From positions 2,404,784 through 2,468,783 of the forward strand of contig JAKVOU010000001.1 in NCBI GenBank assembly GCA_022482625.1: a stretch of DNA of 64,000 bases, read 5' to 3'. The position numbers and the translations under genes were made by a program. The notes beneath the pieces were generated by a model that worked only from the letters and a program-made list of their open reading frames with translations, did no database searches and had not been told where the DNA came from. Source of the DNA: Spirochaetia bacterium. GTDB taxonomy: Bacteria > Spirochaetota > Spirochaetia > Sphaerochaetales > Sphaerochaetaceae. This document shows positions 1 to 64,000 of this stretch, piece by piece (within the stretch, counting starts at the first letter, position 1; every line of letters starts with the position of its first letter).

Positions 1-342
1 AATATTGATACTGCTTATAGTATTTCAGCTACGACTCCTCATAAGGATGCATGCCTTAAGTTCCTTACATTCCTTTCTGAGACTAATAATGCACAATTAT
101 ATGCAGATGAAGAAAAAACTCCGAATATTATCAAAGGTGTCAATTATAATGTAGTTCCTTTTAAATCAATTGTAGATAATTATCTTAATAAGGGAAAAAT
201 ATTCCTCACCCCTGTCAATATTTGGCCTAACGGATTGCGTGATCAACTGAAGGTCCCTGCACAACAACTGTACATAGATAAAAATGTTGATGCATTCCTT
301 GCTTCTTGTGGTAAGATCATTAAAGATTACTATAATAAATAG
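1..342 (+). CDS. ABC transporter extracellular solute-binding protein, C-terminal part (5' end outside window)
   Basis: Frame 1 is open from the first base to a TAG at 340-342, giving the last 113 residues of a protein. No conserved motif is diagnostic in this piece. The residues resemble the C-terminal lobe of family 1 sugar-binding proteins (a 'ACLKFLTFLSE' helix and a final 'FLASCGKIIKDYYNK' helix). The two genes that follow are MalF/MalG-type permeases in the same direction, which supports a binding protein of a carbohydrate-type (CUT1) importer. Low GC matches the following permeases. The substrate cannot be told. Confidence 0.75.
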   Translation, partial: NIDTAYSISATTPHKDACLKFLTFLSETNNAQLYADEEKTPNIIKGVNYNVVPFKSIVDNYLNKGKIFLTPVNIWPNGLRDQLKVPAQQLYIDKNVDAFLASCGKIIKDYYNK

Positions 343-363
343 AGTAGGATGAGAGAGTTTCGT

Positions 364-390
364 AGTAGGCAACATAGGCTGTTGTCTACT
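364..390 (+). other. Intercistronic stem-loop between binding protein and permease genes
   Basis: An 11-bp stem (AGTAGGCAACA / TGTTGTCTACT, one G-T pair) closes a 5-nt loop. It has no T-tract, so it is probably not a full terminator. Hairpins in this position commonly protect the upstream binding-protein message and lower permease expression; that role is inferred. Confidence 0.5.
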
Positions 391-432
391 GGAAGCTCTT
401 GAGAAACGTCGAGAATATCCAAGGAGCAACTG

Positions 433-1329
433 ATGGCACGACATGATAATATTCAAATTCATTCGTTTTGGACGAAATCTCGTACATTTATTTTCTTTAT
501 GATACCGGGATTATTTTTTTATACATTTTTTTCTATTTTTCCTATTTTGATGGGTATAAGATATAGCTTTACAGACTGGAATGGGTTTAGCCCTCATTTC
601 AATAATGTGTTTTTTGCAAATTATATGAAGATATTTCATGATGATACTTTTCTCAATGCAATGAGCTTTACTTTTAGATATGCATTTGCTTTGTTAGTTA
701 CAGGGACTGCATTGAGCCTGTTCGTTGCCATTGCCTTAGACAACAAAGGGAAGTCAATTACTTTTTTCCGAGCATTGTACTTTTTCCCTGCAGTTTTAAG
801 TATGCTTACACTTGGACTCATTTTTAACCAGATTTATTATAGAGCTCTTCCAATACTTGCGGATGCGACTGGCTTAGTTTTTCTCAAAGGTGTGCTTTCA
901 ACTCCGAGCAAAGCTTTTTGGGGGGTGCTTTTTGTACATATTTGGCAATCTATTCCTATTCCAACGATTCTTTTTCTTGCTGGTTTGCAAACTATACCAA
1001 TGGAACAAATTGAAGCTGCAAGCATTGAGGGAGCAAATAGTTGGCAATGTTTCTGGAAAGTAAAATTACCTTTTCTTTATCCAACATTGACAATTGTTTT
1101 AGTATTGTTTTTAAAAAGTGGTTTGTTGGTTTTTGATAATATCATGGCAATGACAGGAGGTGGACCTGCCGGTTCGACAATTAGTCTTGCATATGTTATA
1201 TATCTTCATGGTTTTACTGAAACAAAATTCAGTTATAGTATCGCTGAAGCAATTTTTGTCGGATTGATTATCTGTGTAATATCGGCTTTACAGATTTCCT
1301 ATAGCAACAGAAAAAAGGTTGTATTATGA
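433..1329 (+). CDS. ABC sugar transporter permease, MalF/UgpA-like
   Basis: This 298-residue inner-membrane protein has six hydrophobic segments, the first at about residues 17-40. The cytoplasmic 'EAA' loop near residue 195 ('EQIEAASIEGANSWQCFWKVKLP') docks the ATPase in this family. Length fits CUT1 permeases of the MalF/UgpA branch. The start is preceded by AAGGAG at good spacing. The last four bases overlap the start of the second permease, so the two are translationally coupled. No ATPase gene is in the operon; many bacteria use one shared MsmK/UgpC-type ATPase for such importers. Substrate unknown. Confidence 0.9.
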   Translation: MARHDNIQIHSFWTKSRTFIFFMIPGLFFYTFFSIFPILMGIRYSFTDWNGFSPHFNNVFFANYMKIFHDDTFLNAMSFTFRYAFALLVTGTALSLFVAIALDNKGKSITFFRALYFFPAVLSMLTLGLIFNQIYYRALPILADATGLVFLKGVLSTPSKAFWGVLFVHIWQSIPIPTILFLAGLQTIPMEQIEAASIEGANSWQCFWKVKLPFLYPTLTIVLVLFLKSGLLVFDNIMAMTGGGPAGSTISLAYVIYLHGFTETKFSYSIAEAIFVGLIICVISALQISYSNRKKVVL

Positions 1330-1645
1330 ACAGAAGAAATAATAAAGTAACAGGAATTGTCAGATATTCATTTCTTGTCTGCGGCGGAATATTGATTGTA
1401 CTTCCGATTTACCTGACATTTATCATTCCATTTAAGACGGTTGCAGAAAGTGCTGCAAATTTTTTTGCTTTTCCTAAGACTTTTTACTTGGAAAATTTCA
1501 AGCAAATAATAAGTTCTCCTAAATACTATGTTGCATTTGTCAATACAATTTATGTAACAGTAGGTACATTGTTGGTTGGCTTACTTGTTATGCCAATGAT
1601 GAGTTATGCAATTTCAAGATCAATGCCAAAAAATAAAATATATAA
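1326..1645 (+). pseudogene. 5' part of MalG/UgpE-like ABC permease, split by an IS
   Basis: The reading frame starts with an ATG overlapping the previous stop (ATGA) and encodes the first two membrane segments of a MalG-like permease up to 'SRSMPKNKIYK'. At 1646 an insertion sequence begins and the frame then runs to a stop inside it (about 1677). Removing 1646-3266 plus one copy of the ATAA duplication restores an uninterrupted frame reading 'KNKIYKYLYFFLLAGIFVP', as expected for this family. The gene was therefore intact until a precise insertion. The importer is probably inactive in this strain unless the element excises. Confidence 0.9.
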
Positions 1646-3266
1646 GAGGTTTTTGCAAAACTCACGAATGCCTGAATAAATATTCACGGATGATGCATAT
1701 CCATGCAGAAGCCATGCCTGACAGCTGCAGGGGATGGAAACCGGCCGCATCACGTAGCCTTCATGGCCTGCCGCAGGCCTGCGCGCACACGCAGGACGGA
1801 CGCCCTCCCGGGTGCCTGCACTCTGCCATCATTTCCATTCCTTCCTGCTATGCGCTCTTCTTCCTTGCCGCCTGCTGCCGTGCTTCCAGCACCTTGCCCA
1901 TCCGCTTGACGGTCAGCAGCAGCACCGCAAGCCGCAGGTCGAAACGTGCCCTCGGCCCCCGGCCGTACAGCGCCTTCGGCAGGAAACACTCCTTCAGCTC
2001 GCTGTTGGTACGCTCCACCGTGGTCCGTGCCCGGTACCTGGCGCGTCCCGCAGGGTCCATCTCCTCCTTGGCCCCGTTGCGGTCGGCCTTGAAGTCGATG
2101 AGCGGCACCCTGCCCATGGCAAGCACCCTGTCCCTGATCGCCCCGCTGCTGTAGCCACCGTCCATGAGGGCATACAGCCAGGTGCACCGCCCTGCGGCGA
2201 TGCGCAGCAGGGGGATCGCCGGCTGCGTGTCATGCACGCACGCCCCCGTCACCGCACTGGCCACCGGGATGCCGCTGTCGTCCACTGCCAGGTGTACCTT
2301 GTAGCCCACGCGCCACTGCATGTGCCCCCTGCTGTTCCGCTTCCCCGTGACCGTGCACCGCTGTTCCAGCGTGGCCAGGTAGGCATGGGGGTCCCCGCTG
2401 TCGCGCAGCTGCACCAGGCGTGCCTCCTGCCCCTTCCTTTCCTGCACCGCCTTCTCCTCTGCGCTGCCGGCCTTCGGGCGGCCCCTCCGGCCCTTCTGCC
2501 GCTTCGCCCTCACCGCAGGCTTCTCCCGTGCATCCACGGGCGTGCTGTCAAGGCTCAGGTGGCACACCGTCCTGCCTGCATAGAACTGCCTGCACAGCCG
2601 GTCATGGATCCCCCGGAAGTCCATCTCCTCCAGCAGCCGTGACGTCCGCCTGCTCACCGACGACGGGCTGGGTACCCGCCCCAGCTGTGTCACCGTCCTC
2701 AGGTTCGGGCTCGACTGCAGCAGGGCAACCGCAGCCGTGACGGTGTCCAGGCGGAAGAAGAGCAGCACCGCACGCACCGCCAGTATGTCCATCAGGCTGT
2801 AGCCCCTGCGCCCGGTACGCCCTCCCGCAGGCCGTGAAAGCCGCGTGGGGACCAGGGCAACCAGTGCCTGCCAGTAGCGCAGGAACTCCACCTCCTTCGG
2901 GGTGGGCTCAAGGAAGAAGCAGCCGCACAGGTCCTGCCGGTCGAAGAGGAGGGGTTGCAGTGAAAGGCGGTTCGGTGTACTATCCATGGTAAAGGCTCCT
3001 TTTATTCTTTTTTACAATCAAAGTATATCAAAAGCGAGCCTTTTTTCATACCCTAAAAAGAATTGTTTTTCAAGAAAAAGATGACGGTACACCTGTCCTT
3101 TGCCGTACGGGGCGGGGCTGTCCTCCCGGCACCATGGCATGCCGGTGCAGCCTTCCCCTCAGTTTCTCCCCTTTCTTTCCCTTCCGGGCACAGGCCGGGA
3201 ATCCTGCTGAGAAAACTGCATATTTATGCACACTGACCCATCAGTTTCGAGTTTTGCAAAAACCTC
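1646..3266. mobile_element. Insertion sequence, IS4/IS5-superfamily DDE type, 1621 bp
   Basis: Perfect 18-bp terminal inverted repeats (GAGGTTTTTGCAAAACTC at 1646-1663 and its complement at 3249-3266) enclose one transposase gene on the minus strand. The direct repeat ATAA flanks the element (1642-1645 and 3267-3270). The interior is much richer in GC than the interrupted operon, pointing to a donor of different composition. The terminal repeat itself has a palindromic TTTTGCAAAA core. The exact IS family is not assigned. Confidence 0.93.
1848..2987 (-). CDS. DDE transposase of the 1646-3266 insertion sequence
   Basis: 379 residues. An N-terminal helical region (about 60-130) precedes a DDE_Tnp_1-like catalytic core: first Asp in 'LSLDSTPVDA' (about residue 147), second in 'ALMDGGYSS' (about 276), and a C-terminal 'RARTTVERTNSELK' block (about 320-332) matching the Y-R-E-K signature region of the IS4/IS5 superfamily. 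A lysine/arginine-rich insert (about 155-190) lies between the first two Asp residues. AAAGGAG precedes the ATG. The frame is intact, so the element may be active. Confidence 0.88.
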   Translation of the reverse strand: MDSTPNRLSLQPLLFDRQDLCGCFFLEPTPKEVEFLRYWQALVALVPTRLSRPAGGRTGRRGYSLMDILAVRAVLLFFRLDTVTAAVALLQSSPNLRTVTQLGRVPSPSSVSRRTSRLLEEMDFRGIHDRLCRQFYAGRTVCHLSLDSTPVDAREKPAVRAKRQKGRRGRPKAGSAEEKAVQERKGQEARLVQLRDSGDPHAYLATLEQRCTVTGKRNSRGHMQWRVGYKVHLAVDDSGIPVASAVTGACVHDTQPAIPLLRIAAGRCTWLYALMDGGYSSGAIRDRVLAMGRVPLIDFKADRNGAKEEMDPAGRARYRARTTVERTNSELKECFLPKALYGRGPRARFDLRLAVLLLTVKRMGKVLEARQQAARKKSA

Positions 3267-3790
3267 ATAAATATTTATATTTTTTTCTACTTGCAGGTAT
3301 ATTTGTTCCGTTTCAAGTTAAAATGATGCCACTAGTCATTTTGATGAGTAGACTAAAAATGATGAATACTACAGGATTGATATTGTTAGCAATTGGAAGT
3401 TCAACTTGCGAGGCGGTGTTCCTTTATGTTGGCTTTCTTGATTCGATTCCTAGGAGTATGGAAGATGCAGCTTGTATTGATGGTGCGACTACTGCACAGA
3501 CATTTCGACTTATTATCTTTCCATTAATGCGTCCTATCATAGCAACTGTGTTAATTAAGAATGGATTATGGATGTGGAATGATTTTATGATGCCCTTAAT
3601 TATTCTTAATAGAACATGGAAAAATTGGACATTAACACTTTATCAATATAATTTTCAATCAAAATATACAACAAATTATGCTTTGGCTTTTGCAGCATTT
3701 GTTATTTCTATGTTACCGATTATGATATTTTATGTGTTTATGCAAAAAGATATTATTGGTGGTTTGACAAATGGTGCTGTGAAGGACTGA
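3267..3790 (+). pseudogene. 3' part of MalG/UgpE-like ABC permease
   Basis: The frame continues directly from the target duplication and encodes the last four membrane segments, including the EAA loop 'MEDAACIDGATTAQTFRLIIFPLM' and the usual C-terminal 'IIGGLTNGAVKD' end of MalG-type permeases. It has no start codon or ribosome site of its own; any start within the IS would be accidental. Together with 1326-1645 it makes one full-length permease. Confidence 0.9.
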
Positions 3791-3813
3791 TGGAAATTAG
3801 GAGAAATTGATTT

Positions 3814-4635
3814 ATGAAAATTCAATATTTAGGAACTGCTGCAGCTGAAGGAATTCCTGCAGTGTTTTGTAACTGCGATTTATGCCGTAAAGCACGAATT
3901 GCCGGTGGGAAAAACTTACGGACTAGATCCCAGGCACTCATTGATGGGAAACTATTAATTGATTATCCACCTGATAGTTACACACATATGCAGTCTTATA
4001 AGCTAAATTTTGCCACTATTTCATCTATTATTGTAACTCATTCACATCAGGACCATTTTTATCCTTGGGATTTTATTTTTAGATCTTCTCCTTATGGATT
4101 CAATTATGCGGGAAAATTAACAGTATATGGGAACGATAAAGTTACAAAGAAAGGACAGGAATTAATTGCTCAACATTTTTTGCAGGATAAAAACGCTGTA
4201 GAATTTCAGTATCTAGAACCTTTCAAACCATTTGAGGTTGAGGGGATTACAGTTACAGCATTGTTGGCTACTCATGATCCAAACGAACATTGCTATATTT
4301 ATCTATTAGAGAAAGAGGGAAAAAGATTGGTCTATGCCCATGATACAGGTTTTTTCCCTGAAGTTACCTTCTCATACCTTTATGGTAAACACTGCAACTT
4401 ACTCAGTCTCGATTGTACGATGGGGAGGCTTAATGATGGACATTATCATATGGGTCTTTCAGACGATATATCTTTGGTAGAAAAGCTGACAGATATGGGA
4501 TGTTGCTGTTCTGATACAACTGTAGTACTTAACCATTTTTCCCACAATGGTGGATTACTTTATGAGGAACTTAATCAATTAGTTGCTTCTCGCGGATATA
4601 CTGTTGCCTATGATGGACTTGAGATTGAAGTCTAG
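3814..4635 (+). CDS. MBL-fold metallo-hydrolase, PhnP-like
   Basis: 273 residues with the beta-lactamase-fold metal site 'THSHQDH' (about residues 72-78), a later 'HDTG' motif and a C-terminal 'NHFSHN'. The N-terminal 'CNCDLCRKAR' resembles the structural zinc-binding Cys cluster of PhnP (phosphoribosyl cyclic phosphodiesterase) and its relatives. It follows the sugar-type permease by 23 bp with AGGAG upstream, so it is probably the last gene of that importer operon. A phosphodiesterase acting on an imported phospho-ester is plausible, but the substrate is unknown. Confidence 0.85.
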   Translation: MKIQYLGTAAAEGIPAVFCNCDLCRKARIAGGKNLRTRSQALIDGKLLIDYPPDSYTHMQSYKLNFATISSIIVTHSHQDHFYPWDFIFRSSPYGFNYAGKLTVYGNDKVTKKGQELIAQHFLQDKNAVEFQYLEPFKPFEVEGITVTALLATHDPNEHCYIYLLEKEGKRLVYAHDTGFFPEVTFSYLYGKHCNLLSLDCTMGRLNDGHYHMGLSDDISLVEKLTDMGCCCSDTTVVLNHFSHNGGLLYEELNQLVASRGYTVAYDGLEIEV

Positions 4636-4729
4636 GGTATGGGTGTAGTTGTCAACAATTTTCTAAATCCGTAATAGATTTTTCTAGATGGATAATTATG
4701 CAAAATTAGCCTGAATACCTTTACATTAC

Positions 4730-5266
4730 TTGTGTCTTGCTTTTGTCATAATGTTGACCAGGCTCTGTTCCGTTACTATCAATACCGTATTCGACAACCA
4801 CAAGCTGCCTGTTTCCACTGTCAAGAAGATTTTTCATCATACCGCGTACAAGAAGACCGAGGCTACGTTTGCCATCCATATCGTACATGGAGCCAGCCTG
4901 TACCACGACAAGGACAGAGCACACGGCATATTGATAAGGAAGCTCGGCCTGGAAGACCATGCATTCAATTCATGTGACCTCAAGGGAATGCCTGACAGTG
5001 AGAACCCATTGGATCCGATAAATCGGAAATGCTTCTATCTCCAGTGGTTTCTGCATGCCCATTCCGGTTTCAACAGGCAAAATATCTCCGGTTACCTCAA
5101 CCTGTTCTCTTTCATCAACAGCAAACCCATGGATCTGTACATGAAGGTCGAAACGCTGCTGACCTGTGCATTGACTGATACAAATATCGTCAAATACCGC
5201 GACTTGTTCTGCCAAAGTAGTTCAGATGCCGACTGGAAGCAATATTTACCAATTCTCTGCAAATGA
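4730..5266 (+). pseudogene. Degenerate transposase relic
   Basis: A 178-codon open frame with no ribosome site. Its segments resemble pieces of transposases: 'TVFDNHKLPVS' near the N-terminus and 'HSGFNRQNISGYLNLFSFI' near the C-terminus, the latter like the tail of IS1595/ISXO2-like proteins. The middle does not follow a known domain and the catalytic region appears missing, so this is likely a decayed copy with internal deletions. No terminal repeats were found. A short unrelated ORF is the alternative. Confidence 0.4.
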
Positions 5267-5805
5267 TGATTCTTGATTTTTGTCAGAGTTACGAAGCACT
5301 GAGCACATGATACCTAGCTAAGTTTAGGGAATTGTCGATGGCTTCCTCATGATACTTGCCTTAAGCTATATTAATCTGCTATTACATACTAGTCATGTAA
5401 TACAATTATTTGCAATATAATAAAATAGTATATCTATAGCTTGATATTTAAAACTGTCGTCAAGTTACAAGGGAATGTATGCATTTGCATCTGTATAAGC
5501 TAATGTCTGTTGCTATATTCGATTGCAATGGAAGTATCCTTGCCTGACAAGTCAAGAAATAAGCACATTTTTGAGATGAAATGCTTTCTTTTTTGATATT
5601 TTTAGCTCTTTCATTGATAAAAGTTGCAACTATTTGGATTTTTATCCATAATCTTTCCTAATATAAATGAAACGGATGTAGATATCTATGCTGAAGGATT
5701 TGGCAGATGCAACGACTGAACACCAACCTTTTAATCTTTAGGTAACCAATGTCAAGGATGTAATCAGGAAAGGATTTCTGCCTCTTGTAGTTTCAAAGGG
5801 AAAAA
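5267..5805. other. Intergenic region upstream of polyamine-type ABC operon
   Basis: 539 AT-rich bases with no credible gene. It holds one good promoter candidate (5624-5652) and a palindrome overlapping its -10. The 150 bases before the next start show no clear hairpin or riboswitch fold. Confidence 0.6.
5624..5652 (+). promoter_or_regulatory. Candidate sigma-70 promoter for the PotBCAD-like operon, with overlapping palindrome
   Basis: TTGCAA, 17-bp spacer, CATAAT. The spacer and -10 contain the inverted repeat TGGAT-N4-ATCCA (5635-5648), a plausible repressor site. The implied leader is about 150 nt. Confidence 0.5.
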
Positions 5806-6645
5806 ATGAATAAGAAGAAAGAATTTTTCTATTTGGTATTTCCGATTGTATTGGTATTGCTGGTTCTGTTCGTCGTACCGATGATATTTATATTGGTTAC
5901 CTCTCTGAAAAACGGAGGTATCGAAAATTATATCAAGTTTTTCTCTGATCCCTTTTATTTGAAAATACTTTTGAATACGATCAGGATTTCTCTTATTACG
6001 ACCCTTGTTTGTCTGTTGGTCGGTTATCCTGTGGCTTACTTTGTCGCACGGACGGAATCAAAGGTGAAGAATATCATCATGATTGTCATTCTCTTCCCAT
6101 TTCTTGTTTCATCTGTAGTCCGTTCATATGGATGGATGGTTATACTTGGGAAAAAAGGATTGCTTAATCAATTTCTGTTGTCTGTAGGCCTTATCCATGA
6201 ACCGCTCAAGATTATGTATACCTCTACAGCTGTCATCATCGGTCTTGTACATCTCTTGCTTCCGTATATGATATTTTCTTTGGCTGGCATCATCCAAGGG
6301 ATTGACAGGAACCTTGAAGATGCTTCACAAAGCTTGGGAGGTAACCATGCGAAGACTTTTTTCAAAGTGTTGCTTCCTTTGTCTTCTCCTGGCATACTTT
6401 CGGGCTCTATCTTGGTGTTTACGCTGAGTATGACGAGTTATGTTACCCCACGATTGCTTGGCGGTGCAACTTTTCTTATGGTCGGAACGATGGTGTTCCA
6501 GGAAGTAAGTATCAATTTCAATTGGGGGATGGCATCTGCCATCAGTTATGTGCTGCTCTTTTTCATATTGATTTTCTTGATTTTCTTCAATCAATTGGAA
6601 GCTAGGGTCAACAGAAGAATAGGAGAAGATGGATATGCGCAATAA
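5806..6645 (+). CDS. ABC transporter permease, PotB-like (spermidine/putrescine type)
   Basis: 279 residues, six membrane segments, with an EAA-type loop near residue 170 ('LEDASQSLGGNHAKTFFKVLLP'). Length and order (permease, permease, ATPase, binding protein) match PotB of polyamine importers, though iron(III)- and thiamine-type systems are related. AAAGGG precedes the ATG. The end overlaps the next gene, as usual in these operons. Inner membrane; forms a heterodimer with the following permease. Confidence 0.9.
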   Translation: MNKKKEFFYLVFPIVLVLLVLFVVPMIFILVTSLKNGGIENYIKFFSDPFYLKILLNTIRISLITTLVCLLVGYPVAYFVARTESKVKNIIMIVILFPFLVSSVVRSYGWMVILGKKGLLNQFLLSVGLIHEPLKIMYTSTAVIIGLVHLLLPYMIFSLAGIIQGIDRNLEDASQSLGGNHAKTFFKVLLPLSSPGILSGSILVFTLSMTSYVTPRLLGGATFLMVGTMVFQEVSINFNWGMASAISYVLLFFILIFLIFFNQLEARVNRRIGEDGYAQ

Positions 6646-7432
6646 TGGTGGACCTGGCCTTTTCACAAAGATATTTTCAATTGCGGCGATTATATTCCTG
6701 ATTGCCCCGCTTTTGGTAATTGTATTGGCTTCGTTCAGCCCGACGGCCTTGGTAACTTTCCCTCCCAGGGGATTTTCCCTGGCTTGGTACAGAAACATAA
6801 TTTCATCCTCAGGGAACTTTATCAGCGGACTTGCCGATAGCTTGGAGGTCGGTATTGCGGCAACTGCAATTGATATGCTTATTGCGGTGCCGGCAGCCTT
6901 GGCCGTGACACGGTATCGGGTGAAACTGCAGAAACCCTTGGTAGTTTTCTTTGCCTCTCCGATGTATATTCCTTCAATTACATTTGCTCTGGTTCTGTTG
7001 CAGCTTTTTGCCATGATGGGAAGGGTTCCGGCTATAATCAGAATTTTTGTTGGGCATCTTATCATCATCATGCCGTATATCTTCAGAAATACCTATTCCA
7101 TGCTGACGACCTATGATTGGACGCTTGAGGAAGCTGCGGCATCGTTAGGTGCCAGTCCTCACCGTACTACTTTTGATATCACGCTTCCCTTGATAAAGTC
7201 AGGAATTGTATCGGGAGCAATTCTTTCGTTTTTATATTCTTTTGACGAAGCTGTCCTAGCGAGCATGCTGAATTCGCCGAAGTTTATTACCTTGCCTGTC
7301 AGGATCATGAACTATATGGAATTTGCCTTTGACCCGACATTGGCTGCAATATCGACCCTGCTTATTCTTTTTTCTTTGGTGATAGTAGCTATCATAGAAA
7401 AAGTGGTAGGGCTTAATATGTTCCTAAAGTGA
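6629..7432 (+). CDS. ABC transporter permease, PotC-like
   Basis: 267 residues, six membrane segments and the EAA loop 'LEEAAASLGASPHRTTFDITLP' near residue 175. The start overlaps the previous gene by 17 bp; a second ATG at 6635 has better spacing from AGGAG and may be the true start. Paired with the upstream PotB-like permease and followed 15 bp later by the ATPase. Confidence 0.9.
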   Translation: MDMRNNGGPGLFTKIFSIAAIIFLIAPLLVIVLASFSPTALVTFPPRGFSLAWYRNIISSSGNFISGLADSLEVGIAATAIDMLIAVPAALAVTRYRVKLQKPLVVFFASPMYIPSITFALVLLQLFAMMGRVPAIIRIFVGHLIIIMPYIFRNTYSMLTTYDWTLEEAAASLGASPHRTTFDITLPLIKSGIVSGAILSFLYSFDEAVLASMLNSPKFITLPVRIMNYMEFAFDPTLAAISTLLILFSLVIVAIIEKVVGLNMFLK

Positions 7433-7447
7433 CGTAGGAGAGAACAG

Positions 7448-8518
7448 ATGGCATTACTTGAACTTGAAGGTATTACGAAAAATTATGGTTCGCTGACGGC
7501 CGTGGATAAATTGAATCTTGTTGTCAAAGATGGCGAGATGATTGCATTGCTGGGGGAAAGCGGTTGTGGCAAGACAACTACATTGAGGATGGTTGCCGGT
7601 TTTATCCAACCTGATGAAGGTGTGATAAAAGTAGATGGCCATGTGGTCAATGACATTCCTGCCTATAAGAGGAATATAGGTATATTTTTCCAGAACTATG
7701 CATTGTTTCCCCATATGACCGCCTTTGAAAACATTGCCTATGGCTTGAAAATTAAAAAGATGGATAAGGTAGCAATAGAGAAAGAAGTCGCAGGGATGAT
7801 GAAGCTGGTTGGACTTGAGGGGCTTGGCTGCCGTTATCCCAAGCAACTTTCCGGCGGGCAGCAGCAACGTGTTGCTTTGGCAAGGTCTCTTGTGGTCAAG
7901 CCTTCGATATTGCTTCTTGATGAACCTCTTTCCAATCTGGATGCAAAGCTTAGGGTAAACATGCAGACCGAAATCAAAAGGATCCAACGGTTGCTTGGGA
8001 TTACTACAATAATTGTTACCCATGACCAGCAGGAAGCCATTTCCCTTGCTGATAAAGTAGTTGTCATGCGAAAGGGAAAAATTATACAGGAAAACCTGCC
8101 ACGTGAAGTATACGAAAAACCTACCAATCCTTTTGTAGCTGATTTTATGGGCTTCGAAAATTTTATTCCTGTAAGGATCGGCAGGATTGACAACAATGTT
8201 GTTGCAGTGGAAATACACAATCTTGAGAAATCGATAGATATTGACAGGTGTCAATGTTTTGATGTCAGGGAGGGGGAGGACGCCTATATGGCCGTCCGGC
8301 CTGAGAAGATTCGTCTTGTCAGCCCATCTGCAGAACATGCAGTCGTGGGAACCGTAGGAAACATAATCTACAAAGGCAACTATTATCACGTAGAAGTCGA
8401 GGGAATCTTCAGCAAGCCGATTATACTTCATGTCAATGAGTTCAATGGAAAGACAGGTGATAGGACAGGTGTTTTGTTGGTCTCAGATGAACTGAGGATA
8501 TATAAAAAATTCCAATAG
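7448..8518 (+). CDS. ABC transporter ATP-binding protein, PotA-like
   Basis: 356 residues. The N-terminal nucleotide-binding domain has Walker A 'GESGCGKTT' (about 36-44), Q-loop 'FFQNYALFPHM', signature 'LSGGQQQR' (about 135-142), Walker B 'ILLLDEPLSNLD' and switch 'VTHD'. The C-terminal about 110 residues are a TOBE-type regulatory domain ('YMAVRPEKIRLV'), as in PotA/FbpC/MalK. It energises the two preceding permeases at the inner face of the membrane. RBS AGGAG is well placed. Confidence 0.94.
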   Translation: MALLELEGITKNYGSLTAVDKLNLVVKDGEMIALLGESGCGKTTTLRMVAGFIQPDEGVIKVDGHVVNDIPAYKRNIGIFFQNYALFPHMTAFENIAYGLKIKKMDKVAIEKEVAGMMKLVGLEGLGCRYPKQLSGGQQQRVALARSLVVKPSILLLDEPLSNLDAKLRVNMQTEIKRIQRLLGITTIIVTHDQQEAISLADKVVVMRKGKIIQENLPREVYEKPTNPFVADFMGFENFIPVRIGRIDNNVVAVEIHNLEKSIDIDRCQCFDVREGEDAYMAVRPEKIRLVSPSAEHAVVGTVGNIIYKGNYYHVEVEGIFSKPIILHVNEFNGKTGDRTGVLLVSDELRIYKKFQ

Positions 8519-8532
8519 GAAGGAACGTACAA

Positions 8533-9594
8533 ATGAAAAGAAATTTATTGCTTCTTTTGATGGTCTTTGCAACGTTGAGTTTCCCTCTGTTTGCAAATGG
8601 TACGGATGAAAAGAATGTTGATGCTGCAAATCCTTACAAAGGTAAGGATCTTGTAGTAGCCACATGGGGGTGGAGCGCAGGAAATCTGAAGAAGCTCTCT
8701 GAAGATTTTGAAAAAAAGTATGGCTGCAATATCGTAATTGACGAGACAAGCGGCAACTCAGATCGTTTGAACAAGCTTATTGCACAGAAAAACAATCCGG
8801 AGATTGATGTTGCTATTCTGTCTGATAATTTTGCTTCCATCGGTATAGAGAAGGGACTATTTGACAAAATTGACAAGTCTGTAGTAACCAGTTATGACGA
8901 CTTATATGACTTTGCAAAGAATGCTGATGGTTATGGCCCTTGCTATTCATTGGTCCGTTATGGAATTCTTTATAATGCCGATGCTGTTTCTGCGCCGACT
9001 TCCTATATGGATTTGTTCAATGGCAACTATGACGGATTGATCAGTCTTCCTGATATGGCCAGTACTGCAGGTCCCTATCTTTTGGTTTCCCTTGCTGAGG
9101 ATCTTGGAGGTAGCCAGGAGAATGTGACTCCTGCAATGGAATTGCTTAAGAAGGAAAAGAGCAAGATAGCTGATTTCTATATGTCCGGCAGTTCGGTTCA
9201 GACAGGGTTTACCACTGGTGAGATTGCTGTCGCAGTGTTTATGGATATGAACGTACCTTTGTTGAGGAAATCTGGACTTGACATAAAGTGGGTGACACCG
9301 AAGGAAGGCAGTTTCTCTGCTGCTGCAACAGCAAATGTAGTCAAAGGCTGTCAGAATCCTAAGCTTGCACAACTGTTTATCCAGTATCTTATCAGCGAAA
9401 ATGTTCAGAACAAGGTTGCTGATGTGCTGAGTGAAGCACCCTGTAACAGCAAGGCTACAATGAGTGAGGAAAAAGCAAAATATCTTGCAAGCGGTGAAGA
9501 TGCTTTCAAGGCTTTGAAAGTCTTTGATTTGGATTATATAAACAGCAACAAGGCTACGTGGATTGAGCAGTTCCAAAAGGAAATTGCCAACTGA
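8533..9594 (+). CDS. ABC transporter substrate-binding protein, PotD-like
   Basis: 353 residues. A Sec signal of about 21 residues ends 'FPLFANG', a form frequent in spirochetes. The mature part follows the PotD/FbpA-type periplasmic binding fold: 'DLVVATWGWSAGNLKKLSEDF' strand-helix, then 'YGILYNADAV' and 'ISLPDMASTAGPYLLVSLA'. It is the last gene of the four-gene importer and is followed by a strong terminator. Polyamine is the default ligand by operon order; another small cation or organic anion is possible because key polyamine-binding residues cannot be checked by eye. Confidence 0.88.
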   Translation: MKRNLLLLLMVFATLSFPLFANGTDEKNVDAANPYKGKDLVVATWGWSAGNLKKLSEDFEKKYGCNIVIDETSGNSDRLNKLIAQKNNPEIDVAILSDNFASIGIEKGLFDKIDKSVVTSYDDLYDFAKNADGYGPCYSLVRYGILYNADAVSAPTSYMDLFNGNYDGLISLPDMASTAGPYLLVSLAEDLGGSQENVTPAMELLKKEKSKIADFYMSGSSVQTGFTTGEIAVAVFMDMNVPLLRKSGLDIKWVTPKEGSFSAAATANVVKGCQNPKLAQLFIQYLISENVQNKVADVLSEAPCNSKATMSEEKAKYLASGEDAFKALKVFDLDYINSNKATWIEQFQKEIAN

Positions 9595-9623
9595 TTGTTT
9601 CTTTTTTCCTGAAGAATAAGACA

Positions 9624-9657
9624 AAACGGAGCATCAACATCAGATGCTCCGTTTTTT
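9624..9657 (+). terminator. Intrinsic terminator of the PotBCAD-like operon
   Basis: A 12-bp stem (AAACGGAGCATC / GATGCTCCGTTT) with a 7-nt loop leads into a run of six T, 30 bp after the binding-protein stop. The A residues 5' of the stem could also let it work on the minus strand. Confidence 0.9.
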
Positions 9658-9722
9658 ACCATGATACAGGAATCGTACAGCAAGTGTCGGATGGCAACCA
9701 TCAGAGTCGATAGGCTTTTGTT

Positions 9723-10916
9723 TTATCCTTCGTGCTGTGCTAGGAACTTTGATCGGCTCAGAAGCAATGAAACAAGATATTCGACACCCAAGGAAAGGGC
9801 ATCTTCATCCATAAGGTACTTCGGGTTGTGGTGAGGGAAGATGATTCCTTTTTCTACGGAACGTGCTCCCAGTTCCACGAAGAATGACGGACACTTCTCG
9901 CTGAGATAGCAGAAATCTTCTCCCGGCATTATAGGCTTGATTTCAAGCAAGGTAGCTTTCCCGAACTGATTTATGATGAAATCTTTGGTCCAATCGGAAA
10001 GATGTTCCTCATTTATGACACTGTCATAGCCCAGTTCATACGTAACTTGGCACTGTGCCTTGGATGCGGCACATATTCCCTCTGAAAGTTCCTTGATCCT
10101 TTGTTCCGCCGTTTTTCTTGCTTCAGGGCTGAAGCTCCGTACGGAACCGGAAAGCGTCACGGTATCAGGTATGATATTATAGGCGTTACCCCCATGTATT
10201 TCACATATGCTGAGCACAAGCATGTCGTTGGGGTCAATGTTCCTTGATGGAATGGTCTGGAGTGCCTGGATAATCTGTCCTGCTATCGGCAGAGGGTCAA
10301 TGCACTGCTGTGGCATGGCAGAATGCCCTCCTTTTCCTATGATGGAAATGGAAAACTTATCCGTACTGGCTGTCAGTATTCCCTTGCACCATCCCAATTT
10401 TCCTGTCGGATAATTTGAACTCAGATGCAAGCCGAAACACTCATCTACATCATCAACGACGCCGGAGCGGACTATTTCAATGGCACCCCCGGGAGGAACT
10501 TCCTCAGCATGTTGGAAAAGCATCCGTACTTCGCCATACAGGTCATCAAGATGATCCTGCAGTATCTTGGTGGCGGACAACAACATTGCAGCATGTCCAT
10601 CATGCCCGCAGGCGTGCATTACCCCCGGAATTTCAGAACGGAACGGAAGTTCGTTTTCTTCCTGTATGGGCAGGGCATCTATATCTGCACGGACAAGCAA
10701 TACAGGACCTGGCCTTTTGGAGGTAAGGGTTGCAAGGACACTGGTCTGTGTAGGTTTTGTTATTTCAATGTCATTGCCAAAACTTTTCAATGTTCTTTCT
10801 ATATAGGAAGAAGTCTTGACTTCATGGAATGATAGTTCAGGATGTTTATGGAAATGTCTTCTGAAGGCAATTGTCGAAGCAGCTTCCTCAGCTACTTCAT
10901 TTGTCAGGTCAATCAT
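9723..10916 (-). CDS. M20D-family amidohydrolase/peptidase (hippurate hydrolase-like)
   Basis: 397 residues from the ATG at 10916, chosen because AGAGGA sits 7 nt upstream; a longer frame to 10997 has no ribosome site. Motifs of the M20D family are present: 'FRRHFHKHPELSFHE' near the start, metal-binding 'ACGHDGHAAMLL' (about 100-110), 'HAEEVPPGG' and the C-terminal 'MPGEDFCYL'. The family removes acyl groups from N-acyl amino acids or cleaves small amides in the cytoplasm with two metal ions. It lies 140 bp downstream of a ketopantoate-reductase-like gene on the same strand and is probably cotranscribed with it. Substrate unknown. Confidence 0.9.
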   Translation of the reverse strand: MIDLTNEVAEEAASTIAFRRHFHKHPELSFHEVKTSSYIERTLKSFGNDIEITKPTQTSVLATLTSKRPGPVLLVRADIDALPIQEENELPFRSEIPGVMHACGHDGHAAMLLSATKILQDHLDDLYGEVRMLFQHAEEVPPGGAIEIVRSGVVDDVDECFGLHLSSNYPTGKLGWCKGILTASTDKFSISIIGKGGHSAMPQQCIDPLPIAGQIIQALQTIPSRNIDPNDMLVLSICEIHGGNAYNIIPDTVTLSGSVRSFSPEARKTAEQRIKELSEGICAASKAQCQVTYELGYDSVINEEHLSDWTKDFIINQFGKATLLEIKPIMPGEDFCYLSEKCPSFFVELGARSVEKGIIFPHHNPKYLMDEDALSLGVEYLVSLLLSRSKFLAQHEG

Positions 10917-11056
10917 ATGTAAATCCTCTGTATTTGGTATATCCATGATATCTGCCACATGAGTCAGTGTAAACCCAGATGGAGATATCACCTGCATTTA
11001 CTTGGTGTTTTTCTGTTTCTTTTCTTGAAATCCAAGAAATCATGATACCGCTGGGT

Positions 11057-11992
11057 CTACGTGTCATTTCCTTCCAGGATTCCTGCATTCACTTTGTCTA
11101 CGGTCTTCAATATGTCATAGACAAAGCGACAGACCGGGAGGTCTACATGGTGGAGTTTTCCCAGCCTGAGGGCTTCTCCCATGAACATATCGATTTCCGT
11201 CTGCTTCTTGTTGAGGACATCCTGTACCATGCTGCATTTCCCTGTAGGGGCGTAGGCATCGAAGAAGTTATCCAGGTTACGAATGTCCTGCTGGCTGAGC
11301 TTGATTCCCATGGTATTTGCGAGCGAGACGATTTCCTGCATGATGCATTCCATTGCATCGCAGGCTTCGGGTACCCGTTGGAACCATAGGTGCTGGCCTC
11401 TGAAGATTGCTTCCACGGTATTGCAGGCGGCGTTCAACATATATTTTCGCCAAATATCCAACTGTATGTCCGGGCTGATTTCACAAGGCAAGCTTTTGGA
11501 AAACAGGTCATGGATTTTCAAGATACGTTCCGTAGGCTGTCCATCTTTTTCCCCGATTAAAACCTGGCCGACAGGCTTGAAGTCTACATGGTTTCCTGTT
11601 TTGTTCGCATTGATCCTGCTCAGGCTGTAGATGACTTTTTCTTTTCCGAAATGTTCTGCAAGGATCTCTTCGCTGGTCAAACCATTCATGAGGCTCATAA
11701 GCACCGTATCGGGCCCGATTTCTCGTCTGATATCTTCCAATGCATCATCCAACTGATAGCTTTTTACTGCTATGATCAACAAATCGGGAACCATGCCGCT
11801 TTCTCCTGGGGCGACCACATTGAGTTCATGTTTTGTTCCATTGATTACTACCCCCTCTTCCTTGAGGCGTCGGGCTCTTTTCCCTTCTGCAAGTACACGA
11901 ATCTGTTCCTTCCTGAGTCGCTGGCGAATAGCATGATAAGCTACGCAGCCTTCCGCACCCAAACCAATGATGCTTACCGTTTTAAATTCCAT
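11057..11992 (-). CDS. Ketopantoate reductase family protein (PanE/ApbA-like NADPH reductase)
   Basis: 311 residues. The N-terminal Rossmann fold begins 'VSIIGLGAEGCVAYHAI' (GxGxxG-like), followed by 'IIAVKSYQLDDAL' and 'LMNGLTSEEIL', the PanE/ApbA core. The C-terminal helical domain has 'WRKYMLNAACNTVEAIF', with the lysine typical of the family. GAGGA precedes the ATG. Classical PanE makes pantoate for coenzyme A, but many paralogs reduce other 2-keto acids. The pairing with an M20D hydrolase and the nearby hydroxy-acid operon makes a catabolic role equally possible. Confidence 0.85.
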   Translation of the reverse strand: MEFKTVSIIGLGAEGCVAYHAIRQRLRKEQIRVLAEGKRARRLKEEGVVINGTKHELNVVAPGESGMVPDLLIIAVKSYQLDDALEDIRREIGPDTVLMSLMNGLTSEEILAEHFGKEKVIYSLSRINANKTGNHVDFKPVGQVLIGEKDGQPTERILKIHDLFSKSLPCEISPDIQLDIWRKYMLNAACNTVEAIFRGQHLWFQRVPEACDAMECIMQEIVSLANTMGIKLSQQDIRNLDNFFDAYAPTGKCSMVQDVLNKKQTEIDMFMGEALRLGKLHHVDLPVCRFVYDILKTVDKVNAGILEGNDT

Positions 11993-12157
11993 GTATCAAT
12001 TCCTCATGGTCTTCATAGTTGTATTTTATTTTCTGAATTTCAATGGATATTTATAAGAACTGTATATTAAAATATAAAAATACTCAAATCATCTATCTGT
12101 CGGAAAGAAGTCCAAGAGGCATATCAGTCAAAAGCAGGGTAGTCTTGAAAATTAGAG

Positions 12158-12194
12158 ACAAAAAGAAGATGTCCTCATTGAAAAGGACATCTTC
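12158..12194 (-). terminator. Intrinsic terminator of the LarA-UxaA-GntP operon
   Basis: Read on the minus strand, GAAGATGTCC and GGACATCTTC form a perfect 10-bp stem with a 10-nt loop followed by a T-tract. It lies 43 bp after the GntP stop. Confidence 0.9.
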
Positions 12195-12236
12195 CCAACA
12201 ACCAACCAACAATAGGAAATCGTAATGATTGGAGTT

Positions 12237-13616
12237 TTACATGAATAAGTTGCCGATCATCAGTACGACGAACCCTACTGTCGAAAGACAAAGTACGCAT
12301 CCGAACCAGTTTTCATACATTTCTTTCATGTCAGACAGACCGATGGTCTTGTTGACGACCCAGAAGTAACTGTCATGGACGTTCGTGATACCGATGGAAC
12401 CGATGCAGCAAGCCAAACCTGCAAGGTATGGATTGACTGAAGCCATCTGGAGCATGACCGGTGCTGTGAGCGAACCTGCGGTAAGCATGCCGACGGTTGC
12501 TGACCCGGTCACTATCCTAAGCAGATAGGCCATGAAGAACGGTAGCAGGATACCTGGGATATGGGATTTGATCATCATGTTTGCCAATACGGTACCAGCT
12601 CCGCTGTCCTTGAGCACTTGCCCAAGTGCACCACCTGCACCAGTGACGAAGATGATGATACCGGCTTGTTCGATTGACTTGTCGAGCATGGAAACCATTT
12701 TCTTGCGGTCAATCTTGCCACCTAGCCCATAAATGGCAACCAGAAGACCGATGAGCACTGCGACCACGGGATCACCGATGAGGGTAATGACAGTCTTTGC
12801 TGTTCCTTCTATACCGGCTACCGAGGAAATTGTTTTCGTCAGGATCAGTATGATCGGCAGGAAAATCGGAAGGAACGAAACAAATGTATTGGGAAGGTCT
12901 TTATCCGAAATTGAATCTTCATATTTCATTTCTTCTTTGGTATATTCTCTATCAATCAATACGCTCATGTCATTGGGATCGGGTACCCGATAGAGTTTTT
13001 TGCCTATCCATCTGGCATAGAGTATACCGGCAATGGCAATAGGTATGGAGAATATCAATCCTAATAAGATGAATTTTCCCAGGTCAAGGCTGAAATACCC
13101 GGATATTGCCAACGGGCCAGGTGTCGGCGGGACCAAGGAATGTGTTGTGAGTAGGGCAGCTGCCAATGCACAGCCGATGGTAATGACACTTCGTCCTGTT
13201 TTCCTTGAAAGTGATTTTGCCAGAGGGCAAAGGATGACAAATGCACTGTCGCAGAAGACAGGTATTGCAACAAGAAAGCCTGTGATTGCCATTGCGATAT
13301 CTTCTTTGCCTTCTCCAAGCAGTTTGATGAAAGTCGTGGCCATGCGGGTTGCAGCTCCGCTTGCCTCAAATACGGCTCCCATCATCACGCCCAGACCGAC
13401 TATGATACCGATGGAACCCAAAGTTCCTCCGAATCCATTCTTTATTGCGACGACAATCTTGTTTACCGGAAGACCGACTGCCAGGCCTGCTACAATTGAT
13501 CCGATGATCATTGCAACGAATACATGAATCTTTGTTTTTGTAGAACAATAAAAGATCAAGCCGATTGCCAATCCCAGTCCAACCAATACGCGTACGACGC
13601 TTACATCTGTTGACAT
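12237..13616 (-). CDS. GntP-family permease (gluconate/hydroxy-acid:H+ symporter)
   Basis: 459 residues, about 12-14 hydrophobic segments, with GntP-family landmarks such as 'GFGGTLGSIGIIVGLG' (about 60-76), 'TTHSLVPPTPGPLAIS' (about 155-170) and 'ITNVHDSYFWVVNKTIGL' near the C-terminus. The family imports gluconate, other sugar acids, or short hydroxy acids with protons. AAGGAGG precedes the ATG. It is the last gene of a four-gene operon whose enzymes (LarA-like, UxaA-like) act on hydroxy acids, so the ligand is probably a sugar acid or hydroxy-dicarboxylate. Confidence 0.92.
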   Translation of the reverse strand: MSTDVSVVRVLVGLGLAIGLIFYCSTKTKIHVFVAMIIGSIVAGLAVGLPVNKIVVAIKNGFGGTLGSIGIIVGLGVMMGAVFEASGAATRMATTFIKLLGEGKEDIAMAITGFLVAIPVFCDSAFVILCPLAKSLSRKTGRSVITIGCALAAALLTTHSLVPPTPGPLAISGYFSLDLGKFILLGLIFSIPIAIAGILYARWIGKKLYRVPDPNDMSVLIDREYTKEEMKYEDSISDKDLPNTFVSFLPIFLPIILILTKTISSVAGIEGTAKTVITLIGDPVVAVLIGLLVAIYGLGGKIDRKKMVSMLDKSIEQAGIIIFVTGAGGALGQVLKDSGAGTVLANMMIKSHIPGILLPFFMAYLLRIVTGSATVGMLTAGSLTAPVMLQMASVNPYLAGLACCIGSIGITNVHDSYFWVVNKTIGLSDMKEMYENWFGCVLCLSTVGFVVLMIGNLFM

Positions 13617-13655
13617 AATGGAATATCCTCCTTTTTAATTCCTTGCCTATGTACC

Positions 13656-14828
13656 TCAGATCACTGGACCAAGCATGTAGAAGTCCATCGACTTGGTATA
13701 TTTGATGGCTTCACCTTTGCTGGTTTCTCCGCTTGCAACTCTTAGCAGCAAGTCGAAGGTATCTTCACCTATTTGCTCAATTGAACGTTCTCCTAACGTG
13801 ATCAATCCTGCATTTATATCCATATCGTGGTTCATGCGGCCATACGTAATAGGATTGCCGCATATCTTGATGACAGGAACCACGGGAAATCCCTGGGGGG
13901 CGCCACGTCCGGTGGAGAACAGGATTACCTGGGCTCCTCCTACTGCCATACCTGAAAGCAATTCGATTTCTCTTCCCGGAGAATCCTTGATCCACAGGCC
14001 TTTGCCTTTCGGCACGTCGGTGTACTCGATGACGCCCTCTATGGGCTTTGTACCGGATTTGACGATGGCTCCCAATGATTTCTCTTCAATGGTGCTCAGT
14101 CCGCCTTTGATGTTGCCTGGGGTCGGCTGGCCTTTGCGCATATCTACGCCGATTGCCTTTGCCCTGTTTTCCATCTGCTGGACGATCCTGTCGATTTCAC
14201 TGGCAACGAATTCATTTCTGGCTCTTCTCTTGAGTATGTGTTCTGCCCCTATGAATTCAGTTGTTTCTCCAAACATCACGGTACCGCCTGCATCGACGAT
14301 CTTGTCTGCCACATAGCCGATGACAGGGTTCGAGGCAATGCCGCTGGTCGTATCGGAAGAACCACATTTGATACCCATGACCATCCGTGAAATATCAACT
14401 TCCGTGCGTTGCATCCCGCTGATTGCCCGAACCAGTTTCTGAGCTTTGTCAATGCCTTCCTTGATAGCAATGCTCGTGCCTCCCAGTTCCTGTACATTGA
14501 CTCTTTCTACAGGTTTGCCTGTTTCCCTCAGTGTCTGTTCAAGACGATCGGTATCGACGCCTTCACAACCTAGGCTGACAATCAGGATTGCTCCTACGTT
14601 CGGGTTCTCACCGACCTTGATGAGGCATTCGGTAGTCCTGGTAAGATCGGGAGGTGTCTGGCAACATCCCTGATGATGCAGGATGCCCTGTGTACCGACG
14701 GTTTCGGCAACGATGGCTTCGACTACCTCATTTACACAGACTACTGCCGGCAGGACTGCAACATAGTTGCGACTGCCGACCTTACCGTCTTTTCTTTCAT
14801 AACCGAAATAGGTATATTGCTTTTTCAT
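13656..14828 (-). CDS. UxaA-family hydrolyase, large (C-terminal) subunit
   Basis: 390 residues. It begins 'YFGYERKDGKVGSRNYV', the standard opening of the catalytic domain of altronate/galactarate dehydratases and sulfolactate lyase large subunits, and keeps family Cys motifs ('HHQGCCQTP', 'SLGCEGVD', 'KCGSSDTTSG'). In altronate dehydratase this part is fused to an SAF domain; here the SAF domain is the separate upstream gene, as in SuyAB-type and GarD-like split enzymes. GAGGAG precedes the start. It likely dehydrates or cleaves a 2,3-dihydroxy acid; the exact substrate cannot be told. Confidence 0.9.
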   Translation of the reverse strand: MKKQYTYFGYERKDGKVGSRNYVAVLPAVVCVNEVVEAIVAETVGTQGILHHQGCCQTPPDLTRTTECLIKVGENPNVGAILIVSLGCEGVDTDRLEQTLRETGKPVERVNVQELGGTSIAIKEGIDKAQKLVRAISGMQRTEVDISRMVMGIKCGSSDTTSGIASNPVIGYVADKIVDAGGTVMFGETTEFIGAEHILKRRARNEFVASEIDRIVQQMENRAKAIGVDMRKGQPTPGNIKGGLSTIEEKSLGAIVKSGTKPIEGVIEYTDVPKGKGLWIKDSPGREIELLSGMAVGGAQVILFSTGRGAPQGFPVVPVIKICGNPITYGRMNHDMDINAGLITLGERSIEQIGEDTFDLLLRVASGETSKGEAIKYTKSMDFYMLGPVI

Positions 14829-14840
14829 CTGTGCTGCTCC

Positions 14841-15173
14841 TCAGTGCTTATTCATTTCTTTGATGATCTGTGCCTGTTTGTCTTTGTTCCAGTCGCCACG
14901 GCCACGGATACTTTCTATGTTCTGTATATGCACATGACGGCCTTTCGCAATCGGTTTGCTGGCAATACCGATTTCTTCACCATATTTGGTAATTTGTTGT
15001 CCTACGGTGATATCTACCAATGCTATTTTGTGTCCATATGGTATATCATCCAGGACATGTACGATGCTTGAGTCACCTTTCTTGTCAAAGACTTCGACAT
15101 CTTCCGGTGCGTGTACATCGCTGAACACTGTTGCGACATTGTCTTTCTCATTGATCTTGATTGCTTTGACCAT
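14841..15173 (-). CDS. UxaA-family hydrolyase, small SAF-domain subunit
   Basis: 110 residues forming one SAF domain, with 'IPYGHKIALVDI', 'ITKYGEEIG' and 'GRHVHIQN' as in the N-terminal domain of altronate dehydratase and in SuyA. It sits 12 bp upstream of the large subunit and 3 bp downstream of the LarA-like gene, with AGAGG at proper spacing. The two subunits should form one enzyme. Confidence 0.9.
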   Translation of the reverse strand: MVKAIKINEKDNVATVFSDVHAPEDVEVFDKKGDSSIVHVLDDIPYGHKIALVDITVGQQITKYGEEIGIASKPIAKGRHVHIQNIESIRGRGDWNKDKQAQIIKEMNKH

Positions 15174-15176
15174 GTT

Positions 15177-16449
15177 TTACCTCTTTATGATTACCGCAAC
15201 GCCATCAGGAATTACGGTTACTTTTGCTGTCGGACCCTTGAGCCTGTATGCAGTCTCAAGTGCTTTATCGATATTATCGGCATAAAGGAAGCCCATCTTT
15301 TCTACCAGTTGCTGTGGCAGTGAGGACACCAGGATAATTTTGTATTTCAGTAAAGCTGCACAGAAACGCTGTACGCACCATTGTTCAGGAATCGTATCTT
15401 CAGGTGCTGTCTTCATGATGCGGTCCAGTCTTTCTTGCGGAGTGTCTTCCTGCATCATTTGTTCGAAATGTTTTCCGCCAAGACCTTCCTTGCAGGCCGC
15501 AACGAGAATGACGATACCATTTTTCCTTTACGCATTCCAGTGCACTTGCAAGACCTTTAGGACACTGGTACAGGTTCTGGTCAAGAGGAAATCCTCCGTT
15601 GGTAGTCACGACGATATCAGCTTTCAGTGCAGCTACGCCGTTGTCTTCCAAGAGCTTTCGGCATCCCTGTGCATGTGCTGCTTCCACATCTCCTGCATAT
15701 GCAGTTTCAATTTGCTTGTGTGTGTCCAGCAATACATTGAGGATGAAGGCCAGATGGGCCATCCTTGCTGCACAGGCCATATCCTCGTGTATAGGATTCC
15801 CTGCAAGAATACCTGTCGTTGATTTCGGATCGGCTATCTGTCTGGCACTGTGGTTGATGTTTACACAGGCGGCAGAGGCAATACCGGGCAGGATACTTTT
15901 TCTTCCACCGGAGAATCCGGCAAAGAAATGAGGTTCAATGAAGCCCTCGGCAATAAGCAAGTCGGCTTCAACTGCCAGCTTGTTGATCTCACATTTTGAG
16001 CCTGAAGGCAATGTGCCCAAGTATACACAGCTATCTTTTTCAAAGGCCTGATGGTTGATGATTTTTTCGTGTTCGGCAATTTGCTTCCCAAATCGTTCGA
16101 CCTGTTCTTCCTTTGACATACCCCGATGCAGACCTGTTGCAATGAGGATGGTAATATCGGCGTCTGGGTTGCCTTTCCTGAGTTGTTCAAGAATTATCGG
16201 CATTGTTGTGCTGCTTGGAACAGCCCTTGTGTGATCACTGGTAACCACGACTATTTTCTGTTTTCCCTTTGCAAGTTCCGGTAAGGTTTTTGTTCCGATG
16301 GGGTTATCCAGAGCTCGTCTGACAATCTCTTCAGGGCTTTCCTGCTGTTTCTTGTTTTTGTCAGGGACGGTAAGTACTCCCTCAAACCGATCATTTTCAA
16401 TTTGCATTGGCATGACCTGCCTGTCATAGGGGAGTGAAAATGAATGCAT
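15177..16449 (-). pseudogene. LarA-family nickel-pincer racemase/epimerase, frameshifted
   Basis: The first part (16449 to about 15525) has family motifs 'TSDHTRAVPSS', 'GLHRGMSKEEQ', 'FAGFSGGRKSILPGIAS' and 'GNPIHEDM'. It then leaves frame in a run of five T at 15520-15524. The rest ('GIVILVAACKEGLGGKHFE' onward) continues in another frame to 15177. Deleting one base restores a 423-residue protein, the usual LarA length. The start at 16449 is set by AGGAG 6 nt upstream. LarA enzymes invert hydroxy acids using a nickel-pincer cofactor made by LarB/C/E, none of which is in the window. This may be true decay or a sequencing error. Confidence 0.88.
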
Positions 16450-16462
16450 GTATTTCTCCTGT

Positions 16463-16480
16463 TGCATAAATTATTATGCA
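16463..16480. promoter_or_regulatory. Operator palindrome at the start point of the LarA-UxaA-GntP operon
   Basis: TGCATAAATTATTATGCA: perfect 7-bp arms with a 4-bp centre, directly downstream of the -10 box and covering the likely start point. The divergent FCD-type GntR gene is the natural candidate for its ligand-responsive repressor. Confidence 0.65.
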
Positions 16481-16483
16481 TGC

Positions 16484-16511
16484 ATTATACATCTGATTTT
16501 CCTTGTGTCAA
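16484..16511 (-). promoter_or_regulatory. Sigma-70 promoter of the LarA-UxaA-GntP operon
   Basis: On the minus strand: TTGACA (16506-16511), 16-bp spacer, TATAAT (16484-16489), both hexamers at full consensus. Such a strong promoter normally needs repression, in line with the palindrome just downstream. Confidence 0.8.
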
Positions 16512-16602
16512 GAGAATTGTCTATGTAACATGTCCTTTGTTTTTTTCTATTTGATCCTTCTGACAGAATTTCCTTTTTCAGGTTGTTAGAAAATATTTAC
16601 TA

Positions 16603-16631
16603 TTGTCTTAGCAGGGTAAATTAGCTATTAT
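16603..16631 (+). promoter_or_regulatory. Promoter of the GntR regulator gene; leaderless message likely
   Basis: TTGTCT, 17-bp spacer, TATTAT. The expected start point is within a few bases of the ATG at 16641, and no Shine-Dalgarno sequence precedes that ATG. Confidence 0.5.
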
Positions 16632-16640
16632 ATCTTCATA

Positions 16641-17321
16641 ATGGAAAGGAAAACGAAGCGACCGATCTTGTCCATAAAGGACCAGGTTTACCAAGTATTG
16701 AGGCAAGACATCATGAATGGTGCCTATCAGCCAGGAGAAAGAATAAATGAGGTTGAGATTGCCAAGGAACTGAACGTAAGCCGTTCTCCGGTACATTGCG
16801 CCATTACGGAATTGACAGGAGAGGGTCTTCTGGAGAGTGTTTCCAACAAATCGATCAAAGTCCGCCAGCTTTCCCATAAGCAGGTCCTTGATATCTTTGA
16901 ATATAGGGTACTTGTCGAGTCCTATGCTCTTGGAAAGTTTATCCCTTCACTTACCCCTGCCAATGAAAAAGCCTTCCGTCTGTTCAGACAGGAATTCCTG
17001 GACAATGCTACGTATGACAAGCTTGCAGCCTATGTGGATGTGGATGCCCGTTTCCACAGATACATTGTCGACTGTTCGGGAAATGATATCGTAAGTGATT
17101 CCTTCCATCGTTACTCTGTGCTTATTTCACCTTTCAGAGTCATTTCCTTGAAAAGCAAAGTCCGTTTTTCCGATTCGATCAAGGAACATGTAAAGATCAT
17201 TGATGCTATCCTTTCCGATGATGTTTCTACTGCTGTTGCCACAAATGAAGAACATCTGAATCTTGCAAGTGAGGAAATCAATACATATTTCATCAATAAA
17301 AAGAAGGAAAAAGACAGCTGA
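16641..17321 (+). CDS. GntR-family transcriptional regulator, FCD type
   Basis: 226 residues. The N-terminal winged helix (about 10-75) shows 'QVYQVLRQDIMNGAYQPGERI', 'IAKELNVSRSPVHCAI' and 'LTGEGLLESV'. The C-terminal FCD domain has metal-site features such as 'DARFHRYIV' and a late 'HVKIIDAILSDD' helix. FCD regulators bind small organic acids, often with a metal. It is divergent from the LarA-UxaA-GntP operon with promoters and a palindrome in the 191-bp gap, so it probably represses that operon and itself. Confidence 0.92.
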   Translation: MERKTKRPILSIKDQVYQVLRQDIMNGAYQPGERINEVEIAKELNVSRSPVHCAITELTGEGLLESVSNKSIKVRQLSHKQVLDIFEYRVLVESYALGKFIPSLTPANEKAFRLFRQEFLDNATYDKLAAYVDVDARFHRYIVDCSGNDIVSDSFHRYSVLISPFRVISLKSKVRFSDSIKEHVKIIDAILSDDVSTAVATNEEHLNLASEEINTYFINKKKEKDS

Positions 17322-18022
17322 TGGTGTTGGGTATGAAGCCGATACCATCGATCTGTTACGTCAGGATCCAGAGATAATTTGTTTTTGCCTTTCATAAGGA
17401 ATGATTTTGCTTCGGCAGGATTCAATGGAAGGTAATTGCACTGTGATGTTTTATTTCCATTGAAATCAAAATTGTCTATGAAAAATTGTAATTTGCCAGA
17501 AAATCGTGCAAAAAGATCAAGTATGATACATGTGATTTGGGAAATATTGTGATAGTGGGACCAGAAGCCAGCATTGGCTGGTCTTGTTGATTCGTTTTCC
17601 AAAAAACAGAGTATGATAGAAAGAAATCAGTGGATTGGTTTAGGTTTCAAAGTTACTTTTGAAACCCGAAATATCAAGGGGTTTATCAGCTTGAAGATTC
17701 ATGATATTTCCGATTATATGAATTTTACTATAATGGAAAAATTTGATCTATTTAAATTTTAAATATTTTATATACGTAAGTTAGTTTTTATCTTTATAGC
17801 TTGTTATATAAAATTCTTATAACATGTATTGACAAGTTAAAGTTTCTTGTTTTAAGGTTATCTCAAGTTTTGGACATGGTGAAAAAGATATATTTTCCAG
17901 TTGTACCAAGGACTTTTCAGTTAGTAAATAATCTATTGGATTTGAACCAAAACAAAGACGTTTTGATAAGAGTCAAAGCGCCTTTTTTGTATTTTTATGA
18001 CAGTACGGAGAGCAACAATCCC
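17322..18022. other. Long intergenic region / leader upstream of the first Bmp-type operon
   Basis: About 700 AT-rich bases without a convincing gene. An open frame continues upstream from 18023 to 17801, but its residues match no permease N-terminus. The region holds a hairpin at 17559-17583 (GACCAG / CTGGTC arms), a palindrome at 17643-17666, a perfect TATAAT at 17729-17734 and a second TTGACA near 17829. The implied leader is up to about 280 nt. No purine-riboswitch core could be recognised by eye. Confidence 0.6.
17643..17666. promoter_or_regulatory. Inverted repeat, possible operator upstream of the Bmp/molybdenum-hydroxylase operon
   Basis: GGTTTCAAA-N6-TTTGAAACC has perfect 9-bp arms. 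It lies about 60 bp upstream of the TATAAT at 17729 and has no T-tract, so an operator is more likely than a terminator. Confidence 0.45.
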
Positions 18023-19036
18023 ATGGACATGAAGAAGATTGCAAATTCCATTTTTTCAATTATTGTAGCTTTACTGTTCGGAGCATTGGTTATCCTTGCT
18101 GTGGGACAGCATCCCTTGGAAGTGTATGGCATCATGTTCACTGGTGCCTTCGGCAATATGAGGGCAATAGCCGGAACCTTGGTCAAGACGACTACTATGA
18201 TTTTTGTCGGACTGAGCTATGGTTTTGCCTTTCGCTGTGGATTGATCAACATTGGCATCGAAGGTCAGCTGTACATGGGCGGATTGTTCTGTGTCTTGGC
18301 TGGGACCTACATACATTTGCCTGCCGTACTGCATATACCTCTCTGCCTTTTGGCTGGTTTCCTTGGAGGTGCACTGTGGGGGGGAATCGTCGGTATCCTT
18401 CGTGCCAAGTTCCGTGCCAGCGAGATGATTACGACGGTCATGATGAATTACATTGCAATTTATTTCGTTACGATGCTGGTAAACGGCCCCCTGAAGGAAA
18501 CAAAAGGTACCTTTCCCCAGAGCAACCCGATACTTGCAACGGCGCAATTGCCTATCTTGATCCCGAAGACGCATCTTACTATCGGTTTTTTCATTGCCAT
18601 ATTGTTTCTTGTCCTCTATGCGCTTTACTGGAAACATACTTCATTGGCCTACAAGATGGAGGTCGTCGGTACCAATATGGATGTCGCTGCCTATGCAGGT
18701 ATTTCAGTCGGGAAAATGATGATGCTTTCAATGTTTATTTCCGGTGGCTTGGGCGGTCTTGCGGGGTGTATGGAGGTCATGGGGGTCCAACATAAGATTA
18801 TGGAGAGCCTTTCTGCCGGCTATGGTTTTGATGGCATTGCCGTTTCCCTTTTGGGTGGAAACAGCGCATTGGGTATATTTTTCTCTTCACTGTTGTTCGG
18901 AACTCTGCGATTCGGAGGAAATGCCATCCAGATGTTTACCAGCATACCGATTGCTGTCATCTATGTCCTGCAGGCGTTGGTTATTCTCATGATCGTCGTT
19001 GATGTATTCAGGCAACAGTCAAGGCAGAGGAGTTAG
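18023..19036 (+). CDS. Bmp-type ABC transporter permease 1 (nucleoside/purine importer, YufP-like)
   Basis: 337 residues from ATG 18023; GGAGAG lies upstream and translation 5' of this point matches nothing. About eight to ten hydrophobic segments with BPD_transp_2 features ('GLINIGIEGQLYMGG', 'MITTVMMNYIAIYF', 'GYGFDGIAVSLLGG'). This branch, together with Bmp binding proteins and double-domain ATPases, imports nucleosides, nucleobases or related heterocycles. It heads a 12-gene run including molybdenum hydroxylases, supporting a purine-like substrate. Confidence 0.92.
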   Translation: MDMKKIANSIFSIIVALLFGALVILAVGQHPLEVYGIMFTGAFGNMRAIAGTLVKTTTMIFVGLSYGFAFRCGLINIGIEGQLYMGGLFCVLAGTYIHLPAVLHIPLCLLAGFLGGALWGGIVGILRAKFRASEMITTVMMNYIAIYFVTMLVNGPLKETKGTFPQSNPILATAQLPILIPKTHLTIGFFIAILFLVLYALYWKHTSLAYKMEVVGTNMDVAAYAGISVGKMMMLSMFISGGLGGLAGCMEVMGVQHKIMESLSAGYGFDGIAVSLLGGNSALGIFFSSLLFGTLRFGGNAIQMFTSIPIAVIYVLQALVILMIVVDVFRQQSRQRS

Positions 19037-19040
19037 ATAT

Positions 19041-19910
19041 ATGTTGAGCTTCTTGATTACTACTATCAATTCTTCTACGTCTATCCTGTTGGGAGCACTT
19101 GGAATTCTGTTCATGCAACTTGCCGGTGTCCTTAATATCGGAGCAGAAAGCATGATGCTGATCGGAGCTTTTGTCGGTGTACTTGGCTCATCCATGTTCG
19201 GGAATGTATGGGGCGGTGTGCTGATGACGGTCGTCTGTGTGGGCATAACAGGCCTTGTATTCGGATTCTGTACCATTATGATGAAAGCAAACCAGGTAGT
19301 TGTCGGCGTTGCTTTCAATATCCTTGCAGAAGGGTTGACCACAACGCTGTACAGGGGTGTGTTCGGCATGCAGCAGGGAACCTTGAAAGTGGCCTCATTC
19401 GGACGGATAGGACCTTTTTCCCTGCCTGTATACTTCGGTTTTTTCCTTGTCATAGCTTTGACGATCTTTTTTTACAAGACGAAGTTCGGACTGGAGATAA
19501 GAGGTGCAGGTGAATATCCGCTTGCCATCGACTCCATGGGCTTGTCTGTAAACAAGATCAGATATATCAGTGTCGTCATCGGTTCCATAATCATAGGCTT
19601 GGGCGGAGCATATCTTTCCCTTGGTCAGCTTTCCTTCTTTACGGAGGATATGGTATCGGGACGAGGTTTCATTGCCTTGGCTGCAGTTATATTCGGTCGG
19701 TATCTGCCTATCGGGACTTGGCTTGCCGTGCTTGTGTTTGGTATAGGGGAAACACTGGTATATAGGCTTCAGGCAATTAACTGCGGTATTTCCTTACAGC
19801 TTATCCTCATGATTCCTTATGTATTGACTGTGGTTATCGTCAGTTTCTTTGGACAGAAGGCCAGTGGGCCTCAGATGCTTGGAATTCCGTTTGATAAGGA
19901 TGCCCAGTGA
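19041..19910 (+). CDS. Bmp-type ABC transporter permease 2 (YufQ-like)
   Basis: 289 residues from ATG 19041, placed 4 bp after the previous stop with GAGGAG 8 nt upstream; a frame extension to 18999 lies inside the previous gene. The 'GVLNIGAESMMLIGAFVGV' segment near the N-terminus and 'SGRGFIALAAVIFGRYLPIG' near residue 210 are hallmarks of the second permease in this transporter class. Confidence 0.92.
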   Translation: MLSFLITTINSSTSILLGALGILFMQLAGVLNIGAESMMLIGAFVGVLGSSMFGNVWGGVLMTVVCVGITGLVFGFCTIMMKANQVVVGVAFNILAEGLTTTLYRGVFGMQQGTLKVASFGRIGPFSLPVYFGFFLVIALTIFFYKTKFGLEIRGAGEYPLAIDSMGLSVNKIRYISVVIGSIIIGLGGAYLSLGQLSFFTEDMVSGRGFIALAAVIFGRYLPIGTWLAVLVFGIGETLVYRLQAINCGISLQLILMIPYVLTVVIVSFFGQKASGPQMLGIPFDKDAQ

Positions 19911-19955
19911 CACGTGCGTGTCTTGAAAGTGTCCGAATAGGTTAAGGAGAAAAAA

Positions 19956-21053
19956 ATGAAAAAGAACAGTTTGGAAAAATGGATTGTATTGCTGGCAGGC
20001 GTAGGATTGGTTGTCAGTATGTTTGCAGGATGCAGCAAGAGCTCTGCAAATGCACAGCAGACGGCCAAGACAGCTGTGGCTGCGGCGCCTGCAACGGCTG
20101 CAGAGACCAAGGAAGCAACAGCCACTCAACCGGCAAAGAAAGAAGCCAAGGACCTGAAGGTTGCATTGGTACTTCCTGGAACGGCAAATGACAAAGGCTG
20201 GAACCAGGAAGCCTATGACGGGTTGATGGAAATCAAGAAGATGGGGTGCCAGACAGCATGCTCAGAGAAGGTCGCTGCATCGGATTTTGAGTCGGTCTTC
20301 AGAGGCTATGCAGACCGTGGATATGATGTAGTCTTCGGGCATGGTACTGAATTTGAGGATGCAGCAAAGGCCGTTGCACCTGATTATCCGAATACTATGT
20401 TCTGTATCACCAGTTCTGATATCAGCCAGGCACCGAATGTATGTTCACTTCAGAATCTCAACAACCAGCAGGGTTTTGTAGCCGGACTGGTTGCTGCTGA
20501 AGCAAGCAAGTCCAAGAAAGTCGCTGCCATCGGCGGAATGGAAATCCCATCCATCCAAAGCTTCATCATAGGCTTCAAGCAAGGTGTTGCATATGCTGAC
20601 AACGGTACGGTTGCCATGACGGCTTTTACCGGTGATTTTGATGATGCTGCCAAAGTCAAGGAACAGGCCAATGCCTTTATTGAAAAAGGAGCCGATATCC
20701 TTACCCATGATGCAGACCAGGCTGGCCTTGGACTGTTTGAAGCTGTCAAGGATGCTCCTGAAGGGACCTATGCGATCGGCGTTGTCAAGGACCAATATGC
20801 AGAACTTCCTTCCCGTGTGCTGACCAGTGCTACCAATTTCATCGGCAAGGGTATGGCTGTGGCTGTACAGGATTATCTTGACGGCAATCTTCACGCCGAA
20901 TGCTATAAGTTCGGTATCAAGGAAGGTGTCATTGGTCTGGCTGATTACCATGATTGTGCAGATGTGCTTACGGCTGAGCAGAAGCAGTTTATCACGGATA
21001 CCATGAAGAAGGTTGCTTCCGGTGAGATTACTGTGAAGAGTGCCCAGAAATAA
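19956..21053 (+). CDS. BMP-family ABC transporter substrate-binding lipoprotein
   Basis: 365 residues. The N-terminus has a charged start, hydrophobic core and lipobox-like 'SMFAGC' with the lipidated Cys at about residue 26, followed by a low-complexity Ala/Thr/Lys linker (about 30-60). The mature part follows the BMP/PnrA fold: 'KVALVLPGTANDKGWNQEAYDG', 'DFESVFRGYADRGYDVVFGHG', 'GFVAGLVAAEASKSKKVAAIGG'. These proteins bind nucleosides or purine-like ligands at the outer face of the inner membrane. A small GACAC/GTGTC hairpin and AAGGAG precede it. Confidence 0.93.
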   Translation: MKKNSLEKWIVLLAGVGLVVSMFAGCSKSSANAQQTAKTAVAAAPATAAETKEATATQPAKKEAKDLKVALVLPGTANDKGWNQEAYDGLMEIKKMGCQTACSEKVAASDFESVFRGYADRGYDVVFGHGTEFEDAAKAVAPDYPNTMFCITSSDISQAPNVCSLQNLNNQQGFVAGLVAAEASKSKKVAAIGGMEIPSIQSFIIGFKQGVAYADNGTVAMTAFTGDFDDAAKVKEQANAFIEKGADILTHDADQAGLGLFEAVKDAPEGTYAIGVVKDQYAELPSRVLTSATNFIGKGMAVAVQDYLDGNLHAECYKFGIKEGVIGLADYHDCADVLTAEQKQFITDTMKKVASGEITVKSAQK

Positions 21054-21148
21054 ACGGTACCGAAGCATAGGTAGGATATATGCAGATTTTTTCTTTGCAA
21101 AAGGAAAAAGTCTGCATTCGTCAATGGAAACAGACCAAGGAGGTAGGT

Positions 21149-22660
21149 ATGGAAAAGTCTGTGATGCTTGTGTTGGCTGATATTACCAAGAAGTATGGTT
21201 CACTATATGCCAACAAGGATATAAGCCTACAGGTGGATGCAGGTGAAGTATACTGTATCTTAGGAGAAAATGGTGCAGGTAAAAGTACACTTATGAATGT
21301 GCTGTATGGGCTGACCCAACCTGACCATGGCAAGATTTTCATTGAAGGGGCCCCTGTAGCCGTTACATCACCCAAGGTTGCCATAGCTCATGGAATCGGT
21401 ATGGTCCATCAGCATTTCATGCTTATTCCTGCATTGACTGTCCTTGAAAATATCATTCTTGCCTCAAATGAGGTCGGCGGAGTGTTTTTTGACAGGAAAC
21501 AGGTAGCTCTCCAAGTCGATAAGATATGCAAGGCTTATGGATTTGACATTGATCCGTTTCTGAAAGTCTCTGATCTGACCGTAGGACAGCAGCAGAAAGT
21601 TGAGATTATCAAGGCACTTTACCATAATTGCCAACTCCTTATCCTCGATGAGCCGACAGCAGTACTGACACCGCAGGAAATAGAAGAACTGTTTATTATC
21701 ATGAAGCGTTTCAAGGAAGAGAGAAAGTCCATTATTTTTATTTCCCATAAGTTGCAGGAAGTAATGCAGATCAGTGACCGTATCGGCGTACTGCGCAATG
21801 GATCAATTGTCTCGGTAGTAAACAAAAGTGATACAGATGAGCAGGAACTTGCGTGCCTGATGGTAGGACGTCATATCAGCATGGACGTAGAACGGCCGTT
21901 TCCTCCTTCGAGGGAAAAGGTCTTGGATATCCATGACCTGCAGGTACGTGGACGGAAGGCCACCAGGGCTGTCCATGACCTTTCCCTGACTGTCCATGCA
22001 GGGGAAATCTATGGGATTGCCGGAGTCGATGGCAATGGACAATCTGAGTTGATCAATGCAATTACGGGTCTGGTCAAGACAAAGAGCGGAGAAGTTTCTA
22101 TCTGTGGGCAAAATATGACAAACAAACCGGTATGCCAGATACTGAGACAAGGAGTTTCCCATATTCCTGAGGACCGACAGCACGTAGGTCTCATGATGCA
22201 GCAAAGTATATTGAAGAACTTGATGATCCACGAATGTATAACCGGTGATTGCCAGGGTTTCTTAATTGATTGGGAAAAGGAAAGGACCCATGTTTCGACG
22301 GTAGTAGATAAATACAATATCAAGATTCCTGGACTCCAGTCACATATCTGCTGTCTGTCCGGCGGTAACCAGCAGAAAGCCGTGGTTGCCAGGGAACTTG
22401 AGAAGGAACCGAAGCTTCTGATTGCTGTACATCCTACCAGAGGTGTGGATGTGGGTGCCATTGCTTTTATCAGGAAACAGATCATGGCTGCAAGGAACAG
22501 AGGCTGTGCAGTGCTTCTGGTTTCGTTTGAACTGGATGAAATCCTTGCTTTGAGCGACCGTATCGGTGTGATTTTTGATGGAAACATCATTGGTGAAATG
22601 ACTGCAGATGAAGCTTCAGTGAATAAAATAGGCATGTTGATGGCTGGTGTGAGTGCCTGA
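21149..22660 (+). CDS. Bmp-type ABC transporter ATP-binding protein with two nucleotide-binding domains (YufO-like)
   Basis: 503 residues from ATG 21149, chosen for AAGGAGG just upstream; the open frame continues to 21080 without a ribosome site. Domain 1 has Walker A 'GENGAGKST', signature 'LTVGQQQKVEI' and Walker B 'LLILDEPTAVLTPQE'. Domain 2 has the degenerate P-loop 'GVDGNGQSEL' and signature 'LSGGNQQK', as usual in this family, where one site is weak. It energises the two permeases above. Confidence 0.93.
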   Translation: MEKSVMLVLADITKKYGSLYANKDISLQVDAGEVYCILGENGAGKSTLMNVLYGLTQPDHGKIFIEGAPVAVTSPKVAIAHGIGMVHQHFMLIPALTVLENIILASNEVGGVFFDRKQVALQVDKICKAYGFDIDPFLKVSDLTVGQQQKVEIIKALYHNCQLLILDEPTAVLTPQEIEELFIIMKRFKEERKSIIFISHKLQEVMQISDRIGVLRNGSIVSVVNKSDTDEQELACLMVGRHISMDVERPFPPSREKVLDIHDLQVRGRKATRAVHDLSLTVHAGEIYGIAGVDGNGQSELINAITGLVKTKSGEVSICGQNMTNKPVCQILRQGVSHIPEDRQHVGLMMQQSILKNLMIHECITGDCQGFLIDWEKERTHVSTVVDKYNIKIPGLQSHICCLSGGNQQKAVVARELEKEPKLLIAVHPTRGVDVGAIAFIRKQIMAARNRGCAVLLVSFELDEILALSDRIGVIFDGNIIGEMTADEASVNKIGMLMAGVSA

Positions 22661-22690
22661 TGCCTGACAAAAAAAAGGATTGAAAGATAG

Positions 22691-24103
22691 ATGATGGCGG
22701 AAAAACAGCTTTTGTTGCAACATGCAACAATCGTTACCGTAGATAATGAACGTAGGGTTCTCTTTGACAGCGCAATGGTTGTCAAGGGAAAGAGGATAGT
22801 TGCTATAGGTCCCGATGATGAACTGTCAGCACGGTACCAGGCACAGTCTGTCTGTTTGGATTGTACCGGCAAGGTTATATTTCCTGGATTCATCAATACA
22901 CATAACCATCTGTTCCAGACTTTGCTGAAGGGTTTGGGCGATGATATGGTACTCAGTGATTGGCTGCATACCATGACCTTTCCGGCTGCAAGGTATCTGG
23001 AACCGGAAGATTGCCGCTATGGTGCTTTGCTGGGGGTCATGGAAGGAATCCACAGCGGCATTACGACGCAGGTGGATTATATGTATCCACATCCCCGTGG
23101 TGGGCTCAGTGACGGTATCATCGATACGTTTTCGCGATTGAAGATCAGAGGTGTCTTCGGACGCGGATGCATGAATACCGGAACGGAGTTCGGAGTTGTT
23201 CCTGAGATCATGCAGGATGTCCCGACGGTTGAAAAGGACCTTCTGCGTCTGCTTGATACCTACGGTGGCAGCTGTGATGGCAGAATCAGCATTTGGGCTG
23301 CTCCTGCAGCCTTATGGTCAAATACTGCGGATATGCTGAAGATGCTTTATGAAGTAGTCAATTCCTATCATACAGGACTTACCGTCCATGTATCGGAAAC
23401 TCCTTTTGACCGCAAGGCAACCCAAGCACTCCATGGCTGTGCCGGAGTAGATTGCCTTGAGAAGCTTGGTTTGGTCGGTCCGAATATCCTGATGGTCCAC
23501 TGTGTCTATCTGACGGAAAGTGATATGGAAAAAGCTGCGGCCTATGACCTCAAGGTATCTCATAATCCTGTCAGCAACATGTACCTTGCTTCCGGGGTAG
23601 CTCCTATACCGGAGATGCTGGGGAAGAACATTACTGTAGGTCTGGGCGTCGACGGGGCTGCGAGCAACAATGGCCAGGATATGCTTGAACTTATGAAGAC
23701 TACAGCGTTGTTACAGAAGGTACATACGCTTAATCCGACTGTCATCACGGCAGAAAAAGTACTGGAAATGGCAACGATTGACGGAGCACGGGCATTGGGA
23801 ATGGAAAAGGAGATCGGCTCTCTGGAAGTAGGGAAAAAAGCTGATTTTGTTATTTTCAATCCTAAGAAATCTGCAAAGGCAGTACCGATGCATAATCCTG
23901 TCTCGACATTGGTATATTCATCTACGGTACAGAATATCGAAAGTGTTGCAATAGACGGTGAATTCGTACTGCAAGATGGTCTGTTGACGACAGTCGAAGA
24001 TGAGGAAAATATCCTCTATGAAGCACAGAATTGTGCTGATGATTTGGCTGTTCGCGCCCATATTGTCAATCGTGGTAAGAACCATCACTGGTACCGAAGC
24101 TGA
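22691..24103 (+). CDS. Amidohydrolase-family deaminase (guanine/8-oxoguanine deaminase-like)
   Basis: 470 residues in the TrzN/AtzB/SsnA branch of metal-dependent amidohydrolases. Metal and catalytic motifs are complete: 'INTHNHLFQTLLKGL' (HxH, about residues 69-71), 'VHVSETPFD', 'MVHCVYL', and 'LGVDGAASNNGQDM' with the Asp. These enzymes remove amino groups from N-heterocycles. Placed between the importer and three xanthine-dehydrogenase-type enzymes, it probably deaminates an imported purine or related base in the cytoplasm before hydroxylation. The precise substrate is not settled by sequence. Confidence 0.88.
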   Translation: MMAEKQLLLQHATIVTVDNERRVLFDSAMVVKGKRIVAIGPDDELSARYQAQSVCLDCTGKVIFPGFINTHNHLFQTLLKGLGDDMVLSDWLHTMTFPAARYLEPEDCRYGALLGVMEGIHSGITTQVDYMYPHPRGGLSDGIIDTFSRLKIRGVFGRGCMNTGTEFGVVPEIMQDVPTVEKDLLRLLDTYGGSCDGRISIWAAPAALWSNTADMLKMLYEVVNSYHTGLTVHVSETPFDRKATQALHGCAGVDCLEKLGLVGPNILMVHCVYLTESDMEKAAAYDLKVSHNPVSNMYLASGVAPIPEMLGKNITVGLGVDGAASNNGQDMLELMKTTALLQKVHTLNPTVITAEKVLEMATIDGARALGMEKEIGSLEVGKKADFVIFNPKKSAKAVPMHNPVSTLVYSSTVQNIESVAIDGEFVLQDGLLTTVEDEENILYEAQNCADDLAVRAHIVNRGKNHHWYRS

Positions 24104-24114
24104 AGGGATAGAAT

Positions 24115-26436
24115 ATGAATGGCCAGGATACATACCATACAATCGGTAAATCATACAGTAGGGTAGATGCTTGGGAGAAAGTTACTGGTCTTGCCAAGTA
24201 TGCTGATGACTTGGTGATGCCTGGCATGCTTGTGGCAAGATGCATCCATTCTACACATCCCCATGCCAAGGTCCATTTTGGAAATATTGAATTCGTAAGG
24301 AACATGACCGGGGTAGCCTGCGTGCTGACGATGGAAGATTTTCCTAAACCGCAGAGCATGCTTGATTTCTTCTATTGTACTGATACCCCGAAATTCATCG
24401 GTGATGTCGTTGCGGTAATTGCTGCAGAAAATACCGATGTCCTGGAGGATGCTGTCCATACCGTCAGACTTTCCTACGAGGACCTACCTGCTGTCTATAC
24501 CATTGAGGACAGCCTTAGGCTTGATGCACCTGTCATACGCGATATCGGCGTCGGATTGGAACAGGGTATTCCGAAGAAAGGAACTGCAGGGAATGTCTTC
24601 CTCGCATCGCATAGGCCGTTGAGAAAAGGCAATGTGGAAAAGGCATTGCGTGACAGTGATGTTACATTGACCCGTACCTATGAAACTCAATTTGCCGAAC
24701 ATGCTTATATCGAACCTGAATCCGTGCTTGTCTACCGTGATGTCATGAACGGGATCATAACTGCCCGGTCCTGCTCACAGCATGGACATATTCCCAGGGA
24801 TTTCATTGCCGATGTTCTCCAGATTCCCCTGAACAGGGCAAAATCCATCCAATGTACCGTGGGCGGATCTTTCGGCGGTAAGTTTGAGATCGTCGGTCTG
24901 ATGTGCGGACGTGCGGCTATGGTACTGGATAAGACCGGACGTCCATGCAAGATGACCCTTTCCCGGGAGGATTCCATCTTGGAAAGTGCCAAAAGGCATC
25001 CTTTCCGTACCACGGTAACCATCGGGGCTTCCAAGGATGGCAAGATCCTTGCATATAAGTCCAGTCAGGTTGAAAACTGTGGTGCTTACAATAACCAGGC
25101 CCCATGGATGAACATAAGGGCTATGGTCCATTCTGCCGGACCGTATGACATTGAAAGTGTATGGACTGATACATTTGGTGTGTATACGAATAATCCTACT
25201 CCGTGTGCATTCCGGGGATATAGCTCTCCACAGGTTATATTCTGCAATGAAATGATCATCGACGAGTTGGCTGATACACTGCATATGAGCGTCGTTGACC
25301 TCAAGCGGAAAAACCTGCTGAGACAGGGTGGGCATACGGCAACAGGACAACAGCTGATCCATGAAACCCTGCTTGTGCAGATGATGGACGATATTGTCAG
25401 GGATACTGATTATGAAGCCAAGGTTACAAGGTATCGTACACAGCATGGGCGTTGGCGCAAAGGTATCGGCCTGGTTACCAGCTATCGTGGAGTTGCCTTG
25501 GGTGGAGAAAGCGTGGATTCTTCCGGTGCAATGCTGACTGCACTCGAAGATGGCAGCTTTATTCTCAATGTAGCCTTGATGGAAGTCGGGCAGGGACTGC
25601 AGACTGTCTATGTCCAGATTGCAGCAGAAGCAACTGGGGTGCATATGGATGATATCGTCATTGAAGCGGTCAATTCCAACCATATCCCGGACAGCGGGCT
25701 TACTGTTGCTTCCCGAGGTACGGCACAGGGGGGACAGTCGGTAAGGAAAGCCGGGGTGAAGATGAAAGCCCTGCTGTTGGAAAGTGCACGGATCCTGCTG
25801 GAGGCGACACAGTCAGAGACTGTCGAACTTGAAGACAGCATATGTTTCATCAAGGAACGTCCTTCCTGCCGTATCCCTGTTGCCCAGGTATGCCGTTATC
25901 GTAAGCTCCAGGGGCTCTCACTTGCGACTTTTGAATGGTATGTGCCCCGTCCTTTGGAAAATGATGGGGTAACAGGTCAAGGAGAGGCCTTTACGACCTA
26001 TGCATATGGGACAAGCGTAGCAGAGGTCCAGGTCAATGTCGAAACCGGAGAAGTGCAGGTTGAAAGGATTACGGCCTATCATGATGTCGGCAAGGCAATC
26101 AATCCCAGCCTGATCAAAGGACAGATCTATGGGGGAATCCTGATGGGCATGGGATTCGGGCTTTGGGAAGAAGTACATATGGACAAGGGTAGGACTGATG
26201 ATATCAATTATGATTCCTACAAGATTGCGACATCCTTGGATATGCCTAGGATGGATATCAAGCTTTACGAGTGCAAGGACAGCGAAGGAACCTATGGTGC
26301 AAAGTGCATTGCAGAGGCGGCTACCGAAATGATCGGGGCTGTACTGGCCCTTGCTGTCAAGCATGCGGTAGGACATCCGATTCGCAGGTTGCCTGTTTCA
26401 TTGGAAAGGATTGTAACTGGTGAGCCTGGTTGCTGA
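24115..26436 (+). CDS. Xanthine dehydrogenase-type molybdenum hydroxylase, large subunit (first of three)
   Basis: 773 residues. It opens with '[20 protein letters not shown]', the usual start of the a/b hammerhead domain. Pterin-binding motifs include 'GGSFGGKFE' (about 246-254) and '[10 protein letters not shown]' (about 363-372, with the substrate-orienting Arg). The C-terminal '[13 protein letters not shown]' carries the catalytic Glu. It needs a 2Fe-2S and an FAD partner, encoded immediately downstream. Expected reaction: hydroxylation of a heterocycle with water, passing electrons through Fe-S to FAD. Confidence 0.93.
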
Positions 26437-26456
26437 GATGTCAGGAGGAAGAGGAC

Positions 26457-26933
26457 GTGGAGAAAAAGAGTATACATTTCCGATTGAACGGACATGAGGT
26501 CGAAACTGTTGTCAAGGTCACTGAAAGGCTTCTTGATGTGCTTCGTGAACATTTTGGACTTACAGGCACCAAGGAGGGGTGTGGTATCGGTGAATGTGGG
26601 GCCTGTACGGTCATCGTCGATGGCAATGCGGTCAATTCCTGCCTGATACCTGCAGTTTCCATCGAAGGCCATGAGGTCCTTACCATCGAGGGCATGATGC
26701 AGAATGGGAAACTCAATGCCATACAGCAGGCTTTTGTTGACCATAATGCCTTGCAATGTGGATTTTGCACCCCTGGGTTGGTTATGAGTGCTGCAGCATT
26801 GCTTAGGCATACGCCGCATCCGAGCCGGCAGGAGATACAGGTAGCCATTGCTGGGAACCTGTGCAGATGTACCGGTTATGAACAGGTAATAGAAGCAATT
26901 GAATCAGTTGCGGCAGAGGAAAAGAAGCCATGA
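26457..26933 (+). CDS. 2Fe-2S subunit of xanthine dehydrogenase-type enzyme (first of two)
   Basis: 158 residues starting at GTG 26457, favoured because AGGAGG lies 8 nt upstream; an ATG frame start at 26430 lies inside the previous gene. The plant-type cluster '[12 protein letters not shown]' (about 42-53) and second cluster 'CGFCTPG ... CRCTGY' (about 100-140) supply all eight Cys ligands. It transfers electrons from molybdenum to FAD. The last bases overlap the FAD subunit (ATGA). Confidence 0.94.
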
Positions 26934-27865
26934 AATTCAAGTCATATCATAGGGCAAAGACCGTTGCGGAAGTTTCGAGGCTCTGTGCTACGGAAGACTG
27001 CATTATTTTTGCCGGTGGAACTGATATTATGGTCAAAGGAAGAGAAAGGACGGTATATGCATCCAAGACATTGGTGGATATCCAGGACATACCTCTGCTT
27101 GGATCAATAGAAGCACACGAGGGGAACATAGTGATCGGTGCTGCCGTGACCCTGAATGCATTGCTGAGTTCAGATCTTGTGTTGCAGAAAGTCCCGCTTC
27201 TGCGTGAAGCTGTCAGCCATGTTGCAAACTGCCAGGTAAGGAACCGTGCTACTTTGGTAGGAAATATCGCAAATGCCTGTCCTGCATCTGATTGCATTCC
27301 TGCCCTTATGGTGCTGGGAGCGCAAGTGGAGATCAATGGGCCTCAAGCGGTACGGACGGTATTGCTGAAGGATCTGTTCCGTGAGAACAAGGCTTGTCTT
27401 CGTCATAGGGGAATGCATGTCCGTACCTGTTTCTTTCCTGAAACCACCAGACATAAGCTGATGTTGGAAAACGGAGAAATGATCAGTTCTGTATCAGTTC
27501 CTGTCCAGGGGGCCGACCAAAGATACTTCTTCCGAAAGCTGACGCGCAACAGGTCCAGTGACATGGCTATCCTCAACTGTACAATGATTGCTGATATGAA
27601 TGCGGAGGGAAGCTTCGGGAGCCTGCATGTGTGCCTTGGAGGGGCGTTTCCCAGTCCCAGATGCTTTGATGAGCATGATCGCACACTTGTAGGCAGACCT
27701 TTCGACAATGAGGACTTTGAACGTTTTGCACAGGCTTATGGACAGTTCCTTGAACCTGAAGAAAAACTGCTTGCAGATTATGCGTACAAGAGGGCTGTAG
27801 TTCCCAGCATCATCAGGGAAGGCTTGGAACAGCTCAGTGGCTTGCAGATGGAAGCCTCAGTATGA
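26930..27865 (+). CDS. FAD-binding subunit of xanthine dehydrogenase-type enzyme
   Basis: 311 residues. The CoxM/XdhB-type FAD domain has '[15 protein letters not shown]' (about 24-38) and '[19 protein letters not shown]' (about 102-120), the flavin-phosphate loop. The C-terminal CO-dehydrogenase flavoprotein domain follows. It is the only FAD subunit for three large subunits in this operon, so it may be shared or the later enzymes may use another acceptor. Start overlaps the preceding stop. Confidence 0.93.
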
Positions 27866-30150
27866 AAGGAAAGGGAAGAAGCATGGTCGGACAATCAAAA
27901 CCAATAAATGATGCTGTCCGGAAGGTGACAGGGCGCAAGAGCTACGTGGCTGACATGAAATTGCCGGGTCTGCTTTATGCGAAGCTGCTTCTCAGCCCTG
28001 TTGCCCACGCATATATCAAGTACATCGATACTTCCCAAGCTGAAGCCTTGCCGGGAGTAAGGGCTGTGGTGACCTATCGCAATGCCCCGTCGAAGACTTA
28101 TAACAGTGCAAAGCGTTTCATTGAACAGAAGGTCATTTGCAACGAACAGATATTTTCCCGTACGCTTCGTTTTGTCGGTGACAGGGTCGCTGCCGTGGCT
28201 GCCGATACTGAAGAAATAGCAACCGAGGCCATAAGGCTCATCAAGGTCGAATACAGTCCTCTGCCAATCATTACTTCAATTTCCCAGGCATTGGAACCTG
28301 ATGCATATCCCATCCATGAGGGAGGCAATCGTGCTGGAAAGATTTCCTTTGAAGCCGGCAAGGTAGACCAAGCCCTTTCTTCCTGTGACTATGTGCTGAG
28401 ACGGACTTATACGACTCCCGCCATACATCACTTGGCTTTGGAACCTCATGTTGTCATTGCTGATTGGCAACCTGATGATAGGTTGACGATCATCGCACCT
28501 TGCCAAAATACCTTTGCTTTCAGGCTTATCATAGCAGATCTGTTCGACCTCCCATATAGTAAGGTCAGGTTGAGTTCCCCTGCCATAGGGGGAGCCTTCG
28601 GGGGCAAGCTCGAAGTGTGTGTCGAACCTGTTGCGGCATTGCTGAGCAAGCTTGCAGGCCAACCTGTGAAACTTGAGCTTACACGCAGGGAAACCATCAT
28701 TGCAACACGGGTACGCCATGCTTCGGAAAACCATCTTTGTACAGGTTTTTCAAACGATGGCACCATCCAGGCTATTGACTGCCTGATGTATACCAATACA
28801 GGAGCTTATGCTTCGAGTGCCATGAATGTTGCCGGAGCACTTTCCCATAAACTCCTGTTGCCCTACACGGTACGCAATGTTCGGATTACCGTTATTCCTG
28901 TGTATACCAATACCATCATTGCGGGTGCTATGCGTGGCTATGGTTCTCCACAGCTGTTCTTTGGCTTGGAACGGCAGATCGAGGAGATAGCCCATATCCT
29001 TGGTGTTGACAATACGGAAATTCAACTGAAGAACATGGTTGATCCTGACAGTCTCAACAGCCTTTCAGGTGAACCAATCGGGAACCCCCGTCCGAAAGAC
29101 TGCCTTGTGAAAGCCATGGAACTGATGGACTATCAGGCAGTGAAGGAAGAAGAGCAAAAAAGCAAGGAGGAACCTGGACGATATGCGATAGGAGTCGGTG
29201 TTGCGCTGGGCGTTCATGGCAACAACTGTTTCGGCGTACACCGTGACAATACCACGCCGATGATCAGGATGAACGAAGATGGTTCCTGTACTTTGGTTAC
29301 AGGCGCCCATGACATGGGCAATGATGTCCTGGGAATGCAGATGCAGATCATATCGGATGTCATTGGGGTCTCGATGGATAAGATATCTGTTGTTGCTGCA
29401 GATACGGACACTTGCCTTTGGCATATCGGGGACTATTCCAGCCGTGGGGTCTTTGTCATAGGTTCTGCTGCGAAGAATACGGCTGAAAAACTTCGTAGGG
29501 AACTGCAGATAGAAGCTGGAAAACTGCTTGATACCGATCCTGAGATGATTGAACTGCATGATGACGCGGCTTGGGTCAAGGGGAATACAGGTTGTACGGT
29601 TTCATTGAGGGACGTCATGACCAATTGTCAGGCTGTCAGCGGTAGGGAACTGTGTGTGTATGAAACCTATGAAGCACCTCGGGGTGCTGCTTCCTATGGA
29701 GTGCATATGGCTAAGGTCAGCATTGACAGGGAAACAGGAAAGGTGAGCATTCTTTCCTATGTTGCCGTGCACGATGTGGGATTCATCATCAATCCCATGA
29801 TGTTGGAAGGCCAGCTTGAAGGTGGTATCCACATGGGTCTGGGCTATGGGCTGTCTGAGAAGATTACCTTTGATGAGCAGGGGAAACCTTCCCCGTTGGT
29901 GTTGAAAAGATACGGTGTGCTGAGGGCAACCGATATGCCTTCTCATTTGAAGGTAGGTTTTGTTGCGGATAAGGGCGGAGAACCCGGCGGTCCGTATGGG
30001 GCAAAGGCCATGGGTGAGTGTCCGGTCGTGCCTGTTGCCCCTGCTGTGGTCAATGCAATACGGAATGCTTTGGATATGGAAATAAATGATTTGCCTGCAG
30101 ATAAGGAAAAGATACTGCAGGTTTTGCATCAGCAAGCTGGAAGAGGGTAG
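27862..30150 (+). CDS. Xanthine dehydrogenase-type molybdenum hydroxylase, large subunit (second of three)
   Basis: 762 residues. Motifs: 'DAVRKVTGRKSYVADM' at the start, 'GGAFGGKLE' (about 245-253), 'GAMRGYGSPQ' (about 355), and the catalytic Glu in 'GGPYGAKAMGECP' near the C-terminus. The ATG at 27862 overlaps the FAD gene; an alternative ATG at 27883 has a stronger purine-rich site (GGAAAGGGAAG) and may be used. It is clearly divergent from the first large subunit, suggesting a different substrate position or substrate. Confidence 0.92.
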   Translation: MKGKGRSMVGQSKPINDAVRKVTGRKSYVADMKLPGLLYAKLLLSPVAHAYIKYIDTSQAEALPGVRAVVTYRNAPSKTYNSAKRFIEQKVICNEQIFSRTLRFVGDRVAAVAADTEEIATEAIRLIKVEYSPLPIITSISQALEPDAYPIHEGGNRAGKISFEAGKVDQALSSCDYVLRRTYTTPAIHHLALEPHVVIADWQPDDRLTIIAPCQNTFAFRLIIADLFDLPYSKVRLSSPAIGGAFGGKLEVCVEPVAALLSKLAGQPVKLELTRRETIIATRVRHASENHLCTGFSNDGTIQAIDCLMYTNTGAYASSAMNVAGALSHKLLLPYTVRNVRITVIPVYTNTIIAGAMRGYGSPQLFFGLERQIEEIAHILGVDNTEIQLKNMVDPDSLNSLSGEPIGNPRPKDCLVKAMELMDYQAVKEEEQKSKEEPGRYAIGVGVALGVHGNNCFGVHRDNTTPMIRMNEDGSCTLVTGAHDMGNDVLGMQMQIISDVIGVSMDKISVVAADTDTCLWHIGDYSSRGVFVIGSAAKNTAEKLRRELQIEAGKLLDTDPEMIELHDDAAWVKGNTGCTVSLRDVMTNCQAVSGRELCVYETYEAPRGAASYGVHMAKVSIDRETGKVSILSYVAVHDVGFIINPMMLEGQLEGGIHMGLGYGLSEKITFDEQGKPSPLVLKRYGVLRATDMPSHLKVGFVADKGGEPGGPYGAKAMGECPVVPVAPAVVNAIRNALDMEINDLPADKEKILQVLHQQAGRG

Positions 30151-30154
30151 AGTT

Positions 30155-30784
30155 ATGGTAAGAATATTGGGAATTTGCGGTAGTCCTCGTAGGAAATCTG
30201 CATATGTTGCTTTGCGTACAGCTCTTGAAGGTGCTGCGGCGTCAGGCGAAGAAGCAGAGACTTCTCTGGTTGAGCTTCGGGGCAGAGATATGCATCTATG
30301 CATCCACTGCAACAAGTGTCTGCGGGAAAAAGCAGACAGATGTGTCATTTTTGAAGATGACATGACTCCTTTATATGATGAATTCTATAATGCCGATGGT
30401 ATCATCATCGCTTCACCGGTTTATGAAATGAACATTACGGCACAGACGGCTTCGTTTATGCATCGTTTTCGTTCTGCGTGGATAAAAGGTGTACGGGAAC
30501 CGGAATTCTTTATCAGGAAAGTAGGGGCCGGCATTACGGTAGGCGGTACACGGAACGGCGGACAGGAAAGTGCCATGAATGCAATCAATAACTTTTTCCT
30601 TGCCCAGGGGATGACACTTTGCAGCGGAGGAAACGGCATGTATACCGGTGCAATGCTATGGAATCCTGGGGATGGCTCTACCGATATGGATGATCCTGTG
30701 GGTTTGGAAAATGCCAGGATATTGGGAAGGAATGTTGCAGTGATGGCCCGTATCATGAAAGAGGCAAGATTATGGAAGAGCTGA
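30155..30784 (+). CDS. Flavodoxin-like NAD(P)H-dependent FMN reductase / iron-sulfur flavoprotein-like
   Basis: 209 residues from ATG 30155 (GGAAGAGGGTAGAG upstream). The N-terminal 'RILGICGSPRRKS' is the FMN phosphate loop. A compact cysteine motif 'CIHCNKCLREKADRC' (about residues 48-62) resembles iron-sulfur flavoproteins, and 'IIIASPVYEMNITAQ' is the flavin-side loop. It is embedded between two molybdenum-enzyme modules and overlaps the next 2Fe-2S gene by 13 bp. It probably moves electrons from these hydroxylases or reduces a ring product; the direction of flow is unknown. Confidence 0.85.
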   Translation: MVRILGICGSPRRKSAYVALRTALEGAAASGEEAETSLVELRGRDMHLCIHCNKCLREKADRCVIFEDDMTPLYDEFYNADGIIIASPVYEMNITAQTASFMHRFRSAWIKGVREPEFFIRKVGAGITVGGTRNGGQESAMNAINNFFLAQGMTLCSGGNGMYTGAMLWNPGDGSTDMDDPVGLENARILGRNVAVMARIMKEARLWKS

Positions 30785-31242
30785 CGATTACCATAAACAG
30801 ACGGCAATACAGGCTGGCTATCGAGCATTCCTGGACATTGCTGTATCTCCTGCGCGAGGTGTTGAACCTGACAGGAACGAAATGTGGGTGCAGTACCAAT
30901 GATTGCGGTGCCTGCAAGGTCATCATTGACGGAGAAGCAATGAATTCATGTTGTATCCTTGCGAGGAATCTCAATGGCCATGAGGTGGAAACGATAGAAG
31001 GACTTGCAAGGGGAACGGAACTTCATCCGATTCAGAAAGCCTTCATTGAAGCAGGAGCCGTACAGTGCGGCTTCTGTACGCCAGGCATGATTATGTCGGC
31101 AAAGGCACTCCTGGACAAGAATCCTGATCCGGATGAAACGCAGATACGTAAGGCAATCGAGGGGAACCTCTGCCGATGTACCGGCTATGTGAAGATAGTC
31201 GAGGCCATACAGCTGGCAGCGAAATGGCTCAGGGAGGAGTAG
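30772..31242 (+). CDS. 2Fe-2S subunit of xanthine dehydrogenase-type enzyme (second of two)
   Basis: 156 residues. First cluster 'KCGCSTNDCGACKV' (about 39-52) has Asn-Asp where most relatives have Gly-Glu; all Cys ligands are kept. Second cluster 'CGFCTPG' and 'CRCTGY' are standard. It is followed 4 bp later by the third large subunit, its likely partner. No second FAD gene follows. Confidence 0.93.
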   Translation: MEELTITINRRQYRLAIEHSWTLLYLLREVLNLTGTKCGCSTNDCGACKVIIDGEAMNSCCILARNLNGHEVETIEGLARGTELHPIQKAFIEAGAVQCGFCTPGMIMSAKALLDKNPDPDETQIRKAIEGNLCRCTGYVKIVEAIQLAAKWLREE

Positions 31243-31246
31243 ATAT

Positions 31247-33508
31247 ATGGATCTGATTACCAATGGTGTATTGGGCGGAAAAATGCCGGTTATGGATGCA
31301 CGCCTGAAGGTAACAGGTCAGTTACGGTATGTAGACGACCTGCGTCTGCAGGGAATGTTATATGCGGCAGTACTTTTCAGTCCGGTAGCCCATGCCAGGA
31401 TTGTTTCGATAGATGCATCTGAAGCAGAACAACTTCCTGGGGTGCGGGCCGTGGTATGGTATAAGGATGCTCCTGAGGTACGTTACAACGGCAATGGAGA
31501 AGATTCTTCCATTTTGCCTTCGGAACGGGTATTTGATGATGTCGTACGCTATGTAGGGGACAAGGTAGCAGCAGTTGCTGCTGAGAGCCTTGATATTGCA
31601 CGCAAGGCAGTGAGATTGATACATGTTGACTACCAACCGCTTCCTGCTTATTTTGATCCGATCAGAGCAGTCCAGCCCGATGCCTATCCCATCCATGGCA
31701 CTTCAAACATCCTTGAAGAAGTAAAGCTTTCAGCTGGAAACCTGGATGAGGGGTTTGCACTGGCTGATCATATTTTCAAGGATGAGTATAAGGTCCCTGC
31801 TATCCATCATGCTGCCATGGAACCACATGGGTCTATTGCAAGCTATGATGCAGACGGGAAGCTGACAGTCTATACACCTTCCCAGGATGTGTTCGGGCAA
31901 CGGATGAATTTGGCAAAGATATTTTGCATGCCGATGAGCAAGGTACGGGTACTTAGCCCTGGCATGGGAGGCGGGTTCGGAGGAAAGATAGATCTTGTTA
32001 CGGAACCGATTACTTCTTTGCTAGCTATCAAGACCGGCTGTCCTGTAAAGCTTGTCTATACCAGAAGGGAGGATATCTCGTCTTCAACGACACGTCATGC
32101 AGAAACGATTTTCATAAAGACGGGAGTCAAGGACGACGGGACTATCACAGCCTGTGAATACACCGTCTATGCAGGTGCCGGGGCACAGTCCGGAGCTACG
32201 ATGAGTGTCATGTGGGCTGCAGGCGGAAAGTTCTTCAAGATCTACGCGATTCCCAATCTTTCCTACCATGCTGTTCCTGTGTACACCAACTGTTCTGTGG
32301 CAGGGGCAATGAGAGGATTCGGATCTCCTCAGCTTTTCTATGCCTTGAACAGTCATCTCAATCATATTTCCATGGCACTTGGCATCGATATGTGCCATCT
32401 CCAGCTGCGTAACCTTCATAACCCGAATACCAAGGACCGGCATGGTGAGCCTATTGGAAATTTCAGAGCAAAAGATTGTGTGAGGCGGGGTATGGAACTG
32501 TTCGGTTGGGATGCTGCCAAGCATGAGGAAGAAGTTTCGAGAAAAGCCTGTGGACGATATCTAGTCGGGGTGGGTATGGCTGTTGCACCTCATGGAAGTA
32601 GCCTATACGGCATCATGCCGGATACCTGCGGCGTCATGTTGAAAATGAACGAAGACGGTTCCCTGACTATGTTTACCGGGGTCAGTGAAATGGGTAATGG
32701 ATCAAATACCATACAGATGTTGCTTGTCTCGGAGGTGTTGGGTATTTCCAGCGAAAAAATCGCTTGCGTGAAGACAGATACTGAGACTACCCTGTTTGAT
32801 GTAGGGGCATATGCCAGCCGGGGTACCTATGTCGGAGGCGGTGCCGCAGTACAGGCAGCGAAGGCGATGAAGAAAAAGATCCTTCGGGAAGCTTCCTTGC
32901 TGTTGTCTGCTGATCCGAAGCAGTTGGTCCCTTCCAAGAACTGTGTATGGGTCGCAGGTTCAGAGCGCCATGTTACAATGAAACAGGTGGCAGAGAAGGC
33001 ACATGAAATGGAACGGGACCTTGTCGTGGCAGAAGTATTCGGAACCAAGGCTGCGCCTATTTCTGCAGGTGCACATTTCGTCAAGGTGCAGGTTGACCGT
33101 GAAACCGGAGAGGTCAAGGTACTGCAGTATGTTGCCGTACATGATGTCGGTAAGCCACTCAATACCATGAGCCTGGAAGGACAGGTCGCAGGCGGTATCC
33201 AGATGGGACTTGGCTATGCACTTTCTGAAGGTCTTGAATTGGATGGACATGGAAGGGTCAGGAATACAAGGTTGAGAGATTGCCACCTTTTTACGTCAAC
33301 CCAGATGCCTAAGATTGTCATTGAGTTCCTTGACAGCTATGAGCCTACGGGGCCATTCGGTGCCAAGAGTGTCGGTGAATGCGCTACGGTACCGGCCGCA
33401 GGAGCTGTGGCGAATGCCGTCAGCAATGCTGTCGGTTATTGTTTCAACCAGCTGCCGATAAAAAAAGAATGTATCCTGGCACATTTGCAGAAAAAAGAAA
33501 GCTTATGA
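31247..33508 (+). CDS. Xanthine dehydrogenase-type molybdenum hydroxylase, large subunit (third of three)
   Basis: 753 residues. Motifs: 'DARLKVTGQLRYVDDL' at the start, 'GGGFGGKID' (about 243-251), 'GAMRGFGSPQ' (about 352) and 'GPFGAKSVGECAT' with the catalytic Glu. It is more like the second large subunit (27862) than the first. It ends the long operon, and its stop codon region overlaps the convergent HutC-type gene by 6 bp, leaving no room for a terminator between them. Confidence 0.93.
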   Translation: MDLITNGVLGGKMPVMDARLKVTGQLRYVDDLRLQGMLYAAVLFSPVAHARIVSIDASEAEQLPGVRAVVWYKDAPEVRYNGNGEDSSILPSERVFDDVVRYVGDKVAAVAAESLDIARKAVRLIHVDYQPLPAYFDPIRAVQPDAYPIHGTSNILEEVKLSAGNLDEGFALADHIFKDEYKVPAIHHAAMEPHGSIASYDADGKLTVYTPSQDVFGQRMNLAKIFCMPMSKVRVLSPGMGGGFGGKIDLVTEPITSLLAIKTGCPVKLVYTRREDISSSTTRHAETIFIKTGVKDDGTITACEYTVYAGAGAQSGATMSVMWAAGGKFFKIYAIPNLSYHAVPVYTNCSVAGAMRGFGSPQLFYALNSHLNHISMALGIDMCHLQLRNLHNPNTKDRHGEPIGNFRAKDCVRRGMELFGWDAAKHEEEVSRKACGRYLVGVGMAVAPHGSSLYGIMPDTCGVMLKMNEDGSLTMFTGVSEMGNGSNTIQMLLVSEVLGISSEKIACVKTDTETTLFDVGAYASRGTYVGGGAAVQAAKAMKKKILREASLLLSADPKQLVPSKNCVWVAGSERHVTMKQVAEKAHEMERDLVVAEVFGTKAAPISAGAHFVKVQVDRETGEVKVLQYVAVHDVGKPLNTMSLEGQVAGGIQMGLGYALSEGLELDGHGRVRNTRLRDCHLFTSTQMPKIVIEFLDSYEPTGPFGAKSVGECATVPAAGAVANAVSNAVGYCFNQLPIKKECILAHLQKKESL

Positions 33509-34222
33509 AAAATGCAGGAGCATTGACAGATCCATGATGGTCGGATTGAAATAGACTTTGATAAAACCCATACATTGGTCCAGGATATTGTAATAAGCTT
33601 CCTGCCATTCAAGCAAAGGGGTATCTTCCGGAAGGCCGAACAATGAGGTGACTTCTTTGCTGCAGGTGGCTTTTTGCCATGAAATGACATACTGGCTTTT
33701 CATGGTGCAGTGTTTCTTGAAGAAATCACCGATATTACGCTGGTATATTCCTGCCTTTGGATAGCTGACAAGATAAGCCTTGTCAATCCAGACTGTCGTA
33801 TGGATGGCAAGGTGGTTATCAGCAAGGAACTCTTGGTCAAACATGATATAGGCAGTGTTCAGGGCATTTGGAATCCGCTGTTCCATTTCCTCATTTCCCA
33901 TGGTATCTACCCATTTCGACCGTGTTGTCTTTACTGTATGTCCACTTTGTTCCAACAGCAACCTGAAGTTTGAGTTTACATCGAATCTCATAGGAAGGGC
34001 GGCGACAGTAGGATGTCCATAGTTACCTTTCCCATGCCATTGGGAAATAAGTCCTTCACGGTATAATTCAGCCAGTGCTTTTCTCACTGTGCCCCTGCTT
34101 ATGCCGAGCTTTTTGGTCAATGTCGGTTCTGATTCAAGTTTATTGTTACCCGGAGCCAATGTCCTGATGGTTTTTTCAAGGTACTTTTTTGTCCGGACAT
34201 GCAATGGTGCTGCTGTTTTCAC
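33503..34222 (-). CDS. GntR-family transcriptional regulator, HutC/UTRA type
   Basis: 239 residues. A winged helix (about 8-75: 'LTKKLGISRGTVRKALAEL', 'GLISQWHGKGNYG') is followed by a UTRA ligand-binding domain. The start is GTG at 34222, with no ribosome site; the expected start point lies within a few bases, so the message is probably leaderless. A long palindrome sits over the -35 region, consistent with autorepression. It lies between the two catabolic gene blocks and is the best local candidate for their regulator. Confidence 0.88.
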   Translation of the reverse strand: MKTAAPLHVRTKKYLEKTIRTLAPGNNKLESEPTLTKKLGISRGTVRKALAELYREGLISQWHGKGNYGHPTVAALPMRFDVNSNFRLLLEQSGHTVKTTRSKWVDTMGNEEMEQRIPNALNTAYIMFDQEFLADNHLAIHTTVWIDKAYLVSYPKAGIYQRNIGDFFKKHCTMKSQYVISWQKATCSKEVTSLFGLPEDTPLLEWQEAYYNILDQCMGFIKVYFNPTIMDLSMLLHFS

Positions 34223-34238
34223 ATGTGAACTATATAAT

Positions 34239-34274
34239 GAAATTGATCGGTAATCAACATTACCGATTCAATTT
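34239..34274. promoter_or_regulatory. Palindromic operator overlapping the HutC-type gene promoter
   Basis: Core ATCGGTAAT-N4-ATTACCGAT (34246-34267, perfect) extends outward as GAAATTG/CAATTTC with one bulged base. On the minus strand a promoter TTGATT, 17-bp spacer, TATAGT overlaps it. A second 12-bp palindrome, TTCACATGTGAA (34218-34229), covers the GTG start codon. Confidence 0.6.
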
Positions 34275-34509
34275 CATGAATTTCTCTTTCCAACGAGTTC
34301 CCTTTGCATAGCTTTGTACGGAACGCCTGATTCTGTCTATATGCAGCAAGGGGAGAGGCTGACGGCAAGATGGCAGCAAGGCAGATTTGCTATGGTCTGT
34401 AAATTACCTATCATGCTATGCCAGGAAGAAGAATCCTGAGGACATAGCTTGACATAATATGATTATATGTCATCGCCTTGCTGCTGACCGAAATTGAACT
34501 AGAGGGCTA
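34275..34509. other. Intergenic region with nested long-range inverted repeats
   Basis: No gene is seen. GCAGCAAGGC (34373-34382) pairs with GCCTTGCTGC (34475-34484). Inside that span lies TGACATA-N9-TATGTCA (34450-34472). No T-tract follows either stem. This could be a structured 3' end for the YgeY-like gene or a regulator site; the sequence does not decide. Confidence 0.4.
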
Positions 34510-35709
34510 TTACTCTGCCGTCAATGCTTCCATGATGATACCATAGAATCCCTTGCAGGCCATGATCAATTGATCTATTTCAATGTATTCATCCCTGACA
34601 TGAGCCAGACTTTCCAGGGAAGGGCCAAATCCTATCGTCGGGATCTTTGCTTCTCCGCAGAAGTGGCTGCCGTTGGTGCAGAAGGCAAAATGTGAGAGGG
34701 GTGCCTTGATACCTACTTTGTCCAAGCCTGTACGTACTTTTGTTACCAGAGGTGTGTCAGCCTTTGTTTCCCAGGCGGGAAAAAACCTTTTTGCGCTGAT
34801 TGTTGCTCCGGTCCAGCAGATTCCGCTACCTTGTGAAAGATAGGTTTTTGCCTTTATGGTCGGATCTTTCTGCTTGACTGTTGCAATTGCTTCTTGTATC
34901 GGTTTGAGTATGCTTTCTTCGGTTTCTCCTACCAATGTACGTCTGTCAAAGGTTGCCTTGCAGGCCGCAGGAACTACCGAAGAACCTGGATATGGGCTTG
35001 AGATGATATCGGTCAGTTCCAGGATGCCTTTGCCGAGCAAGGGATGTTCAGGCGGAACGATATTTCTTATTGCCTCAATGATAGGCCACATTGCATAGAC
35101 TGCATTGATACCTTTTTCAGGATTGGATGAATGGCAGGAAACACCCTCGGTTTCTACGATGATTTCTGCACGGCCTCGTTGCCCGATCTTGACTGTACCG
35201 GTCGTAGCTTCACCTACGATGACGATATCCGGTCTGACATTTTCCGTTACGGTCCTTGATGAAATGCCTTCAAAACATTCTTCATGGACCGTACCTGAGA
35301 CATAGATTCTTCCTTTGAACTTGCGGTTTGTATCTGTCGCGAACATAGCAGCTGCAGAAAGCATGGCAGCGACGCTGCCTTTCATATCGGATGTACCTCG
35401 ACCGAAAATCTTTCCGTTTTCAATCTCGGCTGCAAAAGGATCATGCTGCCATTTGTCTGCATCCAATACTTGTACCGTATCGATGTGCCCGTCAAGCAGG
35501 ATCGTTTTGCCGGGGTACTTTCCGATAAAACACCCTACGATACTACCGTTCTTATCAATGCTGACTTCATCGAAACCATATTCCTTCATAGCGGATTCGA
35601 TTCGCTGGGCTACCTGTTGTTCCTGTCCTGAATAGCTTGGTATACGAATAAGGTCCCTGCAAAGTTCCACAAGCTGTGTGTTCCTGTCTTCTGTTGTCTG
35701 TTTCAACAT
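34510..35709 (-). CDS. M20-family metallo-hydrolase, YgeY-like
   Basis: 399 residues from ATG 35709, preceded by GAGGTAAGGA; an upstream open extension to 35775 has no site. Metal-binding motifs: 'LLDGHIDTVQV' (about 75-85), 'GRGTSDMKGSVAAMLSAA' (about 108-125), 'GTVHEECFEG' with the catalytic Glu. It resembles the YgeY group, which in enterobacteria and clostridia lies beside molybdenum hydroxylase and SsnA genes in purine/ureide degradation loci. It probably hydrolyses an amide or ureide intermediate. Divergent from the PreA-like gene with a perfect palindrome between them. Confidence 0.85.
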   Translation of the reverse strand: MLKQTTEDRNTQLVELCRDLIRIPSYSGQEQQVAQRIESAMKEYGFDEVSIDKNGSIVGCFIGKYPGKTILLDGHIDTVQVLDADKWQHDPFAAEIENGKIFGRGTSDMKGSVAAMLSAAAMFATDTNRKFKGRIYVSGTVHEECFEGISSRTVTENVRPDIVIVGEATTGTVKIGQRGRAEIIVETEGVSCHSSNPEKGINAVYAMWPIIEAIRNIVPPEHPLLGKGILELTDIISSPYPGSSVVPAACKATFDRRTLVGETEESILKPIQEAIATVKQKDPTIKAKTYLSQGSGICWTGATISAKRFFPAWETKADTPLVTKVRTGLDKVGIKAPLSHFAFCTNGSHFCGEAKIPTIGFGPSLESLAHVRDEYIEIDQLIMACKGFYGIIMEALTAE

Positions 35710-35760
35710 TATCCTTACCTCTTGCATATATGAAAATTGTTTCCTATACTTGGCATATAT

Positions 35761-35778
35761 ATCTTGTATATACAAGAT
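35761..35778. promoter_or_regulatory. Perfect 18-bp palindrome in the YgeY-like/PreA-like divergent promoter region
   Basis: ATCTTGTATATACAAGAT. Its TTGTATATACAA core resembles operators known for GntR/HutC-family repressors (GT-N-TA-N-AC type). It lies in the 105-bp gap between two divergent start codons and could control both. The nearest HutC-type gene is 1.5 kb away. Confidence 0.7.
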
Positions 35779-35814
35779 TCGACTGCAATTGTACAGACTT
35801 TACAGGAAAAAACT

Positions 35815-36912
35815 ATGGAAACACAGATGGCAACCGGTATGGAGACGACATTTCTTGGTATTCGGATGCAAAGTCCCTTCATCATAGGTTCAGGTCCTGC
35901 CAGCTATGATGCCGAAGCGATGATGACACTCCATGGAGAAGGAGCCGGTGCCGTGGTTACCAAGACCATGAGGTTTGCTCCTGCTCACAATCCTGTCCGG
36001 CATATTGCCAAGACTGGTACATCTGATTCCTTGATAAACTGTGAATTGTGGAGTGACCTGCCATATACCAGGCTGGTTGAGGAAGAAATACCCCGTGCCG
36101 TACAAGCCGGAGTCAATGTGATTGCCAGCATCGGGCATACACCTGCAGAAGCCAATCAATTGGTTCCTTTGGCAACAAAAGCCGGAGCCTGTGCGATTGA
36201 ATTGGTTTCCTATGAGGAGGAAACCATGCTGGAAATGGTCAGACAAGCCAAGGATCTGACGGATTTGCCGATCATTGCAAAACTCAGCCCCAATTGGCCT
36301 GGATATCTGAAACTTATTCCTCCTCTGGAGGAGGCCGGGATAGCCGCCATTACAGCAATGGATTCCGTTGGGCCTGTACTCCGCATAGATATCCATACAG
36401 GCAGACCGTTGGTAGAAGGAAAGCAGGGCCGTGGATGGCTTTCGGGAGCAGCAATAAAACCGATCATCCTGAACCATGTGGCACTTCTGGCCCAGCAGAC
36501 TGACCTTCCTATCATCGGGCTTGGCGGCGTATGTACGGCTGAAGATGCCGTTGAAATGAGCATGGCAGGAGCACAGGCCATAGGCATCTGCTCGGTTGTT
36601 CTCATCAAGGGGCATAGATATATTGCGCAGTTGATAAAAGAAACAAATGCTCTGGTACATTCCCTGGGATATGAAAATCTTCGTCAGACTTGCAATGTCT
36701 TCAATTTCAACCTGGCAAAGGAAGTCCCTTCCTATCATTTCAGCTTTGATGCTGTGGCATGTGTCGGTTGCAGACGTTGTGATGTCGTCTGTCCTTACCA
36801 GGCCCAGCAGACTGGCAGAAAACATAGCCTGGCGATAGACGAAAGCCGATGTAGGAACTGTGGCCTGTGTGCATCGGTCTGCCCAAAGGGTGCCCTGGCG
36901 TTTTCTCTCTGA
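35815..36912 (+). CDS. Dihydroorotate dehydrogenase-like (PreA-like) protein with two 4Fe-4S clusters
   Basis: 365 residues from ATG 35815 (AGGAAA upstream). A TIM-barrel flavoprotein domain (about 1-300: 'TFLGIRMQSPFIIGSG', 'IIAKLSPNWPGY', 'LSGAAIKPIILNHV', 'IIGLGGVCTAEDAVEM') is followed by a ferredoxin domain with 'CVGCRRCDVVCP' and 'CRNCGLCASVCP'. This resembles PreA of dihydropyrimidine dehydrogenase. The usual N-x-x-C-P active-site loop after the central strand is replaced by 'ELVSYEEETML', so the catalytic Cys is absent. No PreT partner is present. It may act on another substrate or serve as an electron-transfer flavoprotein. Confidence 0.82.
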   Translation: METQMATGMETTFLGIRMQSPFIIGSGPASYDAEAMMTLHGEGAGAVVTKTMRFAPAHNPVRHIAKTGTSDSLINCELWSDLPYTRLVEEEIPRAVQAGVNVIASIGHTPAEANQLVPLATKAGACAIELVSYEEETMLEMVRQAKDLTDLPIIAKLSPNWPGYLKLIPPLEEAGIAAITAMDSVGPVLRIDIHTGRPLVEGKQGRGWLSGAAIKPIILNHVALLAQQTDLPIIGLGGVCTAEDAVEMSMAGAQAIGICSVVLIKGHRYIAQLIKETNALVHSLGYENLRQTCNVFNFNLAKEVPSYHFSFDAVACVGCRRCDVVCPYQAQQTGRKHSLAIDESRCRNCGLCASVCPKGALAFSL

Positions 36913-36941
36913 CATTGTCCGAAGCTATAAGGAGACCTTTT

Positions 36942-38282
36942 ATGACACGGATAGTAACTGCATCGTATCTTGTTTTGCCAGGACCTGCCATCTTGCGGAA
37001 TGGAGCGTTGGCATATGAAGGCCCGACCATTTGCTTTGTCGGGACTTTTGAAGCATGCCGGAGCCTTTATCCCAAGGCACAAGTCACGACGTACGACAAC
37101 TGTGTGCTGGCCCCGGGATTCATCAATGCCCATATGCATCTTTATGGCATTATTTCCCATGGGCTTTCTTCTCCTGTAAAGATTACGGGATTCGAAAGCT
37201 TCCTTGAAGACTATTGGTGGCCTTTGATTGAGAACCGTATCGACAGTTCCATGATAGCTGCTGCAACTGAGGCTTCGGCCCTCCAACTGGTTGATAGCGG
37301 GGTTACTGCTGTCTGCGATGTATTGGAAGCACCCTTTGCTTTTGCACAAGGTCTTGAAACTGAGGCTGCTATACTTAAAAAACTTGGACTAAGGGCAGTC
37401 CTGAGCTTGGAGTCATCGGTAAGAGTATCACCCGACAATGGTCTTTCCTGCCTTTCTGCCAATGTTGCCTTCAGCAAGGCCCATAGGGATGATCCGTTCA
37501 TTTCTTCTATGCTTTGCCTGCATACGGCATTTACCTGTCCGAAGGATTTCATATTGTCAGCCTGCAGGCTTGCACGGGAACATGAGCTTCCCATACAGTT
37601 CCATCTTAATGAAAGCCAGTATGAACCTGCCTGGTGTGAGCGGCATCATGGGGAAAGGACTGCCTTATGGTACAGGGACATAGGTCTGCTGGACCAACCG
37701 CTGCTTGCAGCCCAATGTGTGCAGCTTTCAGAAGAGGAGATTGATGCCTTGTCTTCACAAAGGGAACATCTTGCTGCGGTACATGTCCCATTGAGCAACT
37801 GTGAAGTAGGCGGAGGGATTGCCCCTGTCCCTGCGTTGCAGGCAAAGGGACTGACGGTGGGCTTGGGTACCGACGGATATATCAATAATTTCTTCGAAAC
37901 GATGCGAGGTGCTTTCCTGCTTCACAAGGCGCATCTGCTCAATCCTCAGGCCATGCCGGCCCGTACCGTATGGAAGATGGCAACGGAAGATGGTGCAAAA
38001 GCCATATATGGCAGCAAGGCGACTTGTGGGGTCTTGGCAGAAGGCAAAGCTGCAGATTTCCAAGTTATTTCCTTGGAAGGTTTGCCTACCATGGTCACTG
38101 AAGAAAACATATTTGACCAACTGATTCTCTACAGGAATCCACAGGATGTCCTGGAAGTCTATGTCGGAGGCCAAGCTGTCAAGAAAGCAGGGAAAACTGT
38201 CCATGGCGATTGGCAGACTGCTGCACAGAACTGCTGGAAGGCGTCAGATAGGCTTGCTGCCGGAAAAACAGAGAATCATTGA
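36942..38282 (+). CDS. SsnA-like amidohydrolase
   Basis: 446 residues from ATG 36942 (AAGGAG 7 nt upstream), 29 bp after the PreA-like gene. Family features: 'APGFINAHMHLYGIISHGL' (HxH near residue 60), 'FESFLEDYWWPL', 'IQFHLNES' and 'LGTDGYINNFFETM' with the Asp. At the position where relatives have 'AHC' (the catalytic or metal His of the beta-6 strand) this protein has 'AAQCVQL', a His to Gln change. It may therefore have altered activity. SsnA-type proteins occur in purine degradation clusters; the true substrate is unknown. Confidence 0.85.
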   Translation: MTRIVTASYLVLPGPAILRNGALAYEGPTICFVGTFEACRSLYPKAQVTTYDNCVLAPGFINAHMHLYGIISHGLSSPVKITGFESFLEDYWWPLIENRIDSSMIAAATEASALQLVDSGVTAVCDVLEAPFAFAQGLETEAAILKKLGLRAVLSLESSVRVSPDNGLSCLSANVAFSKAHRDDPFISSMLCLHTAFTCPKDFILSACRLAREHELPIQFHLNESQYEPAWCERHHGERTALWYRDIGLLDQPLLAAQCVQLSEEEIDALSSQREHLAAVHVPLSNCEVGGGIAPVPALQAKGLTVGLGTDGYINNFFETMRGAFLLHKAHLLNPQAMPARTVWKMATEDGAKAIYGSKATCGVLAEGKAADFQVISLEGLPTMVTEENIFDQLILYRNPQDVLEVYVGGQAVKKAGKTVHGDWQTAAQNCWKASDRLAAGKTENH

Positions 38283-38328
38283 GCTGTTCTCTTTTATATA
38301 CCGTATAAAAAGATAATGATATCGTGTA

Positions 38329-38384
38329 CTTCTGTGGCAAGGTCAGCATCTGGTTCAACCAGCTATGCTTTCTTGCCACAGAAG
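38329..38384. other. Long nested stem-loop between convergent genes
   Basis: CTTCTGTGGCAAG (38329-38341) pairs perfectly with CTTGCCACAGAAG (38372-38384). Inside are AGCAT/ATGCT and CTGGT/ACCAG stems. No T-tract adjoins it on either strand. It probably acts as a bidirectional mRNA end-protecting or terminating structure between the SsnA-like and permease genes. Confidence 0.6.
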
Positions 38385-38401
38385 CCGATGAATCAATAAG
38401 T

Positions 38402-39315
38402 TCAACTTTCCTTCGTGTAGGCCACGCCAAGCTTTGCCGGTACATTGAAGGATTTCCTTGCAATGGTAAGCGCAATGGTCAGGATATATAGGGCAGTGCA
38501 ATGAACAGCTCGTTGGGAAGGAACGTGTTCGGATTGGATTGCATCAGGATGGCCAATGCCTCTGTCAAGCCGAATACGAGCGTTCCGATCATGGCACCGA
38601 CTGGATTCCAGTTACCTAGGAAACAAATTGCAAATGCAATCCAACCACGTCCTCCGATCATATTGGTGGTAAACATGCCAAGGTAACCTATCGAATAGAA
38701 TGCACCTGCTATGCCACCCATCAGACCGGAGAGCGACACGACGCCATAACGGACTTTGCTGACGCTGATACCTGCCACATCTACGGCTTCAGGATTTTCT
38801 CCTGTGGAACGGATGATCAGACCTAGGGAAGTATTGTACAGGATGTAGTAGCCGACCGGCACCAGGAGATAAATGATATAGGTGAGGATGTTCTGCGTGA
38901 ACAGTATGTCACCGATTACAGGAATTCTTGAAAGTACCGGGATGGCAATCTTTTCAAGCGGTTTTACTGTCAGTGGAGATGTCGGTACACCGAATACGAC
39001 TCTTTGGAGGAAAGAGCACAGACCGGCTATGAGAATGTTGATTGCGGTCCCTGTTACGATCTGGTGTTGCTTCAAGGTGATGCAGATGAAAGCGTAGAGC
39101 AATGAAACCAATATGCCTGCAGCCATTGCGGCAAACAGTCCCAAGGCAAGGCTCCCACCCAGATAGGTCGTCGTGAAGCCTGCCCAGGCTCCCATGAGAA
39201 AAATACCTTCGATGGCAGTGACCATCATACCTGCATGTTCTGAAAAGACTTCGGAAAGTGCTCCGAAAAGCAGCGGAGTACTCATCATGAGCGCACGAGC
39301 CAGTAGATTGATCAT
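38402..39315 (-). pseudogene. Bmp-type ABC permease 2 of second importer (YufQ-like), frameshifted near the 3' end
   Basis: The frame from 39315 encodes a normal second permease ('HAGMMVTAIEGIFLMGAW', 'GGRGWIAFAICFLGNWNPVG') but ends early at 38479 with 'ALPYIS'. Two extra bases in the AT repeat at 38484-38490 explain this. Without them it reads 'ALPYILTIALTIARKSF' and ends at 38402, giving 303 residues, the usual length. The last membrane segment is therefore lost as sequenced. The ATG overlaps the previous stop (ATGA) and AAGGAGG precedes it. Confidence 0.85.
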
Positions 39316-40364
39316 ACTTCGTTGACCTCCTTCAGATGTTTCTTGTCCCTGTTGACTTCCATTTTGTTACGGACAAAATAGGACATTATGACGAAAATCA
39401 TTACAAAACCTTCCATCAGGTCGATGATGCTTGATGGAATACCGGACAATTGCCCCATGATTGAACCGCCTACCTGCAGTGCACCGAACAGAATGGATGC
39501 AAAGATGATGCCGATCGGGTTTGCATTGGCGAGAATGGCGATACCGATACCAAGGGATCCTATGGAAGGATTGAATCCCTGTAGCAGCATATGCTGGACG
39601 CCGTTGACTTCTGTTACACCAGCCAGGCCTGCTAGGCCGCCGCTGATGAAAAAGCTTATGACGATTATCTGCCGTGGCCTGATGCCGCTCATGGAAGATG
39701 CTTCGCTGTTCATGCCTACCGCCCGAATTCTAAAACCCAGGGAGGTCCGATAGAGCAACAGCCATATGCCTATGGCTATGAAAACTGCAAGCAGAAAACC
39801 GAGGTGCAGTCTTGTGTGAGGCACGATGCGTGGTAGCCAGACTGCCTTTGCCAGCGTATCTGTCTGTGGGTATTCGCCTTTTGTTTCCATCAGGGAAGTC
39901 CTCAGCAGGTAGTTCATGATTGCAAGCGCAATGTACGTGCTCATCATACTGGTGAGGAATTCATTTGCATTGAAACGGGCTTTTGCAAAACCGATCAGAC
40001 CACCCCAGATACCGCTGAGCAGGAACGCAGCAATGATGACGAATGGTATGGCGATACCTGACGGCCATGCCAATGAAATGGCAACTGCCGTGATTGCTCC
40101 GATGTAGAACTGGCCTTGGGCTCCGATGTTGAACAGGTTTGCCTTGAACGTAAAGGCAAAGGCAAGGGCCGTGAAGATCAGGGGAGTTGCCTTGACAAAT
40201 ATCTCGCCGATGGTATAGGTATCACGGAACATCGAGGAAAACAGGATGCCGTAGGTGGAAATGGGATTTTTCCCGAGCAACAGCATCATGAAGCCGCTGA
40301 TGATGAGTCCCAGCAGGATTGCCAGTACCGTAGTCAGGAAAAGGTCTCTTGTCTTAGGATTCAT
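39312..40364 (-). CDS. Bmp-type ABC permease 1 of second importer (YufP-like)
   Basis: 350 residues from the ATG at 40364, which overlaps the ATPase stop and has AAGGAG 6 nt upstream; a frame extension to 40379 is inside the ATPase gene. Features: 'ANLFNIGAQGQFYIGA', 'NEFLTSMMSTYIALA', 'NPSIGSLGIGIAIL'. It pairs with the downstream permease to form the channel of the second nucleoside-type importer. Confidence 0.92.
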   Translation of the reverse strand: MNPKTRDLFLTTVLAILLGLIISGFMMLLLGKNPISTYGILFSSMFRDTYTIGEIFVKATPLIFTALAFAFTFKANLFNIGAQGQFYIGAITAVAISLAWPSGIAIPFVIIAAFLLSGIWGGLIGFAKARFNANEFLTSMMSTYIALAIMNYLLRTSLMETKGEYPQTDTLAKAVWLPRIVPHTRLHLGFLLAVFIAIGIWLLLYRTSLGFRIRAVGMNSEASSMSGIRPRQIIVISFFISGGLAGLAGVTEVNGVQHMLLQGFNPSIGSLGIGIAILANANPIGIIFASILFGALQVGGSIMGQLSGIPSSIIDLMEGFVMIFVIMSYFVRNKMEVNRDKKHLKEVNEV

Positions 40365-41880
40365 CAGTGTCTCCTTCAATGGAATAACCGGCCATCAGGA
40401 GGCCGATCTTTGTCGTATCCAGCTGTGAGGCTCTATAAATGCCTTGGAGCTGTCCTTTGTACAGCACTGCAATCCTGTCACAGAGCATGAATATTTCCGA
40501 CAGTTCAGTCGATACGAGCATGATTGCCTTGCCTGCTTCCTTTTCATGGAGAATGGCTGCATGTACGTTGTGTATGGCGCCTAGGTCCAATCCCCTGGTC
40601 GGTTGGTCAAAGATGACGAAGCTGCCACAGTTATATACTTCACGGCCGACGATTACTTTCTGCTGGTTTCCACCAGAAAGCTCGTGTGCAATCGCAGAAG
40701 GACCGGGAGCCTTGACGTCAAAATCCTTGAGGATCTGCTGTGTCCTGTTGTTCAATGCTGTTCGCCGTATCCATCCGTGGCGTGACCACTGGTTTGAGTA
40801 GCTGGATTTGAGAAAGATGTTTTCTGACAGCGTCATATCCATGATCATACCATATCGTTGCCGGTCTGAAGGTACGTAGCCGATTCCCTTTTCAATCCTT
40901 TCACGTATCGAATTGTGTGTGATATCCTGGCCTTCCAGTCTGATGGTTCCTTTCGTAGGCTTTTCAGCTCCGCAGATTGCCATGCATAGTTCCTGCTGAC
41001 CATTGCCGGAAACACCTGCGATACCGAAGATTTCTCCTTCATGGATGTCAAAGGAGACATCCTGAAGCTTTGGAAGCTCTCCTTCCTTTTCGATTGTCAG
41101 ACTGTCGACGGAAAGGCATATCTTGTCCCGTATTTCACTTTCTGAAGTTACCGGCAATGTTTCCAGTTGGTGCCCGATCATCATCTGTGACAGTTTTTCT
41201 TCCGTCGTCTCTGTTTTGAGGACATCCCCGAAGACTTTGCCGTTTCTCATGACGATGATACGGTCTGCCACTGCCATGACTTCCTTGAGCTTATGGGTAA
41301 TGAAGATAATGGCGTTTCCCTTTGCGACGAAGGTTCTGACGAATTCCATGAGGTTGTCGATTTCCTGAGGAGTAAGTACTGCTGTCGGTTCATCCATGAT
41401 CAACAGGTTCGCGTCCAGATACAGTGCCTTGAGGATTTCAACTTTCTGTTGTTGCCCGACAGCCAAGTCACGTATCTTTGCCTTTGGATCGATTTCAAAA
41501 CCGTAGGTAGTTGCCAGTTCTGCGATTTCCTTTTCCTTTTGTTTCCAGTCAATCTTGCCTGTTACGTTGCCTAGGATGATATTCTCGGTCACGGTATGTG
41601 CAGCTACCAAGGAAAAGTGCTGCTGTATCATGGAAATTCTATAATGCATGGCATCCCTGGGGGAGTCTATGCTGATTTCTTTGCCGTCTTTGTATAGCTT
41701 TCCTTCATCCATGCTGTATAGGCCATAAAGAATCTTCATGCAGGTACTTTTTCCTGCGCCGTTTTCGCCGAGCAGTGCCAATACTTCTCCTCTGTTGATG
41801 GAGAAAGAAACATCTTTGTTTGCTACTACTTTGGCAAAATATTTGGAGATTCCCCTTAATTCAAAAAATGGTGTTTCCAT
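40354..41880 (-). CDS. Bmp-type ABC ATP-binding protein of second importer (two domains, YufO-like)
   Basis: 508 residues from ATG 41880 with GGAG just upstream. Domain 1: Walker A 'GENGAGKST', signature 'LAVGQQQKVEI', Walker B 'LLIMDEPTAVLTPQE'. Domain 2: 'GVSGNGQQEL', 'LSGGNQQK' and 'FDQPTRGLDLGA'. It is related to the ATPase at 21149, so the two importers are paralogous systems around one catabolic island. Confidence 0.93.
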   Translation of the reverse strand: METPFFELRGISKYFAKVVANKDVSFSINRGEVLALLGENGAGKSTCMKILYGLYSMDEGKLYKDGKEISIDSPRDAMHYRISMIQQHFSLVAAHTVTENIILGNVTGKIDWKQKEKEIAELATTYGFEIDPKAKIRDLAVGQQQKVEILKALYLDANLLIMDEPTAVLTPQEIDNLMEFVRTFVAKGNAIIFITHKLKEVMAVADRIIVMRNGKVFGDVLKTETTEEKLSQMMIGHQLETLPVTSESEIRDKICLSVDSLTIEKEGELPKLQDVSFDIHEGEIFGIAGVSGNGQQELCMAICGAEKPTKGTIRLEGQDITHNSIRERIEKGIGYVPSDRQRYGMIMDMTLSENIFLKSSYSNQWSRHGWIRRTALNNRTQQILKDFDVKAPGPSAIAHELSGGNQQKVIVGREVYNCGSFVIFDQPTRGLDLGAIHNVHAAILHEKEAGKAIMLVSTELSEIFMLCDRIAVLYKGQLQGIYRASQLDTTKIGLLMAGYSIEGDTDES

Positions 41881-41920
41881 GGGACTCCTTTCCATGCAAT
41901 GTTTGTTATTGAGATGACAA

Positions 41921-41943
41921 TCTGGCCGGCAAAGCCGGCCAGA
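41921..41943 (-). terminator. Intercistronic hairpin between binding-protein and ATPase genes
   Basis: A perfect 10-bp GC-rich stem (TCTGGCCGGC / GCCGGCCAGA) with a 3-nt loop, 24 bp after the binding-protein stop. Only TTG-like bases follow, so termination is likely partial. This fits the usual excess of binding protein over transporter. Confidence 0.6.
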
Positions 41944-41966
41944 CCGCTGGAAAATGGCTCAATGCT

Positions 41967-42989
41967 TTATTCTTTGAACATAGCCTTCAAGTCAACTTTT
42001 CCTGCTTTGAAATCGGCAATGCCGGCTTCTACATCCTTCTTGGTAGCATCTGTGATCTGATCGGTGTATACCGGATTGAAGATTCCTTCGTTGATACCGG
42101 CTTCATGGACTTTGCCACCTGTCAGTGTGCCATCATAGTACTGCTGGACAGCCCAGATGTACAATGTCTTGAAATCATAGACAACGGAAGCAACGACAGT
42201 ACCGGGGGCTACATCATTCTGATTGCCGGAGAACCCGATGAACTTTACGCCTTTCTCCTTGGCTGCCTGGATGGAACCGAGGCCGACCTGGTTGGCATAG
42301 ACGAACAGGGTATCAGCTCCTTTGTCTATCATGGTTTCAGCCATCTGTTTGCCCAGTGCTACGTCATCCCAGCTGTTTGCAAAGGCTCTGGTAGCTGAAG
42401 CGTCGGCAATACCTCTTGCCTTGGCTTTTTCTACGGCAACCTGTTCATAGACATCGAGCAGCTGTTTCATCAGCTTGTTGGGGAAACCGCCGATGGTTGC
42501 GAACTGTCCGTCCTTGGTAACGTCTCCGGCGATCAAAGCCGCAATATAGCTGGCTTCATACTCCTTTGGATAGACCGGAGCTACGTTTGCGCCGTCTGAC
42601 TGCAAGCCGTTTACGACACAGAATGTGGTATCAGGATAATCCTTTGCAACTTTGTTGGCTGCTTCATCGAACTGTGTGCCTGCAGCCATGACCAGGTCAT
42701 AGCCTCTTTCAGCATAGTTCCTGAAAGTCGATTCAAAGTCAGAAGCCTGGACATTTTCGATGTATTCCATGTGGGTGCCCAGTTGCTTGTTGCAGGCTTC
42801 AAGGCCCGCATAGTTGGTTGCATTCCAGCTCTGGTCATTGATGGGGCCAGGAAGGAGCAAGGCAATCTTCAAATCTCCGATAGCTTTTTTCCCTGTTGTT
42901 GCGGTAGTCGTAGTTTCCTGCGTCCCGTTGGCAAACAGACTGCCGATTGCAATGCATGCAACAGTCATGATGACAGCTAGTTTTTTCAT
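41967..42989 (-). CDS. BMP-family ABC substrate-binding protein of second importer
   Basis: 340 residues. An N-terminal signal ends 'GSLFANG', and no lipobox Cys is at its end, unlike the paralog at 19956, so this one looks freely periplasmic. BMP-fold motifs: 'KIALLLPGPINDQSWNATNYAG', 'DFESTFRNYAERGYDLVMAAG', 'YIAALIAGDVTKDGQFATIGG', 'LYIWAVQQYYDGTL'. First gene of a minus-strand four-gene importer, with GGAGG directly after a terminator-like leader. Confidence 0.92.
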   Translation of the reverse strand: MKKLAVIMTVACIAIGSLFANGTQETTTTATTGKKAIGDLKIALLLPGPINDQSWNATNYAGLEACNKQLGTHMEYIENVQASDFESTFRNYAERGYDLVMAAGTQFDEAANKVAKDYPDTTFCVVNGLQSDGANVAPVYPKEYEASYIAALIAGDVTKDGQFATIGGFPNKLMKQLLDVYEQVAVEKAKARGIADASATRAFANSWDDVALGKQMAETMIDKGADTLFVYANQVGLGSIQAAKEKGVKFIGFSGNQNDVAPGTVVASVVYDFKTLYIWAVQQYYDGTLTGGKVHEAGINEGIFNPVYTDQITDATKKDVEAGIADFKAGKVDLKAMFKE

Positions 42990-43000
42990 TGTATTCCTCC

Positions 43001-43034
43001 AAAAAAAAAGACGTTTTTCCCTCTTGGAAAAACG
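43001..43034 (-). terminator. Leader terminator/attenuator just upstream of the BMP-binding-protein start
   Basis: On the minus strand CGTTTTTCC-N5-GGAAAAACG forms a 9-bp stem followed by TC and nine T, then immediately GGAGG and the ATG. It is a textbook intrinsic terminator lying between promoter and ribosome site. A preceding TGTTTTTC segment repeats half of the stem and could pair alternatively. Confidence 0.7.
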
Positions 43035-43051
43035 CCATTGTTTTGAAAAAC

Positions 43052-43080
43052 AGTATGTCCAAGTTTTATCTTTCCGTCAA
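43052..43080 (-). promoter_or_regulatory. Promoter P2 of second Bmp operon
   Basis: TTGACG (43075-43080), 17-bp spacer, CATACT (43052-43057) on the minus strand. Start point expected near 43045, only about ten bases before the leader terminator. Confidence 0.5.
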
Positions 43081-43134
43081 GTATTCGCTTTCTTTATATC
43101 GATATTCACGTAATATTTGGTTTTTCCTTGACTT

Positions 43135-43163
43135 ATCGTAAAATGAGATGGTAATCCTGTCAA
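43135..43163 (-). promoter_or_regulatory. Promoter P1 of second Bmp operon
   Basis: TTGACA (43158-43163), 17-bp spacer, TACGAT (43135-43140). It would give a leader of roughly 95 nt before the terminator hairpin. Confidence 0.5.
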
Positions 43164-43174
43164 ATTAAATCTTC

Positions 43175-43205
43175 GGTTTTCTTGATATGATTTGCCAAGA
43201 AAACC
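43175..43205. promoter_or_regulatory. Inverted repeat upstream of P1, possible activator or repressor site
   Basis: GGTTTTCTTG-N11-CAAGAAAACC, perfect 10-bp arms, ending 12 bp upstream of the P1 -35 box. It could also be the 3' hairpin of the defence operon, whose last gene ends at 43277, but no T-tract follows. Confidence 0.5.
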
Positions 43206-43276
43206 AATTAAACCAGACCACTTTTTCTTTTTGATTTTAAACAAAATGATTGTTTGTCTTCATAGTTGAAAATTTT

Positions 43277-45094
43277 TTATGGTAATTCTGGAATCATTTT
43301 TATTGGTTCAGAAAGGATGAATTCTCTTTTTAATGTTGTCCAACATATTTCTGTTTTTGCATATTCTCCTAGAGATTTACCATTTGCATGGCTAAATAGA
43401 AAATCATAAACTTCTTTACCCCATATTTTTATTTGATCAATAAAACTATCGGATATTTGCTGATTATCCCAAACCATTTTTAAATTAAGTCTATCTTTAT
43501 ATTTTTCACTGATAATTGAAAGTAAAGCAATTCTTACTCCACTTGGGCTTTGGGGACAGATATTACCTTTTAAAAGATAAAAACTTTTTCGATATACTAT
43601 ATATTGTGCTAATCGGTCTTTCACATATTGAGGATCAATTTTTTTCGACTCATCATTTAAATAGTTTTTCATGGCAACAAGACATTTTTCGCCACCTAAT
43701 GCAGCAAATTTAGGTTTCCCATCCCATGTTGCAATACACATGGACAAATCAGTTTTTTTCTGGATTCTTCGAGATGGTGGAATTATTTTTGATAGGATTC
43801 TACGGCGTTCATATGGAGATTTTGCAGTAAAATTTAAATATGTATTGAAACTACCTGCAGCTCTTTCATAGAACCATTTGCCATTACCATCTGGACAGGT
43901 AATAGTTTTAAGTACTTTTTCAAAATTAATATGAAACAATGCATGTGCCTCAAAGTCTGATTTCTTTATGGCATTCTGTAAATTGGAATATCTTGAGACA
44001 TTTGATACGAAACTATTATCTTCTTCATCCCGTTCTTTTGAATTAAAAATAATAATTTTGGCGGCAACGCGGACTTCATTTAATTGGATTGCATCATTGT
44101 CTCTTTTTGAGAAATATATTGACGCTGTAGTTTGTCCTCCATTAACGATTTGGGCTGCATGTAATTGTAATAGAATGACACCCCTTTGATTGTTTTGTAT
44201 TATTGCCTTATCTGCGACAATAACCAATCCGTTATTATATGCCATGAAACGTCTCGGCGTGGTTGTGAGAGTATCTTTAATGCCAGAATTAACCACTCTT
44301 TTTGTACTTAAAAATGATCGAACATTTGCTTCAAGTAACTGATCTCTGTATTTACTGTAGATTGAATAAATCACATTTCCTGGAATTGCAGTCAAAGCAT
44401 AATCATATTCATCATCTTTTGAACGGGGAACATAAACACAAGGAAGTCCGGATCCTAATAGTTTTTCAAAATCAATAATAATAGAATCCTGAGGTTTTCC
44501 TTCAATTGATTGTTTATACCATAAATCTGAATCAAAAATATTTATTGAGATTTCAATATTTTCAGCTTTCTGTGTGGCAAAACTTTTAATTTTTGAAACA
44601 CAGTTGGTAATTACTGTAATTCTAATATTTTTACATTCATTTCCATATTCTCTGAAAATCATGGCCAAGTCTGATTCTGACGTTCCTTTTGTTAACTGAC
44701 TTACAAAATTGCTCGTATTGTCTAGACTACAGGCAATAAAATAATAAGCAGCCGTAACCTCTTTTTGAATTTCTTGATTTGTTAGTTGAATTATATTTCC
44801 AGTGCTATCACGATAAATGCAAGTAATAATATCTATTCCCTTGGAAATATCTTCATCATCATCTAATGCATATCCAAAAATTTTAATTTTTTTATTTCTA
44901 TAATTACCTTCATAATAACAGTCTTTAAAATCTCCAACCAAAGCTCCATTTTCAGATAAGTAATTAGCAGCCATTTCGCAATATATAACTTGCTGGTAAG
45001 GGTATGGAGAAGAAGTAGAAATCATCATCTCATTACGACGTTGCGCTAGTTCTTCTCTTTGTTCTTTTAAGAAAGTTTCAAAATCAATAGCCAT
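43277..45094 (-). CDS. AIPR-family protein (abortive phage infection related)
   Basis: 605 residues. The AIPR core runs about residues 245-420: 'EANVRSFLSTKRVVNSGIK' (about 255-273), 'RRFMAYNNGLVIVAD' (about 281-295) and 'AQIVNGGQTTASIY' (about 314-327), the best-conserved blocks of the family. AIPR proteins are found in phage-defence operons and are thought to act in abortive infection; their biochemistry is unclear. It is the last gene of a six-gene minus-strand operon, 1 bp after the PD-(D/E)XK gene. The gene is AT-rich like the rest of the island. Confidence 0.9.
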   Translation of the reverse strand: MAIDFETFLKEQREELAQRRNEMMISTSSPYPYQQVIYCEMAANYLSENGALVGDFKDCYYEGNYRNKKIKIFGYALDDDEDISKGIDIITCIYRDSTGNIIQLTNQEIQKEVTAAYYFIACSLDNTSNFVSQLTKGTSESDLAMIFREYGNECKNIRITVITNCVSKIKSFATQKAENIEISINIFDSDLWYKQSIEGKPQDSIIIDFEKLLGSGLPCVYVPRSKDDEYDYALTAIPGNVIYSIYSKYRDQLLEANVRSFLSTKRVVNSGIKDTLTTTPRRFMAYNNGLVIVADKAIIQNNQRGVILLQLHAAQIVNGGQTTASIYFSKRDNDAIQLNEVRVAAKIIIFNSKERDEEDNSFVSNVSRYSNLQNAIKKSDFEAHALFHINFEKVLKTITCPDGNGKWFYERAAGSFNTYLNFTAKSPYERRRILSKIIPPSRRIQKKTDLSMCIATWDGKPKFAALGGEKCLVAMKNYLNDESKKIDPQYVKDRLAQYIVYRKSFYLLKGNICPQSPSGVRIALLSIISEKYKDRLNLKMVWDNQQISDSFIDQIKIWGKEVYDFLFSHANGKSLGEYAKTEICWTTLKREFILSEPIKMIPELP

Positions 45095-45095
45095 A

Positions 45096-46118
45096 TTATT
45101 CCTTCCAATTTAAATTTTGCATCGTAAATGGTAAATATTTAAGATTTTCTGTTAATTTTATTTCATATTTTGCTGATTCGATTCCAGCCATTGTGTTTTC
45201 ACCTGTGATACGGGGAAAATATTCATTAATTGGATATAATTTAATATCTTCTAGTGAAAACCTTTCAGAATATTCATTTGTATATAAATCAATATAACCT
45301 ATTTTTAATAATAAATTTTCAAATTTAGCTTCTACTTCAGCATTTTCTTTAATTAAATTTCTTGTTTCTTGAATTATTTCTGGCAAAGATTTTCCTAGTT
45401 TACTAATTGTAACTATCACCAATGCAAGAAATAATTGTGGAGTATCGGATGAATCCAATTGTTCGATTGAACTGATTTGGATTTTTTTCTTTCCTTTTAT
45501 ATTTGTTTTTACTTCAATTGCAAATTTGTCAAATAAAAAATCTTTTGAACTATGATTTGGACCTTGCCATCCGTTTACTATAGAAGAAACGTCTAAGTCG
45601 AATGTAAATAATTTGTTTATGATAGTTAATTCCCCCCATAAACCTAATTGTTGTTCGAAAGATAATCTATTGGAGATATCAAAAGCAAAAAAATGTTGCC
45701 ATTCCTTTATACGACTTAGTAATAAAATAGAAAGATGATAACTGCTGGTTACATTGTCGCATTCTTTGAGGAATTTATATAAATCTTCAACAACATTCAA
45801 AAAAATACTTTCTACATCTTCGTTTTTACATATCATAGCAAGCCAAACATAATTTTTGTCGAAATTTTCAGCTGATATAGGCAAAATAGTCATGCCACTT
45901 GATTCTGACATTGTTCTTTGGTCTGAAAAAGTAGAAAAAGCTAATCCCTTTAGAATTCCAATAAAAATTGTAGGCTTTGACTGGGGGAAATTTATTCCAC
46001 ATCGAATTTCATAAAGTTTTCCTGTTTCTAAACGAATATGATAATATCCAGGTTCTTGTAACTTCTTTTGTTGTATTGAGTACCAACCCTGTATAATTTG
46101 TTCTCTAAAGCTATTCAT
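45096..46118 (-). CDS. PD-(D/E)XK motif protein (DUF4420-like), predicted nuclease
   Basis: 340 residues from ATG 46118, which lies inside the Z1 stop region and is preceded by GTGAGG; an earlier ATG at 46142 lacks a site. The catalytic pattern is visible: 'GLWGELTII' (Glu, about 159-167), 'SSKDFLFD' (Asp, about 191-198), 'IEVKTN' (Glu-x-Lys, about 201-206), then 'QISSIEQL'. Together these form a PD-(D/E)XK nuclease core. In this operon class it is the likely restriction nuclease. The DNA sequence cut is unknown. Confidence 0.88.
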   Translation of the reverse strand: MNSFREQIIQGWYSIQQKKLQEPGYYHIRLETGKLYEIRCGINFPQSKPTIFIGILKGLAFSTFSDQRTMSESSGMTILPISAENFDKNYVWLAMICKNEDVESIFLNVVEDLYKFLKECDNVTSSYHLSILLLSRIKEWQHFFAFDISNRLSFEQQLGLWGELTIINKLFTFDLDVSSIVNGWQGPNHSSKDFLFDKFAIEVKTNIKGKKKIQISSIEQLDSSDTPQLFLALVIVTISKLGKSLPEIIQETRNLIKENAEVEAKFENLLLKIGYIDLYTNEYSERFSLEDIKLYPINEYFPRITGENTMAGIESAKYEIKLTENLKYLPFTMQNLNWKE

Positions 46119-48990
46119 TAATTGTATTTTCCTCACTTTCATTTGTTTCAGTCAAAGAATGGATGTATTGCTCATAGAATATATGATTTACAGAATAGGT
46201 ATGTTTGTATTTATTAGGAGTACGGTAATTTGGCATTACAATGGCAAAACCAACGAGCTGAGGTTCATTGTTTCCGTCCATTGGTATAAATGGATAGATA
46301 AGCAGAAGACACTTGTTGATATCTTCATTATCATTTTGAGTTCTTATATATCGGGCTGCAGCACCGGAAATGCTTCCTGGTTTTCTTTCTTTTTGAATTT
46401 GCTGATCAATCTTTTTTGTATAAGCTTTTGCCTCGTCATATTCTTTTTTATTGAAATCAATAAATTCATCCCATGAGTTAGTTAAGACTTTAATACTTAA
46501 AGTATCTTCTTTAGGATTATCTAGGGTCCTTCTGCTGAATTTTATTCCAGGGAATAGATTTGTTTCTTTTCTTGTTTGATCAGCTACTCCGATAATGGCA
46601 ATGTTCCATAGATTTGTAAAGCCTGATTTCTCAGAATCTTTAAGAAACTTTAAAATCGCTAATGGATTAATTGCCACTGAGTTAGGGTGAAGTTGATAAT
46701 TTTTTAAAAATGTAGCAACCTTTTCTAAGGGTATGTTTCTCCAAAGGGCAGCATTCCACTTTCTAAAATCTCTACATGGATTAATTTCAGGGTTATTTGG
46801 TAATGTTTGGATAAATTGTTTTGTTATTTCCCAATTGTGATTTTGTTTTTCTTTATCAGAAGAGAACAAAATAGTCTGTATCATCTTTCCTTCAAAATCA
46901 ACTTCTAGGTTATAGGTATGTTTTGCTTTTGCAGTTGAAGTTGCTCTTAATTTACTATAATTTCTAACTTTAAGTCCATATTCTTTTGGAGTACCTTTTC
47001 CTGTAGCATCAAATAGAATAGCAAATTCCTCCTGAAGTTCTTGTGTTGCATCTGTAATCTTGCAATAAGAGTCTATCAAATCATTTGTAGTATATATCCG
47101 ACATAAATCAAGATATTGTGGCCTATAACCAAACCATCTTCCCATTTGCATGAGGGTATCAAAAGTGTTAGAAGTCCTAATGAAATAACTTATAGTAAGC
47201 CCCTCTAGAGTAAGACCCCTTGAAAATTTATCACCACCTAGTGCAATTACTTTTAAGCCCCTATCTTTTTCCTTTTCATAATCCAATACATCGGAGGAAT
47301 TTCCATTTAACAACTTGGGATTTGCAATGTTTCCCATTACAAGAGGAAGATTTTGTTGTATCTGTTTCCAAGATGCTATAGAAGAAGTTTCGGCACCTAG
47401 TTCTTGATTGTATTGTATCCAGTTTTTAACAAAGTCTTCTTCCCATATTGTTTGTAATCTGTTTAATAATTCAATAAGTCCATCGCCATCATTGTTAATT
47501 AGCCTAATTTTACAATAGTTATCGAAATTAGAAACAACGGTTAATATTTCTTTTTGTACTTTTTGATATCTTGAAACATGGATAAGCATTGAACAATGTT
47601 TGTTTCCCTGTCCACGAAGATATCTCTGAGTACAAACAAGATAAAAAGATAAAATAGCATCTTCCAAGGACTTAGGTAGGCCAGAAACTGTATTTTGCTT
47701 ATTTGGAACCCAATCTGATTTATGTCCTAAAGGTAGCCAATCTTTTTTTTGATATTCTAGTGATCCTCTGGGGACATTTAAAGTATATGTATCATTTATG
47801 TTGCGTACAATAGGTGCTATTAAAGAATTGTTACGTTCTCCGGTTCTTTCATTATGAGTTCCTAAAAGTTTTTCGGGGCCAAAATAAACATCATTATGTT
47901 CTAATGGAACAATAAATGACTGTGGGAACAAATCTGGACCTTCTTTTTTGGTTGTTCCCTTTTCGTGAATAAAAATATTTGCAAATGGTGTTGCTGTGTA
48001 ACCAACATAAGCCGATTTAGTAAAGAAGTAGAGTAGCTGCCTAATTAATGAATTAATTCTTTTAGGATTATATTCTGAATTTGGTTCTCCTTCTTCATCA
48101 ATTGCACCTTCTCCCGTATCAACAGAAGCACTGTCAGATTCATCATCAATCATTAATAGAGGAGAATCTGAACAAACAGGGCGGTTTGTATCTTTTTCGC
48201 AATCGGTAATATAATTTCTTTTTAGCCATTTAAGTAAACTACCTAACACAGATACATTCTTTTTTACTACTAAAAGTAATGGTTGGTGAGAAGCTATGCC
48301 CATATTTTTTGCAATTTTTCGATTAAAATCGCCATGGTCTCCACGAATAGTTACATATTGAGGAGTATGGTCACGATCTACAGGATTTTCTTTTCCAACA
48401 CCTATCACTTTTATAGTATCGTCTGTATCAAAACCATCTGTAGAGTAACCTAAAAAACCTTCTTCAAGGCGAATTTGTGTCTGTTCCCGTAAGCTGTTTG
48501 TCAATCCTGCTAAAACAATGATTACACGATAGCCAACATCTGCTGCTTTACAAATCAGTCCAATATAATTTGCAGTTTTGCCAGATTGGACATTGCCTAC
48601 TACAAGGCCTCTTCTATTCCAGCAATCAGGGCGAGAAGGATTTTCTAGGAGAGAAAGAATTTCTGATGTTGATTTGTCAATTGACGTGATGTCTGTTGGT
48701 CTCAGAGAACGACCTAAGTATTTTTTATATCTTTCCCAAAGCGCCAAATTGGAAGGAATTTCCCAATCAACATGGTCGGTGTTATCCTTGAATATCATTT
48801 CTTTTCTCGACCATATTCCTGCAACTTTAATTAACTCACTGGTTACGTTACTACGATTGTCAGTTGGCGTAAAAAACGCATTAAAATAATCTATCCATTT
48901 TTGGATGTCTCCTATCGATGGGTCATTGGCTAATTCTTTTTGATATAAAATTTCAATGCTCTGACAAATTTTCGTCTCATTTTCAGTCAT
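46111..48990 (-). CDS. Z1-domain helicase-like ATPase
   Basis: 959 residues from ATG 48990 (GAGG 6 nt upstream, overlapping the GHKL stop by 8 bp). Superfamily 2-like motifs in order: P-loop 'GNVQSGKTANYIGL' (about 132-145), 'MIDDESDSAS' (Walker B-like, about 280-289), 'VGYTATPFANI' (about 329-339), 'GGDKFSRGLTLEG' (about 585-597) and 'QMGRWFGYR' (about 615-623, arginine finger motif). The Z1 domain lies in the middle and C-terminal half. It probably translocates or remodels DNA for the nuclease encoded next to it. Confidence 0.92.
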   Translation of the reverse strand: MTENETKICQSIEILYQKELANDPSIGDIQKWIDYFNAFFTPTDNRSNVTSELIKVAGIWSRKEMIFKDNTDHVDWEIPSNLALWERYKKYLGRSLRPTDITSIDKSTSEILSLLENPSRPDCWNRRGLVVGNVQSGKTANYIGLICKAADVGYRVIIVLAGLTNSLREQTQIRLEEGFLGYSTDGFDTDDTIKVIGVGKENPVDRDHTPQYVTIRGDHGDFNRKIAKNMGIASHQPLLLVVKKNVSVLGSLLKWLKRNYITDCEKDTNRPVCSDSPLLMIDDESDSASVDTGEGAIDEEGEPNSEYNPKRINSLIRQLLYFFTKSAYVGYTATPFANIFIHEKGTTKKEGPDLFPQSFIVPLEHNDVYFGPEKLLGTHNERTGERNNSLIAPIVRNINDTYTLNVPRGSLEYQKKDWLPLGHKSDWVPNKQNTVSGLPKSLEDAILSFYLVCTQRYLRGQGNKHCSMLIHVSRYQKVQKEILTVVSNFDNYCKIRLINNDGDGLIELLNRLQTIWEEDFVKNWIQYNQELGAETSSIASWKQIQQNLPLVMGNIANPKLLNGNSSDVLDYEKEKDRGLKVIALGGDKFSRGLTLEGLTISYFIRTSNTFDTLMQMGRWFGYRPQYLDLCRIYTTNDLIDSYCKITDATQELQEEFAILFDATGKGTPKEYGLKVRNYSKLRATSTAKAKHTYNLEVDFEGKMIQTILFSSDKEKQNHNWEITKQFIQTLPNNPEINPCRDFRKWNAALWRNIPLEKVATFLKNYQLHPNSVAINPLAILKFLKDSEKSGFTNLWNIAIIGVADQTRKETNLFPGIKFSRRTLDNPKEDTLSIKVLTNSWDEFIDFNKKEYDEAKAYTKKIDQQIQKERKPGSISGAAARYIRTQNDNEDINKCLLLIYPFIPMDGNNEPQLVGFAIVMPNYRTPNKYKHTYSVNHIFYEQYIHSLTETNESEENTINE

Positions 48991-50488
48991 TGTTTTCCTC
49001 ACCTTGTTTAAATAAAGCAATTGCCTTTTCTATCTGGTCTGGGTAATCATAAAGTAATTCAAATTGAGAAAGTTTTTTTGCTGCTTCAACAATATCACAA
49101 TTGTTGTTTTTCATCCAAACTTTTAGCAAATCTACAATTGCTGAGATTTTTTCATCTTTTTGCTTGTCGAAAATGGTAGTAGAAATACCATTATTCTTTT
49201 CTGATTCACTAATCATTATTTGTCGTACAGGAACGGAAAATTCAATAACTTGTAAAAGTTGTTTTACTACTTCTTTATCAGGATTTGACAATTTAGCAAA
49301 ACAATTTTTTATAAAGGGGCTTTCATTATTAATGAAATAAGAATTATTCCTTTTTATCCAAGGGTTATAGTCCTTTACAGAAACAGTATCATCATTCTTA
49401 CTATATTTGCCACGGTGTAAATATGTCTTTTTTGCTTGTTCTCGTATATCTGTTCCAATTTTCTCTAAAGTAAAGGTGCAATCCTCAGGTGGAAATGCCA
49501 TAGATTTCTTTACATCAATTTTCCAAGCAAAATCATCAGAAGTTTTTATATCTAATTGAATTCTTGCTAATGAATAGGCTTCTTCTTGAATCCAACGAGG
49601 ATTTCCTAAACCTAACCAACTCCCAGCAACAAGGAGTCGTCTATTGCGATAGATATAAAATCCTTCCTGAGAAATCCATCCTTTCTCTCCACCCATTATT
49701 TGATAGAGTTCTGGGGTTGCCACATTTTCATGAGGAGGTAAAATGCAACCTCTTACAAGGACTTTTTTACCAATTCCGATTTTTTCTTCTGGAAAATATC
49801 GTGCTGCAGGATTCTGTCTAGGAAAAGGTGACCAAGGCGATACTGAATTACCGTGTACTGTTAGTTTAAAATTATGGTCTTCAAGGAATCTATGAAAAAC
49901 CATTGCAAGATGAGATTTTACAGAATTTTCTTTTTTCATAAACGTGTCATAGGTTGTGCTTTTGGTAATGATTTTATCAAGATTTTCCCATATTACTATT
50001 GTTCCTGATTCTTTTCCTTTTAATTTTACTAGGCAACTATCGACAAGGGGAGTCGTTCCTTCAAAAATAAATAATTCCTTGCTATTCTTTAAAGATTCTA
50101 GGTCCCAGCGAAAACAATGAGTTTTTCCGTTTTTCTTTGAAACGACAGACAGAATTTTACATTGTGAGAATGAAGCTAATTTTAACCCAAGCCCAAATCG
50201 TCCTAAGTCATTTGGATTACGTAGTGCCGTTATTTCCTTTTGTGAAAAATTCAAAGCACTAATTAACTCTTCTGCATCCATTCCATTTCCATCATCAAGT
50301 ATTTGGACGGAAGGTTCAAAGCCATTGTTTCTTCCCCAAACGAAAGAAACATCGATGTTTTTTGCATTTGCAGCGATACTGTTATCAATTAGATCTGCAA
50401 TTGCCGTCTCAAGAGAATATCCGATTCCTCGTAATGCATAGAGCATAAAAGACAAAGGTGGAATAATTTCTATTTTTTGTTCATTCAC
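48983..50488 (-). CDS. GHKL-family ATPase (HSP90/MutL/MORC-like)
   Basis: About 501 residues. The start is uncertain: GTG 50488 is preferred because AGGAG lies 9 nt upstream and it repeats the 8-bp start/stop overlap of the neighbours; TTG 50512 also has AGGA. GHKL motifs: 'ETAIADLIDNSIAA' (N box, about 27-40), 'DDGNGMDAEEL' (G1, about 65-75) and 'GRFGLGLKLASF' (G2, about 96-107). The remainder is a transducer-like and family-specific domain. MORC/MutL-like ATPases with Z1 proteins are a known hallmark of predicted restriction systems; ATP-driven dimer clamping on DNA is the likely role. Confidence 0.9.
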   Translation of the reverse strand: MNEQKIEIIPPLSFMLYALRGIGYSLETAIADLIDNSIAANAKNIDVSFVWGRNNGFEPSVQILDDGNGMDAEELISALNFSQKEITALRNPNDLGRFGLGLKLASFSQCKILSVVSKKNGKTHCFRWDLESLKNSKELFIFEGTTPLVDSCLVKLKGKESGTIVIWENLDKIITKSTTYDTFMKKENSVKSHLAMVFHRFLEDHNFKLTVHGNSVSPWSPFPRQNPAARYFPEEKIGIGKKVLVRGCILPPHENVATPELYQIMGGEKGWISQEGFYIYRNRRLLVAGSWLGLGNPRWIQEEAYSLARIQLDIKTSDDFAWKIDVKKSMAFPPEDCTFTLEKIGTDIREQAKKTYLHRGKYSKNDDTVSVKDYNPWIKRNNSYFINNESPFIKNCFAKLSNPDKEVVKQLLQVIEFSVPVRQIMISESEKNNGISTTIFDKQKDEKISAIVDLLKVWMKNNNCDIVEAAKKLSQFELLYDYPDQIEKAIALFKQGEENND

Positions 50489-52454
50489 GCTTTTCATCTC
50501 CTGACCAATCAATAAAATATCCTATTAACTTATGATTTACACCCATTTTATTCTCTACTTTTTGTTGTATTTGACGAATTCGTTCCCGTGTTACATTAAA
50601 TGTTTGTCCTATTTCTTCAAGTGTTTCTTCTTTAGTAGTATCAAGTCCATATCGTAAATTAACAATGTTTCTTTTGTCATACACCGCAAGGAGTTTTTTT
50701 TCAATTGTATGCAATATGTTTTTATCCAAATCTGAGATGATTTGTCTTTCCATTTTCCTATTGTCAGATAACTTGTCTGGTGCAATATCCTCATAAGAAA
50801 TAAAGTCAGAGTAATATAAACTAAGTAATTGAGAGGCTATGGGCGATAATGAATGTTTTTTGCAAAATTTAGATGCTGCTAGGTCAATTGTTTTTTTTGT
50901 CGGATTTTTATTTTTCAAATATTTTTTGAATTGATATAATAGAATACCAAAATGTACGGGAAAACTTACTGTTTGGGAATCATTATAGTTATTTTCATCT
51001 AAGGCTCTTCTTTGTACTTGGTCAATCCAGATAATTGCATAGGTCGCAAAACTTGCATTATTATTTAAATCAAATTTTTCTATTGCACGGTATAATCCTT
51101 GGATACCTATTTGAAATAAATCATCCCTATATGTGGAAGCATAACTAGATGTGCGCCAGTAAACTAAATGAATGTTAATCATCATAATTAATTCATCTGT
51201 TTCTTGAAGTTTTTGTATCAGTTGATGTATTTGCATAAATATTTCTTTATTATGGAAATCTGATGACTCTATGAGTACTTCCCAGAATAAAGCAGTAGGA
51301 CCTCCATTTTTAAAGGAAGAAAAGGTTTCTTGTTTGTCTATGAAAATTTCCAAAGCCTTTTTGTCAAAATTTAACGAATTAATGAAAAAGGATGATACCT
51401 TAAAATTTGAGCCAATATTATTTCCTTTTGAAATAGATAATAATATGAAAGAAATTTTTTCTTTTACAGCTAACCATACACAGTCATTTGTTTCTACATA
51501 ATCGAGCAATTGGGAACGAATCTTTTTCCTATCATTGAAAAGTTTTTCGGTGACCCTTTTTTTATCTTTGTTTATAGTTAGGTTATATCCTTTCTTTTGT
51601 AATTTTTTATGAATTTGATTAATACAAATGTACATGGGTTGTGTATCAATTGTTTTTGAATCGATGCTTTCTTGAATAAAATTCTCTTCATTGTTTGTAA
51701 GAAATAACTGTCTATTTTCGCGGGACTTATTTTTTACTTCTTCTTCAAGAATTGTATCATGTAAATCTTCATATAAAAAATCTGAGCTATTTGGGTTCCA
51801 CTTTGATATAATTTTTTCAAGTGTATCATCATGTGGGATTCCCATTTCATATAAAATCATTAATGTTTTATAACAATTTTCTTGACTGCAATTTTGCATG
51901 ATTGCAAAATCTTTTGAAGATACAAAACCTTTTCTTAATCCTTTTCTAAGTATTGTAACTATTTCTTTAGGATAACCCAATTGCGGTAGTTCAAGTTCTT
52001 CAAAATTCCAGTCAATTTCTAAATTATCAAAATTTACAGGGATGTCACAAGAAAGGGTTTTATTTTCTTCGACCAATTGGGAAATAAGGTCTGCATCCTG
52101 CTTTTTTATTATTGGCTCTTCTTCTGGTTCAAAATCAAAGGGTAAATCATTTGCATCATTATTGGTGTTTTGGAGCGGGGTAGAAAGAAGTGCTGCCTTG
52201 ACAAGAGGTGAAAAAGCATAATCACAAGCAGTTTTTCCTTCTTGGTTTAAAATATTGATGTCAGCACCATGATTCAATAAATATGCACAAACCTGTGCAT
52301 CGTCAGTCATAGCGGCTACCATTAAAGGTGTCATACCCCTTTTGTTTTTCTGATTTATATCTATATCACTATTTTCAATGACTTCTTGGATTTTTTCTAG
52401 GTCTTTATGCCTGATTGCAATAAATAAAAAGGGAGACCAAGAAGAATTATTCAC
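50481..52454 (-). CDS. Ankyrin-repeat / sigma-70-like fusion protein
   Basis: 657 residues. Residues about 5-90 form two to three ankyrin repeats ('GMTPLMVAAMTDDAQVCAYL', 'NHGADINILNQEGKTA'). An acidic linker leads to about 163-208, which resembles sigma region 1.1 ('LRKGLRKGFVSSKDF', 'MILYEMGIP'). About 421-485 is sigma region 2 ('DLFQIGIQGLYRAIEKFD', 'SFATYAIIWIDQVQRRA'), then 'VSFPVHFG' as in region 3.0, and about 575-637 is region 4 ('NLRYGLDTTKEETLEEIG', 'VTRERIRQIQQKV'). It overlaps both neighbours by 8 bp. It probably directs RNA polymerase, with the ankyrin part sensing a partner protein. Confidence 0.9.
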   Translation of the reverse strand: MNNSSWSPFLFIAIRHKDLEKIQEVIENSDIDINQKNKRGMTPLMVAAMTDDAQVCAYLLNHGADINILNQEGKTACDYAFSPLVKAALLSTPLQNTNNDANDLPFDFEPEEEPIIKKQDADLISQLVEENKTLSCDIPVNFDNLEIDWNFEELELPQLGYPKEIVTILRKGLRKGFVSSKDFAIMQNCSQENCYKTLMILYEMGIPHDDTLEKIISKWNPNSSDFLYEDLHDTILEEEVKNKSRENRQLFLTNNEENFIQESIDSKTIDTQPMYICINQIHKKLQKKGYNLTINKDKKRVTEKLFNDRKKIRSQLLDYVETNDCVWLAVKEKISFILLSISKGNNIGSNFKVSSFFINSLNFDKKALEIFIDKQETFSSFKNGGPTALFWEVLIESSDFHNKEIFMQIHQLIQKLQETDELIMMINIHLVYWRTSSYASTYRDDLFQIGIQGLYRAIEKFDLNNNASFATYAIIWIDQVQRRALDENNYNDSQTVSFPVHFGILLYQFKKYLKNKNPTKKTIDLAASKFCKKHSLSPIASQLLSLYYSDFISYEDIAPDKLSDNRKMERQIISDLDKNILHTIEKKLLAVYDKRNIVNLRYGLDTTKEETLEEIGQTFNVTRERIRQIQQKVENKMGVNHKLIGYFIDWSGDEKRE

Positions 52455-53686
52455 CTATTTTCTCTCTCTTATTTGAAGTAATAATTGCTTGTATCTTTGT
52501 TGCTGTTTCCTGAATGGCAGGAATAACTACGCTATTTCCTAACTGTCTGTAAGAGCAACCAATACCTTCTTTCATTATAAAACATTTAGGATCATATCCC
52601 ATTAATTGCATGATTTCTGTTAACAACAATTTGCGAGGAGTAACATTTTTGCCTAAATTTACAAGACAATCTGCCCCATCTTTATAATAACGTGCAGAGA
52701 TTGTCCATGCTTTTTGTCCTTCTGGGATAGGATAGGGTAAAAGACAATACCCAAAACCATTATTTCTTGTTTTGTGTTTTTGCTTATGGTTTTGTAAAGC
52801 TTTCCAAGTGCCTAAAGACAATTGTTTGTCTTGGCATGTCAAGTCAATAATATCTCGTAATTGGGGTACTTCATATTTTTGGTTGTTTGGTACTATAGGT
52901 ATTGAGAATTCACTTAAAGCTATTTGTTTTGGATCCCATCCGACGAAAAAAAACTCTTTTCCTTTGCTGGGGAACCCAAGCAGAAGCATCGACTACTGTA
53001 ATGGAGTACAGATAACCAAGTTCTTCAAAAGAGTCTTTGATTACTTGGATTGTTTTACCATTATTATGGGATAAAATGTTTTTTACATTTTCAAGCATAA
53101 ACATTTTCGGTCTTTTTTCTGCTAAGATACGTTTGATTTCAAAAAAGAGCGTTCCTTGTGTTGGGTCATCAAAGCCATGAGGCCTATGCATAGATTCTTT
53201 TTTTGATACACCGGCAATAGAAAAGGGTTGGCAAGGAAAACCTCCGCAAAGGACATCATGATTAGGGATTTCTCTTGCTGGAATATTTCGAATGTTTCCA
53301 TATGGAATAATTCCATAATTATCATTATAAGTTTTTTTTGCTTTTTCATCCCATTCTGAAGAAAATACACAACGACCTCCGACATTCTGAAAGGCTTGAC
53401 GAAAGCCCCCTATACCAGCAAAAAGATCTATAAATGTAAATGCATTGTGTTTGTTTAAAGGATAAGGTACTGGTTCTTTTTCATAATCAATTGATTGAAT
53501 AATTATTTTAATTTCTTGCCATAATTTTTGAGAAATTAAGGGTGGCTTTATAGAACGTAAATGAAGAGCACTTGATACAATCGCAGGAAGTTCTGGAAGT
53601 ATTTCATCTTTTATATCGCATTTATTTTTTATTGTTGTAACAATTTCATCAAATTTCATTTTATTTGTTATTTTAGTATAATACAA
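52447..53686 (-). pseudogene. DNA cytosine-5 methyltransferase, frameshifted at an 8-base homopolymer
   Basis: The first frame (53686-52910) has motif I 'FIDLFAGIGGFRQAF' (about 85-99), catalytic motif IV 'GGFPCQPFS' (about 148-156), 'MLENVKN' and motif VIII 'PQQRKRVFF'. It leaves frame in eight A (52946-52953; T on the coding strand). The second frame supplies 'VGWDPKQ', motif IX 'LTEIMQLMGYDP' and motif X 'RQLGNSVVIPAI' and ends at 52447. Seven bases would give an intact 412-residue enzyme. TTG 53686 is the likely start, with GAGG 5 nt upstream. It should protect host DNA from the linked nuclease. Phase variation, decay and sequencing error are all possible. Confidence 0.9.
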
Positions 53687-53711
53687 AGTTACCTCATTAT
53701 AACTGATATTT

Positions 53712-53769
53712 TCTTTCTAAGAAAGATACATTGACTAAATTATGTCAATCTTGAGAATTCTTTAGAATT
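53712..53769. promoter_or_regulatory. Three stacked inverted repeats upstream of the defence operon
   Basis: TCTTTC-N3-GAAAGA (53712-53726), TTGAC-N8-GTCAA (53731-53748) and AATTCT-N2-AGAATT (53756-53769) fill most of the 90-bp gap before the methyltransferase. Such clustering suggests control by one or more dimeric regulators. A TATAAT at 53696-53701 abuts the ribosome site and is too close to be a normal -10. Confidence 0.5.
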
Positions 53770-53776
53770 ATCTTGT

Positions 53777-54937
53777 TCACAGTTTTCCAATAGTCCGGAA
53801 TATTTCCTGGAATCCTTCTGAAAGGCCTTTGCCAAGGGGATACGTCATATAGTTCAAGTCGTGGTCATGACCGGGGAAAACATGGACGACAAGGTTTGTT
53901 TTCCCAAGTTCCTTGAACGTATCCTTGATATCCAAGGCCCCTTGCATGGGAACATTCCTGTCCTCGGTTCCTTGGAAAATATAGATGGGTATATCAAGTC
54001 GGGGGAGGACTTCACGGTTTGCAGGCATATGGTTCCGATAGTCCATGAACCAGCCGGAGGTCAGACGGACACCGTAATGCGTAGCAATCCACTCATCGTT
54101 CCCTGTATCGATTGCCTCTTTCAACTGGGCAAGATAAGGAGCAAGCATCAGGGCAAAATCGGCAGCATCAAGCTTGCCATCCTTGTTCGTATCCAGTTTT
54201 TCGAAATCATGGTCCATGTCCATGCCTAAGGCAGGGAGGATATGGTATGGATCATCCGAAAATTCCTTTGCGGAAACGGTCCCGTCCTTGTCAGCATCAA
54301 AGTACCGACGATAGAACATCATGCTTGGTATGCCGCTGTTCTGCCATGTGATCGTTTCATCCATCGTGTCGTTCATATATCCAGCCAAGATAAGTGCATC
54401 TACCTGGACTTTCTTTTTCAGTGCTACTTCCGCAGCGACCATGGTACCGCAGCTCCATCCAAGGAGGATGATTTTTGCTGAGTGCAGGCAGGGAATGGCC
54501 TGGAGAGTCCTGATGATAGTTTCTATATCTTGGATTTCATTGGTCGGACGATAGGTCTGGTATAGCTTTTGGTCTATGGTGGAGAATGTAGGTGGCTGGT
54601 CGGAAGGAGTGACTCCACGGGTATCATAGCTGAAGAAACCTGTGCCCTCGTCATTGCATTTTTCAGCAAACAGATCGAAATAGGAAAATACAGTCCCGTC
54701 GCCCAAAGACCGTTTGTTATCGTAGGTATTCGGACCGGAACCATTGACGTAGATTACCAGTTTCTTGACCGGACGTTCCGCTGGCAGGCGTAACCTTCCG
54801 AGGAATGTAACGCCATCGTATGCAGTAATCTTGAGTATCTGGTCAGAAGGACAGGCTTCCTTGGAGCCATCGGTTCCTGCATACAGGACAGAAGACACCA
54901 TCAGAGAAAAAAGCAACAAGACCCACCGTTTTTTCAT
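53777..54937 (-). CDS. Exported alpha/beta hydrolase with an EF-hand pair
   Basis: 386 residues from ATG 54937, where a clear signal peptide begins ('KKRWVLLLFSLMVSSVLYAG'). The longer open frame to 55339 is not credible because it covers a kinase remnant. Nucleophile 'GWSCG' (Ser about 162), acid 'GTEDRNVP' (Asp about 326), base 'FPGHDHDL' (His about 357). Between nucleophile and acid lie two canonical calcium loops, 'DADKDGTVSAKE' (about 214-225) and 'DTNKDGKLDAAD' (about 249-260), placed in the cap. It is probably a periplasmic esterase or peptidase stabilised or switched by calcium. Substrate unknown. Confidence 0.85.
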   Translation of the reverse strand: MKKRWVLLLFSLMVSSVLYAGTDGSKEACPSDQILKITAYDGVTFLGRLRLPAERPVKKLVIYVNGSGPNTYDNKRSLGDGTVFSYFDLFAEKCNDEGTGFFSYDTRGVTPSDQPPTFSTIDQKLYQTYRPTNEIQDIETIIRTLQAIPCLHSAKIILLGWSCGTMVAAEVALKKKVQVDALILAGYMNDTMDETITWQNSGIPSMMFYRRYFDADKDGTVSAKEFSDDPYHILPALGMDMDHDFEKLDTNKDGKLDAADFALMLAPYLAQLKEAIDTGNDEWIATHYGVRLTSGWFMDYRNHMPANREVLPRLDIPIYIFQGTEDRNVPMQGALDIKDTFKELGKTNLVVHVFPGHDHDLNYMTYPLGKGLSEGFQEIFRTIGKL

Positions 54938-54958
54938 GAGTCCAATGATAGGAGGGCA

Positions 54959-55189
54959 TGTAGCTACCGTCAAGTCGATAAATTCCTTACTGCAGAGGAA
55001 ACGGACATGATTGCTGAAAGCGGCAGGATTACCACTCAGATAATGGCGGTTCGCTTCCTTACTGATTACCTTGCCGGAGATATCTATTATCATATTGACC
55101 ATGAAGGACATAACCTTGAGCGTGCAAGGACACAGATTGCTTTGATGCATTCCATGGATGCCCAGTGGAAAAAACTGGCAAAGATATAG
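54959..55189 (+). pseudogene. Remnant C-terminus of an APH/NahK-like sugar kinase
   Basis: About 77 codons in frame to TAG 55189. The peptide contains 'VRFLTDYLAGDIYYHI' and 'HNLERARTQIALMHSMD', the characteristic C-terminal end of phosphotransferase-family kinases such as N-acetylhexosamine 1-kinase. No catalytic domain is present; upstream sequence is occupied by the opposite-strand hydrolase gene. It is a deletion scar, and suggests the defence island or hydrolase replaced an older sugar-utilisation gene. Confidence 0.6.
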
Positions 55190-55535
55190 AAAAATGTTTA
55201 TCTTAAAAGCGGTAGCGCGAGCTTGATATAGATTTTTTCGTAAGAACTTGACTTTAAGTAATCTGTTTGTTAAGTCTTTACTTATGAAACGATTGTTTGA
55301 GAAATGTTTGGTTTTTTGGTATGTCAGCTTTATCAGCAAGGGGTAGCTGTTTTCTGTTGCTGTCAGTATCTGGGGAAGCTTCCTTGGAGGATAGGTCTAT
55401 ATGCGTGTGTCCTATGGATTAGCGTACAAACTGATAGAAAATCAAGTGATTGGATATTGTGTGAAATATGTGTAGTTTATGTTTTATTATTGAAAGAAAA
55501 TGAATGTAGTTTCGCTAATTAGCGTAATTATTTAA
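55190..55535. other. AT-rich intergenic stretch before the first IS1634-like copy
   Basis: 346 bases without a convincing gene, terminator or promoter. CGCTAATTAGCG (55513-55524) is a short perfect palindrome near the IS insertion point. The last seven bases, TATTTAA, are the target duplication of the first IS copy. Confidence 0.6.
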
Positions 55536-57468
55536 TCAGAGTTTTGCAATGCAGGTTTAGTACAAATCCCTCAATCCTTCTTTTTACCGCTTGTTTTCGG
55601 CTTCTTCCTGGAACCGGGCCTTGAACCCTTGGGGATCTCCAGCCCGAACTCGTCGAAGATGTCCACCTGCTTCCCGACGAACTCCGAGACCTTCGGGGAC
55701 CTGCCCCTGAGCTGGACAAGCCTGACAGACCGCATCTCGTCAAGTACGTCCCACGGAGTCGCGAACCGCTTCCTGAAACCATCGCTCGTGGAGAAATAGC
55801 GGGCATGGAGGTAACAGTTGAGGATGAGTGCGACGAACTGGAAGAAGACCCTTCCGTCGGTACTGGGCTCCGTCCAGGTCCGGAGCCTCCTTCCTCCCTG
55901 CCAGCCCTTCAGATACATGAAAGCCTTCTCCTGGGAATCCCGCATCCGGTATTTGGAAAGGACCCACCCAAGCGGATACTCCCGTGCATCCATGTTCGTG
56001 CAGACGATCGCGAAGAACCCGCAGCGTTTCCTGCATCCCGCAATCTTCTCCTCGTCCCTCGAGCAGGAGATGACCGTCCCGTCACCATCGGTCTCGACGG
56101 CAAAGTGCCTGCGGAATTTCTTCAGGAGCCTCTCATCCGGCGCCGGGCCGCCCTCCAGGTGACCGAGGAGGCTCTCCTCCTCGTCAAGCAGCTCCACGGT
56201 GAGCGCCTTGTCCTCTGCGCCTCTGGCCTCGGGATCGAAGAAGAGACAGAGCCTCTGCGGAACCGACGTCCCATGGCCTTTCCCTTCGTTTTCCCTGTAG
56301 CAATAGGGGTACTCGTAATCCTTGGCATAGCAGTCGTGGTCCCTGAGGAACACTCCCCTGGCCGTGATGCTCCCGCTTTCGGAAAGGGCCTCTCCGATGC
56401 ATTTCGTGATCTTTGCGTCACCGGTCTTCGCCATGAATATGGCCCTGATCCCCTCCGGCACGAGGAGATCCAGGTTTTCCTTGCTGAGATACGCCCTGTC
56501 CAGGATGAGGCCGTAGTCACTGAATCCCGCACTCTTGAGTTCCTCCAGCAATAGCCTCAGCGTCCTGGAGTCGGGGATGTTTCCGGGAAGCTTCCGGTAA
56601 TGGGCGGGAAGGCCGGTTTCCATGTCGTACATGACAAGCAGCCCCACCTGCCTTGCGAGGTCGTGTTCCTTGTTCTTCCCCCATCGGGAATCCGCCAGGT
56701 CCCTTGCATGGCTGGATATGCTGGTGCTGTCTATCCCGAACCAGTCGGCAGCCCCGCCCTCGCGTGAGGTGCGGAGTGCCATGAACCGGTCGGCCTGCTC
56801 CTTGGTGACCGACTGCGACAGCCTCGTTATCCTGCTGGAGTCGATCCCTGCGGAAGGATACCACTGGGTTTTTGACGACGACTCGAGCCTGCTGCAGCTG
56901 CGTCCGTAGATGAGCCGGAAGTAGGCGATGGTGAGGATCTCGGCGGTACGCCCGCGACCGAAGACGGTCTCGAGATCCTCCTTCAGCCCGCAGTCGCAGG
57001 CAAGCAGGTCAAGCATGAGGCTGTCGCCGTAGAGCAGGTACCGATCCTCACCCTCGTATGGGGGACCGTCGTCGGGAACCCCTGTACGGTCATACCGGCG
57101 GGACAGGTCCCATGCCTCGGGGAAGAGGAACCTTTCCTTCTCATCGGAAGAAAGAAGCCTGAAGCGGATGTTGGGGATGAAGAGGAAGGGTTCGTCAAGC
57201 TTGCCCCAGACGGTGATGTCGGGGACACGGATGCCCTTCCTGTTGATTTTGGGATCTGTGGTTATCGCATACCTATGGCCGTTTGAACGGAATGCCTTCA
57301 TCCGGTACTTTGCGTTCGGATCCTTCTTCCTGCCCATGCCTGGCCTCCTTTATATGTACTAAAGTTTAATACAAATAAAGAAAAGATTCAAGGCACATAA
57401 CTGCAATCAGACAAGGATATTACATGGTTTTCAGCAATTCATACTAAACCTGTATTGCAAAACTCTGA
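55536..57468. mobile_element. IS1634-like insertion sequence, copy 1 (1933 bp)
   Basis: Terminal inverted repeats of about 27 bp begin TCAGAGTTTTGCAAT and differ at one base. The element is flanked by a TATTTAA direct repeat (55529-55535 and 57469-57475). It holds one minus-strand transposase and is GC-rich against an AT-rich flank. It is identical by eye to copy 2. Confidence 0.93.
55571..57337 (-). CDS. IS1634-family-like transposase, copy 1
   Basis: 588 residues, intact. DDE landmarks: first Asp in 'WFGIDSTSISSHA' (about 201), second in 'LILDRAYLSKENL' (about 285), and Y-R-E-K-type 'YRMRDSQEKAFMYLKG' (about 470-485). The N-terminus is basic, as is the C-terminal tail ('SRKKPKTSGKKKD'). 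AAAGGAGG precedes the ATG. Large size and the beta-rich insert between the second Asp and Glu fit IS1634. Confidence 0.9.
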   Translation of the reverse strand: MGRKKDPNAKYRMKAFRSNGHRYAITTDPKINRKGIRVPDITVWGKLDEPFLFIPNIRFRLLSSDEKERFLFPEAWDLSRRYDRTGVPDDGPPYEGEDRYLLYGDSLMLDLLACDCGLKEDLETVFGRGRTAEILTIAYFRLIYGRSCSRLESSSKTQWYPSAGIDSSRITRLSQSVTKEQADRFMALRTSREGGAADWFGIDSTSISSHARDLADSRWGKNKEHDLARQVGLLVMYDMETGLPAHYRKLPGNIPDSRTLRLLLEELKSAGFSDYGLILDRAYLSKENLDLLVPEGIRAIFMAKTGDAKITKCIGEALSESGSITARGVFLRDHDCYAKDYEYPYCYRENEGKGHGTSVPQRLCLFFDPEARGAEDKALTVELLDEEESLLGHLEGGPAPDERLLKKFRRHFAVETDGDGTVISCSRDEEKIAGCRKRCGFFAIVCTNMDAREYPLGWVLSKYRMRDSQEKAFMYLKGWQGGRRLRTWTEPSTDGRVFFQFVALILNCYLHARYFSTSDGFRKRFATPWDVLDEMRSVRLVQLRGRSPKVSEFVGKQVDIFDEFGLEIPKGSRPGSRKKPKTSGKKKD

Positions 57469-57503
57469 TATTTAATGAAGTACTACCTTTATTATCCTTT
57501 ACA
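57469..57503. other. 35-bp spacer between the two IS copies
   Basis: It carries the right-hand TATTTAA duplication of copy 1 and ends in TTTACA, the left-hand duplication of copy 2. No other feature is seen. Confidence 0.8.
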
Positions 57504-59436
57504 TCAGAGTTTTGCAATGCAGGTTTAGTACAAATCCCTCAATCCTTCTTTTTACCGCTTGTTTTCGGCTTCTTCCTGGAACCGGGCCTTGAACCCTTGG
57601 GGATCTCCAGCCCGAACTCGTCGAAGATGTCCACCTGCTTCCCGACGAACTCCGAGACCTTCGGGGACCTGCCCCTGAGCTGGACAAGCCTGACAGACCG
57701 CATCTCGTCAAGTACGTCCCACGGAGTCGCGAACCGCTTCCTGAAACCATCGCTCGTGGAGAAATAGCGGGCATGGAGGTAACAGTTGAGGATGAGTGCG
57801 ACGAACTGGAAGAAGACCCTTCCGTCGGTACTGGGCTCCGTCCAGGTCCGGAGCCTCCTTCCTCCCTGCCAGCCCTTCAGATACATGAAAGCCTTCTCCT
57901 GGGAATCCCGCATCCGGTATTTGGAAAGGACCCACCCAAGCGGATACTCCCGTGCATCCATGTTCGTGCAGACGATCGCGAAGAACCCGCAGCGTTTCCT
58001 GCATCCCGCAATCTTCTCCTCGTCCCTCGAGCAGGAGATGACCGTCCCGTCACCATCGGTCTCGACGGCAAAGTGCCTGCGGAATTTCTTCAGGAGCCTC
58101 TCATCCGGCGCCGGGCCGCCCTCCAGGTGACCGAGGAGGCTCTCCTCCTCGTCAAGCAGCTCCACGGTGAGCGCCTTGTCCTCTGCGCCTCTGGCCTCGG
58201 GATCGAAGAAGAGACAGAGCCTCTGCGGAACCGACGTCCCATGGCCTTTCCCTTCGTTTTCCCTGTAGCAATAGGGGTACTCGTAATCCTTGGCATAGCA
58301 GTCGTGGTCCCTGAGGAACACTCCCCTGGCCGTGATGCTCCCGCTTTCGGAAAGGGCCTCTCCGATGCATTTCGTGATCTTTGCGTCACCGGTCTTCGCC
58401 ATGAATATGGCCCTGATCCCCTCCGGCACGAGGAGATCCAGGTTTTCCTTGCTGAGATACGCCCTGTCCAGGATGAGGCCGTAGTCACTGAATCCCGCAC
58501 TCTTGAGTTCCTCCAGCAATAGCCTCAGCGTCCTGGAGTCGGGGATGTTTCCGGGAAGCTTCCGGTAATGGGCGGGAAGGCCGGTTTCCATGTCGTACAT
58601 GACAAGCAGCCCCACCTGCCTTGCGAGGTCGTGTTCCTTGTTCTTCCCCCATCGGGAATCCGCCAGGTCCCTTGCATGGCTGGATATGCTGGTGCTGTCT
58701 ATCCCGAACCAGTCGGCAGCCCCGCCCTCGCGTGAGGTGCGGAGTGCCATGAACCGGTCGGCCTGCTCCTTGGTGACCGACTGCGACAGCCTCGTTATCC
58801 TGCTGGAGTCGATCCCTGCGGAAGGATACCACTGGGTTTTTGACGACGACTCGAGCCTGCTGCAGCTGCGTCCGTAGATGAGCCGGAAGTAGGCGATGGT
58901 GAGGATCTCGGCGGTACGCCCGCGACCGAAGACGGTCTCGAGATCCTCCTTCAGCCCGCAGTCGCAGGCAAGCAGGTCAAGCATGAGGCTGTCGCCGTAG
59001 AGCAGGTACCGATCCTCACCCTCGTATGGGGGACCGTCGTCGGGAACCCCTGTACGGTCATACCGGCGGGACAGGTCCCATGCCTCGGGGAAGAGGAACC
59101 TTTCCTTCTCATCGGAAGAAAGAAGCCTGAAGCGGATGTTGGGGATGAAGAGGAAGGGTTCGTCAAGCTTGCCCCAGACGGTGATGTCGGGGACACGGAT
59201 GCCCTTCCTGTTGATTTTGGGATCTGTGGTTATCGCATACCTATGGCCGTTTGAACGGAATGCCTTCATCCGGTACTTTGCGTTCGGATCCTTCTTCCTG
59301 CCCATGCCTGGCCTCCTTTATATGTACTAAAGTTTAATACAAATAAAGAAAAGATTCAAGGCACATAACTGCAATCAGACAAGGATATTACATGGTTTTC
59401 AGCAATTCATACTAAACCTGTATTGCAAAACTCTGA
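57504..59436. mobile_element. IS1634-like insertion sequence, copy 2 (1933 bp)
   Basis: Same length, orientation and ends as copy 1, displaced by 1968 bp. Its own target duplication is TTTACA (57498-57503 and 59437-59442; TTTACA follows CTCTGA). Different duplications at the two copies show independent insertions rather than one tandem duplication. Confidence 0.93.
57539..59305 (-). CDS. IS1634-family-like transposase, copy 2
   Basis: 588 residues, the same protein as the transposase at 55571-57337 as far as can be compared by eye, with the same start context and catalytic motifs. Lack of any difference means one of the two insertions is recent. Confidence 0.9.
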   Translation of the reverse strand: MGRKKDPNAKYRMKAFRSNGHRYAITTDPKINRKGIRVPDITVWGKLDEPFLFIPNIRFRLLSSDEKERFLFPEAWDLSRRYDRTGVPDDGPPYEGEDRYLLYGDSLMLDLLACDCGLKEDLETVFGRGRTAEILTIAYFRLIYGRSCSRLESSSKTQWYPSAGIDSSRITRLSQSVTKEQADRFMALRTSREGGAADWFGIDSTSISSHARDLADSRWGKNKEHDLARQVGLLVMYDMETGLPAHYRKLPGNIPDSRTLRLLLEELKSAGFSDYGLILDRAYLSKENLDLLVPEGIRAIFMAKTGDAKITKCIGEALSESGSITARGVFLRDHDCYAKDYEYPYCYRENEGKGHGTSVPQRLCLFFDPEARGAEDKALTVELLDEEESLLGHLEGGPAPDERLLKKFRRHFAVETDGDGTVISCSRDEEKIAGCRKRCGFFAIVCTNMDAREYPLGWVLSKYRMRDSQEKAFMYLKGWQGGRRLRTWTEPSTDGRVFFQFVALILNCYLHARYFSTSDGFRKRFATPWDVLDEMRSVRLVQLRGRSPKVSEFVGKQVDIFDEFGLEIPKGSRPGSRKKPKTSGKKKD

Positions 59437-59475
59437 TTTACAAAAATGTGTATAAATTTTATGCTTGAGGTCCGA

Positions 59476-59934
59476 ATGGAGAAAATCATGCAGATAACCG
59501 ATTACCTTTCCGAACCTTCTGTGCTGTTTTTGGACAGTACTGACAAAAATGAAGTGCTTGCATCCATGGTAGCACATGCGGCCCGCTTAGGCCTCGTTCC
59601 CGATGAACACGCTTTCAAGAAAGCCCTTCTTGAACGTGAGGCTTTGATGAGTACCGATATCGGTTGGCAAGTTGCCATCCCACATGCAAAAATGCCCGGT
59701 ATTCCTGAATTTTTCGTTATTCCGACCATCCTTTCCCATGATAGTGATTGGGGTGGAGGAGAAGGCCAGACAGTTCGCCTTATATTCCTGATCGGGGGTC
59801 CCTCCGGCAGACAGACTGATTATCTCAAGATTCTTTCGAAGATTACGCTTGTCATCAAGAATAAAACACGAAGAGAATCCCTTTTGAAGGCTCAGGATGC
59901 CAAGTCAGTACTTGCCGCATTCGCCGGACTATAG
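59476..59934 (+). CDS. PTS IIA-like protein (fructose/PtsN type)
   Basis: 152 residues from ATG 59476, with GAGG upstream; an in-frame ATG at 59446 lacks a site. PTS_EIIA_2 fold, with the phospho-accepting His in 'VAIPHAKMPGIPEF' (about residues 65-78) and 'RLIFLIGGPSG'. No IIB or IIC partner follows; the next gene is a cation/proton antiporter. This suggests a regulatory IIA-Ntr-like role that links phosphorylation state to ion transport. The second IS copy sits only 39 bp upstream of this start and probably separated the gene from its original promoter. Confidence 0.88.
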   Translation: MEKIMQITDYLSEPSVLFLDSTDKNEVLASMVAHAARLGLVPDEHAFKKALLEREALMSTDIGWQVAIPHAKMPGIPEFFVIPTILSHDSDWGGGEGQTVRLIFLIGGPSGRQTDYLKILSKITLVIKNKTRRESLLKAQDAKSVLAAFAGL

Positions 59935-59952
59935 AATCAGGAAACGGTATAT

Positions 59953-61170
59953 ATGCAAACTTTTTTATATCTCGCTGCTATTTTTGGTGCAGGCTATTGC
60001 ATCAAATTGGTTTCCAACGCAATTAAGATTCCTGAAGTAACAGGATACGTTTTGCTTGGTGTCATCCTTGGAAATTCCGTAGTAAAACTGCTTACACCTG
60101 AAGTACTGACGGCTCTCAGTTCACTGTCGACTATCGCCTTGAGCCTGATAGCATTTACCATCGGCATCGAACTTAAGCTTGATGTGATCAAACGTCTTGG
60201 TAAAAGTATCTTTGCAATCGTTACTTTTGAAAGCCTTGGGGCATTTGTAGTGGTACTGCTTGTGCTTCGTTTCATTTATAAGGCTGATTCCAATACAGCA
60301 TTGTTGCTTGGCGCTGTTGCTTCTGCCACCGCGCCTGCGGCAACGGTTGCAGTAATCAAGCAGTACAAGGCAAAGGGGCCATTGACCTCTACTATCCTGG
60401 CCGTCGTCGGCTTGGATGATGCTGCAGCTCTTATCATTTATGTCTTTGTAGAAGGATTCGTAAGTGCAAATCTTGTAGGTGCTTCCGTTTCGGTACCAGC
60501 CATGCTTGGCTCTGCCCTTCTTGCAATCTGCATGGCATTGGGGCTGGGATTCGTTTCAGCCCTTCTGTATCGGCTGATCCTGCACAACGTCAAGAACAAT
60601 GACAGCATCACCTTGTTGCTTGCAGCTTTTCTTTTTGCCTTGCTTGGAGTAAGCGAATTGCTTGATGTTTCTGAATTGCTGTCAATCATGACGTTTGCCA
60701 TGGTCGTTGTGAACACTACACCTACATTGAGTAAGAAAAGTGAGAATATTGTATCAGCTTTTTCTCCCCTTTTCCTTACAGCTTTCTTCATCCTTGGGGG
60801 TGCTCATCTCAATATCGGTCTGATCAGCAAGATTGGTATACTGGGGCTTTGTTACTTCTTTGCCAGAAGTGCAGGCAAGATGGGTGGTGCAACACTTGGA
60901 GCAATCCTTGGAAAAGCTCCGAAGAAAGTACGTGGTTATGTCGGCTTTGCTCTTTTCCCGCAGGTTGGCGTTGCCTTGGCTTTGGCATTGGCAATCAACA
61001 AGAAGTTTACCATGCCTAGGTTTGGTGCAACAGGAGTTGCTTTGGCAAATACCATTATAAATGTACTTCTGTTTACAACAATTATTACCGAAATAGTAGG
61101 TCCCATGTTGACCCGCCTTGCGTTGACGAAGGCTGGGGAAACAAACAATGGTACTGAACACGATGCATAG
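59953..61170 (+). CDS. CPA2-family cation:proton antiporter
   Basis: 405 residues, about 12 membrane segments. CPA2 features: 'VTGYVLLGVILG' near the N-terminus, 'GAVASATAPAATVAVIKQY' and 'GLDDAAALIIY' (paired acidic residues in the core, about 150-160), 'LFPQVGVALALALAI' near the C-terminus. There is no C-terminal TrkA-N or UspA domain; regulation may instead come from the IIA-like and PII-like neighbours. It lies 18 bp after the IIA-like gene. Confidence 0.9.
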   Translation: MQTFLYLAAIFGAGYCIKLVSNAIKIPEVTGYVLLGVILGNSVVKLLTPEVLTALSSLSTIALSLIAFTIGIELKLDVIKRLGKSIFAIVTFESLGAFVVVLLVLRFIYKADSNTALLLGAVASATAPAATVAVIKQYKAKGPLTSTILAVVGLDDAAALIIYVFVEGFVSANLVGASVSVPAMLGSALLAICMALGLGFVSALLYRLILHNVKNNDSITLLLAAFLFALLGVSELLDVSELLSIMTFAMVVVNTTPTLSKKSENIVSAFSPLFLTAFFILGGAHLNIGLISKIGILGLCYFFARSAGKMGGATLGAILGKAPKKVRGYVGFALFPQVGVALALALAINKKFTMPRFGATGVALANTIINVLLFTTIITEIVGPMLTRLALTKAGETNNGTEHDA

Positions 61171-61184
61171 GGGGAGGAAATACT

Positions 61185-61532
61185 ATGAACCTGTTGATTA
61201 TTGCATTGTCCAAAGTAGATTATAAAGAAGACGTATTCCTTGCTCTTCAGAGTGTAGGTATCACCAAAGCATCGACACTTGATGCTGAGAACCTAAGCCA
61301 CGAACTGGGAAGTGAATTCAGCCTTTTTACGGGCTTTTTCCAAGGTGGTGATAGCCATGAAGGAGAGAAGCTGATTATTCTTGCGCCTATTGATTCGCCT
61401 GATGATGCAGCGGAACTGCTTTCCAATCTTGAAGCCGGTGGCATTCCTGTCAAGGAAGAAGACATCCTGGATCTTTTCGTAGTACCGCTTGGGTTGTACT
61501 TTGATCAGGAGAAAGGACTGAAGAAAAAGTAA
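61185..61532 (+). CDS. Small PII-like protein
   Basis: 115 residues, AGGAAATACT upstream. 'MNLLIIALSKVDYKEDVFLALQ' followed by a short helix, then 'EKLIILAPIDSPDDAAELL' and 'DLFVVPLGLYF' give a beta-alpha-beta repeat resembling PII/CutA-like ferredoxin folds. It lies 14 bp after the antiporter and is the last gene before a terminator. It is likely a cytoplasmic trimeric sensor of the antiporter; the fold call rests on pattern only. Confidence 0.6.
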   Translation: MNLLIIALSKVDYKEDVFLALQSVGITKASTLDAENLSHELGSEFSLFTGFFQGGDSHEGEKLIILAPIDSPDDAAELLSNLEAGGIPVKEEDILDLFVVPLGLYFDQEKGLKKK

Positions 61533-61645
61533 CCACAATGGTTATGGCAAGGAAACTGGATAGTTCTGGTTATTTTGTCGTTCTGTTTCAGTTCCTTGTT
61601 GTTTTGCCAGAAGCCTTTTGAAGTGCAGGAAGTATTTCCTGTTTG

Positions 61646-61686
61646 ATTGCCCTGAGTGCAGGTTGACCTGTCGGGGCAATTTTTTT
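61646..61686 (+). terminator. Intrinsic terminator of the IIA-antiporter-PII-like operon
   Basis: ATTGCCC (61646-61652) pairs with GGGCAAT (61674-61680), with an inner CAGGT/ACCTG stem, and is followed by six T. It lies 113 bp after the last stop. Confidence 0.75.
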
Positions 61687-61755
61687 ATTTGTACAGAAGT
61701 AGACTTTACTAGTCGAAAGCCGCCAGAGCTTACTGTGCCTGAAGGTGATTTCCTA

Positions 61756-61784
61756 TTGACGGGTATTGAGAAAACATATATATT
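61756..61784 (+). promoter_or_regulatory. Promoter of the ROK-MFS operon
   Basis: TTGACG, 17-bp spacer, TATATT; start point about 20 bp before the ATG at 61812. Confidence 0.65.
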
Positions 61785-61811
61785 AAAGAGGGTTTAAAAA
61801 AGAGGTTGGGT

Positions 61812-62747
61812 ATGCAGACTGACATGAAATTAGTCCGTGAATGCAACTGCAAGAAACTTCGGCAGGTATTGCGGAACGGCAAGTCGCTGACAGTTGCACA
61901 ATTGGCTGCCAAGACGGAAGTTTCCGTCGTGACTGTCCATGCGCTTCTTAATGACTTCTTGGGCTCTGGAGAAGTCGTGGAAATTCCTTCTGCAGCAGGA
62001 CAGAAAGGGCGTCCTGCCCGATGTTACCGACTCAATGGAGCTTTTTCATTGACGTTGGTACTTGCCTTGTACCGTCGGAAAGAAAAAAATGTGATTGATC
62101 TCAGATTGTTGGACCTGCTGGGTACTTGCCTTGCTGAAGAAAGACAGTGGATATGCCCTGCGGATGTACCGGCATTCCTGTTGCAGCTTGTTACGGATTT
62201 CAAGCAACAGTATCCTGCTCTTTCCCTTGTTGTCTTTGGTATTCCCGGTGTCTGTACTGATGGGAAGATTACAAGATGTGATTGCTCTAGCCTCATAGGC
62301 TGGGACCTTGGCAATTTTCCTGTAAGGACCATTGTCGAAAACGATATCAATGCAATGGTATATACACATGCAGGTACCGATGATGTCTGTGTCGGTATGT
62401 ATGTACCGGACGGTGATGCCCCTGGTGTCGGTATCTGCATACATGGACATATCTTCAGGGGATTTGCGGGGCTAGCCGGTGAAGTAGATGCACTTTTGCC
62501 TGATTGCCAGTGGTATAGGCCTGAAGATAGGGCAGCTTCATTGTCAGTGCTTGTCAGAGCCATTGCTTTCCTTTTGAATCCCAGTCGTCTGATAGTCTAT
62601 GTACAGCGTCCTGACCAAGCAGAGGAAGCTTTGTTCAGGGCTTCGCTTAGTGACAGGCAATTGGGTAGCATCGAATTTATTTCTTCTATGGAAGAAGATT
62701 ATCTTGCAGGGCTTGCCGCCCTAGGTCTTGAGGAGTTTTTCAGATGA
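61812..62747 (+). CDS. ROK-family transcriptional regulator
   Basis: 311 residues from ATG 61812 (AGAGG 6 nt upstream; the open frame begins at TTG 61806). An N-terminal winged helix (about 12-65: 'LTVAQLAAKTEVSVVTVHALL', written as separate HTH helices) is followed by a ROK domain with 'VFGIPGVCTDGKI', 'IVENDINAMVY' and 'IFRGFAGLAGEV'. The Cys-rich zinc motif of ROK kinases and a clear ATP loop are missing, so it is a sensor rather than a kinase. It overlaps the MFS gene by 4 bp and probably controls it in response to a sugar. Confidence 0.85.
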   Translation: MQTDMKLVRECNCKKLRQVLRNGKSLTVAQLAAKTEVSVVTVHALLNDFLGSGEVVEIPSAAGQKGRPARCYRLNGAFSLTLVLALYRRKEKNVIDLRLLDLLGTCLAEERQWICPADVPAFLLQLVTDFKQQYPALSLVVFGIPGVCTDGKITRCDCSSLIGWDLGNFPVRTIVENDINAMVYTHAGTDDVCVGMYVPDGDAPGVGICIHGHIFRGFAGLAGEVDALLPDCQWYRPEDRAASLSVLVRAIAFLLNPSRLIVYVQRPDQAEEALFRASLSDRQLGSIEFISSMEEDYLAGLAALGLEEFFR

Positions 62748-63889
62748 CTGTCCTGTTGATCATCATATATTTGTCTTTCATCAGCCTTGGACTTCCTGAT
62801 AGCCTATTGGGTGCAATCTGGCCCTCGCTTCATCTGAGCCTGTCTGTTCCCGTAAGTTATGCCGGAATACTAAGCTTTATTGTGTCGGGAGGAACTGTCG
62901 TCTCAGCTTTGAGTGCCATGTGGCTTTTCAAACACGTGGGAACTGGCAAAACGATTGCCTTTTCTACACTGTTGACGTCTTTGGCACTGTTCGGTTATTC
63001 CATTGTTCCTTCCTTTTGGTTCCTGTTACCCATTTCTCTCGTGCTTGGACTTGGTGCCGGTGCCATTGATTCCGCTCTCAACAACTATGTCGCAGTCCAT
63101 TACAAGGCACGGCATATGTCGTTCCTTCATTGCTGTTGGGGACTTGGCGCTTCGATAGGGCCGTTGATTTTGTCAGCATTCCTTGCAAAGGGGAGCTGGC
63201 AGGCAGGATACAGGACTATCGCTTCCATCCAACTTTGCCTTGCTGCCGTACAGTTTGTTTCTATGCCGTTATGGAAAAGAAACCAACAGTGTGAAGTTAG
63301 GGGAGAAGTCTTGCAGGTTGCAGAAAGGAATTCCAAGACCATACCTTTGGCTTGTCTGGCTTTCTTTTTCTATTGTTCCTATGAAACGGGGAGTATCCTG
63401 TGGATTGCGACTTATTTTGTCAAGGTACTTGGTGCGGATCCTGTCTTTGCTGCAAAGGCTACTTCTGTCCTGTTTATTGGCATTACCGGTGGCAGATTCC
63501 TTTCTGGGCTTGTTTCTGATACGGTAGGTGTAGTCCGTATGATTTATATCGGTATTCTGCTTGCACTTTTGGCAACAATAGGTTTCCTGTTTGTCTCTGC
63601 TCTGTATGTTGCTTTGACTTTTGTTTTTCTGATAGGTCTTGGTATGGCTCCACTTTATCCTTCGATGATTCACCGTACGCCGCGCCGTTATGGGGCTGTG
63701 GATTCTCCTAGGGTAATAGGGCTGCAGATGGCCACTGCCTATGTCGGATCTTCAATAATGCCTCCTGTCATAGGTATCATATCTGTACGGGTAGGTTTCC
63801 GGATGCTTCCGATTATCGGTTTGGTCTGTCTTCTCTGTATGTTGGCCTGTACATGGATAGTGGAACATTCGAAGCCGATTCTTATCTGA
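62744..63889 (+). CDS. MFS transporter
   Basis: 381 residues, about 12 membrane segments. MFS features: 'GLPDSLLGAIWPSLH' in the first segment, 'LVLGLGAGAIDSALNNYVA' (about 100-118) and 'HCCWGLGASIGPLIL' as in FucP/YbjJ-like sugar permeases. Translationally coupled to the ROK regulator through an ATGA overlap. Probably a sugar uptake or efflux carrier; no metabolic enzyme accompanies it within the window. Confidence 0.88.
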   Translation: MTVLLIIIYLSFISLGLPDSLLGAIWPSLHLSLSVPVSYAGILSFIVSGGTVVSALSAMWLFKHVGTGKTIAFSTLLTSLALFGYSIVPSFWFLLPISLVLGLGAGAIDSALNNYVAVHYKARHMSFLHCCWGLGASIGPLILSAFLAKGSWQAGYRTIASIQLCLAAVQFVSMPLWKRNQQCEVRGEVLQVAERNSKTIPLACLAFFFYCSYETGSILWIATYFVKVLGADPVFAAKATSVLFIGITGGRFLSGLVSDTVGVVRMIYIGILLALLATIGFLFVSALYVALTFVFLIGLGMAPLYPSMIHRTPRRYGAVDSPRVIGLQMATAYVGSSIMPPVIGIISVRVGFRMLPIIGLVCLLCMLACTWIVEHSKPILI

Positions 63890-64000
63890 GTTATAGGGAC
63901 TGTCTACCTGTTTTTTAAAACTTTACGGGAAATGATGTGTTTTCTTTGTTTGGGACTTGGCTTTTCTGGAAAAAAAATATATGTTCTGCAGTAATCCGTC
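63890..64000. other. Downstream end of window
   Basis: 111 bases after the MFS stop. No hairpin with a T-tract, promoter or gene could be supported. Confidence 0.5.

Follow-up and report, generated by a model that had tools for sequence, protein, structure and literature searches.

A probable MZA-type operon with a frame-split C5-cytosine methyltransferase gene in a Spirochaetia bacterium

Gene content and organization of the island

The window analysed here is a stretch of 64,000 nucleotides from contig JAKVOU010000001.1 of the Spirochaetia bacterium assembly GCA_022482625.1 (positions 2,404,784 to 2,468,783, forward strand). At positions 43277-53686 its minus strand carries ORFs of the six families named in the original prediction, all borne out by profile matches. 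The first family in the direction of transcription, a C5-cytosine DNA methyltransferase, is present as two ORFs in different frames. The N-terminal part, with motifs I-VIII (52910..53686; PF00145 positions 1-159, E 1.2e-60), has a TTG start at 53686 and an alternative ATG at 53659, and the C-terminal part in the other frame contains the target-recognition region and motifs IX and X (52447..52989; PF00145 positions 156-323, E 7e-10). The two frames join in a run of eight T on the minus strand at 52946..52953, directly after motif VIII (QxRxR). The island hence has seven ORFs, and the earlier description of a complete set of six genes was wrong because the methyltransferase is split.

The methyltransferase is followed by a gene with a GTG start for an MzaA-like protein with N-terminal ankyrin repeats and C-terminal sigma70 regions (50481..52454; Ank_2 6e-12, Sigma70_r4 5e-10, Sigma70_r2 7e-8). 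Next come mzaB, also with a GTG start, encoding a GHKL (MutL/MORC-like) ATPase (48983..50488; HATPase_c_3 3e-32), mzaC, encoding a superfamily-II helicase-like ATPase with a Z1 domain (46111..48990; Z1 6.5e-71), mzaD, encoding a DUF4420 PD-(D/E)XK nuclease (45096..46118; DUF4420 1.7e-59), and mzaE, encoding an AIPR protein with an AIPR_N domain (43277..45094; AIPR 1e-65, AIPR_N 6e-23). Four junctions are 8-bp overlaps, namely methyltransferase/sigma at 52447-52454 (GTGAATAA), sigma/GHKL at 50481-50488 (GTGAATGA, with the GTG start), GHKL/Z1 at 48983-48990 (ATGACTGA) and Z1/DUF4420 at 46111-46118 (ATGAATAG), while DUF4420 and AIPR are separated by a 1-bp gap, exactly as had been noted before. 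Conserved 8-bp coupling as a feature of the family was ruled out, since in the related operon of genome G005 (locus L019) the genes at the first two junctions stand 8 and 11 bp apart. The earlier proposal that coupling enforces strict stoichiometry is not supported.

The AT-richness claimed for the island was confirmed: its genes have a GC content of 0.28-0.34 (GC3 0.19-0.24), against 0.49 for the flanking BMP gene and 0.46 for the flanking hydrolase gene. A promoter scan stayed at chance level (44 matches vs 48.7 +/- 6.2 in shuffles), a result counted against the MZA reading set out below. Upstream of the methyltransferase start, at 53730-53747, lies an inverted repeat TTGAC-N8-GTCAA, a possible operator.

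Assignment to the MZA system

NCBIfam models matched the last five proteins as MzaA, MzaB, MzaC, MzaD and MzaE, in A-B-C-D-E order and all within one operon, with E-values beyond chance (5e-49, 2e-119, 7e-241, 9e-56 and 2e-136, respectively), and PADLOC assigned the same five names. None of the five reached its NCBIfam equivalog cut-off (167.7 of 800 bits for MzaA, 399 of 850 for MzaB, 801.6 of 1500 for MzaC, 189.3 of 420 for MzaD and 455.7 of 1050 for MzaE), which counts against the assignment; scores below the cut-off point to a diverged member of MZA or a sister of it, and not to an equivalog. As judged from its sequence, the island is probably a laterally acquired MZA-type (mzaABCDE) anti-phage operon accompanied by a C5-cytosine methyltransferase.

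The first description of mzaABCDE is credited to Gao et al. 2020. The anti-phage system is named in PMC9523054, and the class of clusters combining GHKL, Z1, nuclease and methylase genes is, as the original prediction stated, the one predicted by Iyer, Abhiman and Aravind in 2008 (PMC2292703). The type of cluster is thus already described, and its design is ordinary save for a split methyltransferase beside intact-looking DNA-attacking genes. We found neither a mechanism for MZA nor a description of an ankyrin-sigma protein in the literature searched, with most subscription journals outside the reach of the search.

Conservation across related loci

The survey drew on genome contigs (best 80 of 548 relatives), viral contigs (17 loci), four plasmid loci, further genome stretches and the window. 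It yielded 106 loci with Z1, 90 of them with the full GHKL-Z1-DUF4420-AIPR core (among the matches listed); in the other 16, the core was incomplete or the spacing rule failed. Unless stated otherwise, a gene was scored as missing where a contig end cuts the locus. Among the matches listed, a C5-methyltransferase is present in 86 of the 90 full-core loci (counted in favour of the MZA reading) and a sigma70 protein in 37. Of the four full-core loci lacking a methyltransferase, three are truncated on one side by the end of the contig (L084 is not). In 6 of the 37 loci with a sigma gene, one of them the window, a methyltransferase gene on the same strand lies no more than 300 bp upstream of the sigma gene or core (again among the matches listed). 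The expectation that the neighbourhood is conserved across genomes was thus upheld in the gene order compared. The sigma gene, by contrast, had been taken for an extension particular to this island; it is none, because the last five genes correspond to the published mzaABCDE and this gene to its MzaA.

A Z1 tree was built from 103 rows, the published MZA reference sequence not being among them. The window falls within a clade of 37 rows (support 99), 33 of which have the sigma gene, a result counted in favour of the MZA reading. The four rows without it (L026, L027, L046 and L106) are from contigs that end before its place, so that the sigma gene marks this Z1 clade among the matches listed. 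The neighbours of the window in the tree include a Spirochaetales MAG. The nearest full operon among the matches listed is the orthologous six-gene operon of G005 (L019), which has an intact methyltransferase; it was also counted in favour of the MZA reading.

Two further observations were made in the survey. In a Burkholderia peredens locus (L057:13766-15535), the AIPR gene is split into ORFs of 438 and 145 aa. In addition, 17 IMG/VR loci (L106, L117 and 15 others), on contigs classed as viral, contain Z1 relatives, most of them beside GHKL-DUF4420-AIPR, and L117 also has a sigma gene.

Genomic setting and a second system

The BMP-ABC transporter operon downstream of the island has the same order in G001, G003 and G005, counted in favour of the MZA reading. 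No mza gene adjoins it in the stretches examined of these three genomes; in G005 about 65 kb separate the mza and BMP operons, and the three listed genomes of the same genus (G001, G002 and G003) gave no Z1 match. This pattern of genomic location is in keeping with lateral acquisition. A clean empty site could not be demonstrated, as G001-G003 contain no good match to the upstream hydrolase, and there are no direct repeats longer than 10 bp at the island borders.

IS elements do lie nearby, as first noted, but they do not form the borders of the island. Two identical copies of 1935 bp with inverted ends (DDE_Tnp_1, 588 aa; 55535-57469 and 57503-59437) are arranged in tandem, 33 bp apart, behind the hydrolase gene and with the nearest about 1.8 kb upstream of the island; the pair is either a true tandem or an assembly duplication. 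On the other side, the minus strand at 43163-43010 contains a promoter-like site (TTGACA-17-TACGAT) and, after it, a terminator-like hairpin of 11 pairs with T9 just before the BMP gene. The segment looks like an attenuated leader upstream of that gene, and it had no match to an Rfam family.

The same genome encodes a second GHKL-Z1-DUF4420-AIPR-methyltransferase system without a sigma gene, about 30 kb before the window (C1:2365854-2374734; L018:10855-19735). Its Z1 and GHKL proteins are 34-35% identical to those of the island, and its Z1 belongs to a distant clade with viral contigs, closest to L118 and L119 among the matches listed. The genome thus has three C5-methyltransferase loci: the island, C1:1538855 and the second system.

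The split methyltransferase

Compared with the nearest intact copy, the 402-aa methyltransferase of G005 (L019), the N-half is 52.7% and the C-half 46% identical. The two halves keep 63 of 72 and 30 of 38 columns, respectively, that are invariant in four relatives, so the remainder of the gene has not decayed. It is a serious possibility, though somewhat short of probable, that the frame break is a homopolymer consensus or assembly error and that the living cell has one intact enzyme. Besides the conservation of both halves, the position of the break in an eight-T run argues for an error, as does the fact that the window's methyltransferase is the only split one in the survey (among the matches listed). 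Against it stands the finding that long intact ORFs in 484 kb of this genome contain 31 eight-base runs well away from their ends. When the genome was scanned for runs at which one frame gives way to another, five eight-base candidates came up, including the T8 of the window; on inspection, three either mark the boundary of a gene or lie antisense to an intact ORF of greater length, and the remaining one is an A8 joining two frames of a transposase (L143:11939-13134) that we take to be IS630-like, a type in which a frame change is usual. Given the intact runs and the transposase as the sole other break, runs of this length appear to be read correctly in the assembly in general.

The break may instead be real and the methyltransferase off, through phase variation or as a fresh pseudogene, in which case the MZA half would have no need for the mark and would act on another trigger in an abortive-infection-like manner. 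We consider this conceivable but doubtful. Intact-looking MzaB-E next to a broken frame would fit it, as would the two further C5-methyltransferase genes of the genome, whereas the linkage of a C5-methyltransferase in nearly all full-core loci (among the matches listed) argues that the mark matters. A conserved switch also finds no place here: the longest run at the T8 site is 6 in the 27 relatives with a motif VIII fitting our search pattern, of which at least one (L065) looks like a chance match, and a conserved phase-variation tract was accordingly ruled out.

By analogy with known split enzymes, the two ORFs could also be made as separate chains that together form an active methyltransferase. 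M.AquI is split after motif VIII into a chain with motifs I-VIII and a second one with IX-X, and complementation between M.SssI fragments works best if the second fragment begins downstream of motif VIII and ahead of the recognition domain (PMC3404938). The break directly after motif VIII is thus at a position where split C5-methyltransferases can work, and the second ORF has an ATG (52989) upstream of the break. Inspection, however, found no Shine-Dalgarno-like sequence before this ATG, the split recurs in no other surveyed locus (among the matches listed), and there is no RNA structure at T8 (z +2.16), which also rules out RNA-stimulated recoding there. We therefore regard a two-chain enzyme as unlikely.

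Integrity of MzaB-MzaE

Columns were taken as conserved if conserved in at least 95% of relatives. MzaB (GHKL) keeps 58 of 61 such columns, MzaC (Z1) 114 of 117, MzaD (DUF4420) 18 of 18, among them D193, E202 and K204, and MzaE (AIPR) 36 of 38. MzaC has a Walker A motif, DDE and DTLMQMGRWFG. Judging by these residues, the restriction half (MzaB-E) looks intact. Decay of the whole island into a non-functional remnant is accordingly quite improbable: one gene is broken and the MzaC branch is long (0.96), but four genes keep nearly all conserved columns, the base composition of the island is uniform, and there is no frame break outside the methyltransferase.

The AlphaFold model of MzaE is good (pLDDT 87). 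Its residues 34-199 resemble PD-(D/E)XK nucleases (1y88, Z 8.8, rmsd 3.2 over 114 residues), with further structure matches to HamA (Z 7.8), FokI (7.7) and MspJI (7.3), although a Z of about 8 can arise by chance; we take 1y88 and HamA to have the PD-(D/E)XK fold. In the middle domain, considered as a candidate ParB/Srx NTPase, residues 226-375 resemble ParB-like domains (ParB-N, Z 5.7; SspE, Z 4.2). Foldseek gave no match for MzaE at E 0.001 or better, and the MzaE and MzaC profiles had no match among PDB sequences. The nuclease-like part has a conserved D88 (30/34) and no conserved (E/D)xK pair, so MzaE may not cut. Both the nuclease-like and the ParB-like folds may serve as leads. A relationship of AIPR to DUF262 proteins was also considered: a weak structure hint was left without support by profile comparison (probability 0.2%).

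MzaA, an ankyrin-sigma70 protein

Among the 40 sigma-type proteins of the survey (among the matches listed; domain threshold E 0.001), Sigma70 region 4 was detected in 39, region 2 in 32 and Ank_2 in 28. Positions 212-717 of a profile built from 30 MzaA align with PDB RpoD chains over nearly their whole length (E 1e-154), so that the MzaA family has the appearance of a housekeeping-type sigma factor to which ankyrin repeats have been fused. In the window MzaA, Sigma70_r2 and r4 exceed the cut-off, and R623, E624, R627 and Q628, in region-4 recognition, are invariant. Region 2 keeps one of two tryptophans (FATYAIIWIDQ vs FSTYATWWIRQ in the genome's own RpoD), a pair that serves -10 melting. The AlphaFold model is poor overall (pLDDT 69), but its residues 4-94 match ankyrin structures (best Z 15.8, rmsd 1.8 over 91 residues). 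At E 1e-30, MzaA-like proteins were found in no genome but its own among 139 genomes of the order, although the G005 orthologue likewise escapes this cut-off.

MzaA as a mimic of the host's own RpoD is unsupported. The two are 27% identical, the lowest of the 30 MzaA rows, the other 29 having 31-57% (among the matches listed), and the bit score to RpoD is below that of 28 of the 29 other rows, with only L050, an incomplete match, lower still (among the matches listed).

Proposed mechanism and its implications

In the most likely mechanism, the methyltransferase would mark host DNA as self, and MzaA would control when or where the complex acts, via RNA polymerase or promoter DNA. MzaB, as a clamp-type ATPase, and MzaC would load on unmarked DNA and remodel or translocate it, supplying ATP-driven clamping together with translocation or remodelling in the way put forward for MORC operons (PMC2292703). 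MzaD would cut the unmarked DNA, MzaE may be a second nuclease-fold or sensor subunit, and the six products could form one complex.

MzaA might alternatively be a trigger and not a regulator: as an ankyrin-fused copy of a housekeeping sigma factor, it would sit on RNA polymerase or promoters, sense takeover of transcription by a phage, for example through phage anti-sigma proteins, and release the GHKL-Z1-nuclease complex. We find this improbable. Were MzaA such a trigger, the system could spare host DNA without an active methyltransferase, a situation that this genome may exemplify.

Returning to methylation gating, the nature of the split matters for the question of whether self-methylation is required in MZA. 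Should the native methyltransferase truly be off, such gating is in doubt, and an inactive methyltransferase next to an intact nuclease half would provide a natural experiment that distinguishes restriction-modification from another kind of trigger in MZA. If the break is a sequence error or the enzyme has two chains, the classical restriction-modification reading stands. The survey further shows that the core is accompanied by a C5-methyltransferase (86/90 loci among the matches listed), while the published name covers A-E only, and that ankyrin repeats fused to sigma70 are common in MzaA (Ank_2 in 28/40, among the matches listed).

Comparison with known systems

The island resembles mzaABCDE in that five proteins match the Mza families in the same order, the sigma70 protein MzaA included, and differs from it in scores under the equivalog cut-offs, in the C5-methyltransferase gene at the head of the operon and in an MzaA that is the least similar to RpoD by identity among the 30 rows compared. 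It shares the core, AIPR and a MORC-like gene with types I, II-A and II-B of the Z1/PD-(D/E)XK/cytosine-methyltransferase defence systems, which are described as putative (Nat Commun 2022, PMC9523054). According to the same source, mzaA occurs in only a few of them; the second system of this genome has the sigma-less layout given there. With M.AquI the methyltransferase shares two ORFs and a split downstream of motif VIII, but the split in M.AquI lies inside the variable region and M.AquI has been shown to be active (PMC3404938), whereas the split in the window looks accidental. The MORC/paraMORC restriction-modification operons (PMC2292703) differ in that a word find for 'sigma' gave nothing in the main text describing them. 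They have a GHKL ATPase, an SF2 helicase, a restriction-endonuclease-fold nuclease and a C5-methylase in common with the island, where a C5-methyltransferase is linked, in two frames and not in a single intact one, the PD-(D/E)XK catalytic residues are present in MzaD, and the MzaC sequence DTLMQMGRWFG fits the helicase motif DThhQXuRhFG given for these operons (PMC2292703).

Follow-up and report, generated by a model that had tools for sequence, protein, structure and literature searches.

Based on profile searches, structure comparison and a survey of related loci, we found that the ankyrin-sigma gene of the analysed 64,000-nucleotide stretch of DNA (the window) is a divergent mzaA within an MZA-type anti-phage operon, and we see an even chance that it encodes a functional RpoD-like sigma factor that is gated by an exchangeable ankyrin adaptor. 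The MZA anti-phage system reportedly goes back to Gao et al. 2020. The best PADLOC and NCBIfam matches of five adjacent genes in the window were MzaA, MzaB, MzaC, MzaD and MzaE (NF041931-NF041935 and PDLC02203-02207; sigma-70, GHKL ATPase, Z1, PD-(D/E)XK and AIPR, respectively), in that order and on the same strand, and the first of them joins an ankyrin N-terminus and the sigma regions in one protein directly before mzaB. The initial annotation, which had given the coordinates and the length of this reading frame exactly and had placed it inside a phage-defence operon, was borne out in this respect by the match to the MZA genes A-E; the core- and promoter-binding residues are also retained. 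It had also regarded the arrangement as little studied, which did not hold because the protein corresponds to MzaA (NCBIfam NF041931, PADLOC PDLC02203) of a known system. The NCBIfam equivalog cut-offs, which are NCBI naming thresholds and not a biological criterion, were not reached by any of the five proteins (score/cut-off: MzaA 168/800, MzaB 399/850, MzaC 802/1500, MzaD 189/420 and MzaE 456/1050); judged by these matches, the window operon is of the MZA type and divergent, i.e., a distant homologue and not a named equivalog. The five protein families and the gene order are those of the MZA system, while a C5 methyltransferase that precedes mzaA, an unusually diverged sigma part and scores far below the cut-offs set the window operon apart. 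MZA has been termed a validated, recently discovered system, and MZA-like Type II operons without MzaA have been described (PMC9523054), as have GHKL-ATPase/MORC restriction operons with AIPR (PMC2292703). Both of these share the GHKL ATPase, AIPR and cytosine methyltransferase with the window operon but, unlike it, most of them have no ankyrin-sigma protein.

Table 1. Features of the operon and of the ankyrin-sigma protein (window positions; residues are those of the MzaA-like protein).
Feature	Position	Strand	Details and basis
C5-cytosine DNA methyltransferase, two overlapping frames	52447..53686	-	Pfam DNA_methylase on each half
8-base homopolymer, site of the methyltransferase frame break	52946..52953		
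mzaA-like gene	50481..52454	-	657 aa, GTG start; ankyrin, region 1.1-like domain and sigma regions 1.2-4
Ankyrin repeat domain, residues 4-93	52176..52445	-	Pfam Ank_2 6e-12, predicted structure
Acidic linker, residues 100-160, motif (F/W)E.E.E ... DW......LP	51975..52157	-	Family alignment block
Sigma region 1.1-like domain, residues 163-217	51804..51968	-	hhalign 90.5%, E 1.4e-6
Sigma region 2, residues 403-491	50982..51248	-	Pfam Sigma70_r2 7e-8
Sigma region 3, residues 500-549; region 3.2 finger after it shortened	50808..50957	-	Structure alignment, residue table
Sigma region 4, residues 592-636, with an intact -35 recognition helix (TRERIRQI)	50547..50681	-	Pfam Sigma70_r4 5e-10
mzaB-like GHKL ATPase	48983..50497	-	PADLOC MzaB 2e-98, NCBIfam MzaB 2e-119; ATPase motifs intact
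mzaC-like Z1-domain helicase/ATPase	46111..49020	-	PADLOC MzaC 3e-195, NCBIfam MzaC 7e-241; motifs intact
mzaD-like PD-(D/E)XK nuclease (DUF4420)	45096..46142	-	PADLOC MzaD 8e-28, NCBIfam 1e-55; D...ExK motif intact
mzaE-like AIPR protein	43277..45094	-	PADLOC MzaE 2e-102, NCBIfam 2e-136

The N-terminal ankyrin repeats proposed earlier were recovered by Pfam Ank_2 at residues 10-81, and Sigma70_r2 (residues 443-485) and Sigma70_r4 (residues 595-632) were likewise matched above the curated cut-offs, which, together with the presence of the core and -35 contacts, places the protein in the sigma-70 family. The initial annotation had reported good matches to regions 2, 3.0 and 4; those to regions 2 and 4 stood, while region 3, which Pfam reached in 27/37 relatives, lay below Pfam detection in the window protein and was aligned by predicted structure. 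Sigma regions 1.2 to 4 occupy residues about 265-641, and the predicted model of this part aligned with residues 93-602 of the E. coli sigma70. The model was built from 35 sequences and its whole-model quality was moderate (pLDDT 70.2, pTM 0.48), and the domain arrangement was not interpreted; the ankyrin domain was confidently modelled (pLDDT mostly at least 89) and matched the ankyrin protein Bd3460 with an rmsd of 1.6 A over 90 residues. The suggested resemblance to sigma region 1.1 proved to be real as judged by profile-profile comparison, in which residues 163-217 were aligned with RpoD region 1.1 at the probability given in Table 1, whereas four further segments of MzaA and 100 column-shuffled controls all remained at or below 0.4%. 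In fold searches with this piece alone, region 1.1 of B. subtilis SigA headed the VIA list with a weak score (Z 4.8) and was ranked fifth by Foldseek (E 7.1), and the region 1.1 claim therefore rests on the profile test. The acidic linker motif between the ankyrin and the sigma parts is kept in most MzaA proteins. Readings of the fusion as an artefact of chance or of the frame, or as unique to the source genome, were considered and dropped.

A residue table in the E. coli RpoD numbering showed near-invariance of the core and -35 contacts across the MzaA proteins. The core contacts D403 and Q406 were present in 35/36 and 36/36 of them, respectively; among the -10 residues, F427, W434, Q437 and R441 were found in 36/36 and Y430 in 32/36, and R584, E585, R586, R588 and Q589, which contact the -35 element, were invariant (36/36). 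The residues of the region 3.2 finger were often missing across MzaA. The statement that the region 2 and 4 residues are well preserved in the window protein could be upheld in part: Q406, F427, Y430, W434, Q437, R441 and all five -35 residues are retained, but substitutions were found at five positions (W433I, R436D, T440R, R451S and E458I) and the finger residues are absent. Transcription initiation by the window protein may be altered or defective, since both the finger and several of the residues for melting and extended -10 recognition have been lost. Codon comparison in five pairs of relatives, which do not include the window protein because no close relative of it was found for such a test, gave a dN/dS of about 0.04-0.13 for sigma regions 2-4 and thus strongly purifying selection; the ankyrin part gave 0.09-0.10 in the two pairs where it was readable. 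The window protein shares regions 1.1, 1.2, 2, 3 and 4 as well as the principal core and -35 contacts with RpoD/SigA, and differs in its N-terminal ankyrin module and acidic linker and in that the genome retains a separate RpoD (C1:395057, 398 bits). With 82 bits against the RpoD model, it falls far short of the RpoD_Cterm cut-off of 354 for a primary (group 1) sigma factor, while other MzaA proteins scored up to 358. Over regions 2-4, it is 25% identical to the RpoD of E. coli. Its sigma part, which is 27% identical to the RpoD of its own genome, has diverged more than any other in the set and forms the longest branch in the sigma tree.

The distribution of MzaA was analysed in the best 80 loci from an MzaC-alignment scan of bacterial and archaeal genomes, to which locus L044 and two plasmid loci were added. 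A sigma gene stood directly before mzaB in 36 loci of this set beside the window, and thus the domain order whose recurrence next to Z1 and GHKL genes had been proposed as a check was found repeatedly, nearly always with ankyrin repeats. Among these 37 proteins, including that of the window, sigma region 4 was detected in 37, region 2 in 36 and ankyrin repeats in 32. These counts, together with the MzaA clade on the MzaC tree, indicate that the ankyrin-sigma fusion is the normal form of MzaA; it is also not new, since NCBIfam names MzaA a sigma-70 factor and its MzaA model matches the ankyrin part as well. MzaA was absent from 37 of the 74 scorable loci, and on the MzaC tree its presence was limited to a single clade in which it had been lost once (L070), i.e., two changes, a number as low as which was reached in none of 500 shuffles. 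Neither MzaA nor its ankyrin repeats are indispensable, as L070 is an A-clade system without MzaA and three other A-clade systems have no ankyrin repeats. No relatives were found in viral contigs, and among the best matches listed in a plasmid tblastn search with MzaA as the query there were only ordinary sigma factors, the MzaC query being more useful. Some MzaA proteins extend behind sigma region 4: those of L066, L079, L082, L089, L092 and L096 share a recurrent extra domain at the C-terminus, which is about 60 residues long and closes with GKGYW(K/R/L), and that of L088 (4908-7343) ends in a GcrA-like domain recognised by its sequence motif, Pfam GcrA being matched in 1/37 MzaA proteins.

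Pairwise comparison of the systems revealed that both parts of MzaA are exchanged. The systems of a Pseudomonas (L084) and a Paracoccus (L088) are 86-93% identical in MzaB-E and 67% in the sigma part, yet only 25% in the ankyrin part, while the ankyrin part of L084 is 74% identical to that of another Pseudomonas (L067), even though their MzaB-E share only 36-54%. A third system, L081, has no ankyrin part at all; its MzaB-E are 87-92% identical to those of L084 and its sigma part is 96% identical to that of L088. Such exchange of ankyrin modules between similar operons suggests a variable binding partner. Protein sensing and the recognition of phage proteins, as proposed by the initial annotation, are putative. 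The opposite pattern was observed in L091 and L074, whose ankyrin parts are 65-74% identical to those of L067 and L068, which their linkers also resemble, while their sigma parts are only 41% and 44% identical to L067 and L068 but 81% and 74% identical to betaproteobacterial RpoD, respectively, and nest inside the betaproteobacterial RpoDs (tree support 97/99). By these comparisons, the sigma part has been replaced by an RpoD-like sigma factor in at least these two betaproteobacterial systems. Monophyly of all MzaA sigma parts was compatible with the full data (AU p 0.085) but not with a reduced set from which the longest branches had been removed (p 0.005), a set that was chosen post hoc after the tree had been seen; long branches also leave L061 and L062 without a firm place in the tree, and RpoD capture is therefore claimed only for L091 and L074. 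Repeated capture of RpoD by MzaA is likely, though not proven. In the literature searched, we found no report of ankyrin exchange or loss among near-identical operons or of RpoD capture. Taken together, the exchange of both parts points to a modular sensor that is wired to the host RNA polymerase.

In the reading that we prefer, MzaA is a sigma factor derived from RpoD that carries an ankyrin module at its N-terminus, followed by the acidic linker and the region 1.1-like domain. Given its RpoD-like contacts, the sigma part would be expected to bind the core RNA polymerase of the host as well as promoter DNA of the sigma70 type. The ankyrin module, in turn, would bind a variable partner, which may come from the phage, be an inhibitor or belong to the MZA proteins themselves, and would thereby control the timing or the site of sigma action during infection, in concert with MzaB-E as the ATPase, helicase and nuclease machinery. 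What speaks against this reading is that MzaA, with DNA-contact residues like those of RpoD, would not obviously have a regulon of its own, that some systems do without MzaA or without ankyrin repeats, that no promoter was found upstream of the window operon and that the window protein has lost several residues that matter for initiation. More tentatively, with perhaps one chance in a few, the protein could be an immune receptor of modular build: its exchangeable ankyrin module would be combined with an RpoD copy that some lineages renew from that of the host, and an attack on the host polymerase during infection, or its takeover, would be sensed or countered and then signalled to MzaB-E. Many phages are well known to encode anti-sigma proteins, and the RpoD copy in MzaA might be a decoy that is bound by phage proteins attacking sigma70 or the polymerase, with the ankyrin and linker relaying the event and triggering MzaB-E. 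Such a decoy would agree with the apparently repeated capture of sigma parts from RpoD within the host lineage, and with the replacement of the sigma part next to an ankyrin-linker part that has remained of the MzaA type. It would, however, have no need for an invariant -35 helix and -10 contacts, and most MzaA sigma parts are far from the host RpoD, that of the window above all, which makes this explanation doubtful; the conserved DNA contacts favour transcription or a tethering role over a decoy.

The operon runs on the minus strand in the order MTase-A-B-C-D-E, and the catalytic motifs of MzaB-E are intact in comparison with 35 relatives. As the initial annotation had stated, the mzaA-like gene is coupled to its neighbours: its reading frame, which begins with GTG at 52454, overlaps the end of the methyltransferase (stop at 52449-52447), and the likeliest start of the mzaB-like gene is ATG 50497, which lies within the 3' end of the mzaA-like gene, rather than the TTG at 50512 that opens the frame. 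The sigma part could serve to bring the MZA nuclease/helicase complex to phage promoter DNA or to the transcribing polymerase without any new transcription being needed, which would agree with the position of mzaA directly before mzaB in the A-clade and with the intact motifs of the nuclease- and helicase-like proteins; this is nevertheless unlikely, as the A-less clade, if functional, does without MzaA. It is very unlikely that MzaA only drives its own operon: the core and -35 contacts are conserved, as this would require, but RpoD could serve the same promoters with its similar contact residues, the ankyrin module would be left unexplained and no sigma70-type promoter was found on the minus strand at 53600-53900, upstream of the operon. 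The idea that the operon is switched on by MzaA from 53687-53776 found no support, the plus-strand promoter matches in the upstream region being no more than chance would give; several imperfect palindromes were seen there, none of them distinctive. The methyltransferase that had been described as adjoining is present but consists of two overlapping frames (52910-53686 and 52447-52989) that are broken at the homopolymer. Its relative in L044, from the same family as the source, is one intact frame of 402 aa that is followed by A-B-C-D-E, and the break may be a real frameshift, phase variation or an assembly error. Least probable of all is that the locus is decaying in the source genome, for which the frame break, the low RpoD score and the longest branch in the tree would speak, because the reading frames of MzaA and MzaB-E are open over their full length, their catalytic and -35 motifs are intact and the homopolymer indel has the other possible causes just named. 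Directly upstream of the operon lies an alpha/beta hydrolase gene with EF-hand/dockerin-like calcium loops (53777-55339, minus strand), and two identical IS1634-family transposase genes are arranged in tandem at 55535-59305, 1968 bases from start to start. The source genome also contains a second MZA-like operon about 30 kb outside the window (L051 6855-15735; C1 about 2365854-2374734), which consists of B-C-D-E and a methyltransferase without MzaA.

The MZA system is known for defence, while the role of its sigma-factor subunit is unexplained in the open literature searched, where no study of MzaA function was found. The ankyrin-sigma fusion itself was already known as MzaA; what is new, although inferential, is the evolutionary picture of the least understood MZA subunit. 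For the preferred reading of a sigma factor gated by its ankyrin module, the conservation of contacts, the exchange of ankyrin modules and the capture of RpoD lead to specific, testable predictions: MzaA would bind the polymerase and -35 DNA, the ankyrin module would set the partner or phage specificity, and the RpoD-derived sigma parts of MzaA would be interchangeable with that of the host.
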